Source: Rhyzopertha dominica
Lineage: Eukaryota > Arthropoda > Insecta > Coleoptera > Bostrichidae
Assembly (NCBI GenBank): GCA_025024175.1
Contig: QCXZ01000064.1
Span: 8,618,001-8,682,000 of the forward strand
Reading direction: 5' to 3'
Length of the DNA stretch: 64,000 bases
The position numbers were made by a program, and so were the translations under genes. This document shows, piece by piece, positions 1 to 64,000 of this stretch (positions are counted from its first letter, which is position 1; every line of letters begins with the position of its first letter). The notes below the pieces were generated by a model. It worked only from the letters and a program-made list of their open reading frames with translations, was not told where the DNA came from and did not search any database.

Positions 1-1690
1 CACTGAAGAAACTGTACCTTTTGCCTCCATGGATCAGCAGACCGCTATGCGCTATAGTTGTAGTACTCGTAACAGCTTGCAAGATTTAGAGAGCTAAGCA
101 GCGTACAAAGTGTCACATGATTGCTGGAGAACACTTTGAAATTTATGCTAAATGTGTCATATAACGTTCAAAATAACTTTGTTATTAAAAAATAGTTTTA
201 TATTAATGAAATCTTTTTACTATTTCCTCAGTACCATTGTTATGCAAGCTAGCATTTTTTACATCATCATTTAGACAATAAAAAATTGGTAAACGTCCAA
301 TGACGTCATAATAACATTTTGCATGTTAAAAGATAGCATTTTATGAAAGAAAGTTGATCTCTCCTAGGATTGCTTTTTACATTAAATAATCAATTCTCTT
401 CTAAACGTTTGCATCACGCTGTATATTAAAATGTCATGATTTAACTTGCTGGTTGACTCATCCCAAGAAATAAGCACGAATCAACGTCTGATTCAATCGA
501 ACAATTAGTGTCAAAAGTCTAATCTGATTTAAACAATGAATATCCTTGTATTTCTTTTTTGACAGGAAGTTAAAACGGGCAACGTGTTAAAAAGCCAGGT
601 ACTGTTAACAACCTGGACAAAAAAGCAAATTTGCATTCATTATTATTCATTAGCTTCTAAACTCTTCTGAAAGATGACTATACAATAAATGTGTTTTGAC
701 GGAATTCAATCAACTGCGAAGTTCGTGATTCATGCTACCCAAGATTTGTTTCGCACGATCGCGTTTTCATTATTTAAGATTTGTCCTAATCGACCTATTA
801 TATAAGTTGCAAGGTAAGGATCGAAACCCACACCTTTTATGGGCAAAAACTTTCACTGCTCTGGAAACAACTACCACAGTATATAAGCTTCCTCATATTT
901 TATGGGAGTGATTCTTCAAGGAATGAGGAAATGACAATTATTTCCGAGCTCAATTTAATACTGGGATGAACTGTGTAACGAATAATTTAGGCTACGAACA
1001 GATAGGAAACTATCTCCGCACCACGTCTTGTAATTTCTATGATGTTTAATATTATACAAGTAAACAAATAATTGCAACTGTTTCATCTACGGTTGTGTTG
1101 GGAAAGCAATATTAATATTTGAAAGGTCAAGGACGAAAATTAATAGCATACATTAAAACATTAATTTTCTACATTATATTAAATTTTACAACTACGTTTA
1201 ACTTCATAAAAGAAACTGGTCTCCAGAACTAAGAATTTTGCCAATCAAAGCTTTTATTGCTTAAATGATTTAATAACAAGTATAAGAAGTAGTTGTTAGT
1301 GTGTGTTTACTGTGTACAATTACTTATGGAGGACTACCCTGTATAAGCGTCAAAGTTTACTATATATATGTAATGCTACTATACGCCATTTAGCGCTTTT
1401 CTAGTAGCCGAGTCGTTCGTCCCTCGGATTTCTCTAGGGTGGCCAGACTCGAGCAACTAATAGCTAACTACAACCCAAATTATTATAAGATCAAAGTTAC
1501 TTATTGCCTAAATGAGCTACTGGTCGCTAGAATATGGCCACCGGAGCAGAAGTTCGTTTAGAAGCTAACAAATGACAAGCGACGAGCGAATCAGCTATAA
1601 AAGAGCAAAATTTCATTCAGTGTAGTATTTTTAATGGGTTGCATGGATAGAGTTCTATTAGTTCTACATTTTAAAATTATTTTTAAAATA
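1..1690. other. AT-rich DNA without a recognised gene
   Basis: No open frame of convincing length or composition is visible on either strand. A possible core promoter lies at its right end (see 1596-1621). Confidence 0.6.
1596..1621 (+). promoter_or_regulatory. Possible TATA plus initiator core promoter
   Basis: TATAAAAG at 1596-1603 is followed by the arthropod initiator motif TCAGT at 1617-1621. The spacing from TATA to initiator A is about 23 bases, a little shorter than usual. No gene is seen downstream, where a DDE transposon begins at 1762, so this may be chance in AT-rich DNA or a relic promoter. Confidence 0.2.
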
Positions 1691-1933
1691 TACAGGATGT
1701 CTTGTACACATACATAAAACATACTAAAGTTGTGCTTCTTTTTAATGGAATGCCCTGTATTCAGGGTTATCTATAAGTTCTATGCCAAACTTGAACAATG
1801 ATGATATTCTAAGTAACAAATGTTATATGAACACATGTCCATTTCTCTTAGTTTAGAAGTTATAAGCATTTTAATTATTTACATTTATTTAATTTGCCTA
1901 AAACATGTTAAATAAAAACCTAAATATAAATTA

Positions 1934-3065
1934 TCAAAACTGCTCAAAATAATCACCTTCCGCTAGAATACAATCTTCACATCTTCGAACTAAAGACCGT
2001 GTTATGCGCTGTACAAAGTTTAGATCGTTTCTTATTACAGGGCTTGCATTTATTATTCTTTGTATTAATTGCTTGCGATTGGTAATCTCCACCTGATAAA
2101 CCAGCTGCTTCATATGACCCCACAGATAAATATCTAAGGAATTCAAATCCGACAAGCGTGGCGGGCAAGCTACTGGACCTCCATTACCAATCCAATGATT
2201 TGGAAAATTATTATTTAACCAGGTAGTTACTTCTATGTCTCTATGTGGTGGTGCGCCATCATGCTGGTACCACATATTATCGATCACTTTAAGTGGTACT
2301 TCGTCTATTAGATCATAAAGACTAAATAGACATAAAAGCTGTCTGTTCAACTCATCATTTATGACCTGTATAGGCAGCAAGGTATTATTGAAAATGCCAC
2401 CCCCAAACATTTACACTAAAACGTCACTGAAATCGCCTGGGTCTAATGGCATTGGGATTTTGCAAAGACCATACATGTTCATTTTGGAAGTTTATTATGT
2501 CATCCCTAGTAAAACCTGATTCATCTGACCAAAGAACAAGTGAAATAAAATTAGGGTTACGTGTATTTTTCTGAAGAATCCATTGGCAAACTTCTAATCG
2601 CTGCTGGTTATCTTCAGGATTTAATGCTTGTACACGATGATATGGATATGATATGGATGTAAGATGTATTTAAGGTTCGCCACACAAACCTCGCCTGTAC
2701 AAAAGCGTGTAAATATAATTTATTTTTAAATTAAATAAAAGACATTTATTATTATTATTATTATTATTAAAATTTTGTGACAACTGTAATTGATTTGCTA
2801 GCCGGCGCTTACTAAATGGAGGGTTCTCCAAAATAGCATCCACAATATTTTCTTCATTTTATGCATTTATTTCAAGGGGACGAACATGTCTCGGTGCCGG
2901 ACGACACCCGTTTCCCTAAGTCGGCGAAATGATGCACTAAAAACTGATCTAGCATATTGGTGTCGATTTGGAAATCTACGTCCATATTCTCGTGCTGCAC
3001 GTCGAGTACTATCATTACTTAATCCATAGGTGTAAATAATTTCTGCACATTCCGTAGTCTAAAAT
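1934..3065 (-). pseudogene. DDE transposase, degenerate
   Basis: Read on the minus strand in several frames. The N-terminal third (plus about 2820-3065) has a helix-turn-helix type segment. The middle (about 2410-2640) contains LVLWSDESGF, with the first catalytic aspartate of the DDE/D superfamily. The last open piece (1934-2410, 158 residues) contains WYQHDGAPPH, a WIGNGGPVACPPRLSDLN segment and LDIYLWGHMKQ, the usual second-aspartate and C-terminal signatures of insect Tc1/mariner-like transposases. Frameshifts around 2410 and a low-complexity insertion at about 2640-2775 break the frame. It would have cut and pasted the surrounding element, and it is clearly dead. Confidence 0.8.
2640..2775 (+). 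repeat. Inserted 3' end of a LINE-like element with (ATT)n tail
   Basis: This stretch interrupts the transposase frame. It ends with AATAAAAGACATT followed by an ATT trinucleotide run (about 2749-2770). The retrotransposon at 42960-44875 ends the same way (AATAAAGT then ATT repeats), so a short 5'-truncated LINE insertion is the likeliest explanation. Confidence 0.45.
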
Positions 3066-3338
3066 TCAAACACAACTGCTAACTCAGAAAAAACCCTTGT
3101 GATTTTGACAAATAAATATTTATTTGACAATTAAATAATCATTCAAAGTCAACTTAGGTAAATTTCCAAATAATGATTCAAAGGTAACTGGGAAATTTCC
3201 AATTGCATAAAATTTTTAACATATATAATGTAAATGCTTATAACTACTAAACTAAAAAAAATACATATGTTCATGATAGAAAATCATCATTATTCATCTG
3301 TTCAAGGTTGGCATAGAGCTTATAGATCACCCTGTATT

Positions 3339-6123
3339 ATATGATTTCTAAATTCTGCTATCAAATTATAGTTGTGTTTTATTAAGGTGTTTACCTCCCT
3401 AAATCTAGCCATTTTAAAATAATTTATATTTTGTAAAAATGTATGGGTAATTTTATTCTTAAAAACATCAACAACTACCTATTTGGTCTTTTTAAGCCAA
3501 ATTTACAGTTTACTACCATACCATAAGGAATAATAAGTTGTCTTACATATATTAAAACATGTAAAACTTATACAGGGTGTTCAAAATTAGGTGCTAAATA
3601 GTTACACCATTTAAACGGCATTAACTTGTTAAATTCAAATGGAAAACCTAGCATTTTTCTTTAAAAACAGATTTATAATTTATTTGTCTTTCGAACACTG
3701 ATGTATTATCCTGTCTCTACAAATTCTTGTGAAAAATGCAGATTTTCATAACGCACACTGTTTTTATTAAATACTGTATTTATCCACTGTATGTATACCT
3801 GACACCTAGCGTTTATAAGAAAATTAGTTAAATCTTAATCCGCTTTTAGCATAAAATAAAAAGATAACAAACAATTTTGCAAATGCTCTTATAAGATAAT
3901 AAACATATGAAATTGTTCTTCTTTTGAACAAACGCTCATTGTACTAGCTCTAAATAATACAAACTATTAACTAAAATTACAAATGAAGTACGTGTTGCAA
4001 ACAGATATTAATAACCGATTAAAAATAAGTGACAATAACTCATTGATCTTCAGTTTAAATAGGACTTTGATAGTGCAGTGGTTAACACGTTTGGCTAGTA
4101 TTCAAAAGTTCCCGAGTTCGAATCCCGGTAAAAGCTGGCAAAACTTTTTCATAACACAATAGCTATCTCTTATGTTCATTTATAAAAAGCAAATAAGTGA
4201 ACCCATTTCGCTGATAATTAGATTTAATCGAATTGATGACTACGTGAAAAAAATATTTGGTATAGACTGAAAAATTGATTTAGGCAGCATCACCACGTAA
4301 ATGCAGCTGTGCAAAGTCACAGGAAGAACAAAATTAAATTATGAAATAATGACAGTATTTATCTTAAAAACAAAAATTCATATTATAAATATTTTTTATA
4401 TTGAATGTAAGTTTTGTAGCCGCATTTACATCTTTGTTAGTCTTCCTATTTTTCTCTACCAGCTTATGGGAGTATACATCTCGACTTCCTACTACATATA
4501 TGCATGTAATTTAGGTTTAATGGTAGATAAAAAACGCTGGTGAGCACACGTTCGTTTGTTAGTGGGTAGGTCAAACAACCTATATTTCAAGTCGCTCGCT
4601 TCAGCCAGAACCATTAAATAAGGCGCTTGTTAAAGTTTATTGTTGTGTTACTACTTACTCTTTATTCATTCCTTGCCATGCAAAGCCCATTCTCACATAT
4701 AGTAAAAAATGTGTCTTGTAATTAGCAACTACTAGGGAGTATTTAACATACTAAATTTTGGAGCTTTACTTCAGATTTACTTGGATTATAGGAAAGTATC
4801 TGCAGCGATGAAAATTGAACGCCTACTAAGTTGCAACATTCAATTACGCAAATGCAAGAAAAGTAAAATAACTATATCGTTAAGGCTACCTATCCAAAAC
4901 AGTACGTTAAGAACGGCAAGGACATCTTGCCATCGTAGCTAATTACTGTCTAGGATCAGTAGTTTGATTGCGAAGCTAATGAATTTTTTTCTATTAAATG
5001 ATATTAGCAATAATACCTTGTAAAGATTATGGGGGCCGGTAAGGCCATAATATAGATTATAGACTGTTTCTCGAAAAGCTAGAAAAAGTAGAATGACAAT
5101 TATTTGCACACTCTTTGTTAAATGAAACAATTCTTATATCGACCTTTGAAGCATTAGTATCTTAAATTCTTAGAGTTCTAAAAAATTATTTAAAAAATTT
5201 ATCTTGAAACATGGCAAAAGAAATGTTTTTGTTAACTCTTTATTTTTTTAGATTAGAATAATAGGCTGCAGGTATTTAAATTCATCACAGAATCCGTGTG
5301 ATAAGGTAGATAGGTTTAATAGTAAAAGTTCTTCAAACGAAATATTATTTATCGCCACATATATATCACAAAAACATTAAACTTTCGTTGAAGTAATGCA
5401 AAACGACTGTAACGGAAAGCTTGCAAGTGGTATAATCGAAAGTGATACAATTAGGAGTAGGTCATCAAATATAGTTTTATATTTAAAACTGAAATACTTC
5501 GTTGCTTACAGCATGGGTCACTTGTAATGGCAATATTCAAGCACATTATTTGTTAGCAATAAGGAACAACTGCGAGTTATACGGAATCTTCTATTAAACA
5601 AAGATTTAGTTTCAACCAACGTGTAATAAAAAAGAAAACATGAGAACTTGATGTGGAAATTTTGACAACACCAACGTTGACATGAGCCTGCAGTGTGTGC
5701 ACTTTTTAAACCATTCAACTTATCTATATTATTGTACAATGGAGAAATTTGGGCTACTAATTTTATTCTGTAGGTGGTTCTTCCACTATTATGGTGTTTC
5801 AAATTGATATTTGTCTTTGAAATTAGAATTTGTTTTTATTGCATGTGTTAGTTAGATTTACTTATCCCGATTGAGCGTACAACTAACTAGAAGGCGAGTA
5901 GTAATGGAAATTATAGCCATTTTTAAAACTTTATTTAAAAATCACTGGATTTTTGCAGCATTTAGGTACTCTCCACAGATTATTAAATAACGCAACTTGA
6001 GGGTCAACAAAGCAATAATTTTATAATGTCACCCTTGTTGTATAATTTAATTTAGTACATTTTTATTGCTCCTAACATATTTAGCATGTTCTCGTACACA
6101 ACGAATTGCTTTTCTTTTGAAAA
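3339..6123. other. AT-rich DNA, no protein gene seen
   Basis: Only small chance frames are present. A mariner-like terminal sequence (TATACAGGGTGTTC, about 3570) has no visible partner. The only clear object is the tRNA-like sequence at 4064-4136. Confidence 0.6.
4064..4136 (+). tRNA. tRNA-like sequence, probably a tRNA pseudogene or SINE head
   Basis: An A-box-like TAGTGCAGTGGTTAACACG and a B-box-like GAGTTCGAATCCCGG are correctly spaced. A 5-bp anticodon stem encloses a 7-base loop CTAGTAT, which would give anticodon AGT (threonine). The T stem has an A-C mismatch and the acceptor stem (ACTTTGA against TAAAAGC) pairs in only about five of seven positions. The gene is therefore either degenerate or the head of a tRNA-derived SINE. 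The following sequence shows no obvious SINE tail. Confidence 0.5.
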
Positions 6124-6330
6124 CTATACTGTATTATGTATATTTGTAACATTTTTTAAATGTGGTGAGCACTGATATTGACCTGTAGTTATTCTAGACC
6201 ATGCCGTTGCAAGCTTCTTATACAGGTTTTCCCTTATAATATTAAATATTTTGATTGTGTCTTGCGTTAAAATTCCATCAACTCCAGGGGAAGAGCTGTT
6301 TTTTGGTTGGCTCACTTACCTCCATGATTT
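6124..6330 (-). mobile_element. Non-LTR retrotransposon RT fragment
   Basis: The minus strand encodes SQPKNSSSPGVDGILTQDTI, resembling the SPGPDGI motif that opens the reverse transcriptase domain of Jockey/CR1-like LINEs. Following residues can be read as the usual low-identity helix, then stops intervene. The fragment is short, so the clade cannot be assigned. Confidence 0.45.
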
Positions 6331-9300
6331 CACTAGTTCAGTTCGTTCAAAAAAAGTGTCCTGTCGAAGTCAAAGAATGCGGTATTGCTGTATTTTTTCT
6401 TTAGCTTTTTTGCATAAATTATTGAGCATCCTCAACGTTTTTCTGAAATCTCTGGCTGCTTCTGAAATTCATTTTCCACATATTGTCGTCTTAATTGACT
6501 TCTAGGATTGATTATTTCACTTTAACTTTCTTAAATTTACTTTCTCTCAGCGTATTTTATAGTGTTTTTCACCTGACATACAGGTTATCCCGTCCTTAAT
6601 CAGTCTTAAATAGTAATTAGTAGCTACGTTTTAGTTGACTCCATTTTCGTTCGCAAAGTAGTTACCTTATAAGGTTTTTTTATTCACTGTAATATTTAAT
6701 ATGTTATGGTCTGTTAACATATGTTTTTGGAGATATATGGTACATATCATCAATTTATTTTTTATAGCATTATTTAATATTGTTACTGTTGTTTCAAGGG
6801 CACAAATTATGATATTACTTATTGCAACCGAATATTATTTAATTACCTTTAGATTTAGATCCCTTACTATTACACAATCTCCTTTCTATCAAAATGGATT
6901 AGTTTAGAAAAACTGTGATATTATAGCTTGGTGATCTGTATATTTACTTTATATGACTAACAAATCATTTAAGCAATACCGTTGCAATTATAATCCATAT
7001 TAACTTATTACCTCTCTTGTTAATGTTCAAAGGAGTAAAAGGTATTTTAAAGCGGTTGTTTTAGGTCTTGTCAAGTTCTGTTTTCTACCAGTGGTGATAA
7101 TTGCACTTTCAATATTATTTATCCAAATAGATACATAAGGTGCTGCTCTCAACTTGCAAATCAAAATATAATTTTACTAACGGTACAATAGAAGAATTAT
7201 GACTCGTAAACTTTCCATCAGTTTATTAATAATGGCAACTGTCAACGTTTTCAAAATAGAGATTTGTAAATTAACGTTTCAGCAGGATATATATTTGTGT
7301 CCGCAAAAGAATTTTACATTATTAATTTCACATATTAGCCAGCTAATTTTGTCGCTGCGTTTAGCTCTCAAGAGAAGTATAGTTCATACTTGTTGATGAT
7401 GCCTCCCGCTGTTTCTCTTCCGCAATGCGTACATGCCCACAACCGATTACAAATGTAAGGAACATGTCATGCAATTTTTGGTAATTTTTCATCTCATCTA
7501 AAGCTAGATCTGCAACTCCTACGCTGAAAGACGCCGTTATCGTCTCATTTTCAACGTTTTCGTTAACCGGAATATTTTAACAGAAGCTTTGGCACCCATG
7601 GACCTGGTTCTATCCATGACATGATCGATGTGATCTGATTACAGGTATTTGCAAAAGGCTATTTAGCAAGGCAGTTTATCTCTGACAGTTACAACCACGT
7701 AAAACAATGCAGGTACAGAATTACTCGTTGAATCAGCGTCACCTGTCTTAGACATTGTAAGGCGTATGTGCGCGAATGCTTTAAAGCGTATTGTACGGTT
7801 AAATAGTATATATATATACATGGCTCCTCACTGATATATGATATAAACTAAACCTTATGGTCATTCGATTTTAATAGTTTGTTCTGTAGTGATAAACTTA
7901 TTTGTGGTTGATTACCTGTTGCGGTCTAGAGGTAATAAATTTAAAAATATCGGATGTATGTCCTGTATTGGCCTGTTAACTTTCTACAGAAGATATAAAT
8001 AAAATAAGGGCTAAACAAATTGTTTTTATTCTAAATAAATTATAACGGAGAACCCTACCACAATAATTTAGAAAGTCTAAACAAGAATTTCGAAAGCTAT
8101 GCTGCCATCTTCAGTAGAAGTTAAAGCAAACGACTTCTTGAAACGTTTGGTTTGATATAACCAGAGAATATTCTTCTCGCAAAGCATGCTCACGAGCATT
8201 AATTTTAACAGTCCGCATAACATTGATGCGTAATACAATAATATTTTATCCATGGCAGGTATTTTTTTCTAGTATTTTTGTGTGTGGTATTGCAAAAGGA
8301 AGCATGTCCGACAAGGATAAGAACACCATTTAGTTAAGTATGAGTTCCAGGAAGTGAAAAGTGAAAAGGATTCAATATGAAGTAACCTCAACTTCATTCT
8401 ATTTTATTTGAATAGGGAAGATTAATGAATAATATTGTTTATTATCTTTATAAACGAGCCAGTGAGGGAAACAAAATTAAAAAAGGTTCCTTTTTACTGG
8501 AACTAGAAGAAGGCAGAAAAATTTCCCAATGTGCGTCCGCAGACAATATATAGTACCAATTGCTGGGAAAAAGAACTAGAAGAGAAAATAATAATTTGGA
8601 ATCAAACACTGAAAACACAGAAATAAAATCTGAAAGGTAAGTAATAATATCATTTTGCCAGAACCGCTGTAGTAAACTAAAACGGAGAAATGGGTTCTGT
8701 ACTGGAACAAAGAAGGAAAATAGGTAAAGTACATTAGGCAATGAACGAGGATTTTATAAATAAGGAATAATATCGAATATTAAAGTATCCAATGCCGTAT
8801 ACAGACCTATACCAAATTATGGCTGCAAATCTGGTGATTAACAAAGGACGAAGAAAGAAAACTAGAAACAACAGAAATGAACCTCATAAATATAAGGGCT
8901 ACGGAGAATCACAAAATTGGATAGAAGGAGGTCTGTACACGTAAGTATTCGTAACCGCCATATTTGTTCCATCATCCCATCCATATTCATGAGTAGCTCA
9001 GTACATGGAATTAGTGTCTTTGGAGTAACAATGTAAAAAAATTAAGTGTAGTGGCTTTAGTGAATCCAAANCCCTTCTTGTAGCGTGTGAATAAATTACG
9101 CGTACCAATACCATGTATTAGAGATGGCAACATATTTTGCAACAAAAGTATTTATTAGTTGCAAATTACCACAAAAGAACAGAAAGTAGTAGAATGTTTG
9201 TTTCTCCTACAAATCCTGAAAGAAGAACAAAAAATAAAACTTACATATGTGTTTTTATGTTATTAGAACCATTTGAAGGGTCTTAACTGGAACCAACCAA

Positions 9301-12300
9301 ATAGTACCTCCTGCGATTATTCTTATTATCCATCTTCACAAAAATCATGGTATAAGATAAGGTTTTTTTTTAATACAAGGTTTTTGGCTTGGTTGCACAC
9401 CACTTTCAATACATTTACATCTTTATTAGAATTGCCACGTTGGGTCAAAGATGGCTGGTGAGGGTACTCACCTTTTTAGAGCCTTAAAATTATAAATGTG
9501 TCGAAAGAGCAGTAATGGCTATAGAGCTACATATGTAAATGTAGTTTGACAGTTACCATACCGCTGACTTCTTTTCGTTTGTATCGACTTTTATTTTAAA
9601 TAATAAACAATAAGAGAATTTTAACCATTAAACACAAAATTTGGAGCTTAAATAAAAGTAATATCCTAGGAATAAATTCAAATATATTAGAATTGTTTGG
9701 TTCATTAGAAGTGCAAGTTTAATCAACTACAATTAAATAAATTAGGAAAATTAGTTGCTTAAAAACGAGAACAGCCATCAACATTAGGTTTTAACCACAG
9801 TTTTTTTCAATAATAGCCAACAAATAGATACAGCATCTAGAGGATTTGAGGCTACTTTGCTTTGAAGTGGTGTTACCATGGCAACCAGAGATAAAATGTA
9901 ATGAAACTTTTAGGTAATTAAATAAAGATTTTAAAAATTCAATTTTTTACCTACATTTAACGTGTTTGATTTCTGCGTTATATTGTGAAATATGTTGAAC
10001 ATCGTTCATTCACAGGTACTTTAAATGAGCAGTGTGCTCTTCAAAATGTATTGGGTATTTAGTTTGTTTAGCATATTCCCTGTCACAATCCCTGGAGCGT
10101 ATTTTGCTCATCCCTAAATTCTCGTTAGCTTCTAATATGTTTATGGTAGCCCAAAACAAAAAGTGAAAAGAATCTTGAAGCCAAGTAGATGGAAAGCGCC
10201 TTTCAACCCAAGTATACAGTGTTGCTCAAATACGATGAGCTATGAAACTTTTTTACTTTACTTCACTTTTATAAGAGAAAATTTGTTTCGCGAACCAACT
10301 AACATCTAAGCGTATGCATTTTAAGGCAAGCGAGAATTGACATTAACAGATTTTTCCTGCTCAAATTTGTAACCAGGTAAGATTTGCATTTATGCCACTT
10401 AATATTTTGTTATAGCCATTTATCATGAAACTAATGTCAAGCTGCAATGGTTGCAGTAATTTGTTAACCTTTAACTTGACATACCCTAACATGAAAAAGC
10501 TAATGCTTAATTTTTGCATATCCCTCAATAGTAAATCTGCCAAAGCTGTATTAGTTGATATTTGCAATACTAAGCTAATAGCTAGGCGATTTGATTTCCC
10601 TTAAATGATTCAACTGTCCATTATATACAGCACAACATTAACCCACAGTTGCTGACATTTAATGATTTGTTACAAATTCATTACAGTGTATCAGAAACTC
10701 ATTAACCTATATTAGTAGCTACTAATGTCACCAAGAATATAAAAAAATAATAACAGACTGAAGGAAGTAAAATTAAAATATCTTGTTTTCATCCTACTGC
10801 ATACACTTTATGAGGGACAATCCTTGTGACTCAAGATAAAAACGTTTAAATTGCTATAATAAGATTTTTTTATAAGCAGGTTGTTTTCTCGCGGTCCACA
10901 AGAATTATTAGTGTAGTGTCGCGAATGCTTTAACTCAAGGAATGTAAATATATTGTGAAAACATCCCATACGGGATTATACGCTAATAAAGCGTTTTATT
11001 GCCGTATAGATAAACAAATTTACAATTCCTCTGGAAGCTCGCTTTGGCGCTTTTAGCTTGTTCCACGAAGAACAAAGTGCTTCTAATGCTGCTAAAATGA
11101 AATTCTGGTCATTTCACATCTACTATAAAATGGATCCTGTCATCAAATTAACAGATATTTCGATCCCATAAAACTTCCCACATTAGATTTTTATTGCAAC
11201 TGCTAAGTATGGACATAAACGTGGGAATTTTATAGTTAGCACATATTCTAATGTTTCTTTATTATTTAGTAGACATACATTCGAGGTACAGATAAAGATT
11301 TATTAAGCATTTGTTATGTATACGTCATTCTCCTGAAGTTCAATCAAATTTAAAAGAGGTAACCGCAAGTGTTTCTATAACACACTACACATAAAAATTG
11401 CTTAGATTTGTACCGATTTCAAATATAATATGTACCGCCACTATTTTTATGGACATCTAGTCATATAGCACAAAAATAAACATTCGCACACTTTTTAAAG
11501 TAACTTCGAATTAGGTTCAAAAACACTGACAAAATAATGTTATAAATAAATTCATTTTGCTTTCTATATATGCATAGAGTAACACTGTATTTACAAGCCG
11601 ATCCCGCTCCTCTTCTCAAGCAAACCTAAAGGGCTGCCTGTTCCGTAGGTTTATGTCATAGTACATGCTACTAGACCCTTGCCGAATAACTCAAGCAAAA
11701 TACAAACAAATATTCAAAAATAAATAGTTAGCTATACGAATTTCTTTTGCGTTTTGTATGATATCAGTTAGGCTTAAATGAAAAAGTATTTGAGTAAAAG
11801 TAAAAAGTACTTGAACAATTTTTCCCCAGCAATGCTAAAATCATACAAGCAGTTTTTTTCCATTTGCATTGGGTGATATTAATTTCTGACATTCATTTAT
11901 GGTGAATTTTAAATAAATAATAAATAATAATTAAATGAATCCTATAGCATCCAACTTCCCAGAATCTATAATAGTTTTTTTCATTTTCAAAATATAGGGT
12001 GGGTAACAGCAGTCTTGTTTTTACAGCGCTCTATTTGCAGTTTTTCTCTTTTAGCGCAGAATAAGACGGCAATGGTGTACTCGTGTATTTATAGATGAGA
12101 TTTTTTTTAAATATACTCATTACCATGACAAAGGTTTATAGAACTCAAGCCTATTGCCGGAAAACTCTAGGAAAATTAATAGGGTGGTATTACAATTCAA
12201 TATAGTAGTTCGGAAGCTGGTTAATATTAAATTGTTTGATTCTTTACTTCCCAGAAATCTTCAGTTTCTACATGAAGTAATTCACTCAACGTGCCTAATA

Positions 12301-12539
12301 GAAATGACGAACTGAAATAAAGTTTCTAAAAGAAAATTTTATTGTACATAAAAAAATCACACGATAATTCCAACACTATATAACCAAATCGAACGAAACT
12401 GCTGTAGTGATAGGAAAAAATTTCGAAAGTAAGACATGGAAACACATTTGTTAATGTTAAGCAAGCGTTTGTTAGATTAGCATCATTGAGGCAGAATTTA
12501 AATCACTCTGTAACCAACAGTCAAATAAGGAAGCAACAT
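6331..12539. other. Long AT-rich stretch, no gene supported
   Basis: No frame here shows a recognisable domain or gene-like composition. The minus-strand frame at 8448-8741 is just the complement of a purine-rich stretch. A TA run lies near 7806-7820. On the minus strand near 8095-8125 there is a CTGAAGATGG-hairpin-CGAAA arrangement of a kind found at the ends of some retroelements. Confidence 0.55.
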
Positions 12540-13300
12540 TGCAGAAAATCTTTTGATTGGCGCGGAGAAGGTTTTGACACTTTAAAACATAGTTAACGTC
12601 ATTGACAAACAGCATAAAAATAACGGGTCTAAAATTGATTCCTGGGGTACCCCAGAGGTCACGAAAAAGACATGGATTTAAAATTGCGATTGCGGACGAA
12701 CTGGTATCTGTTACTATACGATGCGCGATGTAAATAAGAGATGTAATGTAGTTGACAATTAAAATGTGTCAAATATTATCAACCAAGACTTCAGCTGTGA
12801 AATGAGTGTAGCGAACAATATTTGAAAGTGTCGATTTTGTTTCGACAAAACCGTCCTATATAGAGAAATTAATATGATCTGAGAAAATAAATGTTTGTGA
12901 AGGATAGTACCTACGCAGAAAGCAAAGTATTGTTATTTAATGGCAAATGATGACTTCTGGTCGATCTTCTTTTTTTAAAGATAACACAAATGGAAGTCGT
13001 TTCTCCAAATACCAGGAAAATGGATGTTTTAAGAATAAAATTGAAGATAATATACATAAGTCAAGCCAATGGCGCAGCACGGGTTTTTGACCATAAAACT
13101 CCCAAATCTTAGGTAAAGGAGTCAGCTACTTTCTAAAAAAGGAAAGAATGGCGACTTGATAGCAGTACAAGATTAATTGACTGCGAAACCTGAAGAATCA
13201 GAACGTAGGTAAACGATTTGAAAAAAAAATTGTTTGAGGCTAGTCGATTTTAATACCATTGGAGTGGATAATACCGGGAATAGTTCCTTTTCTGTCTATT
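12540..13300 (-). mobile_element. Non-LTR retrotransposon RT, degenerate
   Basis: Reading the minus strand from right to left gives reverse transcriptase blocks in the correct order: IIFNFILKTSIFLVF followed by an IFKK segment (about 12960-13050); DGFVETKSTLSNI (about 12805-12865), equivalent to the HGF-K-ST-TN motif; then GVPQESILDPLFFMLFVNDV (about 12590-12655), equivalent to [13 protein letters not shown]. Stops and frame changes separate the blocks. It is a Jockey/CR1-type LINE copy in reverse orientation. The YADD block was not located. Confidence 0.75.
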
Positions 13301-14629
13301 GACAAACCACCAGAATTTTTTGCATCCTTTTGCAGGTGGTTTTCAGGAGTGCCTAGGTTAATTAATAATTTGGTTCGAGGCCTGTAGACTCCACGCTAAT
13401 GGATCATGGAGTATAGGAAAAACTTTGACCACGATTCACCCGGACTTGAGGAAGGTTGAGATAAAAAAATTTATAAATTAAGAAGTGCAGACAAGGCTGA
13501 GTTCTGAGACCATGGGAAATAACAATTTATAAATAAAAGAAACTTTTCAGCAACTAAAGACAGTAATGTTCATCGTTAAGTAGGAAGTTGCTCAAATATC
13601 AAAATACTGTAGCTGGATGAAAAGCATCATTAAAGATTAAAGGATTAGTTGACCTACTAACCCTATCTAATCAAATGTCAAGCTTTTGACCGTTATTTAG
13701 ATCTTCTTCAAGACATCGGCAAGTAATTAAGGTGAAATTACAATATTCATAAAGATACTACGGCAAATTTTTAACACTAACTTACAATTACAGAGAGCTG
13801 AGATTATTATGTTGACAACAAAGTTTAAATCAAATATGGTCATCGAACATGTCTCTGAAAGGTAAAATGCCAGAAGGGAATATTTATGATAATAATTTAG
13901 AAGAAACTAGAACCGGGTAGGGAAAGGGATCGATGATAACTCACATGTTACCGATACTTCGGCAACAATTAAAAATCTAAAATAGAACTTGAATATGTTT
14001 AGTAAATTTAGATCAAACCCACAAACTAAATCAGAATCTAATGTTGATAATTTGAAGTCTGAGACTTTGCAATAGCACACAGTGTAGCAAGTAGATAAAG
14101 ACTATGATATCCTTGCGTAAAAGTGACATATGTTAAAAGACATACACATGTGCTTTATTAGAACATTGTTATTAAGAATAACAACTATGTCCCATGGGAT
14201 AATAATGTAATAATGTATTACGAAATTATGAAGTTTTACTATTTTTTTTTTAATTATTTAGAGATGTGACAAATTCTAAAGTTTGTCGTTCAGATTCGAA
14301 AGAATTGGCTCGAATTGGTTTGCAGTTTTGACTTTGGAAATCTGTCATTCAACATAATTTTATTGTAAACTGAGATGGTTCCGTTATACGTTTACGCTTT
14401 TTAACTAAAATCGATGGGTGTCACGAAATATAAAGCAAATTTAGATCATGCAAACATAACTTTAAATAAATTTAACTATAATATTAAGACAGCTTAGTTT
14501 TGTTTACGTGCATATAATTACTATATAATTTAAGTTTGTATTTAAACACCTGTACAACATCCTATTACATTTTTGGGCCACGAATATCATACCATACTAC
14601 ATCAAAGTTTCCAGAAGTCCGTATGAACT
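13301..14629. other. No gene seen; possible 5' continuation of the 12.5-13.3 kb LINE
   Basis: The minus strand just upstream of the RT blocks may hold further decayed LINE coding sequence, but no endonuclease motif could be recognised. Confidence 0.4.
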
Positions 14630-15060
14630 AACTTTAATATAGCAGCGGATGCCTTTTTTAATAATTCTGGTGATAAAACAAATTAGACTTATCCTTGGCA
14701 ATAGTGTTTCGATATAAATCTTTCAGGTTGACTTTTGGTCTAGATGTATTCCTAAAAATATTGGATTTGTTGAGTTTTCCAAATTTTTGTAACGAAACAT
14801 GAGACAGAAGAATAGCATTCTTAGTTTAGAATTACATATTTATAGACTTTTCATGGTTTCAATTTACACCAATCCGAGATGGTTTTTATGGAGCTCAGAG
14901 CATTTGTATCCCAAGCATACATTATAATTCTGGATCTATCATCTAATTCAAGAGGCAAATCGTTGACACCCTGAAGAAAGTAGGAGAGAGACATGACTAT
15001 TTTGGTGTTCCTTTGACAACTGATTTTGGTTTGCCGCTGCGTCTGATTGTTACTCACTTT
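14630..15060 (-). mobile_element. Non-LTR retrotransposon RT fragment
   Basis: Minus-strand frame 14851-15057 contains VNDLPLEL and, 10 residues further, MYAWDTNAL, matching the INDLP...YADDTN stretch of LINE reverse transcriptases with the first catalytic aspartate replaced by tryptophan. A frame-shifted GVPQGS-like segment precedes it. Short similar-looking sequence continues to about 14630. Confidence 0.6.
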
Positions 15061-17745
15061 ATTCCCTATCTAAATAAGAACCCTATCAAACATTCTGGGC
15101 ATACCAAAAACAAACCCGTTACACATTCGTTATTATCAAGTGCTTCGTAGATGATGTTTAAAGCTTGTTATAGCTGGCTGTGTTAACCGTCTTGATACGT
15201 TGTTAGTAAGAACCTATTATTCCATATTTTTTTTCAAAAGGGTTAGTTCTATAACTTCTGCAAGGTTCATTTAGTGTACTACTGGTCGGTAGTTGGCAAC
15301 ATCAGAGATATTATCGTTTTGCTTAAAGACCGAAATTATTTTAGTTTTACGTATTCAATATAAACACCTAATAATTAATTTGGACAAAGGCAGCCCAGCT
15401 ATGACATCAGCCACTTCAGTAAAAATGTACCCAGGTATTGCCAACTACCGAGCATCACTGTTATTTTGAGTAATAATAAAAAAAACTGTTAAAGAGATCA
15501 CATATATCGTTAGTGTTCGTCATCCTCCGACCTTGTGAGTCAATGATACCTTTTCCTTATTCCCAGTTTGATGCTTTTTTCAAATTTGCGAATCTATTGA
15601 ACAATCCTCCAAACTTTAAAATTCCTTACTCAGGTTGTTTGCTTTTAATAAATGATTATTATTGTATGTACGTTTCTCGCCCTAAATTTTTAGTTCATAC
15701 TATTTTTTTAAATGTCGATAACATTGATAACATCTCTCTTGAAAGTTTCGATAAATCGCCTAATTGTGACGAGATCCACTTTCTCTTATTATTATTAATT
15801 TTATAATAATAATAAAAAGTGTTTTTATTTACAAATTTTTGAAACATGGCATTAATGTTAGGTTTGTATTTTGCCCGACGTAAAATAGTCTCGATTAACT
15901 TTGCATATTTTGATCAATTTTTGTATATTATTTTTAGTACATTGTTTGTAACAAAAAACTTGTTATATGAAAACGAAATAAGTATGCTACTAANCGCATT
16001 GTTATTTGCTGAAATGCGCGTATTATGTTAAGCAGAAATTATTACTAAAAGTTCGANTTATAAAATTTTAGGCGTCGCTCACTATTTCAAAACTAAACTC
16101 CTTATCCCTTTTTGCTTTCGCAGTAGTGGTAATAGTGATAATATTTTGTTTGTCGGTAATTCATTATATTTCGATTATTCGACCGCGTCTAACGCTATGC
16201 ACTTTTTATACTTATTTTATGAAGTCGGCTACACCTATTTAAATAATACTGGTATTATTTATGATGCCCGCGGGTTTACCAATAACTACCCTGTTAGGTC
16301 ACCAAACAAGAATTCTTTATAGCATCCGGTCAAACTAATAAATTTAAAATAGGTGTACTGTCGGCAAACAGCGCGACGTGTGTAAGTAATTAATTCTATT
16401 TCAGCTCAGTTATTGTGGAAATAAGCAATCACACAGGAAATCGTTGACTTATAATCCTGAATGGTATTTAAATTCAACACATTTCTTTCCAGAGATAATT
16501 CAAATTGCATACGAAAAGTTTTTAATCGCCAATGGGGCCTGTTGTAATCCGAAATTTACCAACCTGTTGCCTATGAAGAACAAGATCACACATGATGTTA
16601 ATAGCACTGAATTGAGGCCTCTGACGGGCATGCTGGACCGTCAAGTTGCAGGAAAAATCACCATTATCACATAACATCACTAAGAAGTCACAGAAACGTT
16701 AAACTGTAGGGTCAGTTTTTGACAGGAATCGCAGTCTTTGTGGGTGGCGAACAGGAAGCTTCGACCCAAATGCAAGCGGATTAGTCAGGAAAACTGAATA
16801 ATTTCCGCACACACCTTACGCGTCTGTCACTTATCTAGGAGCATTGTTGGATGTCGTGGTTTATTTGACCCGTTTCGGCACCGTTTGTACGGTGTTTTTC
16901 AGAAACGCCGGAACTCGGTTTCAATTTTTTTACGTATAAGAGACGACGTAAAACGCGCGGTATTCTGAATCAAAACCACTGCGCGTACGACGGATGCAGA
17001 TGGACCGATACTTGGTCAGTGATGTCCGTAATGTCAGACTCACCTGCCTGATCTTACCTGAGAACCGGACAACCAATAGCGCTATGATTTGCCCCTCCCT
17101 TTTGGGGTTGTTATATTCATATAGGTGATAACGTGCTATCACAACAAAACCCATTTTTGTCCTTTTATATACGTTTTCTGCGTTATAGCTTAAATACTTA
17201 ATTGAAAATTAATGACTAACTGTTAAGATTTATGGGAAAGACGTACGCATTTATTGGCTACTACTGATGTGATATAACTACTTACACTACACCTAGAATG
17301 CGGATTGTTTAGCTATTGGAGTTTAATGTCAGATCCTTGATGTTATGTTGTGGTGGATTGTCATTTACCGTGGTATGAGGATGCTTTTTAAAGCAAGCAG
17401 TAAATCATATCCTTGGAAAATAGTAATTAAAAAAGGCTTGGGGAGACTAATAAAATAATAAGCAACGACTAAAGAATGTGAATTTCCCTACATAACCCCT
17501 AGTCATTCCTTTTTGTTATGTTAATTCTCTCCATCCGTTTCTATCATGTGTTGTGCATCACCCAATTCTATTTTAACAAATTGTGAAACCCCACTTTACA
17601 CCAAATTTTTTACTACTTTTAAAGAGATACTCACTTTCAAAAAGTAGCAATTAAAGAAGCTGATGAAGGCCCTGGCCGGAAGGTCCAAATAAACTCCACT
17701 TTTATTCAACGTTGGTGGAAATCCCCTCAAATTAACATATTAAGG
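15061..17745. other. No recognised gene; less AT-rich block 16.4-17.2 kb
   Basis: Small frames at 15513-15806, 15846-16031 and 16444-16674 match nothing I know. Sequence from about 16400 to 17160 is noticeably richer in G+C than its surroundings and holds a hairpin at 16871-16907 (CGTTTC...CACCGT / ACGGTG...GAAACG). This looks like imported or mobile DNA of unknown type. Confidence 0.45.
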
Positions 17746-18890
17746 TACAGTAGTGTGCGAATTACTGTGAACACAAATGATAATTTGAAAAAATCGACAT
17801 TTATTGGTGTATTTATTTATGAAATTCCTTTGGCTTTAATAACTTCTTGAACACGTTATGGCATAAAATCAATGAGTTTTTTACAGCTTTCGGTTATTTG
17901 CTAGTCCCGAAACTATATTTGAATTACAGTCTCAATCAGTTTAATTCTTGCTGTGCAATCCATCTTACGAAGTCTAACTTTTACAATTGCCCACAAATTT
18001 TCAATCAAATTAAGATCCAGTGAGTTTCCTGGTCATTCAAGGCATGAAATCTTGTTGTCTTTAAAATATTTCATCATCATCTTGGACACATGACTAGAAG
18101 CAGTCTTGTTGAAACACTGCTTGGCCATCTATATCCACTTTTCTTAGTTCTGCATTCAATCTCTGGTCTAACAAGTCTCTGTATTTTTGAGAATTCATCA
18201 TGCCTTCGATTGGTAGAAGATATCCAGTACCTTTATAAGAAAAACAGCCCCAGAACATTTTTTAACGGATGTTTAACCGTTTGGTCAACGTGAGCTACTG
18301 TAAGTTTTTCGTTGTCACTTTTTCTTATGTAACGAGATCGCTGCCCTTGTACCAAAAAGAGACTTTCGTCTGAAAACAATCCTTTCCTCCGATCCTCGGC
18401 AGTCCAGGTCACATATTTTTTATCCCAATCATATCTTTTTTTTCATCATAGAAGCAGTCATCAGCTGTTTCTTTTGAGGTCTAACTGTTTTTCTTTTAAC
18501 TTCTATTAATCGCTTTCGTACAGTAGAGTCGTATAAGAACTCCAGCGTGTGCCAAGTCTTGCTGAAGTTCTTGGCTTGTTTTTCTAGGGTTCAACTTCTT
18601 ATTTCCCCTTATTAAAAAAGCTTCATCCCTTGCTGTTGCCTTCCTTTTTCTTCCACATTTCCCTTTTCTGTTCACCTCAATGGTCCCTATGTCCTTACTT
18701 CACCAAGAGCAAAATAATTTAAAACAGCAAAATTTACAACGCGTCTGTAGTGCGGTATGGCTTAATACTCACTGATAGTCAGAATTGTTTAAAAAATGGC
18801 AGCTACATTGAAATAAAAAGGTTGCTAACTACCAAAAACAATAAATTTCTCAGAATTTTGCTGTGTTCACATTAATTCGGTGTCGATATT
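17746..18890 (-). mobile_element. Tc1-like transposon, degenerate
   Basis: The ends carry an imperfect inverted repeat (GCGAATTACTGTGAACACA near 17757-17776; CGAATTAATGTGAACACA on the complement near 18863-18880), and TA borders are possible. The minus strand reads as a Tc1-family transposase in pieces: RKGLFSDESLFLVQG (about 18340-18400) around the first catalytic Asp, then RLNAEL and QAVFQQD-like residues, and a C-terminal NLWAIVK / RLRKMDCT-like segment followed by MP-RVQEVIKAKG near 17830. Frameshifts are numerous. Confidence 0.75.
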
Positions 18891-19259
18891 ACGCTTATAA
18901 AAATTTTAGTGATCATCGATCAGTAATATTTTAGTACGATTTACTATACAAAAACAATAACGATGACGTTCTGAGTATGGGTGANTACAGAACCTGCAAA
19001 GTTCTTTCAATGAAGATGTATGTTAATCTGTAACTTATAATAAATAAAAGCGAAANAAAAGAACGGAATATCTAAATTTGTAACAGGTTATTCCTAAAGA
19101 TATGGGTACCGTGTTTATAACCTTTTACAGTTTTGATGAGTTCAGTGATTTTCCATCCTAAAACCGAAACCTTAACCATCTTCGACACTAATAAGTAATA
19201 AGAAGTCTGATATACAGAGTTTTGCATCACTGAACTAAATAAAATTGGGCAAAACGGAG
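18891..19259. other. No feature seen
   Basis: AT-rich sequence with two ambiguous bases; nothing recognisable. Confidence 0.5.
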
Positions 19260-19435
19260 AAACAGTTACTTAGTTACCAAGCCTTTGACATATAGGTAAA
19301 ATAAGTTCTATGCCGTACTGTCTGCAGTAGACCTAAACTGCACTGATGAGCTGTAATAATAGCGAAATAGATCTATCTGCAGTTGGTTGCGGTGCAGACA
19401 GCACAGCATAGATATGCTTTTTAAACCGTTACTTA
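19260..19435 (+). mobile_element. Short hammerhead-bearing retroposon, copy A
   Basis: An insertion of about 150 bp (19273-19422) lies between AAACAGTTACTTA (19260-19272) and AAACCGTTACTTA (19423-19435), a 13-bp direct repeat with one mismatch, read as a target-site duplication. Its 3' two-thirds is a hammerhead ribozyme. Compared with the 323-bp copy B at 37738-38060 it starts much later, so it looks 5'-truncated. Both copies end shortly after the ribozyme with a short T-rich tail. No coding capacity; it must be moved in trans. Confidence 0.8.
19307..19412 (+). ncRNA. Type I hammerhead ribozyme, copy A
   Basis: Core CTGATGA (19343-19349) and CGAAA (19363-19367) flank helix II, GCTGT/ATAGC with a four-base loop and one G-U pair. 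Helix III is minimal, four pairs (ATAG/CTAT) closed by a two-base loop. The cleavage triplet ATC ends at 19377, so self-cleavage would fall between 19377 and 19378. Helix I is long: AACTGCA pairs with TGCAGTT next to the core, then an internal loop, then GTCTGCA pairs with TGCAGAC, then a weaker outer stem. All invariant core bases are present. Confidence 0.9.
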
Positions 19436-19639
19436 TATATTATTTTTCATTGGTGTATCCGTTATTTGCAGAAATTAGTTTTGTTATCATTCCTTGGATA
19501 TTCTCTGCCGAAATTATATCAATATTCAATCAGCATTTGGGAAGATCTACTGTACTCATTAAATAATCAACGAACATTACAAATGTATTGATGACGGCAA
19601 AGTTACGTATCTATGTCTTGTTTATTTCTAACGAAAGGC

Positions 19640-20330
19640 ATTTGAGGGGCCTGTGTCAAAGCTGAATCCATTATATCGGATGAGTTAACATCGTGCTGTG
19701 GTGTTCCGGATGGAAGTGTCTTGGGTCATCTTCTGTACTTCATTTACTAGCAAACTTTTAGGCGCATCTAACGAACAATTAAAGAAGTATATTACTACAA
19801 TGCAAAATGAATATTTAAATTGAAATTACAAAAAATGAACTGTCTAATTAAATATTTTTTGTTGTCAAAATCTTTTAGTAGCGAACGTGACATTCTTTTC
19901 ATGTTGCCGCCACACTGCTCATTCCAGATAAACCGAAAGTACAAAAGAGTGGTTTAACGAATGAATAATTATCTGCCATTTTCATATATCATCTAGAGCA
20001 CGAAAAATAAATGGGAAAAACAAGTCATCAAAGTGGACGATAGCCATCTAGAAGTTCCTCAAGGATCGATGTTATGTCCAGTTTTTTTGTGTAATATACG
20101 CACTGGCTGTCTGCCGTATTTAATAGACAACATATGAAAATTTATAAAGAAATATGCCTACAACAGGAAAAATAAGAAAGTCTTAAACGGAACAGACTAT
20201 TTAAATCCCAAATATTTCAATGAGTTGGCAGATAAAAAATACAGCTTCTAGGCAATAAATTCTTCCGAAGAAAAATTAACAGTTATTGTTGACTGTTATC
20301 AGGTGTGACCTTTTATGTAATTATTGGAAG
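19640..20330 (+). mobile_element. Two decayed RT fragments
   Basis: Around 19695-19745 the plus strand reads GVPDGSVLGHLLYFIY and around 20045-20090 it reads EVPQGSMLCPVFL, both versions of the GVPQGS(V/I)LGPLLF motif of LINE reverse transcriptases. Because the same block occurs twice in about 350 bases, these are two independent fragments or a duplication. Surrounding sequence is full of stops. Confidence 0.6.
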
Positions 20331-20366
20331 ACATTTTTCGTAAATAAAATGTATTTTTTACCTCTA

Positions 20367-20411
20367 TATACAGGGTCCGCCAATTAAAACTCCCCAGGCG
20401 GACCCTGTATA
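20367..20411. repeat. 15-bp perfect inverted repeat
   Basis: TATACAGGGTCCGCC (20367-20381) and GGCGGACCCTGTATA (20397-20411) are perfect complements separated by 15 bases. The CAGGGT terminus is typical of mariner-like TIRs, so this may be two transposon ends left after an extreme internal deletion. Confidence 0.8.
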
Positions 20412-21743
20412 TCACATTTAATGTTAAGCTGACATAGCCAACAGAGCAAAGCTCGTATTTTAAAATGTGTAGCATTCTAGCGAGTTGTAACGAATTTAAA
20501 TACCTCTACTTCAGTTATTGAGCTAATCACCAGAAGTGAAATCTCAACAACTTACTAAATTGTAAATACCGTTCGCTATAATTTCATGTATGTACCTACA
20601 TATCAAGCACAATATCACATCTCCGCTTAATAAAGTCGAGAGTTTTAACATGACCATATTAAGCATAAAAATAAACACAACCACATATCTTATTAACTGC
20701 CAAATACAATTGTTTGAAATAAAACCCTTCCTTCAACGAGAGTATGTTATTACCGTACTTCAAAACAGATATACCTGCCGCCAGATATTTAATTATGATA
20801 ATTAGCTTAAGTAAACAAGCCGTGCTACAGGCATGTAATTACTATAATAACACAGCGCTCGAGATACATGCATTATTAGGGATTAGTCTGCATTGCTCTA
20901 CAAAATGCGTTACTGGATGCTGCTTAGAGCCGTGACACAGAAATCACCTGGAATCGTTAGGCAGATTTGTCCATCCTAAGCACATCGACACATTATTTCA
21001 AGACGAAAAAAAACTAGCAAAACTAGTATGAGTGATATAAACCACATTTCGTTGGTGTCCGAACGACCTAAATGGCATCTCAGATAACACGTTGGACACT
21101 AATACCCACAATCGGCTGGCGAAAATGTTCAACTATACACTTTACCTAATCGGGTGCCATCATGTCATTTCCGCATTTTATCTGACAGGGCATGTTAAAA
21201 TTTGCAACAGGTGCACTGATTCTAACCTTAACTTTTACAGCCATACGCAGTGTAATCCACAGAACTGATAACCTTGTTATGTTTTATTATTATACAGACT
21301 AGGATTGTCACCTTCCAGTGTGTTAACAAAAGACACACTATTTTAAAATATTATGACAAATTTTAAATTATAGTAAATTTCAAACATTTCACGAAAAGAT
21401 ATCTTTCTTATCGATCTTGATTTGGACCGTAGCACCATCAAAATCAAATGGTGATCAAACTCAGAAGCATGTTCTGTTAATGTTGAAAAATTGATAGAAT
21501 TTCTAAAATGCCTTTTATGTTCCACAATTCTGCTCAGTTATTACACTATATACTAGACCGAGTGTTGATAAAGTAACGAATAAGATTTAAAATAAGAATT
21601 ATTCGCAAAAAAGCCCTAAACGGGAAAATTAAGACTTAAAAATAGCAACGTGGTTTATAAATTTGCCGGTACTTTATGTTATTTCCTAATGCAGTAAGCA
21701 GTAATACAGTTCCAAAAATATAAAGGTCGTTAATTACTATAAT
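20412..21743. other. No feature seen
   Basis: Short unsupported frames only. Confidence 0.5.
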
Positions 21744-23110
21744 CATGGGCGTACCCAGCTTTTGGTCTAGAGGAGGGCAAAGCAGAAACGTTCTGTAGAG
21801 TATAATTTAAGATAAACAGAAATAATAAACGTTTATAAGATACAGGTACTTAAATAATTAATGACGCATTTATTCCATGAATAATCTTCGTGGATTTTCT
21901 GCAAGGTGACTTAAAACATCTTCTGTGAAAGAAAGACACAAATTATTTATGCTTTCTATGTACACTGATGTGAGGCGCTTTCAGTTGCATCGCTCTAGGG
22001 TTTAACAAAAGATTAGTTGATACATTTTATTTAGAAGAAAAAGATCCGTGATCCACATAATCTATAAATGATATCATACGAAGCACCGAGGGAACACCTT
22101 AAAAGTTCTACTAATAGGACCACGATTTCTGATTCAGAATTAACACATATCAAAGACTAATGCATTAACCGATGCGCTTTTAGTGCAGTTTCAACTTCTC
22201 ACAATAGAAGCATTAAAAATTTAAGCTAGGAGTTCAAATAGGTGCTAAAGATACAATTGTAGTAATTTTTACTCCCCAGGGAAAGAGACTCGATGGAGAA
22301 CTCAGAATAGCAAATGCCTCAGCATTATGCGTCAATCCAACCTTCTTAGATCGCTAGTGCATTGCTCTCAAAAATTAACGCACTGCTTAATATTTTAACC
22401 AAATTAAGCTTCATTTAAATAAACTGAAATGTATTTAATTGCATTTTTAACAACACATCGGGTTTAATTCGTGCTCATAGTGCTTTTTCTGGATTCCTAA
22501 AACTTATATTAAATAAATTGACTCATAAACGTGAGTTCGGATAGATTTATAGTCTTTTTTTGTTTTTTTTTGTATTAATTGTTAAAATGAAATGTGAATT
22601 TAGAAATTTGGTACAAAAGTTAGTTGTCACCGAATATATGATAGATTCTTATGTGATTCTATATAACAGTAGTTAGTTGAACAATCTTTATAAGAAAAGG
22701 TAGAAGAACTGAACTAAGCAGAAATCGTGTTATGACTCATCCTGACCAAGATAGTCTTCTAAAGCTATATCCGCCCTAAGACAACGATTCGTAACAACTA
22801 GAATATTGCAGTTACAGCTTCAAAACGCACATGGTGTATCGATTAAGCTTGGAAACCCTTTGGCAACGGCTTATTAGAGAAGGTCATTTGCAAGCGTCAA
22901 ATATGAGTTCTGGATGAAAATTGTGAAATACATATGCTTATAAATTTTGCTGTATTTATAATTTTGTAAATAAGACAATTTTTAGGTGTACACACATAAT
23001 TATTCAGCTAAATGTATGGGAAATTGGAAGTGCCCAGAGTTGGCAACCCAGGTCCAGGGGGAAGGCAGTTGTCCCCCCCCCCCTCTTGGCCCCCCTTCGG
23101 TACGCCCATG
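21744..23110. mobile_element. Non-autonomous hAT-like DNA transposon
   Basis: Termini CATGGGCGTAC (21744-21754) and GTACGCCCATG (23100-23110) are an 11-bp perfect inverted repeat. The outer flanks ACTATAAT (21736-21743) and ACTATTAT (23111-23118) match in seven of eight bases, as expected for the 8-bp target duplication of hAT-type elements. The 1367-bp interior has no transposase frame. A C-tract and GC-rich stretch (about 23040-23100) mark the right end. Superfamily assignment rests on TSD length only. Confidence 0.7.
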
Positions 23111-23134
23111 ACTATTATACATATGTATATAACA

Positions 23135-24512
23135 TACAGGGTGATTCATTAAGGGTACGGAGCTGTATCTTGAAAAACCTTCACACTATTGCTTTGAAGA
23201 AAAATTTTTTTTTTTTTAAAAAGACACCAGAGAAATTCATTAAAAATATGTTATCATGTTACAAATAAATCTAAAATTTTCCGATAAAATATAGGTGGAA
23301 AATAGAGTTTTGAGAATACATGTTTAATTACGTAGAAGTTTGGTTGCAACGTTTTTCCTCTGGTTGCAATAGTAACGTCACTAGAAAGCAAAATAGCCTC
23401 GAAACTTGTAGATGCTACATACGAGTATATCTTCTAAACGCCTTAGCCAAATTTGACGAACTAGAACTCATTTTAGAGGGAGTTTCAAGGAGATTAATAT
23501 TAATGGTAAATTTAAAGTTACTGCCAATACAGTACTCACCTAACATAAAACAAAAAAAAAGGAATTTTCTCCTTGGACTTGGATTCTGAAGAACTGAACA
23601 TGATGANAGACTTACTTTCTTCANTTTATTTTGTAGNCTATTATTTAAGGTAAACCACGGTAAAAACATAAGATTGATAGTTTTGAAGTTACTGTCAAAA
23701 TAGAACACACAAGACACGAAATAAAAAAGAATTTTCTCCTTGAACTTTGACAAAAAAAAACTAAACAAGACATGCTTTTTTCAATTTGTTTTGTAGGCTA
23801 TTACTTAAGAAAAATTGTGGTAAAAGCCTGAAGTTGATAGCTTTTGTCGTTTAGAAATTATTGACAACAATTGTACGAGGAATTTATCTAATACCGGATA
23901 ATTATTAGGTATATATCGATATATAATTTATATAATATAATTATAATTATACGTTATTTTTCTATATTGTGTAGTAGTTGAATTTAGGTATGTTAAAATC
24001 TTTTAATGAACATTCCTAATGATCAGATGTAACCGTTAATATCAGTAGAATATATAGTATATACTAACAACAGTTAGTCAACGAGTTTCTAACCATTGGA
24101 TGTACCACAACAATAATTGATTTTAATAATTTTCTCTGCCCTTGGCTGATTGCTAGAGTTATCGAAATGGCAACAAACTTTTTCAGAACGAAATATTTTA
24201 TGTAAGACATATTAATGAACAGAGGCAGAAAAACATTGAGTTGACAAGGTCTGCAACCTAGAACATAAATGCAAAACTCTTTAAAAAAAAAGATTTTTTT
24301 CTTGCAGTCGGATGTTACAACATATTATAACGATTCCTTGATCATTTCGCGGTCAAATTTATGTAAAAAATTACGGGATCCGTTTTTTTGAAATCTTGGC
24401 TTAAAACGACTTATTTCTAATGAAGGCTTTATACTAAAAACATAAAACATTTTTTCTGTACTGTCCTCTATAACACCCTAAAGTTAGGCACAATCTTTTT
24501 GAAACACCCGTT
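23135..24512. mobile_element. Mariner-like non-autonomous element with internal tandem repeats
   Basis: The left end TACAGGGTGATTCATTAAGG starts 25 bp beyond the preceding transposon. The right end near 24495-24512, reverse-complemented, reads TAACGGGTGTTTCAAAAAG, similar over about two thirds of 19 positions. No transposase frame is seen; most of the interior is A/T-rich and includes the tandem block at 23495-23870. Boundaries are moderately uncertain. Confidence 0.5.
23495..23870. repeat. Degenerate tandem repeat, period about 160-170 bp
   Basis: Landmarks recur at 160-171 bp: GGAATTTTCTCCTTGGACTT (23561) and a near copy at 23728; TTTTGTAGNCTATTA (23629) and TTTTGTAGGCTATTA (23789); AAGTTACTG at 23515 and 23686. 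Roughly two and a quarter units are present. Confidence 0.75.
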
Positions 24513-27500
24513 ATACACAAGTACCACTGGATGGTGTTTAGTACGATTCGATTGTCATTTATCATGCAAGGTAACAAAGAATTAAAACCAACTACAACTA
24601 AGTTTCTTATCTATGCTTAAAATAAACAATCGGAATTTGGTTACCAACACCACACCTTTTTCCTATTGTCTATTCTTTGCAGAAGATTAATTACCCATAA
24701 ATTAAAAATATCACATCTCATAAAAATCCTTGTATTTTAATGTAATTCTTAACACGTAAGAAATACCAGGTTAATGTTGAAATAAAGTAAGGTAGGCAAA
24801 TGGAGTTAAAAAACAGCAGATACGAAATAATTATCTTTAATGATGATAATGAGATATCTACTTAAATATAAAAATGCTGTTCCTAATTCATTTTAGGGTT
24901 ATTTCAATATATGGTATTTCATTTGAAACAGGCATTTTACTATAAAAAAAGTGCAGAATGTTTAAGTTTTATATCCAAAGCTGAACTTTACCTTGTTATT
25001 TGAGGAAATAACTTCTTGTAGGTAAATACTGAATTACTGCATACTATTATTTATATTCATTACTGTTAACTACGAAAACATAAATGGTTATTCCTGCGTA
25101 TGGTTTCGCGTTTACCTATATTTTTTTTATTTCTACTTGCTTGTCAAACGTAACGTCAAACACTGAATCAGAAGTCGTAGCGGTTTCCGTATTACACAAA
25201 ACAACGGAACTGCGGTCAACAATTTTCGGGTAAAATTAACTTCACTTGCGGCCTTGCAGGTATGCAATACAAAAATTGTTCATTCAGCAGAATAAAAATG
25301 AATGGATAAAACCGGACACATTATCTAGGATCATAGCAATGACATCATTAATCATAATATGTCCATCAGGCATATATTAACAAAGAGAGGTATTAGTGTT
25401 TAAAGTTTTGACAATGTCAATAATTAATTAAGGAAGAACTAAATTTGGAATTTGATGAAAAAGCAGGAGTAAGATAGAGTACTTGTGGTTCCTACATTTA
25501 TTGTAATGATATAATTAAGTAAACACCTTCATTGCATTTTTTTATTGCAAGTGAGAATATAATATCAGGTGTGTTATTTCTATTAAATATTACATCATAT
25601 TAAATTATTAAACCATTACTTTTAAAATTTGCAATATACTGTACTTATTTCGAACTTTTATGTCCCATAGTAAACAAGGTTAAATGGTTATACATACACA
25701 TATATTGAACTCTGGCTTGCCAAATACTTTCTAGCTCCTGAGTATTGGTAAGGCCCCATCGTTACTATCTAAATTTAAGAGCTAAATGTCTCTCCGCTGA
25801 GCTTTTCCATTTTCAAATACGTATAATGCACAAATGAATTATACAAGATGATAAAATTGTATTCTAGCCTTAATAGTGTTTTTTTAGCTTTAAGACGTTA
25901 GCCAATAATGCTCGAAAAGGTAATTTCATGTTATCATGGTTCAAAAATATCTATTTTTCCTATAACATTTTCTATAGCCTTTTATTACTAAACAAATTAA
26001 AAAAATATATATTACTANTCGTGTCAAGTTATAAAGTTTCNTTCATATAACCGTTCGTAGGATTAAACATGAAATAGTTTATTTCGATATGAGTGATTTT
26101 TAGTAGTTACTTACAATTTTTTTTGTTGTTGCAGTTTCAACACGATGTGGAAGAAGAGGCATAAGAGGTCGTGGGAAAACTACTGCCTAAAAAATCTCGC
26201 ATTATCTACAGAAAGGAAATACATGCTTTCAAAAGTGGATAACTGAAAGAATATTAATACTGCTGTCGAAAAGGTATTCTCGTATGCTCTTTGGAAAAGT
26301 CAAATCATATGAAGCCCTAGGCACTGGTGTTACTCCTCTATGTTATTAATTAAAGTCTAGGTACGTTGTTTTTGAATGCAAGTTGTAACATTTCAAAGTC
26401 TAATGAATGCGTTATTAAATAATATCACGGAAATGTTTTTACATAAGTACAGCAAACTAGCAACATTGTTTAAGGAACTGACGAGTAGTTACAGACTGAA
26501 GAATCAAAAATTTTTGAGCCAAAGGATATGATTTACAAGAAATTGAAGATGATGAATTCCTCNTTATAAAGGTTGTTGTGATATAGCGCTTATAATATGG
26601 AGCGTGCTGATCTAAAGAGTTATACAAGCTAAGCTAAGCTATCTTATGTGAATGATCGAAAATGAGTTATGCTTATCTCACTGATTGATACCGAAACTAA
26701 GAAAAAGCGGTTGTTTTGTAATAAAGATTGAATATACGTAATGAGAAACTAGGCTGCTTTGCGCTCATAAAAGTGCAACTTATCAGAAGTTCTTTATTAA
26801 CTACCGAGAAAATAGATGCACCATCAAACCTGTGAGTTAAATACCTTTTATATTATTCCGAAGAATATTTCTGAGTTCTTGAATCTACTGAGTACAGAGT
26901 ACGATGCTAGCAAATTCTGGCGTTGATTTGGTAACGGTCAAGGGTGTATCAGCTGATGAATCTTATAGGGAAAAGTCAGAAGTAAAAGAGGTTGAGGGAT
27001 GGAGAAAATACTCTGTTAATTCAATTGGGATAAAAAATGTCTTCCGCAATTTAATGTTACTGGAAATATAATTTACAATTAATGTTGTTTTAGATTAAAA
27101 TTGTAATGGAAAATAAATTAAATATTTTATCTACCTGTATCTAAAATATTCCTTGATCTTTTGATTTGAATACATCAAAGCACACTTTTATAGCTGTTAT
27201 TTAAAGTTTAAAAAGGGCAAAGTGTTGAGCTGTAAAACAATTTTTTCTTGGAGAAAATTCAATGAGTAATAAAGAATAAGCACATTCGATTTATATTTAC
27301 CATTTCAGCATTTTTGTTGCTACATTCATCGTGAAGGCTTATCCTGAACTATAATTTATTTGACTCTCTTGATCGAGATGAATTTATTAAATGATAATGG
27401 ATCTGTAAAATTAAACTATATGGAATATTACGTTGAAATGAGATATTTTAACTTTTTCGTCCAATGGTACAATTCACAACAAAATTTGAGGAACACCGCT

Positions 27501-28149
27501 GATGTTAAAAAAATATGACAATAAAAGTAGTTTAAAAAACTGTCCCTACGCCACAGATGTGCAAATTTTTGAGATACAAACAGGAAGGCGACAGAGATAA
27601 ACACATTTCAGCAGATAATTTATATTATAAACAACAGCATGTGACAGCCATCGACATCCAATAATCAACACATACTCGACGAACGCAAGTATATAATTCT
27701 TTTATATAAATTCCAGCTCCTCCGCCAAAATTACGGTAAATATGAAAATAAATTATATTGGGTTGAAATATTATAATCATGTATGACTTAATTTTACATT
27801 TTAATAATCTAGCTAAAGCGCCATTCCAAAGTGAAACAAAAGTAGCATTTTAGCTTTTGCGTGTATGGATTAAAATCTACTTCACACACGACTGCTTTGT
27901 ATAAAATAAACTAATATAGTGTGTTTTAAAGTTTTTAATACTTTTAAACTGACAAAAATACACCAAAAATGTAAGTACCTACGCCAATAATGGGTAGTGC
28001 CAATTTTGAACATAAAAAAACAGTTTCACAATCTAATAGTTTATTTGGGTTATTTTGTTACTTTAAAAGTTAGCAGAGTTACATGAAAGCTAACACACAA
28101 TATATTTTTTTATTTATTACATACATACGCCAAAATATTTTTAATATTT
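24513..28149. other. Long AT-rich stretch without a supported gene
   Basis: Near 25140-25270 there is a less AT-rich segment ending in a donor-like GCAG|GTATGC, and near 26132 an acceptor-like TTGTTGCAG is followed by a 33-codon frame starting MWKKRHKRSW. This could be a small gene or fragment, but nothing in it is recognisable. Confidence 0.4.
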
Positions 28150-28680
28150 TGTCCTAGACAAAAATTCAGGACAGTTACAGTAATTTTAGATAGAATTGGT
28201 TATGAGACTAAATTTAGAGAATTATTAGATGAGAAAACGTGCAAACAAAATTTCCTGAGATCCTAACCATTTCCAATATTACTAATGATCTTATCAAAAT
28301 TTCTAATCCTTCGAATCAAGAAAAGATATTTTAACTTTTTCTTACTAGGAAACTACGTTTTGTCCAAAATCCATCAAACTAATGTCCCACTGAATGGAAA
28401 AACCCATAGTTTTATCAAAAATTCTTCAGCTTTTATTCATGTTATAAAAGGTACGCGTATTTCCAAAACTGATATTTTATTTCGTTTTAATGTGTTCTTT
28501 TATTGGCAAAAGGTATCGGTGACAATTTTTAGTTTAAACCTAAATATTTGCATAGGTATGTAGATAACACTTTTATTATTAGACCTAAGATATAGAAGAG
28601 ATAGATAAGTTTCTAAATCAAATCACAGACAGAACATTGGTATGCCACATCGCACCACACTACAATGGTCTCATAAGGAC
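28150..28680 (+). mobile_element. Penelope-like retroelement RT fragment
   Basis: Plus-strand pieces appear in the order expected for Penelope-like reverse transcriptase: VILDRIGYETKFRELLDEKT (about 28178-28240), a LSKIHQTNVPL segment equivalent to the LPKIHKP..PL motif (about 28360-28392), THSFIKNSSAFIHVIKGTRI then SKTDILFRF (about 28400-28490), and RYVDNTFIIRP (about 28556-28590), the YVDDTF catalytic box with the second aspartate changed to asparagine. Part of the RT between PL and KTHSF is deleted and frames change. The GIY-YIG endonuclease region was not found. The copy is dead, but it shows the class has been active in this genome. Confidence 0.75.
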
Positions 28681-29049
28681 TAAGGACATTATTTGTTAGA
28701 GCTTAACCTATTTGAGACGAAACATCATTGCAGCAAGAAATTGATCACCTTAAATGAGAACTAGTAAGAAACTGTTATAAATAAGTTTACAATCACCACG
28801 AAGTAAATTAAAGTTTTGTTTGTCAGTGTTTGATTATAGCCACCGCGTTTTTCCGCTAACACAATAATCTCATCATATGATGGATACTGCAAGCATTCAC
28901 GAAATACAAGGCATTTCTCAAACTAAACAAAAAAAATTATAAAACTAAACTAAACTAAAAGTACTGGCGTAAGTATGACAATGATTATATTTTATTTTTA
29001 TTGGTGAAAGTAATTATTCACTGAAAGATCAATATGATGTCTCAGACTA

Positions 29050-29230
29050 TACTTATATTCCCCGGTATGGTCGCCTGATCTAACATCGATTGACTTTCTG
29101 GGGATAATAATAAAATAAGGATTAGATACATCATAAAATCACAAGCAGTAGATGAACTAAAACAAAGAATCGGAACCACCACCTCAAATTTGCGAAAATT
29201 TCATACTGAGAAATTTTAAATTGATGCATA
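29050..29230 (+). mobile_element. Tc1/mariner-type transposase C-terminal remnant
   Basis: The plus strand reads PVWSPDLTSIDFL near 29070-29105, the SPDLTPLDFFLWG signature around the last catalytic acidic residue, followed by residues resembling the usual K..VY / VDELKQRI C-terminus in shifted frames. Only this end of the transposase is recognisable. Confidence 0.6.
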
Positions 29231-32200
29231 AAAGTGTGGAAATAAATAAAGATTTCTTAATTTAACAACATTTTTAGCACATATTATTAGAGGGATATGT
29301 TCAAGGTATCTGGCTGTACATTTTGCTATAGGTACATTGTCTGTCTTTACTATAGAATAACGAATAAGCATATTTATGATAATCATACATGTTGCAATAG
29401 TTCATGGAAACAGCTTAATTTTATATTTCGGATAATCATCTAAATACGTACGTAATTTTACGTTTGTACAAAATTCCAGGACGTGTGCAAATTGGAGACT
29501 TGGGCGATACCACAGACAACGAACTCGAGGCATTCGAGATTCCTTAAACACATAATGATGTATAATAACAAGTTTCATTCCGATACAACAGCTAGAGGCT
29601 GTGCAATTAGGTTTACCTCTATCACGTCAGCACCTACTTTAAAATTTGCTGGTCGAAGATAATACCTGCAAAGTTATTATTAAATACGAATTAAGCTATT
29701 ATGTTAAGTATATCTACAACTCTATAATCAAGCATCGACACTTTTAAGTATTACACAATACCGCATGCAAAAACTGAAGCTAAAATTAACACTTAGTAGA
29801 ATATCTTGGGGTCCATAAGACATAGACCTTAAAACTGCTACGTGAGAAACATTTTCAACGTCGTACACATCATATAGCAACATAATTTGTTTACGTTGTT
29901 GAAATGATTAAAATTGTAAAGAATGCATAGGTATATGATGTTATTTGCACCAACTTCTCTTATAAAATATGTGAAGAAAATATGTTTTAAAGGTTCGCTT
30001 CAATGACGCACATCACAATAATAATACTTATCAAAAGACTTCCGTGTGCAAGAATCCATAATACCTACCAGTATAAATCGCCACGAGAGAAACATGCATC
30101 CTGCATAAGGTCAGGTTAATAATTTTGCTTTAAGCATTCCTTTCTTGGGGAACTAGTAAATAAGCATGCAATAATGATTTGTGTAATTTTCTTTGTATGC
30201 CGCAATTATGGTCATGCATATGTGATTTGCAGAGCGATTGCAAGTAAACATGGCAAAGACTTATTTCAGCTTGCTGTTGAATGTTGCTTCGTACGAGTAG
30301 TAAATAACGCAGTCAAAAACATAATATTTTTCAAACATAAATTCTAAATCAAGGCTGAAAACAGAAAAAAGGTATTTTGTAGCCGATGCGACAGTCTATT
30401 GAATACGCAAGTATTGCGTGGTACAAAATGGTTACAATCGTTTTTATGCACGATGGCATATTTAAAATGACGGACGTAAACGTCTTTCTATAGCCCGGGG
30501 ACCAAGGTGCCAGATACTGGCGTTTTAGCTTTGGCCATTTTAGCTCAAATGTCGGCTTCAAAATCTGAGTATACTTCAGATGACGCCAGGTTCGTTGTCA
30601 CCCACGCCAAGTTGATTAATAGCAAAAGCAGAGCACGAGCACCATGACAGAGTCAGCGAGCAATGGTCAAATTGTCATTAGCATTATAATTTTTGCATAA
30701 GAAAAGTGTTTGCATCAAATATTAATGTGCAGATTTATGACATTTAAGACGACACAGTCTGTACCATGTACCATCAGTATATACGGTGATGGTGGCAGAT
30801 TAAAACAATGCGATATGGACTTTATTCCTGTTGGTGTTGGCTTGCAGTTTGCTATTACAGGTATAATTTATCAATACAATGTGATACAGATGAACAAAAA
30901 GTAAGAATTGGTTTTTGAGTTGTTTATTTTTAGTGTGCTGCCTTGCTGCTGTCAAACTCCGAAGGTGTGATGTGCTGAGTGCCATAAAGAATCATTACTA
31001 GATTTAGGCCCACAATAGAGTATAGTTACAATATTTGACCAGCAGAGTACAAGGGATTGATATCGATGTAGTGTAGTGAACCAGTTCTTCGTGGTTTTTG
31101 CTTTAGAAGTGTCTGATGTCCGATATTCGCTGTAGCAAATGTCTCAGAGCTCGCGGTGCTGGTGAAAAGACTAAAATGCCTAGAAGATCTGACAATTTAT
31201 ATGGGTGGGGGGCATACTCTTATATATTAATTTTAGTGCTATATTTTGTAATAACACAGTGGTGTCTGCATTTGTCGTCAAAGTTAAATGTGAAAGAAAG
31301 CTCAAACCGTCACAATGGGCATTTTCTTTTTTTAAATTCTTTGGGAATTTTCCATATAAAGGATCATTTTTTTTCTACACGCTGTCTCTGCATGTGTTGT
31401 TAAGAACGACTTTTAAATTATCTTGTAAAACAATTTCCAGGCTCTTAACTTAATTATTCATTCATCGAATGCATTATTTTTAGCGCATTCTTCAAAGGTG
31501 CTATTGTCCGTACCTTGTCTGCCACACTTTAGCTCGAGAACAGCTCAACGGATCGGGTTGGTTGGATACGTATTGGCCTAACGATGATCAGCACGTATAT
31601 CCTATTCTCTGGATTCAACTTTACATAAATACTGATGGCTCTTATAATATTACTTAATAAAATCTATTATGAATCATTTCAGCAGTTTTGTAAATATGAC
31701 GCTGCAGAATTAAAATTGCACAGTTATAAACGTTCACACCAGCAGTTTTACCCGTCTGGGTAAGGTAAACTGATAAAATGGACTTGTCAACTGAAGAATA
31801 AATTAATCATTTTACTTAAAATGTGGGTATTTCATCAAATAAGCAAGTTTGGTATGTCTTGTAAAACAATTTCCTGGCTAATAGGCCGTGGTCTAAGGGG
31901 TAAAAAACCTAACGTTCTACTACTGCAAGGAATCCATTGAACTGATTGTTAGTGACAATGTAGTATTTTTACTAAGTTGGCTATTTAAGTTTCATTGGAA
32001 TCTATAGATGACTACTTTTTCTATTGATACTAGTCAACGTTTTGTTACGGTTTTGAAACTGTCTTCTTTAATTCGAGATATTAAAAAAAGTGCTTACTGC
32101 AGTCGGAAAGAACATAAATTACCAGCAGGTTTAAACCACCTTACTCCTTTGAACAAATTTTTGAGGTGCCATGTGGATCGATTATTTGTACCAAAATGTA

Positions 32201-32571
32201 AGTTGACTGATCACACTTTGAATATTTTCTTCCCGCCCTTCTCTATGTAATTGTTTGAATGTTATTTTATGCACGCATTAAATTGTACCCATTCTGGTTT
32301 TATGCCAAACGACATAATGGTTAAATTCCTTAGATAATAAGGGTTGGAAACAAAAATGCATATATTATTCTTAAAAAAAGTTATTGAGTGTTACTAGTGG
32401 TGAATATATGACTTCACCATAGTAACACAATTTTAAAAAAGCTAATTTTCCACAACTTTACAGTACTTTACTGCATACCAACTGGAACTTTTTGCACAAT
32501 TATACCGATATCAATATGGCTTGCACAATGTTCTATAAAAAATATATGAATGGTTAGATAAATATGTACCT
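29231..32571. other. No supported gene
   Basis: Small frames at 30349-30561, 30710-30904 and 31116-31453 have no recognisable domain. A 22-base phrase beginning CTTGTAAAACAATTTCC occurs at about 31421 and again at about 31858, suggesting two related small repeats. Confidence 0.45.
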
Positions 32572-33720
32572 TTGTATAAAAAATTTAAGCGGAGGTATCC
32601 AATTTGGTACACGTCACAAAATATAAAAATTGTAAAACTTAAGGCTTACCATCATAGTAAATACAAGAAATTTGGAAGCATTTATCACTTTAATGAATTT
32701 AAACGTTTACGCAGTGAACTAAAAATACAAATGTCTAGCGGCAACCCCTCTGACCTAAAAAATTATCGCCCCATTACAAATTTTGCGAAGATTTTCGAGA
32801 TGTTATTGCACAATATAATTTTTAATGAAATTAATCATTGCATTTCACCTAACCAACATGGATTCTATCCAAAACNTTNTACNGTAACTAACTTAGCGCA
32901 GTTTGTGCAGTCGACTGCAAATAATATAGATAATAAAGGTCAAATGATGCAGTGTATGACTTCTCGAAGGTCTTCTACAGGCTGGACCATTGTGTTCTAC
33001 TTAATAAACTAGAGCAGTGATTATCCCGTTCAACTAGTAAAATCATATCTCGCTCAACGTAAATTATATGTTATACATATAACGGTTTTTAGCAACCTCC
33101 GGAGCTCCTCAGGTGTCTAACTTGGGGCCATTGCTGTTTATTTTGTTAATAAACGGTATATCACTTGCGTTAGAAGCTAATCATCTGTTTTTTGAAACAG
33201 TCGAGTTGATGCGCTGCTACAGCGTTAAAGATCTTGGTGTGAGTTATGATTATAAATTATATTTTACTGGTCACATAGACTCAACGGTAAAAGCTGCCTA
33301 TAAAGCTCTAGATTTTATTATTCGCAACTCAGCATCGTTTAATAATATAAGTGTACTGAAATCTTTATATTTTACTTTTGTTCGTTCCAAGTTGGAATAC
33401 TGCAGTTTGATATGGTATCCTCATTATCAAATAAACATAAACCAAACAGAAAGTTCAGAGACGATTTCTTAAGTTTTTGTCGTATCAAGTAGACAATTAT
33501 TATCCGCATAGAGGATACAATCATACACTCTTGTTGCAAAGGTTTGACGTTAGTTCTCTGCAAGCTAGAAGGATACGCACTAGTTTAACATTTTTATTTA
33601 AAGTAATTCATGACGATGTTAACTGTCCTTCTTTGCTGGCATTATTTAATATAAGGTACCTGGGCTTGGTTTCCGGGATGGTGGCACTTTTTATTGTTCA
33701 AATGCTATAACCAATATGCT
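32572..33720 (+). mobile_element. Non-LTR retrotransposon RT, degenerate copy
   Basis: Frame 32572-33012 contains NPSDLKNYRPITNFAKIFEM and NQHGFYPK...VTNLAQFVQS, matching the NYRPI and HGF-K-ST-TNL motifs of the better copy at 42960-44875. The frame starting at 33113 has LGPLLFILLINGIS, then RCYSVKDLGVSYDYKLYF and SKLEYCSLIWYPHY, again parallel to that copy. The YADD block between them is deleted. Three ambiguous bases at 32876-32883 and several frame breaks are present. Same LINE family, older copy. Confidence 0.8.
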
Positions 33721-36700
33721 TGTTAACTCGCCTGTTTTTGTTATGTCGAATAAACACATTGCTGTGTTTCAATCACCTAAAATAGATCTCCTTTTTTCTC
33801 AAGCTACATACTTCAGCGTCTTTTCCAGTGTTTGCAATTAACCCTTATTTTGAATTTTATGGTGCGTTACCAAGTTGTATGATTTCTTTCGCTTAATAAT
33901 GCATAAAATACATCAGCTGGAGCATTCAACTTATCAGAACGAAACCAAACGCCTTATTACAAACCAAACCAATCATCTTTAGGTTGATGAATTTTGCAAC
34001 ATGATCATCCGAAACGCGTGAAGTGTAATTAAACATCCAGTTATAAAATATGTTACTATTCATTGTGTCCATACAGTGGTAGAACTGGTTTTTGGAAGCT
34101 AGTGCACTCGCCGTACGCAAATAAACGCTTGGTCTACAATTCATGATACTCATCTGTTATGGCCTGGTCCACGGCATCCCCGGATGCTTTATTGTGCGAT
34201 GAAACGATTACAAAGGCCTGTCAGAGGCTGATCCTGGGAACTTCGCTCTAATCTTGAGTTTGTACGTTTCACTCCTGCAATACAGATGCCTGACCATGTA
34301 TGGGTAGCAGTTTGTCTTAAATGCGTAATTGCTAACGACATCTTGTTAGTGTCTCATCCATATTAAAAAGGATTGGATTGTTTGCAACAAATCTGCAAGT
34401 TAAAGGGTATATCAAGAAGTAAACTTAAAATGGTGCAATCAGGGATGTGACTTATAAACAAATGGTTTTATTTTTAAACCAATTTCTTTCCGACAAAGCT
34501 AGAACGATGAACGACCTGCTTTCATCTATTTCTGTACGACAAATATTATCTTATTTTTGTGTTCCAGATAAATAATTAGATTCCATCAAGTACAAGTGTT
34601 AATTCACTTAAAACACTCTTATTATGAGCTCTATAGATTTTTACAATCCTTGTGATGATATAGTAGTTCTAATAAATACCGTAAAATGGGGCTTCTTGAT
34701 AAAGATTTTTGGAAACTATCCCCTGTCAGCAAAAAACAGAGAATTTATTAAGAAAACAAAATTACCCTATTAAACTTTGGGGTCTGAGGAAGCTCTTGCG
34801 GCATTAGGAAAAAAATTGCCTCAGTGTTGTGCAAAATTTTTTCTAGTAAGCCTGTGCTGGTCCTAGATTAAAATTTGACTTTAAAAGCCTTACTTTTCAA
34901 GTAGGAGCACTATGGTAGCTAGATGAAAGCAAAAATGTGAAAATATACCTATATTACATTTGCACTGACTTTCATAAAAATCGTTTCTAAAACGCCACTT
35001 ATTATTATTATTTTGTTTATTACGTCAAACTTTACATCTGGTATGAAGCCTAGATTATTTGCTAGCGCATTCATGCAATTGGAGATAATACCAACTACAT
35101 AAATGAATGAAATAGGTAGGTATATGCTACTATAAAGTCTACTCAGTATGGAAGCGACGTATTTTTACCAAACTAGTATTACAAATAATGCGTTATTTAT
35201 TCAGTATATTTGTATATAAGGTAACACATTTACAGGAATCAGTAGATTTGTGGTTTTACTTTAAATTAACGTAAGTATGGATTACATTACAATAATTACA
35301 CGAGCCAAAATCTTGATCTGTAAAGCCTCTTCTGTACTTACACCTTTCTTAGCTTACAAAAAGAGCCCTATCATCAAGAGTTATCGCAAAGCCTTTTGAA
35401 ATTCTTTACAGAAGCGACATCTATCTTGGTGGCGATATAAGTATTCTTCAGGTGTTCGGCTGGAATTGTAACATACGAGTATGATATACCTACCTATAAT
35501 TGCGTCAATAATTTTTAGTGCTTATATAACTGTCAAAAACAAGAAAAATGGCTAGCTGTTTGAAAATTAAAAAAAAATTCAAAAATTAAACCATAACTCT
35601 GGTATTTTAAAAATAATATAATAATTATACTTAATATTATATGGCCAACTTTATGAATCCATAGCCAACTGCAATTTGCATTTAAAAACACACACAAGTT
35701 TATGTCATGCCTCAAAAACTACCATCAAATATACCTGTAGGTACCAAACTAGAGCACACTGTTTCATTGAGGGTAAAATTGTCTAGTAAGCTACAAGTGG
35801 TTTTTTTTTAACAAAAATGTGCATTGAGTTGGTTGATATTGGTCATAGAAAAGAAACTCAGCCTATATAGTACATACAATATTTCCGCAAATTGTTTAAG
35901 AAACCACAAAACAAAACCCACATTGGCAAAGTTATGGTGCTAAATAATGATCAGCGATGATTAACACCGTCAATAAATGGAACGCCTTCAGGACTATTGG
36001 AATCAGTAAATACTGCTTCATTATCTTTAGTGCCGAAAAAATTAACGAAAATACAAACAAGCGTTTTATGGACTATCGTAAGACCAAAAACGCGAATCTC
36101 TCCCAATGTCCCTAATTCAATTTTCGTTATTGAAGGAATAACCTGAATCCGGGATTTTAGGTCAGTTCATATTAAATATTTTTTCGAAGCATACAGAATA
36201 GACAAACTGGTCAAAATCACTTAACTAGATATGGAAGGCTCAATCTAATCTAATTGGCGTAACTGACTCTAAAAGCAACAAAGATCATTTTACTGCAAAT
36301 ATGTTGCATTAAAACCAGAAAGCGTAGAGTATTCATTTTTTTTAATATCCATATGGAAAATAGCAACTGCTTTCGTCGTTCATCATTGCTTGGGGTTATA
36401 TCGGTAATGACGTACAAGCTGGAAGGAAAATGTTTACTGATGTGGAAAACATTTAACAAAATAATGCTTTTGGGTCATAAGTCACCTCAATCTTCATTTA
36501 ATAATTATTAAAACAGTCAAATTTCTGAAAATACACTAAATTATTAATTTATCCCTAAAATAAAGTTTCAGAAAATGTACGGTAATATAATACTTGAATA
36601 TTTCCTTACAGTACAAAAATAAATATTTTCCTAACAGTTACGGCTGCTTGCAATGACTAGATGCTCGAAAATTTTGTCTATTTCTTTCAAAGCTTTTGTA

Positions 36701-37723
36701 CGATATGTTATACTTTTAGAACTTCACATATGACTTATTGCCTTTCAGGCCTATCATCAAATCACCTGCAGGTTGTTTAGTTTGAGAGGTGTTTCTAAAC
36801 TATAAAAAGATTTCTTATGCACATTTCCTAAAGGTTAAACGCTAAAGATGTACCTACACATAAAAACGCTTACGTTCGCTTAGTAAAAATAATTTCCTTT
36901 CAAAAATCAGATCCGTAGCTGGAAAACTGACGGCTTTCAATACTATGTATGAAGCTTTTTGCCTTACGTTTCCCTAAATATCTAATCCAAAATAAAAGTG
37001 TAACCACAGATCATTTGTAAAATTGATAAATACGTTAAAAAATGTAACCTATATCCATTTATTATTTTACCAAAGTATTGAGATTCATCAAAGACCTATT
37101 TTTTGTAATATTACCAAAAACTTGACTAAGGGCCAAAGTAACCGCCCGAACGTCGCATAATACCCACTTGATATTATCATGTGCCTAACACAGAAACCAA
37201 ATCCTACAAAAATACAACTAATTTGTTACAAAAAACTTTACCAACACTACAAAAATAGAAAATGCAGTAGTTGCGCTACCGACTTCTATAAAACATAAAA
37301 CAAAATAAAAACCACGTTCAAAGTACGTAAGTAAAGGTTTTACTAGTTTATCTCGTTTATTATGCAAAACATCTCACGTGGAAAAATGAGGCCAAAGTTC
37401 ATTGCAGAAGTGCATTTATCTTGAAATGGTTCACGTTCTGGGAAAAGAATATCTGATTACTTAGAGATATACTGAAAGACAAAAAAAACTGCAATATGGC
37501 AAGTTGGCACAGACAAGCGATAAATGTTTTCTTTCAATGTCAGAACCATGAACAGCTGTTTAGGTAGACTTTGTACATAAATTCCTATACATAATTATAT
37601 ATGTCTATATAAGGCTTTGTACATAAATTCCTATATATATTTGACATATGTACCCACATATTACTAATCTGTGCATATGGTTAATTACCGACGTTTGCAA
37701 GCGGTTTTAACATTTGCTAATAA
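33721..37723. other. Mostly featureless; possible transposase scrap at 33.9-34.15 kb
   Basis: The minus-strand frame 33926-34153 contains YHCMDTMNSNIFYNWM, weakly like the YH-NMN-E-F--WF stretch of some Tc1/mariner-type transposases. It is too short and diverged for a firm call. The rest shows no gene. Confidence 0.35.
37569..37635. repeat. Two direct copies of a 21-bp sequence, 46 bp apart
   Basis: CTTTGTACATAAATTCCTAT plus one base occurs at 37569-37589 and 37615-37635 with an AT-rich spacer, a small local duplication. Confidence 0.8.
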
Positions 37724-38074
37724 TAATAATGATACAGTAAGTGCCGTGGGGGCCTGCTGTCAAATTGAAGTATGCAGTTGCATGCCAATTTGTCAGGCTA
37801 CAGGTCACTTCCTTTAGGAAGTAGTTCCCATTAAGGCAGCTAGGTGGCTTTGTCATCATGTCAGTGTAATGCTGACAGATGGCATTGCCATTCTAATTTC
37901 TTACTTTCATCATACCATTGCTTTGGTATATAAGCAAAACCAGGTCTATGCCGTGTTGTCTACACTAGACCTAAACTGCACTGATGAGCTGTAATGACAG
38001 CGAAATAGTACTATCTGCAGTTGGTTGAGGTGTAGACAGCACAGCATAGACAATGCATTTTAATAATGATACAG
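37724..38074 (+). mobile_element. Hammerhead-bearing retroposon, copy B (longest copy)
   Basis: A 323-bp insertion (37738-38060) is bracketed by perfect 14-bp direct repeats TAATAATGATACAG at 37724-37737 and 38061-38074. The 3' third is a complete hammerhead ribozyme (37944-38051), followed by a short ATGCATTTT tail. Two small hairpins occur in the body (for example ACTTCCTTTAGGAAGT near 37807-37822). No open frame exists, and no clear tRNA, 5S or 7SL head is seen. Long exact duplication plus the 5'-truncated sister copy at 19273-19422 indicates copying through RNA rather than cut-and-paste. Confidence 0.85.
37944..38051 (+). ncRNA. Type I hammerhead ribozyme, copy B
   Basis: Core CTGATGA (37981-37987) and CGAAA (38001-38005) enclose helix II, a perfect GCTGT/ACAGC stem with loop AATG. 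Helix III is ATAG/CTAT with a two-base loop. The cleavage triplet ATC ends at 38015, placing scission between 38015 and 38016. Helix I: AACTGCA with TGCAGTT, internal loop, GTCTACAC with GTGTAGAC, then a further stem to GTCTATG / CATAGAC. Relative to copy A one helix I pair changes G-C to A-T on both strands and a helix II G-U becomes G-C, so pairing is conserved while sequence drifts. Confidence 0.93.
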
Positions 38075-39203
38075 CTCACAAAAATTAATTCTCTAGTAGC
38101 GAGCGGAACACGAAATTCTGTGGATTCTTTCCTTTGGACTGCAACTACAACAACAGTATTATAGGCAACAATTCGTACACCGCACTATCAGCAGCACAAA
38201 GCAGCAGCCGTAGAACATGGGAACTAAGGTGTGTGTACTAAAACAGAATTATTGTCAATTATTGTGTTATTGTTGTTCTCATAAATTATTCCAAATGTTA
38301 AAAATTTCATTATAGGTACCTACTTCAGCAATTTAAGTAAAATATTTCTTAAAACAACTGTATATAAAAGTTGCCATATTAGTTTAGTTGTATTGTGAAT
38401 GAAATTGAAAGTGTTATTATACAGGCTTTATTAAAATAAATAATAAAACATGTTTAAATGAATAAAATAGATAGGTAAATAAAACACAAGCAACAAGCAT
38501 CTACATTGCAATTAGACCTTTAAGGTATGTACTTAAAATAAAGCTTATGTATGTAGCATTATTACTTATTACACTATTACTAAAACTGCAGGGGTGATAT
38601 TTTGTAATTACCAAGAAATATCACTATTAAACAAATATATTCTCCTAAAAGTAGAGCTAATTCAACTTTATGTTGTCTCTAGTTATTTCCATAACTCAAT
38701 TCACATTTTTCTATTTCAAACCTAGGAAATATTCTATTTTTAAAATTATGAGATAATTTGTCGACACTAGACATACCTAAACAAGCATATGCTTTTTTGC
38801 TATGCATATAACATGTCGAGTGTCTTTTGTACCAGAATTAAGCTTAATATTTATATTTATAGTATGGTCAACTAAATGCCACAATAGGTTTCCAAATTTT
38901 TGCAATCTTCACAATTTCCTACAACCACACTATAAATAATAATAACAATAATAATCAGGCAAAAAATATAACTTACATCAGACAGTACAACATCAATATC
39001 TAACATTCTGTAATTGTAACTCTATAAGGCACCACACGCCTTTTCATACTCCTCAGCATTTAGTTCATAAGGTAAGTCAACACCCACCGGCCGAGTCCAA
39101 ATTTAACATTGAATTTATTTCTAAACCAAAATTTAAAAGATAGTAACAAAATGAACAAACATGGGTGTTCAAAATACTTTTTATTAAATTATAAATATAC
39201 ACT
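38075..39203. other. Intergenic DNA downstream of ATXN10
   Basis: AT-rich, with ATA/ATT-rich microsatellite-like patches near 38935-38955. No frame is supported. It includes the 3' flank of the minus-strand ATXN10. Confidence 0.5.
39180..39185 (-). terminator. Candidate ATXN10 poly(A) signal
   Basis: AATAAA on the minus strand lies about 19 bases after the stop codon at 39204-39206. It is close but in range for a short 3' UTR; an alternative signal may lie further on (about 39115). Confidence 0.45.
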
Positions 39204-40837
39204 CTACATTTGCAATTTTTTTAAAGTATCCAATGGTACAACTGAGATTTCACTGTTTCCATCAGCATGTAGTGTTAGCCCTAATTCTTGTAAAAGAGAC
39301 GAATCAACAACTCCCTGTTTTGTAAGTGATCCTATAATAGACTGATTGGCAGGATTTCCATCACACAAGTTTTTTATAGCTAAGATGCACCACTGCATGA
39401 TAACTAAGACCATCATTAAGGCTAACTTATAAAAAGCTAAATACAAACATCTGACATCTGATTTTTATTATTAGTAAGATTTGAAAAGTTGTTATAAAAG
39501 ATGAGTTACAAAAAAAGGATACAAGGATTGCGAGCATCCATGTTGCAACAGTCCAATATTACAGGTATGATTTCGATTTCTCTCAGCTGTAAATTATAAT
39601 AGGAAGTAATGAAAAAAATAACTTGACAAACTCACCTCATCTTGGTTACGTTTATTCTTCCAACACATGTTACCCAACAACCTGATCAAATCAGCCTTTA
39701 TTCCAAATGCAGGATGATGTTTGATATCATCAGCTGGGCTTGTTAATTCTGATAGCCTCTGAATTGCCGTGAAATTATTTTTTGTGTCCTTCCCCAANAA
39801 ATGAATACTTTTAAGCAAATATGAACAAGTCACCAATAAACTCTTATCATTCTGTAAGTTTTTTAAATATTTCTCAATACCACTTAAAGAAGATAAAACA
39901 GATAACAATTTGCAAGCTTCAACAGGATCGATATTGTCTATATCCTGATCACCAGCCTTTAAAATGCAGTCAGAAGTATCTTTAAAAACCTGTGTGATTA
40001 TTGTTACAAATTCAGCAGGTAGAAGGAAATTGTCCTTATGGATATTTTCAGATACTACATCCAAAATTATCAATCTATGAGTAATTTTAAAAGCCTTATA
40101 ATTAGAATAAAACTCCTTTGTTTGTAGTAAAATTTCCATTATAAACGTTAAATATTCATTATCGTGTTGCTTCTCGTATTCTTCTAAAAAAACATCATAT
40201 ATGTTCTCATCAACATATTTGACATTTCCATCTGTATTCTTCATTACATTGTAAAATAAAGCAGAAGTTATATATGAAAGCTCAGTATGCTGTAAACAGC
40301 ATATAAGAATTGAACCAAGTCTTTCTAAGATAAATTTCCTGTCATTTGCATAAATTGTGCAATTTGAAAGGCTTTGTAAAATAAGTTTTGCTGTATGTAT
40401 GTTGCACATATCAGATGACGTAAATTTTTTTAACAGAAAGTCACAATCATCTACAAAATTTTCATCGTTAACTAAAGCAGTCTGAAATTTTTCGTTAAGT
40501 GCATAGTTCCTTATAGCTTTAAAGACAGAAAGACAAGCATCTGATATTACAGTATCAAAGCAGTTGTTTTTGTTTTCTTTCAATGTAGTTGTTAGTTTGC
40601 AGACTGCATTTACAAGAAACTCTTTCACTTCAGAAGAATAAGCGAACCTGTAAAATAATAACATTAGCATTTCTGAATACATGAAAATCATAAATGTAAC
40701 TACGGTAAAGGTTTTCCACTCATTTTATCAATTGTTATCTTAAAGGTTTTGTCCAGAACCTCAACTATAGGAGACCATTCATTATTGCACAAGCAAGTCT
40801 GAAGATGAGATATGTCGACATCAACGTTTACTTCCAT
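39204..40837 (-). CDS. ATXN10: Ataxin-10
   Basis: Four exons on the minus strand, derived by eye from splice consensus and frame continuity: 40837-40704, 40647-39636, 39586-39523 and 39403-39204, totalling 1410 bases and 469 residues, close to the roughly 475 of mammalian ataxin-10. The start is the first ATG after an in-frame stop (protein begins MEVNVDVD). The C-terminus carries the conserved Atx10 homology domain, recognisable as KADLIRLLGNMCWKNKRNQD, then IPVILDCCNMDARNP, FIMQWCILAIKNLCDGNPAN. The rest is helical, consistent with the armadillo-like fold of the family. Ataxin-10 is a cytosolic scaffold linked to neuronal survival and cytokinesis in animals. One ambiguous base falls in exon 2 (39797). 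Start codon faces PSMA5, 946 bases away. Confidence 0.9.
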
Positions 40838-41783
40838 TTCGTAGTCATACTCAAACCATTCCAATACCTATACTTGCTAATAATATATGCTACAACAGTC
40901 ATTAATCATCTGAAGATGTTAATTAAAATAGTTAATAACTATTTTTCACACCTCGTGGCGAACAGCAACTAAACAAAATATTTAAAGTTTAAAATTTAAA
41001 CGCTTAGATTGGAGGTTATGGCTTATGTTCGTGCGTGTATGCCATTTAGCACAGTACAGGCCTGTACCATATCTCATGAAGTTTTAAAACTCACATTACT
41101 TTATTATTATACAGTAATAGCAACTCAGTCATTCAATACTAGTGCTAGTAATATATTCTCTGAAAAATTTAAATAGCATAAATGTCAAGTTATAATTCGA
41201 ACAATTAACTTTAATTAGACAAAAGTAATATATTTACCACACTAATATGCATAATGGCAACGCTGGATTAATTAAGCACGTTAGACGTCATTGTCGTTTA
41301 CTAAGTGCCAAACGTCAGAAATTGAAAAATTAACCTAACTTTTTCTATGATTCTAACAGAAGTGCAGTGTCACCCGCTTTACTTGTGCCGTGTAGTTAAT
41401 TGTTGTCCACTATTTCTTTGAATTAAGTTGGAATAACAAGTTAGAAACTGAATAAATTACCCGTTTGCAAAAACTTTAAAGCATACTTTGATTTGCTGTT
41501 AGTAGCTGCAGTTGAAACAAACACAAGTGCTTTAATCACCGGTATCGTTTTCCTTTTGTGGAAGATACATTCTCTCAAAGGTAGGTACAGAAGTATAATT
41601 ATTTTCAAGCGATTAGTTATTAGAATGCCGCTATATTTAGTGTTGTTATGTGAAGAAAATTAATTTGTTTTGCATTGTCATGAATCTGAACATATCCATA
41701 ACCTAACTTAATGTGCCAGAGGTTCAAGTTTAGTTCAATAAGTGTATTATGGAATTATTATAACATAATAATTCTTATTACAG
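40838..41783. promoter_or_regulatory. Divergent promoter region and PSMA5 5' UTR exon
   Basis: The ATXN10 start codon (minus) and the PSMA5 start codon (plus) are separated only by this interval, which must hold both promoters. A splice donor AAAG|GTAGGT at 41580/41581 and the acceptor TTACAG at 41778-41783, directly abutting the PSMA5 ATG, indicate a non-coding first PSMA5 exon ending at 41580 and a 203-base intron. No clear TATA box was found, as is common for housekeeping genes. Confidence 0.65.
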
Positions 41784-44700
41784 ATGTTTTTAACGAGAAG
41801 CGAATATGACAGAGGAGTAAATACCTTCTCTCCAGAAGGACGATTGTTTCAAGTCGAATACGCAATTGAAGCAATAAAGCTAGGCTCTACTGCTATTGGC
41901 ATTCGCACAAACGAAGGTGTTGTTTTAGCTGTCGAAAAGCGAATCACTTCTCCACTAATGGAACCAACCACAATAGAAAAAATAGTAGAAGTGGAAAAAC
42001 ATATAGGATGTGCATTTTCTGGTCTTATGGCAGACTCACGAACCCTTATAGACAGGTAATTTAATTATTTTTATACAATTAGTTCCATAGTTATTTTGTC
42101 AACTGAGAATTTTTTACAATAATTATTTTTGTTATCTGCTACTTATTTTGATAAATATCTTCACAGAAAGGAAATAATTATCAATGTGTGGTTCTAGTAG
42201 TAGCATAAAATGTTCATGTATGAGATCAGAGATTGTTATTTATCTACATGTTTGGTAGAAAAAAAAACATGTCTGTTAGTGAGTAATAAATATTTTAGAT
42301 ACTTTTATTGATGTTAGATGATAGTTCTGATTTTGGACAGTTCTAGTTCAAAATCTCAGCTTTAGCTGTACCTACTTTTGATTTTGGCTAAAATAATTCA
42401 AACTACTTAATTTTAAAATACGAACTCTGATGTAATAATAAGTAAAATGTAACCTTTCACATAAACAAGGCAACTCTTTAAAAAAAATCATTTAAATACT
42501 GTTTCACATTATCGAGAATCATTTATTTTCGGGTTAAGCATTATATGACTTATAACAATAAATATTTCATGAAAAGAGTAAACTATAATTTGCTGATGTC
42601 ATTGTGTCAAAAACTAAAAAGATAAGCATTTATAATTTATGATACGCCTAAAAGACCTAATTTTACATCAGTTTTTAACTTTAGTAGGTTATGGTGGTTA
42701 ATACAAACTTAATTAACGTAGCAACATGATGTGGTAATGGAGCATTTATAATACAAGTCTACAAAAATATTGGAATATTAAGCAATAGAATTGGCCAAAA
42801 ATTTTTAGCTTCAAAGAGGAATCCATATGCTTGGAGTGGACAACAAAAAGCTACTGCTAGAATGCTTTCAAAAATTTTGACTTATGTAGTTCATGCTATT
42901 GAACTTCAAATTTTCCTTTGTACATAAACATAGCATGGAAATTGCTTAAATTACAGAAACGTTTTGTATCTTTTGCCGGCCATTTTTCCAGCACCTTTAA
43001 GTTGCGCTTAGCCGATGCCGTTCCTGAGGATTTTCGTGGTGGTGATCACTCTCCGAGTTTTGGTGTCGGTGTGAATGTGCTGCATCGGTTCCGTGTGTGT
43101 CCTGAGGAAATTACCCGTGCCGCCAAAAAATTGAAGCCTTCGATGACTATGGGCCCGGATAACATTCCAAGTTTTCTAGTTAAGGACTGTATTTCTTGTC
43201 TGTGTCAACCTCTTAGTTTTATTTTTAACTTAATTTTAACTAATGCTGTATATCCTGCTGCTTGGAAAGTATCGAAAGTTTATCCTGTTTTCAAGTCCGG
43301 TGATAAAACTAACATACAAAATTACAGACCGATTGCTAATATTTGCAATTTTTCGAAATTGTTTGAATGTATTTTATCGGACGTTCTCTACAGTCATTTT
43401 TCGTCATTAACTATTGCTGAACAACATGGTTTTATTAGAGGAAAATCCACTCTAACCAATTTATGTGAATTTGTACAAAATTTGTCAAGTGCACTTGACG
43501 CAAGGTTGCAGGTCGATGTAGTTTATACGGATATGTCTAAGGCATTTGATACTGTGGACGTGGATATTCTCCTGAGCAAGCTGGATAGCATCGGTCTCTG
43601 TGATAATCTTATCAAATTGTTTCATTCAATGTTGCACGGTAGAAGGCAGTTTGTTGAATATAGAAATGTTAAATCCGCACAATTTAATACACCAACTGGT
43701 GTGACACAAGGCTCAATTCTTGGTCCTTTACTTTTCAATATTTACATTAATAGTGTGAAGGAGCAGTTGTCATGTCCGTTTTTGCTATACGCAGATGATT
43801 TAAAAATATTCAATGTAATTAATGCGGAATCTGATTGTGTTGCATTGCAGAAGTCTATTGATTCCTTTGTTCAGTGGTGTAGCCACAATAGACTGACAGT
43901 CAATATCTCTAAATGTTGTGTACTAACGTGTTCTCGCAAAATCAGTAATTTTACTTTTGATTATAATATAAATGGCATTATTTTGGAGAAACGCTCTCGA
44001 GTTCGGGATCTTGGCGTCGTCATTGATAGTCAGCTGTCCTTCTCTCCGCACATTGAAAAAATTTGTGAGGATGCTTTGAAGATGCTCGGTTTTGTAAAGA
44101 GAAATACCAGAGGTTTTGTAAATATTGATACGCTCTTGTCTTTGTATTATTGTTATATTAGAAACAAATTAGAATACTGTTCATTGGTCTGGAGCCCCCA
44201 TTATGACAATCATGTAAATGCCCTGGAAAGAGTTCAACGAAGGGGTTTGAAATATTTGTATTTTGTTAAATATCACGCTTATCCTGTACAAAACTACCCA
44301 CAATGTGTTTTACTTGCAACTTTTCTCAATCTGCGTTAGCCGATAGAAGATGCTACTCTTCTGTTTTGTTTTCGTATAAGTTAGTTGATGGCACTTTTGT
44401 ATCTCAACCATTGTTACAGATGCTAAAATTTCAGATCCCGCGACCAGCTAGTAGATACACTACTCTGTTTAGCTATGAAGTCACTAGTACCATGCATCAC
44501 TTTAATTCTCCACTATATACTGCTGTGAGAAACTATAATAAGTACAACCAAACCCTTGACCTGTTTTGTGGTAGTAGCTTAACATTTAAGAAAATTTCTA
44601 AAANTGTAATAACTGGTATTCCATAGTGTTTATTCCTCGAATTCCACTCTGACTTTATGTACCTTTTTTTTTCTTTTCATTATTGTCTTTGTTATACATA

Positions 44701-44830
44701 AATTCATTCATTTTTTGTATTCTTTGAATTATAGAATCTAGTTCAATTTGTGCATACATGAACATTTTTGCTGATTGTTTCTGTTTTTGTATTTATCCTG
44801 TAATTGGACTTAATTGTCTGCTGGATAATA

Positions 44831-44875
<45 letters not shown>

Positions 44876-45635
44876 CTTACATTGAACGTCAAATTACTAA
44901 TGAAATTGCTTTTATTAACATGGAACTTAATAAGTGTATACTAAAATATATATGTGTACTCTTCATTGAATTATTAAGGCACATTTAAGCTTGACGTGGT
45001 TTATTATTTAGAGTTAGTATGTGCAACTTATTTAATAAGTCTCCTTTTCACCTATTTTTTAGCTTTTATCTGTACATCGAAGTATTGTACAATTGATTAT
45101 GTTTTAGGGCACGTGTCGAATGTCAGAACCACTGGTTTATTTACAATGAAAACATGAGTGTTGAGTCTTGTGCTCAAGCTGTATCAAACTTAGCTATACA
45201 GTTTGGTGATTCAGATGATGACGGTGCTGCAATGTCACGTCCATTTGGTGTGGCAATATTATTTGCTGGCATTGATGAGAAGGGACCTCAGCTGTATCAT
45301 ATGGATCCGTCAGGTATGTATCCACAAGAAACCTTGATTTTGAACGATTTTTAGGGTAGTATTTTAAAACACTTGTTATATAAGGTACCTTCGTTGAGTT
45401 CGATGCTAAAGCCATTGGATCTGGTTCAGAAGGTGCTCAGCAGAGCTTGCAAGAAATGTATCATCGCAGCATGACTTTAAAGGAAGCGGCCACAGCTGCA
45501 TTAACTATTCTGAAGCAAGTCATGGAGGAAAAACTAAATTCCTCCAACGTTGAAGTAATGACAATGACTCCTGGTGAACTATTTCACATGTTCACAAAAG
45601 AACAAGTCGAAGAGGTAATTGCTACGATTGCATAA
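41784..45635 (+). CDS. PSMA5: Proteasome subunit alpha type-5
   Basis: Coding exons 41784-42055, 45108-45313 and 45385-45635 join in frame across GT-AG introns to 729 bases, 242 residues, the family norm being 241-244. The protein opens [20 protein letters not shown] and continues [15 protein letters not shown], the proteasome alpha-subunit N-terminal signature whose helix gates the 20S core. Downstream blocks include [11 protein letters not shown] across the exon 1/2 junction, [17 protein letters not shown], the [21 protein letters not shown] junction and a [17 protein letters not shown] segment. Alpha-5 sits in the outer rings of the 20S proteasome in cytosol and nucleus and has no peptidase activity. 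Intron 2 (42056-45107) contains a LINE insertion in sense orientation; intron 3 is 71 bases. An alternative C-terminal exon is possible (46465-46566). Confidence 0.97.
42960..44875 (+). mobile_element. 5'-truncated non-LTR retrotransposon in PSMA5 intron 2
   Basis: The frame 42918-44339 (473 codons) encodes a nearly intact reverse transcriptase: MGPDNIPSF (about residue 78), [49 protein letters not shown] (about 262), YADDLKIF (catalytic box at 291-294), then [18 protein letters not shown] and [15 protein letters not shown] frameshift near 44290-44340 separates the C-terminal tail (LADRRCYSS...[10 protein letters not shown], to 44626). The element lacks endonuclease and ORF1, so it is 5'-truncated near 42960, where base composition changes. 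It ends at AATAAAGT plus an (ATT)n run, 44834-44875. It belongs to the Jockey/CR1 group; clade not resolved. It is the best-preserved LINE here; fragments at 32.6 and 63.4 kb look related. Confidence 0.88.
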
Positions 45636-46464
45636 TTTTATAAATATATTTTTTAAAGAAAATTAGAATCTAAGCACTTAAAATTTGTGAAACTATTAGG
45701 CACATCATGGTAATTTTTATTTGATTTTTATTTAAAATTTCAAGATTTTTACACAATGAAATTGAAAATTACAATGGTGTATGATTTTTACTTTTTAAAT
45801 TGGTTAAATTTCAGATTTACTAAAATATGTGTAAATGTTGCGGAGTTCACATTTGCTGGTAGAAAGCTAAATATTTAACAATAACACTTTTCATTCAATG
45901 TACAGCAAATTATCATTGTGGATGATAAATTTAGTCAACTTTGTTTTTTGTTTTCATGCATGTTGAATTTCAAAACATTTTAACATATTTACATAAAAAC
46001 ATGAGAAATGGAAAACCACATATGATAAGAATGGTTGTTGTATGTAAGATACTGTTAAATTGAATGAAAGATTATAGATTTATAGGAATATGCTGAAATG
46101 CAATGAAGTTTGTAAACATGTAAAGCGTATCAAACTTCCTAACATTTGATGTGCAAAATAATTTCATAAGGAAAACAAACTCATTGCTTGGATTATGGGA
46201 CTGGAATAATAGCTATTTTCATAATTCTGATCATATTTAAAAAACAATTATGTCCCTACAATTGATTTTAAAATATGAGAAATATTTTTCATGTAGTATT
46301 ATTGTATTATGTTGTAGCTTATTTCCAATAGAATACATTTTACACAACTTTAAGTTACAATCAGAAGTGATGATCATGTTTGAAATGTTATTATAGGCTT
46401 TACAGATTACAGTGTGCATATGTNTAGCGTAAAGNAATGATCTATAACCTAATNTACTTTACAG
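45636..46464 (+). other. PSMA5 3' UTR or last intron
   Basis: AT-rich sequence after the canonical stop. Its first bases are part of the final coding sequence of the canonical form, but if the donor GAG|GTAATT at 45614/45615 is used this would be an intron. No clear AATAAA occurs close to the canonical stop; the nearest are at 46621 and 46644. Confidence 0.4.
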
Positions 46465-46566
46465 GCCCTAAATCGTATTGTCCCCGTTGAACAGCAGCAA
46501 AAAGATAAATATCCACCAGGACCAATCCCCATGCGCACAGAATCTGATTATCGTGTTATAGCTTAA
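46465..46566 (+). CDS. Exon-like segment: alternative PSMA5 C-terminus or last exon of an unknown gene
   Basis: An acceptor CTTTACAG (46457-46464) is followed by 33 open codons (ALNRIVPVEQQQKDKYPPGP, then IPMRTESDYRVIA) and TAA. Two AATAAA signals follow at 46621-46626 and 46644-46649. Its phase 0 start fits the donor at 45614/45615 inside the last PSMA5 coding exon, where splicing would replace the terminal VIATIA by this peptide. Codon composition is richer in G+C than the flanks and looks coding. I do not recognise the peptide. It could instead end a separate gene whose other exons I failed to find. Confidence 0.5.
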   Translation, partial: ALNRIVPVEQQQKDKYPPGPIPMRTESDYRVIA

Positions 46567-46620
46567 TAATTTTCTCATAATTTCTGTCATTGTAAAACAA
46601 GTTTTGTAAGTTTACTGCAG

Positions 46621-46649
46621 AATAAACAGTTTGTTTTTCCAGAAATAAA
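46621..46649 (+). terminator. Two poly(A) signals
   Basis: AATAAA at 46621-46626 and 46644-46649, 55-83 bases after the stop of the exon-like segment; they probably end the PSMA5 transcription unit. Confidence 0.55.
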
Positions 46650-46859
46650 GAGTTTACTATTTATGCTACAAATTCATATTTGGATTCACTTGTCAATTTT
46701 TTTAACTGTGTAAATTTAGTAATTTCTAATTTTTATTGTAAAAACTTCAGAAGTTTTAGGATTTACTAGATCATCATCACAATGTAGTTAAACAGGTATA
46801 ATTTCTATTACATCGAGGGATATTTAAAAATTATGTTTCTGATAAGATTTATCTTAGAG

Positions 46860-47790
46860 GCATATACTATGTGTCCCATTAGTACTTAACAATTTTGAAT
46901 ATGTTAAAATGTGTGTAAATTTTTAGTTGTCATTATGCCTTTTGCACGAAAGCACTCTATGAACACATGTATGTTGAGAAAAGTCAATCACTCAAACAAC
47001 AACATCAAAAAAGCACCGAACAAAGTAACGATGCTTTTATGTATCCAGATTTTCAACATTGCTGAAAACACAGAATGAAAATGATTATTACGACATCCAA
47101 AGAGTGTATGAACTGATGCAAACATTGAGGCAGTCGAGCGTTCGGTAATAAAACAGCCTTGACAAATCATAAAAGAAACCTTAATCTCAATTGGAATTGT
47201 CCTGAAAACAGTTATTGTATACATATTGCAATCAGATTTAAATCTAAAGCTCTACAAAATTCAGATTGTCCAGGCTCTAACTGAGAATAACTATATTTTA
47301 GGATTGTATTTGGTAAATACAAAAAAAATTCATTAACTTCAGTAAAATCTTCTTCAGTGACGAAGCTTACCTTAAGACATCTACAAGAACTGGCATCTTT
47401 GTATCACAAATGCCCATCACTCTTAAAGTGACTATATGGGTTGCCATGTTCGTGAACTGCATCTTTAAAGAACATGGACATAGCAGTGACAGTAAATTCG
47501 GACCAGCCCCCAGCTTTAGGTATGTGTCTACACATGGTTTCAGCAAGATGGNGATGTTATTGCATGCTCACCTAGGAGCCTAGACTTAATCCCACTAGAT
47601 TTTTTTTCTGGGGGGNTACCNTCAGTGTACTGTCTCCCAAAACTGTATGTTTTCTGGAAGAGTTGAAGACAAATGTTTCAGAAAAATTCAGTCAATCTAT
47701 CTCCAGGCCACTTCTTCATAAAGTTTTCAGGAATATTCATAATATGTGCTTTAAAGCATATTATCAGTGACCTGAATAATATAATATAAA
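46860..47790 (+). mobile_element. Mariner-type transposase, degenerate
   Basis: The plus strand in shifting frames resembles an insect DDE transposase. LKLYKIQIVQALTENNY (near 47240-47292) matches the KPYK-QLVQ-L---D segment, and near 47545-47620 MLLHAHLGA and an LDFF-W-GGY-like stretch precede the VEDKCFRKIQ-like C-terminus. Stops are frequent and three ambiguous bases occur. Termini were not identified. Confidence 0.6.
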
Positions 47791-49189
47791 AGAAAAAATT
47801 AAAATTACACTTAAAGTCAAACAGTTGGATAGTATTTTTGTTCTTACAGTTACCTTGAATTAATGTAATTTTCCTAAATCTTCAGAAATCCACTTTTTTA
47901 ATAATTAATATTGTTTTGTACTTCTTATCAATGTTTATAGTTCTTGATCAGCTTTAGCATCCATAACTCCACATAATCAACATATATGAATAGTTTTAAT
48001 ATTACATTGCTTAACACACACTTTTAGTAATGCAATTTATTTAAGAAAAGTATGAAGAGTTGGAATTTCAGCAGGTAACTGTCTGAATAAAAGTTTCTTC
48101 CATTTTTGGGTATCTGACTTCTTAATTAACCGAAGGGTATAGGTATGTTAACTATGGCATTTATGCAGCCTAATATAGCAAACTGTTTCCTATTCAGTTA
48201 TTATTATATATTATTTGATAATTGATTTTAAGAACTATTAAACTGAAAAATAGCCAAGGTGTACACTTATGATCACGTTACACTTTTTTTTAAGGAATAC
48301 TTAAAAAACTCACCTTTTTAAGGTTGAATTAAAAAAAATGTTTTTGCAGTAGTATCCAGTTTTGTCTTTTATAAACAATTTCAGCATGTACAGGCAAATT
48401 CATGCCATCTCTTTGTTCTTTCACCAATGTATCTGTCACAGAGTAATGGCTGTAAAAACATGATGTCAGTGAAAAAATCATCATTAATGATTGTGATAAA
48501 TAAATATGTAAATGTAATTCTTTTGCAATAAGATGATATTTGATCAGCTGAAATCCATTTTTTATTTAAGTATTTCGTGATGTAGGTATTGAAATTTGCT
48601 ATATTTTGTGAGGCACATCCAGCCTAGAGTAGAGTGACCAAGAATATTAAGCAGATTCTTCAATGGGTCACATAGGAGGCTTGCTGAATATCTCAGCTTG
48701 TTAACTTTTCGAATATTATATACCGAGTTTCTTTATTGTTTAGTGTAGCTCTTAATGTAATATTGTTCTTTTTAATTACTGAAAAGTATGTTAGAAATAT
48801 TTTTATCAAATACTTTAATTTTGTATGTAGCCGAAAATAATAAGTATACTGTGTGATATATTAATTAATTTTTATTTACAGAATAATAATTTCACTAAGA
48901 TTCTCTAAATATATAATGCTGTTACATCAATACCAACTAAGATAATGTGATTCATAAATATTCTGTACTTTAATTTTGTATCTTATTTGAGTATGCAAAT
49001 TGCATTTGCAAGAGAAGATAATTTTCAATGAACTACGTAGGCTACAACAATATATACAAATTTATTTGCCAGTTCGGCCAGTTCGATATATGTCACAAAA
49101 GGGTTGCCTAAACATAAGGGGATCTTAAATCAATTACGTTAACAAAGAACATTTGATATCCCCAAATATACGGGGTGTCTCACATTATG
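47791..49189. other. No gene seen
   Basis: AT-rich. A TACGGGGTGTCTCAC motif near 49169 resembles a mariner-like terminus and may mark the edge of the following palindromic element. Confidence 0.45.
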
Positions 49190-49799
49190 TGGGCAACCTG
49201 TCAGAATCTGAAATCTGGTATAAAAATAACAATATTTTACAGCATAACTTTTTTTTAATAATGCCTGCCTGCTGAGATATTCACTATTAAACACTGGTTA
49301 AAATAATTTCATGAAATTTTGGCTATTATTATTTGAAGTGAAAACCATTAAAATAATGCACAGATTTTTTTTAAATAAATGCTTTGGGGCGGCCGGGAGG
49401 ATGCCAACACACCACATCTTAACTCTTAACTTTAAAAGTTTTTTTGAGCTTTGTAAAGAAAAAAAAGTACTCTTTGTTTATGGGCTAAAATTTACCCTTT
49501 ACAAGAAAAATGCAGTTGAATGTTAGGGTTTACATTTTATTAAATTGGTCGTGATAATAATAAAAATTGTGATTGATCAACTCGCCTATCTGTAAAAATT
49601 GAAATATTTTAAAAAAATTTCATAATTGGGTATTTGCCATGAATTTATATTTTATTACATTGCATATTAATAGGTAGCATCTAATCCACAAAACAGCTGT
49701 GACAGCTTATAAATTAGAAAAAATGGATCGTAAGGTGTATTTTTAATATAAAAAATGTGAATATTTAAAGGGACCGCCAAAACGCGAACATATTGGCCG

Positions 49800-49807
49800 T
49801 GACGTCA
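49800..49807. promoter_or_regulatory. CRE palindrome, left arm
   Basis: TGACGTCA, the full CREB/ATF site, 15 bases inside the inner inverted repeat of the 49.2-51.4 kb palindrome and 139 bases before the frame at 49946. Confidence 0.45.
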
Positions 49808-49945
49808 GGTGACTTGTAAATGGCCGCTTGTTTACATCTGGGGTCAGCGCATCATGCGTCAGCCTCAGCCCGTCAATTTTTCAGTTTGTTGTTAGCGTTC
49901 ATTTTGTGGCAAGCAAATTAGAATACGCCAAAAAGTGAAATACTT

Positions 49946-50023
49946 ATGACTTCTGAAGGCATGAACATTGTTATGGAATTTGTGTACTGCGACGAGCGGT
50001 TCAACGTGGCGGAGATGAGGAAC
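49946..50023 (+). CDS. Short exon-like frame inside the palindrome
   Basis: ATG followed by 26 open codons (MTSEGMNIVMEFVYCDERFN, then VAEMRN) ending at a possible donor AAC|GTAAAA. The G+C content rises over the segment, as in a coding exon. No homology recognised; it could be the first exon of a captured or element-encoded gene. No downstream exon was found. Confidence 0.3.
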
Positions 50024-50221
50024 GTAAAACAGCATAACTTTTTATCAAATTAACGTAGCATTGATATTTTGATCACAGTGGGTTGTTGGAAACATACTAT
50101 TTGCAAACTTAAAAATGTAAGAATCAAAAATGTACCCTAAACTTGACATCTATTTTAGAGGACAGAATAAATATAAATTGCCATTTATTTTCGGGGCTCT
50201 TGCGGCTCGTTTCCAGTCTGG

Positions 50222-50560
50222 CTAACAGTCGAATATATGGGGAACAACGTCGCTCTTTATTATAACATTTCCCTCTATCAACTTAAAACGCATATAATTT
50301 TTCATATCCCCTTCGTGGTATAACAAAATGGAAACTGAATGGTAAACACTTATAACCCCAAAGAGAATAATAAAACTTACAGTAAGAATTAAGATGATCT
50401 TCACAACAGAAAAACAAACTTTGCAATTTCGGCATATCACGTCTAGCTTAAACAACTTTTTCATACATTGATAGTCTTTAGGAACGGTTACAAAAATTTT
50501 GTTAGCTGACTGAAGTACTTTTATAACCATGTACAAAACATCACTTGTTTTGTTTTCCAT
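50222..50560 (-). CDS. Hypothetical 112-residue membrane protein
   Basis: A complete minus-strand frame from ATG (50560) to TAG. The sequence begins MENKTSDVLYMVIKVLQSAN; residues about 48-80 (VVKIILILTVSFIILFGVIS core) form one long hydrophobic segment typical of a single transmembrane helix, preceded by three cysteines. No family is recognised. It lies in the core of the palindromic element and is oriented from the right arm inward, facing the frame at 49946. It may be element-encoded, captured, or chance; uninterrupted length in an otherwise stop-rich area favours real coding. Confidence 0.4.
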   Translation of the reverse strand: MENKTSDVLYMVIKVLQSANKIFVTVPKDYQCMKKLFKLDVICRNCKVCFSVVKIILILTVSFIILFGVISVYHSVSILLYHEGDMKNYMRFKLIEGNVIIKSDVVPHIFDC

Positions 50561-50706
50561 ACATAATAGATGTTTGTAAAACTACACAAATAACTTTTTG
50601 GTGCGACCACCGTCCTTTCAATAAACACAACACAAAAGCTTTTTCAATACAAGACTGATACTACACCATTAAACAGCACGCTCCTCGATAATGTTTACAT
50701 GACACT

Positions 50707-50714
50707 TGACGTCA
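50707..50714. promoter_or_regulatory. CRE palindrome, right arm
   Basis: TGACGTCA on the right arm, the symmetric counterpart of 49800-49807, 147 bases upstream of the minus-strand frame that starts at 50560. Confidence 0.45.
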
Positions 50715-51390
50715 CGAGTTGAATAACCTTGGATAGAAGCGTTTTGGCGGTGACTCCTAAGATTCGAATTTCAGACCTGAAATTCTCTACTTACAAATAT
50801 TTTTTTGTTTTTTTTAACATGGCGTACGATATATATGCACTTCAATATTCATTTTACATAATTTTCAAAAAAAGTGATAATACCCAATTGTTACAATAGG
50901 TGATTTTCAAAATAAAAAGTTTCAATTATAGCAAATCATTCAATGTAAACTTTAAATACATGTCGGCGTACTCATTATATGAATATTCCATTATCATTAT
51001 TCCGAATTTTTGCAACCAATAATGTAAGGTAATGTTAAAATGTCAATGTAACGGTGAAAATTGACACAGTTTTATTATTTATTACGGCCAATTTGATAAA
51101 CACAAAGTGTTGGTGCAATGTCAACCCTAACATTCAACTGCAATTTTCTCAGAAAGGATCAGTTTTAACCTCATGAATAGAATATCTTTTTTTATAAGGC
51201 CACAAGAATTAAAAAACATACTTTTGAAAAAAATACCTACCCGTTTTAAAGTAAAGGGTTAAAATGTGCAATATCATTTAATAACATCAACCGGTTTAAG
51301 AGATATTTTTGAAAAACTATTTTTCTTTCCTTATGTTCAGGACTGAATATCTCAGTAGGCGGGTGTTTCTTTTTCCGTCAGTACAAAAAA

Positions 51391-52639
51391 AACTTGATCG
51401 CTGCCAGAATTAGCAAAATACCTTGCGTATGAATTAAGGTTATACTTTCGGATGTTGGGATATAGATCGTCAGTTGTTACAGATTTGTAAATGCCACAGC
51501 ATTAAATTTATTTAGTACAAAATGATTTAAAAATATTAGAAAACGATAATGTTTATGAGCGTAGAAAGAGACGGACCGAAATAAAACGAATGATTCCAAA
51601 GTTGTAGTGAGGGTTGAACGAGGAAATATATACAAATTTACAAACAAGAAAATTTAAAGCAATTACCTATTGAATACAAATAACAGGTAACACGCCTCCT
51701 GTTCGAAAACATGCACCCTTTTACTAGGTATCGGTAGGAACATGGCAGAATTATTAATTGGTATTTGTGAATTTGTTCTATCTATTTATTATCATTATAC
51801 AAAGTTCGTAGATCAATTTGTTGTTACTTAGTTTGCTGAAAGCTCTAAGGCGAAAATAACTTTTTTGGCAAGTACAAATATAATTTTCACCAAAAACTTA
51901 AGTATTATCAATCAACACACTGCAGCACTAGATTTGTCTTAATATGGATTCCTAAAAAGGTCTGCTTTTCTGTATTAGTAAGAAAATAAACGAATATAAA
52001 TGAATTATCTTTTACTGTCCCACATCACACAAAGCTAACCGTATGTGCCTCGTTACAGTCTGGAGAACACGCATCTATATATAGAAATTTGCAATGTAAA
52101 AAGTGAAACTTCGATGCTTTATTTACTTTCGTAGTGCGTGTGTGAGATTTATAGTGTTTAAAGATTTATGTGTAAACATTGAATTCGTGACTTTACTCTT
52201 TGAGATTTTTAAAGGTACCATCAATACTGAGTTGTTGTAGTAGAATTGCAATTACATATCTACGAATTTACCAAGCGTCTTAGCAGGTACACACAACTCA
52301 CAAATTCAAAGTTTACGATTTTTTCTAGTGGGTTAATTTTAAATTTTGATGAGTAGAAAGTAGTTTTCTCTCAATATACATTAAATGAATGAACTTTAGA
52401 CACCTACATACTAGTAATATCCTTTATTGTTAATAGTATACGATTAAATTATCATTTATGCTTTTATTTTATTTTAAATAAGATGAAAAATTGACATTCT
52501 GATCTTGTTAATTAATGAAATTGATCACGTGAAGCGGTCTCCTAAAGAAAAACGCATGTAAGTTAAAAATGTATGTTCAACAGATTGGGTGCATCTAATA
52601 GTCACTGTGTCAAAGCCATAGTCTTCCCACAGAAGAGTC
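51391..52639. other. No gene seen
   Basis: AT-rich sequence between the palindromic element and the Ty3-type element. No LTR-like repeat of the downstream end was noticed. Confidence 0.45.
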
Positions 52640-55600
52640 GGGTTTAGCCGAATTAAATATAGCAAAATTCTTTACTGTCTTAGACGCTTCTTATCGGAGG
52701 TATTCAAAAAATTAATAAACACGATATTTAATGGTTTGGACGGTATTGTGCCTTATATGGACGATGTATTAATATACGGAAGCACACTTGTAGAACATAA
52801 TCACAGACTTAAAGCAGTTCTTGAGCGAGCTAAAAAATATAGCTTACTATTTAGCTAAAGTAAAATACAACTAGCAAAGACATAAATTCAATTTTTAGGA
52901 CACATAGTGTCTGAAAAAGGTTTGTCGCCAGAAATTTAAAAATAGAAGCCATCAATAAAATGGGCTCTCCAAATAATAAACAAGAACTACAAAGTTTTCT
53001 TTGAAATTATCAATTTTTTAGGAAAATTTGTTCCATATTTAGCCTAGAAACAAGTGTGTTACGAAGGTTGTTAAGTAACGAAGTAGAGTTTATTTGGGGT
53101 GAAGATGAAGAACAATCATTTCAGCAGTTACAAGCTGTTCACCAATTCTACAGTTCTGCTATCCTGAAAAGCCACTCATACTTTCCGTGGTCATGGTTCA
53201 GGGGCAGTTGCATTACGAGACAACAAGCCTTTAAGATACTGCTCGACTTCATTGACTGAAACGCAAAGAATATACGGGCAGATCGAGAAGAAAATGCTTG
53301 CTATAGTTCATGGTCTAGAACGTTTCCATTTTTACACACTTACGGAAGGCCCTTCATCATCCACACAGACCACAAGCCCCTGTTAAGCATTGTTAATAAA
53401 CCGATGGAGGCGGTACCTCCACGATTACTGAGAATGATCTTGAGATTAATGAGGTACCTACGATTTTAAATCAGAGTACGTGCTAAGCAAACAATTAACA
53501 ATTGCGGGTGTCTTATCAAGAGTTCCCAACATAACAGCACATATTAAGATTGATTATCTAAATGAAAAAATCTATTAATGTGCACTCATTTGTAAGCGCT
53601 TCTAAGAAGCGACTTGAACTGCAGGAAAACAGTGTCGCAAGAGAATCAACTACATAAATACTGGATGACCAGAACATAAACAACGGAATGTTAAACCTGA
53701 AATTAAAAAAAAATTGAGATTTAAAAAAGAATTACATTTTGCAGATGATTTACTTCTGAGAAAAAATCGTATTGTCATGTCAGAAGATCAGAAACCGACA
53801 GTTTTGAAAAATCTGCACTTGTGTCTGTAATAAGGTGTAAAAACATACCAGAATAAAGCCAAAACAGCTCTATATTGACCTGGAATGTCAAGAGACATAG
53901 AAAACTATGTGTTGCATTGTATGATATGTCAACAGTACTCCAGATGCAATCCAAAAGAGACCCTCAAATCACATGAGGTGACAGACTTACCATGGTGTAA
54001 AATAGGAATCGATTTTGCACAAATTCAAGCAAAAAATTACCTAGTGATTGCAGATTATTTTTCCATCAAACAAATGACTTTGAAAATTGCAAAAGCTACG
54101 GCGGATGCAATAGAAGAACAAGAAATTGTTTCGGACAATGGTTCTCCATTTGGCTCAGAAGAATTAAAAATATTCCTTTAAAAATTCGACATTAAACACA
54201 AAACTTCTAGCCCTTTGTATCCTAAGTCTAATGGATTTATTGAAGCGACGATTCAAACTGTAAAAGGTATTATTCTGAAAACACTACAAAATAATGGAAG
54301 TATACCTATGGCAATGATAGGTTATAACACTATACTCCAAAATGACTTACCGTCACCAGCAGAATTAGTTATGGGACGTAAATTAAGATCTGATGTATTG
54401 ATGACTAAAGCTGTACTTACGCCTAAATGTGATTTATTGCGGGTTTGGATCAATAAGTTGGTTATTTTACAGTCTCTTTATTTGCTAGCCAAGCTTTAGG
54501 AACCGTTTGGTTCCTTCTTCAGGGCTTCTAAAATACAATATAACAATACAAACATGAAGCAATATATAAAATTATAAAACTCACCAAATGCGAGAATGCT
54601 AATAAAAATGCCCACGATTAACAATTTAAAATCTTAAAAAAAACCAGTTGTAATATAAAAATTCATATGGTATATAATAAACGTATAAATATAAATAAAA
54701 ATGTGCGATTATATACCAGGCTGTCATAAAATTATTTTTGACATAAATATATAAAAACAAGGAAAACTTAAAACTGCATGAGATGCATTCAAAATGGTAT
54801 AACACATTAATCAATGGTTTCAAAATGACTATCTTTTTTGTTCGGGTAGGTTAACAGATATGTATAAATTGCACTTAAATTTTGAGTATCACTTTTTATA
54901 TTTAATGGTTCTTTTTTTTCACATAGCATTGACTTTGATAACATAAAAATTTTAGCAACAAAATCAGTTTATAAAAAAGGCTAATAAAAGAAATGATAAA
55001 TATTAATAAACAGATAGAACCAATAAATATAAAAACTGATACTCAAAATTTAAGTGCAATTTATACATATCTGTTAGCGTACCCGAACAAAAAAGATAGT
55101 CCTTTTGAAACCATTGATTAATGTGTTATACCATTTTGAATGCATCTCATGCAGTTCTAAATTATAAAGTATCAAGATACGTTTTCCTTGTTTTTAAATA
55201 TTTATGTCAAAAATAATTTTATGACAGCCTGGTATATAATTGCACATTTTTATTTATATTTATACGTTTATTATATACCATATTAATTTTTATATTACAA
55301 CAGGTTTTGTTAAGATTTTAAATTGTTAATTGTGAGCGGTTTTATTAGCATTCTCGCATTTGGTGAGTTTTATAATTTTATATTTTGCTTCATATTTGTA
55401 TTGTTATATTGTATTTTAGAAACCCTGAAGAAGGAACCAAACGGTTCCGAAAGCTTGGCTAGCAAATAAAGAGACTATAAAATAACCAGCTTATTGATTC
55501 AAAACCGCAATAAATCACATTTATCACTAAAGGATCGTGAATTAGAAACAGATGATGGAGTAAATTACAGAAGAAATAGGATACATATACGACCTTTCCG

Positions 55601-55990
55601 GAGATCATTCAATGGAGAAGAAGGAAAAGCGATGTCAGGATGTCACCTAGAACAAGGGGTAGTGAAAGTGAAAGCCGTGACAAGGAAATCGAGAAGCAAG
55701 GTGTTAGCGGTGAAAAGAAAGATAGTAAGAAGCAAGATATGTTAGTGAAACGCTAGTGCATAGCAACAAAGAACTTGATGTAAGGCCAAAAAGACTTCCC
55801 GAAAATTAAAAAGATTTCCATCTGTATCAGTAGCTGTTGAATATGTACATGTTGGTGCAGATCATATTGCTTAATTATGTATTTGAATATTTCATGTTAT
55901 ATTTTATCTTTTGGGGGAACATATAATATATGAAGTCAGTACTATATGTGGCAACCAGATCAAGAGTGTAATAACAATGATGGTGAGAAA
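52640..55990 (+). mobile_element. Ty3/mdg4-type LTR retrotransposon pol, broken
   Basis: Pol domains appear in normal order. RT: AKFFTVLDAS (about 52670), then a deletion to a piece holding YMDDVLIYG (about 52758-52785) and FLGHIVSEKGLSP. RNase H: ETQRIYGQIEKKMLAIVHGL (about 53260-53320) and IIHTDHKPLLSIV. Integrase: a CMICQQYSRCNP zinc-binding end (about 53920), VIADYFS, IVSDNGSPFGSEE (second catalytic Asp) and PKSNGFIEATIQTVKG (Glu box, about 54220). The C-terminal tail resumes at about 55510 (YRRNRIHIRP). A purine-rich tract TTTTGGGGGAAC near 55907-55918 could be the polypurine tract before a 3' LTR. Many stops and frameshifts; gag and the 5' LTR are absent. A 1.1-kb fold-back element splits it. 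Confidence 0.85.
54424..55523. mobile_element. 1.1-kb fold-back element inserted in the Ty3-type pol
   Basis: Left arm 54424-54912 and right arm 55016-55523 are reverse complements of each other at high identity (by eye over 85%), separated by about 103 bp. The outermost 13 bases, TAAATGTGATTTA and TAAATCACATTTA, pair perfectly. The right arm has an extra stretch of about 20 bases near 55165. Each arm begins with AATAAGTTGGTTATTTTA-like sequence and a CTGAAGAAGGAACC hairpin. The element has no coding capacity. Pol sequence can be followed on both sides, so it post-dates the Ty3-type insertion. No clean target duplication was seen. Confidence 0.9.
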
Positions 55991-57202
55991 TGTCAGATTT
56001 GATGTAGTTTTTGAGTTTGTACTTTTGTTTGTACTTTATTAAAAGTTATTAAACACACTGCTGGTCTTTAATTCCGTACCCGTCAACTGATTTAGGTAAT
56101 ATCATTACAATCCTGACTAAACAAACTAACACCCTCCTATAGCTCCTCCTATACTTAAAGAAAAAACCCCTGAAGTTTTTTGTTTTCTTAAGGGGCTTAG
56201 GCATTATATCAACTCCCTGTTTCATAAATGGCGTCTCACAATAGATCCTTCATGATGATCCGTATTGTCAAAATAGTCGGTTTTACAAAAAAAAAATTGA
56301 TGCGCTTTTCCATCAACTCGCCAATCTATTGAGCATTTCAGAGATTGCGATTCTGGTGACACCAGCCATCAACAGACAATTCCAAATTAAAATGTTATCG
56401 CAAAAAAGTATCCCGGCAGCGGCTTCGTTCCCATTATTCGGTCTCTGGTATTAGGGCGATAGATTAACAGTTGTGAAACTTTCGAAGTGGAACAGCCCCG
56501 CAAGTTTGGCCGTAATGGCTTGCCGTGCCGTGCCGCATCGTGCTTCGCAGTTCTCGCCTGGTCCCGCCTGATAGGAGTCCCGAGGGACGCGCTTTGTGCC
56601 GCTAAATCACTCATTAAAAACGTCGTCCCACGCGTCCTCATCCAACCCTCGTTCACTTTCTGTCTCGCTTGCCGCCCATGCCACGACCGCAGAAGGGAAA
56701 CCCGGATAAATCCCGAAAATTAAAATGTCCGCGCAGTAAGACGGTCGGATTTTGGAGGATATCGGCTCGTTTCAGTATAATATAGAAATCCTGGTTATCT
56801 TATTTAAAGAGCATGGACGATTCTTAGCAGTTATACCTAGTAAGGGTGTGGGAACAAAAAATCCGCACAAAATCTCGGCTATTAAATTTTCCATAATTGA
56901 ACTCACATTTCTCTAAACGTCATCCTTGACAGTATAAGTAAAAACAGTTTGTAGAAGTTTGTTTAACAATTAAAGAAAAGTCATGGTTTTCTAGTGAGTG
57001 AAAACAGATTGATTCACGACCGCAGCAAGTAGATGAAGTTTTCTAGAGCTAGAAAACCCACTTTACTTATGCGTGAATTTTAAAAATAAATTGTTTTTCC
57101 TGTTCTTAAAGTAATCTGTGTCAAGTTTGTGTAGACTTATCGACATAGAAACAAAACATCACAATAGTAAATAAATAGCTTGCAATTAAGCTTTCCTGCA
57201 AA
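55991..57202. other. Intergenic with a GC-rich island
   Basis: Most is ordinary AT-rich DNA, with a small hairpin near 56166-56200 (AACCCCTGAAG region against CTTAAGGGGCTT). The exception is about 56400-56740 (separate entry). Confidence 0.5.
56400..56740. other. GC- and CpG-rich island
   Basis: About 340 bp with many CpG dinucleotides (for example GCCGTGCCGTGCCGCATCGTG at 56522 onward) in a region otherwise about one third G+C. Frames are open on both strands simply because stops are rare at this composition. No domain recognised. Possible explanations: promoter or first exon of an unseen gene, a processed or captured segment, or recent foreign DNA. Confidence 0.5.
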
Positions 57203-58240
57203 ATGAATCAATCAAGTGAAATTAAAGACGAAATTTTGGAATTAGTATCAGAAGCAGAGTCAAGTTTGCTACCTGCAAAGTCTAAAGCAAAGTACGAGAA
57301 AGTTTACCAACAGTTTTGCCTCTTGTGAAATGAAAAAAATGTGCAGGGAGCAAATGAAAACATTTTAATTACGTATTTTTGTGAAAAGGCTTGTTTCATT
57401 TATGAAATTTAAATTAATTTTAAATATTCTTACAGGTGAAAACCCTTAAAGCTTCAATACTCTGGTCTGTGTATTCAATGCTACGAAGCACTATACAGTT
57501 AAACGAAAACGTGGACATTTCTGCTTATAAAAAATTCTGGCATATCTTAAACGTCAAAATGACGGTTATATCGCAAAAAAGTCAAAAGTGTTATCAATGG
57601 ACAATGTGAAGAAATCCTGATAACAACTTTCTCCTTATGAAGGTTGTAACAATAATAGCATTGCACGGAGCCTGTCGCACGGAAGAATTGCGACTTCTGA
57701 CAGTTGATGACGTAGAAGATTGCGGGCATATCGTAGTAGTTACATTACACGACACGAAAAACAAGAAAAAAACGTGTCTTCACAGTTACATCGGAAGATG
57801 GAATAGACGCCATGGAGATTTACACGAAGTACTTGAAGCTAAGACCCAAACCTGTGGGCCACCGTAGACTCTTTATATATTATAAAGGTCGCAAATGCAC
57901 AGTGCAACCAATTGGTATAAACACCTTCTACAATATACCAAGGTAAATTGCCGCGTTCTTAGGTCTACCGGAGCCGAACGGTTTCAAAAAACATTGTTTG
58001 CGCAAAACTTCAGCGACGTTTCTGGTCGACAGTGGAGCCGACATTCAAGTTTTCAAGAGACACGGTGGTTGGCATAGCAGTGGAGTTGCAGAAGCTTATG
58101 TGGAAATCAGTATAGAAAATAAGGTAAAAATTACAAAAAGAATTTTTACTAATTCAACTGAGCAGCAATCTTCGATCATCTCTGCACCGTCGACATCGGC
58201 AGTATTCGAAACATTGAGTGGAGGAATGAACTCCAATTAA
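57203..58240 (+). pseudogene. Crypton-like tyrosine recombinase
   Basis: A protein starting MNQSSEIKDEILELVSEAES can be followed through an N-terminal SAM-like region (to about 57325 and again 57435-57540) into a tyrosine recombinase catalytic domain. Catalytic residues are visible: Arg in LHGACRTEELRLLTVDDVED (57652-57720), the H-x-x-R box in HCLRKTSATFLV (about 57985-58020), His/Trp in KRHGGWHSSGVA and the nucleophile Tyr in AEAYVEIS (about 58090-58110). Defects are few: a stop after CLL near 57327, a frameshift near 57545-57640, one near 57778, and one stop at about 57941. This matches the intron-poor Crypton-derived recombinases common in insects, which act on DNA by strand exchange. Confidence 0.8.
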
Positions 58241-58443
58241 TCCGTTTCTGAGTCATCTTCTAGTATAGTGTTTAATAATTTAAGCAATTTTACACCTAAC
58301 ATTTGTCCTACTAAATTAATGAAAAAAAGTGTTGCTAACAAGAAAAGCGTTGCTAACAACAAAAGTCCCACTTTTCTTAACTATTTTGTGTCAAACAATA
58401 TTATCCATTTCTATCAAATACATGACAAAAAAAATTTAAGTTA

Positions 58444-59160
58444 TTTTATTTGTTACAAACGATTATGCAGCGACTGAAAGAATGTAAGCGTCGTGAAATT
58501 ATTGCCGACTATATTGAGCAACATGGAAATCATAAAAAAATCTGATGTCAATCACTTTTATGCAATGGAGTTTCCTAAGCGAACTACGTATGTTAATTTT
58601 TATAAACGTGTGGCGTTAGATTGCAATAAGTCAAGAAGCAAGGTTCTGGAAGGTCCACTAAAACAATGCCGAAAAAGTATAGACAAGCTCTGGTTGAACT
58701 TGTGCACGGTAAACTTAGAGTTTCTCTCAGAAAATTGGGTAGAAAATACACCATCGACAAAATGTATGTCAGCAGCATTTTGAAAAGCGAAAATGTTCTA
58801 TTGGTACGAAGAAAAACAGCACCAAAGTACAAGGAAAAACAGAAAATGTAACAAAAGACGAAGTTGAGGTGCCTAGCTGAAAATGAATTTGCTCCATCAA
58901 ATGGACTATAAGTGATTATTGATGATGAATCATATTTCTCATGGGACGGTAGCGACACAGCGAATAACAAGTCTTACTATTGCAAAAAAGGTGGATCCTG
59001 AGTTACTTTTTAAGTGTCACAAGAATTTTTTTCGGAAGTTGGTTTGGGTGGCAAATTCTTCGCGTGGTCATTCTTTGTATATCGCACCTCCCGGTAATTC
59101 TGTGACCTCAGAAGTGTATGAGAAAGAATGCGTACGAAGCAGATTGAACAAATAATTCAT
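58444..59160 (+). pseudogene. DDE transposase remnant (Tc1/mariner type)
   Basis: A helix-turn-helix style segment (QALVELVHGKLRVSLRKLGR and TIDKMYVSSILK, 58675-58790) is followed about 120 bases later by VIIDDESYFSWDGSD (58912-58956), the IDDESYF motif that holds the first catalytic aspartate in a group of insect transposases. Downstream residues resembling FFRKLVWVA (about 59026) correspond to the usual K-MVWLAIS stretch. Several frame changes; the rest is lost by about 59200. Confidence 0.65.
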
Positions 59161-59764
59161 CAGAGAAAACCATTCAAATCGCAACTTAGACTTAAACTTG
59201 AAACTTTCATCACCTGACCTTCTTATATGAGACTGTTTGAGATACGCATATTATCATATACACTTAGTTGATCACATGTAATATCGTATGTACTATATGT
59301 ATAATAATCGTTCTTAGGACTAACTGGATTAATGTTTCTTATTACTAAGATTTATAATAATTTAGATATATTACTTTCCAGAAGTACTTCATTTTGTTGA
59401 CCTTCATACAATGTGTCTGTCAGGAGATTCGAAAGTGAATGTTTTACTTTATATATTTTTAATGAATGTCTGATATATTTATTACCCAAGGTTGCCAATC
59501 CTTTGGTCAGCAGCGACCAGTAAGCATATTGCCTGCTATTTCTTTTTAGCATACAACATTATGACAAATAATCAGTTGTCGGTTGTCATGGGATGTCCAG
59601 CAGGGTTTAATTCTGGGTCAATTATTGTTGTTGCGGAATCAGCACCATCAGTGGACCGGAGCTGCAGGCGTGTAGATGCGGTGTAGTAGGACACTGCAAG
59701 TAGTGATCCTAGCGACGGATAGATGGAAGGGAATGTGGAGATTCTCCAGAGACTTCCATCAATG
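59161..59764. other. No gene seen; upstream flank of the heat-shock-type promoter
   Basis: A 64-codon frame at 59492-59686 has no recognised domain. Additional imperfect nTTCn/nGAAn units occur at about 59735-59757. Confidence 0.4.
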
Positions 59765-59870
59765 GAACCTTCGCGAAGTTTCCATAACGTCTGGAAGATG
59801 TCACTTCTGGAATTTTTGATGGGGGTATAGATAGCCCGAGCGAGCGAAATTTTTAGTGCTTGTGTGTACA
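59765..59870 (+). promoter_or_regulatory. Orphan heat-shock promoter (HSEs, TATA, 5' leader)
   Basis: Four contiguous alternating units GAAccTTCgcGAAgtTTC (59765-59782) form a perfect heat-shock element, and a second element TTCtgGAAttTTT lies at 59805-59817. A TATA box TATAGATA follows at 59826-59833, preceded by a G run. A probable start site is about 59853-59870 (TTAGTG or ACAGT). About 150 bases of A/T-rich leader with repeated AGTG/TAGT words follow, the style of insect hsp70 leaders. No HSP70 reading frame follows; LINE sequence begins near 60040. It is probably a promoter duplicate or a promoter captured by a mobile element. Confidence 0.65.
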
Positions 59871-60039
59871 GTATAGTGATTTAGTGAATTAGTAGTGTTT
59901 AAATAGTAGGTTGTGTTTGAAACTAGTTGTGCTTAAACTTAGTGCATTTGACACAAGTGTTTTGAATAGAAGAAGTTATACAGAAATCCTCAGTTTTCGA
60001 GTCCGTAGTCGTAACAATATTTTTGTTATACACATACAA

Positions 60040-60710
60040 CTAGTTTAAGCTTTAACCGGTTGTCATTTGTATGCTGACGACTTTCAACTCCAGGTCTTAT
60101 TCCATCCTAGCGATCTTCTTTCGAAATTCTGAGGTCGCTAAAACATTCACTTAAGCTTAATGCTGATAAATGTTCTTGGATGTTATTTGCTAGTGAAGGT
60201 GCATGTTAGAAGCACTGTACTACATCATATTAACATTCAATTAGATAATACTGTATTGAATTTTTTTGATCTTGGGGATTTAGGGCTACATTTAAACTAC
60301 TAGTTGTTAAATCTCATGTTAATAATGTGACTAAGAAGGTTTCCTGTGCTCTTAAAATAATTTATGCTTGAGCTGTTGTCCTGATTCGGGTCTATAGGCT
60401 GTCGTCGGTTGGAATTGCTTCTTAACGTTTCGCTAGCACGAGTGGCAAGCTTCTTCAGACGTCTACATCCAGAACCGGAGATGAAGGACCTCTGAAGAAG
60501 CTCGCCATTCGTGCTAGCGAAACGTTAGGAAGCAATTCCAACCGACGACGGCCTCTAGATCCGAATCAGGACAACAGCTCATCACATAGCCACGAAAGCC
60601 TTAACCTAATTTATGCTTACCGCGTTTTTTTTGTCTATTGGATCAAAATTTATCTACGACGCTTATTATATAGTAAGCGCACGGAAGCCTTAATAATTAC
60701 CCGTATCAGT
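60040..60710 (+). mobile_element. LINE RT fragment, split by a palindromic insertion
   Basis: The plus strand reads CHLYADDFQLQV near 60060-60095 (YADD catalytic box), then SLKLNADKC-like residues in a shifted frame near 60150-60180, then FKSHVNNVTKKVSCALKIIY near 60300-60368. The sequence resumes after the insertion at 60607 (YAYRVFFVYW). Stops interrupt all frames. The upstream RT blocks are missing. Confidence 0.7.
60358..60618. mobile_element. Palindromic element with 12-bp target duplication
   Basis: TAATTTATGCTT is present at 60358-60369 and 60607-60618, and removal of one copy plus the 237-bp insert (60370-60606) restores the LINE coding alignment. The insert is an almost perfect inverted repeat: GAGCTGTTGTCCTGATTCGG... 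(from 60370) pairs with ...CCGAATCAGGACAACAGCTC (to about 60580), arms about 88-90 bp, loop about 32 bp. About 26 extra bases (ATCACATAGCCACGAAAGCC and a few more) follow the right arm, so the element is not symmetric. The long duplication suggests LINE-type integration of a hairpin RNA; alternatively a fold-back DNA element. Confidence 0.88.
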
Positions 60711-63429
60711 TAATTGTCTATACAGAAAACAGAAGGCTCTGTCATTGGTTTAATTTATGTGGACGTAACTACATATAATTCAAAATCAAAGGACTAAATC
60801 TGATCAACTTTACAGTAATGGGGGTGGCAGATCAAATTGCCGTTATTTGGCCACCGTAATTATTATTTCGGGACTCCGAAACCACTACTTAAAGAAACAA
60901 GATATTCGTATTTGATTATTGATAGTCATAAAATCAAGTATCAATATAATTTAAGAAACTATTGCGTTAAAGTGGCCAGTAGCGAATTGTTTATGCAACT
61001 AATAGCAATTGTACCCTAAAATTTATCAAAAAACCACAATACTTCACCATAGAATTAATTAGAAACTGAAAAAAGTTCTAATCTCTTACTATCGTTGTCA
61101 AGTCTGCAGATGCGATGCCGACCCCAATCTTGAATTTGATTAGCTTTATAGCTTCAGCTGTCTGTTGTGCACTAAGAGCGAACAAGGCTTATAATTCTAT
61201 AATTGCTAGGTTTTCTAGCACTGTGGTGGGTGCGATCTTGATTAGGCATCCAATCATTTCACATTAAGGTCGATGAGATCTGGCTGAAGATAACAGAGAA
61301 TACGAGTGAGTATCTGAAGCAATTGTGCTTGGTTGTTCTTAAATGTATTTATTATTGATATAAAATCTTCAACGATGTATGATAGTGCGTTATCGGGGGA
61401 AGAAAGCCGTAAACCTTTGGAAAAGCCCACAAAAAATTCAAATTGACGCTGATTACTCTAGTAATCTATGTCAAAGCTAGAACAAATAAAAACCCAAGTT
61501 ATTTTAAGCTTTTGAAATTTAATAGAACTCCTACAGTTCCTCAAAACATACCTCCTGCTTTGCAGCGTGCATTAGTATGTACAAAGTAATAAGCTATTTT
61601 CCCTCTATCAAACCGATTTCCGACGTGGAATCATTATTACAAAAACACATCCGTCTCGTTAACTTTTGTTCAATTAACCTTTAGACGAGATCACACCGTT
61701 ATAGATGATTTCTAGGCATCAGATAATTAGACATTCTTTGGTATCTTTGTTATGTTGTTTATAAGTTGGCAAATGTATGAAATTTTTGTAAAGATAATCA
61801 GGGCTTTCTTCATGAACCTCCAATAATTTTGTGTGGATTAGCCCAAGATTATGAATTAAGCCTACTTGTGCATTTTGCCTGCATAAGATCTTGCCTAAAA
61901 ATTTACTTAATTATTTATTCATTATAAAACTCCATTCGTTTTTTGTTTACAATCGAAGCTTAAAAGTAATATTCGACAACATTGAAGATTTCCAACCTCC
62001 GTGATAATTAATTGCCGTAGATTAGGATTAGCCCCTGATTCTGTCAGAAAAATCGCGGAGCTTCTTCTAAATGAGCGGTACATAAAGCACTATCTTCAAG
62101 TATCAAATACTGGGCTATTTTTACAGTAATTTTTCTCAGAGTGTGTATGCTTACTAATGGGTTAAATTGTACATCCAATCGTTTATGTTCTATATCATTA
62201 AGTTAAAGAGCTATTTTCTGTCGTATTAATGGTGATTACTCTTTCAGATTTATTTTTTAAACCGTAATTTAAGTATAATTGTGGAGCCCAAATCTTGGAT
62301 ATTATCCACAGTCATAGATGAGCTTTTTTCATCGTCAAACACCAGCAACGTCCATTTAGCGGCAACCGTTGATATACCGCCGAGCCGGCTACGTCTACGC
62401 TGGGTTGAAGGGGTGACACGCTTGTTGCTAGTGGGCTCCTACGGAACGCATGTTACGGAGATCTGAGGATTGGAATGGGAAGGTTTCCAGGGTATCTTCA
62501 ACTTCAACAAATGCTTTCCTTAGATGTTTCCGTATTTGCTGTCCAGGCTATCACCATAGATAAATCTTAATTTATCTATGCTATCACTCAATAAAGGTTT
62601 CCTAGAAGCGGAGCCGTTTTGTCGACTTTATACCTGTTAAAGGTGTGCTAGTTGCAACCTGACAACGCGAGAGGCAAAATTTTGTAGGATGCTGCTAGAT
62701 TTATTCCAGAAGGAGAAAGAGATATCTGCTTTTGAACTTGGAAAGTTGTTATTGTTCGTGTCAGATAGATTATGTGCCTGTTATATACACTTACAGCAAA
62801 GAAGAGAGATTTTTTAAAATCCCTTCGCTTTGCTTATACTAAGACTTAGCTGCTTACAAAAACACCGGCTAATGTTGCGTTACTCCTCCTGGCTTTTTAA
62901 TCATATATTTAATCGGATATTAGGTAGTCAGTTTACAGCGTTCAAAAACACGTCCTCACGGGTCAAATGTTACCACTCGTGTGGCAATAATTATTAATAA
63001 AAGAATATTAAATTTTTTCAGTCACTGCTTTTGTAAATATCTGATTTTTTAGGCTTGTAACAGAAATGCAAGCAGTTTAAGAAAATGACTGATTATTATA
63101 ATTATAAAATCAGTTTCTCATCAATGATCCCACAAATAATTCCAGCTCATCCGCAAAAACTAAATTATCGAACTTGTTAAATAAATAAATATATAATAAG
63201 GAAAATGGAAAAAGATACGTTGTCAACTCAAATATTTTATTTCACTATATTTATCAAAAGTACATAAGAAATACTTTAAACTTTATACCAGAAAAGTAAT
63301 ATCCAATATACATATGTATGCTCGCCCATATTAATCGATTCATATATCGATTATAGATTTTTATTTTCGATACTCGATTATCATATATCGATATTTTGTC
63401 CACTGATCGGGTGAAAAATCAACTGTTTT
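60711..63429. other. No supported gene
   Basis: Unresolved stretches at 61100-61320 and 62280-62520 are less AT-rich and may be decayed transposon coding sequence. Palindromic ATCGAT-rich sequence lies at about 63335-63400 (TATCGAT repeated in both orientations). Confidence 0.45.
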
Positions 63430-63680
63430 CCTGTCTATCAGCTGTGACGATGATGCAAGATTGTTTCAGAAAGACCTAGACCGTCTATATGAGTATTGTA
63501 ATATTAATAGTTTATTTTTAAATTTGTCTAAATGTCGCTACATCGGCTTTACTAGAAATACAAGCATCCAGTTTACAGAGTTTAAAAGGTATAATTACAT
63601 ACACCGTACATTATCTAAGATTATAAACCTAGGTGTTATACTCGACTCCAAACCACTGTTAGACAAATAAATATTAAAAA
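63430..63680 (+). mobile_element. LINE RT fragment
   Basis: DARLFQKDLDRLYEYCNINS and FLNLSKCRYIGFTRN, then INLGVILDSK, match the DC..LQ.DLD.L..WC..N.L.LN..KC..... region and the LGV--D motif that follow YADD in the LINE at 42960-44875. The fragment starts and ends abruptly. Confidence 0.7.
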
Positions 63681-64000
63681 CTAAATTCGGTTAGGCTTCA
63701 ATTATTATCTTGAAACCTGGCTATAAAATTTATGCCAACAAATTATAAAGTGTACAGAATATTCGCGTAAGCATCGATACAGAGCAAGGGCATGTGCGGG
63801 AGTCCAAAATATCGTAATTTAACGCAACTTACCTGTATATACTAAGTTGCACCCCTGAGCAGCTAGAGGCCTTCAAAGTGGGTTTTCAAATTTCGGAAAA
63901 ACAATAAAAAACTTATACTTGAACTGGGAAAAACCAAATTTGGTTTAAGTTGTGAGTGTACTAGAAGCAGTATGCGAAAATAATTAGAGGTCAGTTCGAG
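63681..64000. other. No feature seen
   Basis: Nothing recognisable to the window edge. Confidence 0.5.

What the first reader, a model, noticed from the sequence alone, without database searches (positions are those of the whole stretch)
37944..38051. Complete type I hammerhead ribozyme with minimal helix III (copy B)
All invariant core bases (CUGAUGA, GAAA, AUC cleavage triplet) are present with three correctly arranged stems. Helix I extends over 20 pairs with an internal loop that could form the tertiary contacts needed in vivo; helix III has only four pairs and a two-base loop. This architecture resembles hammerheads described in Penelope-like retroelements and small retrozyme-like repeats.
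Basis: partly seen in the sequence, partly recalled or inferred. Interest (0 to 1): 0.88.

Follow-up and report, generated by a model that had tools for sequence, protein, structure and literature searches.

The report
Insect retrozyme with hammerhead ribozyme
The hammerhead is real and belongs to a 352-base, non-coding jumping repeat of an insect, probably a beetle, whose copies look as if a small RNA circle had been copied into both cut DNA strands at once, in the way Penelope-like elements insert.

Summary
A type I hammerhead (37944-38051) has an intact core, three helices and compensatory pair changes across copies. A second copy lies at 19307-19413. Both belong to a 352-bp non-coding repeat with many copies in this insect genome, closest to the metazoan non-LTR "retrozymes".

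Tiling 62 loci plus copy A onto the monomer shows how it inserts. 112 of 115 outward 3' ends fall near two sites, M352 and M198. Of 47 head-to-head copies 43 carry one of each, none the same site twice. Duplications of 12-15 bp flank 43 of 69 copies (1 of 207 mismatched controls). cDNA-like runs reach 1,395 nt. Units of one insertion share variants in both orientations (95%/94%; 70% between loci).

Best reading: the ribozyme helps make a monomeric RNA circle, which a Penelope-like enzyme reverse-transcribes from both cut DNA strands, one start site each. A Penelope-like element in the same genome has a similar layout (20 divergent GIY-YIG pairs, 0 convergent; exact tail at one end in 13, at both in 0, though three tail-tail candidates exist elsewhere). 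Self-cleavage, the circle and the enzyme are inferred. The passages I read do not describe such insertions for retrozymes.

The parts
37724..37737 (+). Left target-site duplication TAATAATGATACAG of copy B
   Evidence: 14-bp exact direct repeat 337 bp apart
37738..38060 (+). Retrozyme copy B: one-sided copy covering monomer positions about M30 to M352, 5'-truncated
   Evidence: Tiling on the 352-bp monomer L008:1492-1843:-
37900..37907 (+). CTTACTTT, second 3'-terminus / inferred reverse-transcription start site (M191-M198)
   Evidence: 46 of 115 outward 3' termini lie near M198; predicted unpaired in the circular fold
37944..38051 (+). Type I hammerhead ribozyme, copy B; predicted cleavage 38015/38016
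37981..37987 (+). Core CUGAUGA
   Evidence: with the rest of the core intact in 62 of 62 core-covering units of the monomer-selected loci and 47 of 63 of the ribozyme-selected ones
37974..38022 (+). Inner helix I with helices II and III and the catalytic core
38052..38060 (+). First 3'-terminus / inferred reverse-transcription start site (...ATGCATTT, M352)
   Evidence: 66 of 115 outward 3' termini lie near M352
38061..38074 (+). Right target-site duplication TAATAATGATACAG of copy B
19260..19272 (+). Left target-site duplication of copy A (one mismatch to the right one)
19273..19422 (+). Retrozyme copy A, 85% identical to B, M204-M352 only
19307..19413 (+). Type I hammerhead ribozyme, copy A
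   Evidence: HH9 28.2 bits E 0.0066; helix I A-U pair of B exchanged for G-C
19423..19435 (+). Right target-site duplication of copy A

Best explanation
The hammerhead belongs to a 352-nt non-coding retroelement, a metazoan non-LTR retrozyme. Steps: (1) transcripts of tandem copies self-cleave at the hammerhead and are ligated into 352-nt circles (inferred). (2) A Penelope-type RT/GIY-YIG endonuclease cuts both DNA strands, staggered by about 13 nt (stagger read from the duplications; the enzyme is inferred). (3) Each 3' end primes reverse transcription inside the RNA at one of two U-rich, predicted-unpaired sites, one strand at M352 and the other at M198; a circle has one of each, so ends are unlike (end pattern shown; the circle as its reason inferred). 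(4) cDNA can run round the circle more than once, giving tandem units of one haplotype (lengths and haplotypes shown). (5) The two cDNAs join through short complementary stretches, sometimes hairpin arms, giving head-to-head copies flanked by a duplication (microhomology and layout shown; the joining step inferred).
For: Hammerhead. Mobility: many copies, eight other matches 100% identical over 108-109 bases of the 110-base probe (three of them at one place), and different duplications at different places. Fixed ends: 112 of 115 outward 3' termini in two windows (M330-372 counted round the circle, and M170-230) that make up 30% of the circle; 38 exactly at M352. Unlike ends: 43 of 47 divergent copies (352,198), 0 homotypic, 4 with another end. 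TSD of 12-15 nt in 43 of 69 clusters, against 1 of 207 when left and right edges come from different loci. Multi-round: 49 of 131 segments longer than 352 nt, 11 longer than 704, longest 1,395. One template: informative-site agreement within a locus 937/984 same orientation and 906/964 opposite, against 103,301/147,972 between loci; also within each sample, 97.9%/97.6% against 91.7% (L041 on) and 88.1%/88.6% against 61.7% (L002-L040). Junction microhomology mean 2.6 against 0.7 at random, 3 nt or more in 23 of 45 against 5.9%. Both start sites unpaired in the circular fold. 5' ends not at the cleavage site: 0 of 19 one-sided; 1 of 49 junctions within M304-309; 6 of 98 junction sides in M298-314, 4.7 expected. 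Same-genome Penelope-like element: 20 divergent, 0 convergent, 1 same-strand GIY-YIG neighbour pairs; exact tail at one end in 13 of the 20, both in 0, neither in 7. A Penelope-like enzyme cuts and extends both strands and starts at two internal RNA sites in vitro (PMC11167929).
Against: No RNA data: circles, cleavage and expression are not shown. The start sites share no sequence with those of the Penelope-like element found here, and no hammerhead motif was seen in its four fetched fragments. Three tail pairs (C53, C136, C137; 0.3 to 3.1 kb apart, facing outward) may be Penelope-like copies with a tail at both ends; I did not read them. In that element unlike ends arise without evidence of a circle, so the rule alone does not prove one. 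Another open U-rich loop of the predicted circle (UUUA, M104-107) is not used as a start. The target-edge signal (AAC 12/43, GTT 15/43, both together 2/43; background 8.2% and 7.7%) could be compared with only four Penelope-like copies, and AAC is visible in two (read). Within-array homogeneity could partly come from later gene conversion or unequal exchange. The microhomology control used random breakpoints that did not pass through the tiling script. No Rfam gathering-level match.
Confidence: 0.56

Rival explanations
1. Same retrozyme and same Penelope-type two-strand priming, but the template is a linear multimeric transcript of a tandem array, not a monomeric circle; the hammerhead plays little part in insertion.
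For: In vitro the Anolis Penelope-like element does not need its hammerhead, and unprocessed RNA is its main substrate (PMC11167929). Tandem arrays that could be transcribed exist here.
Against: A multimer offers several copies of each site, so 352/352 and 198/198 copies would be expected; none of 47. Units of one insertion share one haplotype. The ribozyme core is intact in 62 of 62 units of the monomer-selected loci and changes less than the rest in the other loci (19/832 against 322/6027 and 566/12392), so it appears to matter.
Confidence: 0.22
2. The inverted halves come from one primed synthesis that folds back or self-primes at palindromes, possibly on an antisense RNA, as proposed for rotifer Penelope elements, not from two separate target-primed starts.
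For: PMC3846280 infers self-priming on an antisense template from palindromes at inverted junctions (passages). Here 5 of 49 junctions lie in the hammerhead's helix I arms and 8 of 49 are centred on one body hairpin.
Against: Fold-back gives no reason for a second fixed outer end at M198 next to the duplication. Most junctions are not at such palindromes. The Anolis enzyme extends both target strands in vitro.
Confidence: 0.08
3. The element is moved by a LINE with ordinary target-primed reverse transcription, and the inverted copies are LINE-style twin priming.
For: A LINE-like reverse transcriptase lies 4.9 kb away (42918-44336); TSD length and microhomology joints also fit LINEs (general knowledge).
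Against: As I recall, LINE twin priming starts the second strand at variable internal places; here the second site is fixed and the two-ended form is the commonest (47 of 68 classified copies). A shared LINE 3' tail was not searched for.
Confidence: 0.1
4. Satellite DNA or a fold-back/MITE-type DNA element that happens to contain a hammerhead; the arrangement arises by DNA-level exchange.
For: Tandem units, inverted halves and terminal duplications; hairpins in the body.
Against: The two ends differ (AAAGTAAG... against ...ATGCATTTT), so there are no terminal inverted repeats. Truncated copies still have one fixed end and a TSD (copies A, B, L004). Compensatory changes preserve RNA pairing.
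Confidence: 0.03
5. The hammerhead resemblance is chance.
For: No Rfam match above gathering score.
Against: 0 hits in 200 shuffles, covariation, two copies in the window and many in the genome.
Confidence: 0.01

Closest known systems
Metazoan non-LTR retrozymes (Cervera and de la Pena 2020, PMC7229834)
   Same: Type I hammerhead with internal loop in helix I; 352-bp non-coding, low-GC unit (43.8%) in tandem copies; TSDs longer than 4 bp; the paper reports them from insects too (passage).
   Different: The paper describes tandem repeats and leaves the mobilising enzyme open. In the parts read (Introduction, Results part 1 of 3, Discussion, passages) it does not describe head-to-head copies, two fixed alternative 3' ends or their unlike pairing.
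Penelope-like elements (PMC3846280 passages; PMC11167929 main text part 1 and passages)
   Same: Head-to-head (inverted) insertions with TSD, unlike 3' ends (with and without tail), internal start of reverse transcription on both strands.
   Different: They encode RT and GIY-YIG endonuclease. This element encodes nothing, shares no end sequence with the Penelope-like copies L071-L074, and its TSDs (12-15 bp) are longer than the 8-10 bp given for rotifer copies.
Hammerhead_HH9 (RF02275)
   Same: Best Rfam match to both copies; 18 genome matches up to 46.8 bits (58 of 34,703 candidates scored). Of the four fetched, three (L075-L077) form another hammerhead family here.
   Different: Below gathering score in all matches seen; the aligned loop of helix I and helix III differ.
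LINE-mobilised SINEs (general knowledge)
   Same: Short, non-coding, TSD, 5'-truncated copies.
   Different: No RNA-gene-like part found in the element at Rfam's gathering scores; two alternative 3' ends on opposite strands.
pDo500 satellite of Dolichopoda cave crickets (PMC2837043; search listing and abstract start only)
   Same: Insect repeat with a hammerhead.
   Different: Described as satellite DNA; insertion structure not compared here.

Membership tests
Metazoan non-LTR retrozyme | Canonical type I hammerhead with long helix I and internal loop | tested here: met
   loop-loop tertiary contacts not tested
Metazoan non-LTR retrozyme | Short repeats (150-450 bp, low GC) in tandem | tested here: met
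   352-bp unit, GC 0.438; tandem units
Metazoan non-LTR retrozyme | Non-autonomous: no coding capacity | tested here: met
   longest ORF 42 aa in the monomer read round
Metazoan non-LTR retrozyme | TSD longer than 4 bp, no LTR | tested here: met
   12-15 bp in 43 of 69 clusters; single-unit copies without LTRs. PBS/PPT not looked for.
Metazoan non-LTR retrozyme | Expressed as self-cleaved linear and circular RNA | not testable with these tools
   no RNA data
Penelope-like element | ORF with RT and GIY-YIG endonuclease | tested here: not met
   it is not a PLE
Penelope-like element (mode of insertion only) | Head-to-head copies with two unlike 3' ends and TSD | tested here: met
   similar pattern in the resident PLE, with three possible tail-tail exceptions there
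Penelope-like element (mode of insertion only) | Shared RT start-site sequence with a resident PLE | tested here: not met
   no similarity to L071-L074 ends; other PLE families of this genome not compared
Minimal PLE-type hammerhead | Helix III absent or without non-conserved nucleotides | tested here: not met
   four helix III pairs in 98.4% of cells
Rfam hammerhead families (clan CL00010) | Score at or above curated gathering threshold | tested here: not met
   28.0 and 28.2 bits against 52 for HH9

The most novel reading that the evidence does not exclude
The genomic copies are direct records of a monomeric RNA circle reverse-transcribed from both cut DNA strands at once by a Penelope-like protein: the circle has exactly two start sites, each DNA end takes one, cDNA may run round the circle several times, and the two cDNAs join by microhomology. 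The hammerhead's role is then to make the circle, and animal retrozymes are parasites of Penelope-like elements.
Probability: 0.43. Interest if true: 0.78.

Novelty: new variant of a known kind. Interest (0 to 1): 0.62.

Why it matters
Which enzyme moves animal retrozymes, and whether their RNA circles are the true intermediates, has been left open. The 2020 paper proposes Penelope-like elements as a strong candidate from shared hammerheads, tandem copies and co-occurrence, and a 2024 review still lists LINEs or Penelope-like elements. The end pattern here gives structural evidence for Penelope-type insertion and a sharp prediction: two named start sites, one for each DNA strand. It can be tested in any genome with retrozymes and in a purified-protein assay.

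Tried and rejected
Cleavage-site termini: many BLAST rows starting at query position 303 looked like ends at the cleavage site, but most of the loci checked show intact upstream sequence. I take the rows as clipping of the scored region and dropped the idea. Later tallies show no such enrichment.

Shared HHR or end sequence with the resident Penelope-like element: not found in four fetched copies. One 36-bp retrozyme-like fragment lies beside L072 but outside the element.

Spatial closeness of the two start sites in the circular fold: graph distance 29, reached by 17.6% of position pairs with the same offset; not notable.

A loose regex for hammerheads gave 143 matches including unrelated sequence. 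For the alignment (32 sequences) I took copies A and B and 30 of the printed rows at 89% or more identity to B, leaving out indel-shifted rows and rows below that; one search's 'core intact' count is not used.

One-sided copies starting at M185-204: 6 of 19, p between 0.0005 and 0.004 by the null chosen. The range was picked after seeing the data; kept as a hint only. Two of the 21 one-sided rows (the M198-ended L031 copy and a 73-nt L028 fragment) were left out of that count.

Target-edge tally: one search had two of 43 rows (L010, L014) in the wrong orientation; one search corrects it (AAC 12, GTT 15).

Literature: one search lists 8 papers with both 'retrozyme' and 'inverted'. I read passages of three of them and only the listing for the others. 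Searches were read as listings with abstract starts, apart from the papers named. 'Not described for retrozymes' means not in these passages. PMC4209133 and PMC5785218 are not held.

Target-motif comparison on the 80 exact Penelope-like tail ends could not be finished: the AAC-N13 pattern did not complete. A bacterial-type promoter scan of the element is not informative here.

Full report
What is there. The bases at 37944-38051 form a type I hammerhead with every core base in place. The sequence folds far more stably than shuffled sequence (z -8.7), although the minimum-energy form pairs part of the core with the helix III strand. A strict descriptor finds two such ribozymes in the window, copies A and B, and none in 200 dinucleotide shuffles. 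Rfam gives only sub-threshold matches, Hammerhead_HH9 at 28.2 bits for A and 28.0 for B, gathering score 52. Across 32 copies of the family 93.4% of the pairing cells are kept, against at most 45.5% when partners are slid. Two pairs show frequent compensatory exchange, one in helix I (15 G-C, 13 A-U) and one in helix II (24 G-C, 6 A-U), and one further pair shows it once. Cells paired, cells changed on both sides and the covariation score exceed all 500 shuffles; the number of such pairs (179/500) and of pair types (395/500) do not. The outermost pair is broken in 28 of 31 copies.

Where it sits. The window is part of a 479-Mb genome in 138 contigs. An ataxin-10-like frame of the window (39597-40691, minus strand) has 33 protein matches; the ten or so with a species name are all insects and most are beetles, at 31-40% identity (best named: Aquatica leii, 36%). 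The host is an insect, probably a beetle; the species is not known.

The repeat unit. The ribozyme probe gave 40 matches, with 40 of 70 first-look candidates scored. The full monomer (L008:1492-1843 minus, 352 bp, 43.8% GC, no frame over 42 aa) gave 138 matches from 40 scored of 2,431 candidate regions. These counts are bounds, not a census. Copy B is a one-sided copy (M30 to M352) between two 14-bp duplications. Copy A is more diverged and shorter (M204 to M352), between 13-bp duplications with one mismatch.

How copies are built. I tiled 62 loci plus the region of copy A onto the circularised monomer with a Viterbi script that allows strand switches. Of 68 classified clusters 47 are head-to-head, with both outer ends 3' ends, and 21 run one way. 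112 of 115 outward 3' ends lie near M352 (66) or near M198 (46) and 3 lie elsewhere; the two windows used make up 30% of the circle, and 38 ends are exactly at M352. Of the 47 head-to-head clusters 43 have one end of each kind. None has two of a kind. Four have another end (L014 first cluster, which is cut by the edge of the fetched stretch, L025, L028, L036). Loci were chosen by similarity to the ribozyme or the whole monomer, so copies with two M198 ends and no ribozyme would be under-sampled; copies with two M352 ends would not. Duplications of at least 12 bp were found for 43 of 69 clusters (lengths 12 to 15, mostly 13 or 14), against 1 of 207 when the right edge was taken from another locus.

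What the template was. 49 of 131 segments are longer than one unit and 11 longer than two. At 21 informative sites, units of the same insertion agree in 95.2% of comparisons when they run the same way and 94.0% when they run opposite ways, against 69.8% between loci (182 units, 63 loci); the contrast holds within the monomer-selected loci (97.9%, 97.6%, 91.7%) and the ribozyme-selected ones (88.1%, 88.6%, 61.7%). Both halves therefore look copied from one RNA. The 5' ends and junctions do not sit at the ribozyme's cut site (0 of 19 one-sided; 1 of 49 junctions within M304-309; 6 of 98 junction sides in M298-314 with 4.7 expected), which speaks against linear cleaved monomers as the usual template. 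Two cDNAs of the same sense can join only through inverted complementary stretches. The junctions fit this: mean microhomology 2.6 nt against 0.7 at random, three or more in 23 of 45 against 5.9% (the control breakpoints were random, not tiled). Five of 49 junctions lie in the ribozyme's helix I arms and eight are centred on one body hairpin. In the predicted fold of the circle both start sites lie in open U-rich stretches; another open one, UUUA at M104-107, is not used. A circle with one M352 site and one M198 site would explain why the same site is not used twice. This last step is inference.

Which enzyme. A Penelope-like protein of Anolis cuts and extends both strands and starts inside its RNA at two adjacent sites (PMC11167929; abstract, main text part 1 and passages). 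Rotifer Penelope elements are described as most often head-to-head, with a tail optionally on one of the inverted ends and TSDs of 8-10 bp where given; the authors favour self-priming on an antisense template (PMC3846280, passages), which I list as a rival. In this genome GIY-YIG matches (144 at E up to 1e-3, 150 of 2,080 candidates scored) include 20 divergent, no convergent and one same-strand neighbour pair within 6.5 kb among the 133 I entered. Of the 20, 13 carry the exact 19-nt tail pattern at one end, none at both, 7 at neither; one of the 7 has a variant tail at one end (L073). Against this, three outward-facing tail pairs (C53:16179514 and 16180320; C136:40853896 and 40854208; C137:17356911 and 17359983) may be copies with two tails; I did not read them. 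Four Penelope-like copies were read: ends differ by a tail of about 40 nt, with duplications of 14-16 bp found in three. The start-site sequences are not shared with the retrozyme. At the retrozyme's target edges AAC (12 of 43) and GTT (15 of 43) are over-represented (background 8.2% and 7.7%), but both occur together in only 2; AAC appears at the edge of two of the four Penelope-like copies (read), too few to judge.

Is the ribozyme maintained? In the monomer-selected loci the 13 core positions examined show 0 changes in 829 cells and all 62 core-covering units are intact, against 32 of 5,904 in the rest of the ribozyme and 186 of 14,768 in the body. In the ribozyme-selected loci 47 of 63 units are intact and 19 of 832 core cells changed, against 322 of 6,027 and 566 of 12,392. 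Since both samples were picked by similarity, this is supportive, not a test of selection.

Known or new. The element falls within the metazoan non-LTR retrozymes (PMC7229834; Introduction, Results part 1 of 3, Discussion and passages read). What I did not find described for retrozymes, in the papers and passages named, is the two-site, head-to-head insertion pattern. The authors of that paper proposed Penelope-like elements as a strong candidate helper, and a 2024 review still gives LINEs or Penelope-like elements (passages). This case turns that proposal into a testable one.

Shown: the ribozyme's structure and covariation, the repeat unit, the two fixed ends, their unlike pairing in the copies examined, the duplications, the shared haplotypes and the microhomology. 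Inferred: self-cleavage, circularisation, Penelope-like protein as the enzyme, and the circle as the reason for the unlike ends.

Noticed in passing
60430-60520: Hairpin of about 90 nt, matching Rfam mir-3688 at 47.8 bits (gathering 84); could be a short inverted-repeat element.
   Followed up: no
42918-44336: LINE-like reverse transcriptase frame of 473 aa (RVT_1, E 1.4e-29).
   Followed up: partly
39597-40691 (minus): Ataxin-10-like frame; the matches that bear a species name are all insects, most of them beetles.
   Followed up: partly
4064-4136: tRNA match at 44.1 bits with four non-standard pairs; perhaps a tRNA relic or a SINE head.
   Followed up: no
L075, L076, L077 (and perhaps L078): Another hammerhead family in the same genome, with different flanks, up to 46.8 bits against HH9.
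   Followed up: partly
L071-L074: Penelope-like copies with head-to-head layout and a tail of about 40 nt at one end only.
   Followed up: yes
G000 C53:16179514-16180338, C136:40853896-40854226, C137:17356911-17360001: Outward-facing pairs of Penelope-like tail ends that may be copies with a tail at both ends.
   Followed up: no
M98-M121 of the monomer (window 37807-37830): Inverted junctions are commoner around the ACTTCC/GGAAGT hairpin: 33 of 98 junction sides fall in M80-134 (15.3 expected), 8 of 49 junctions are centred on it.
   Followed up: partly
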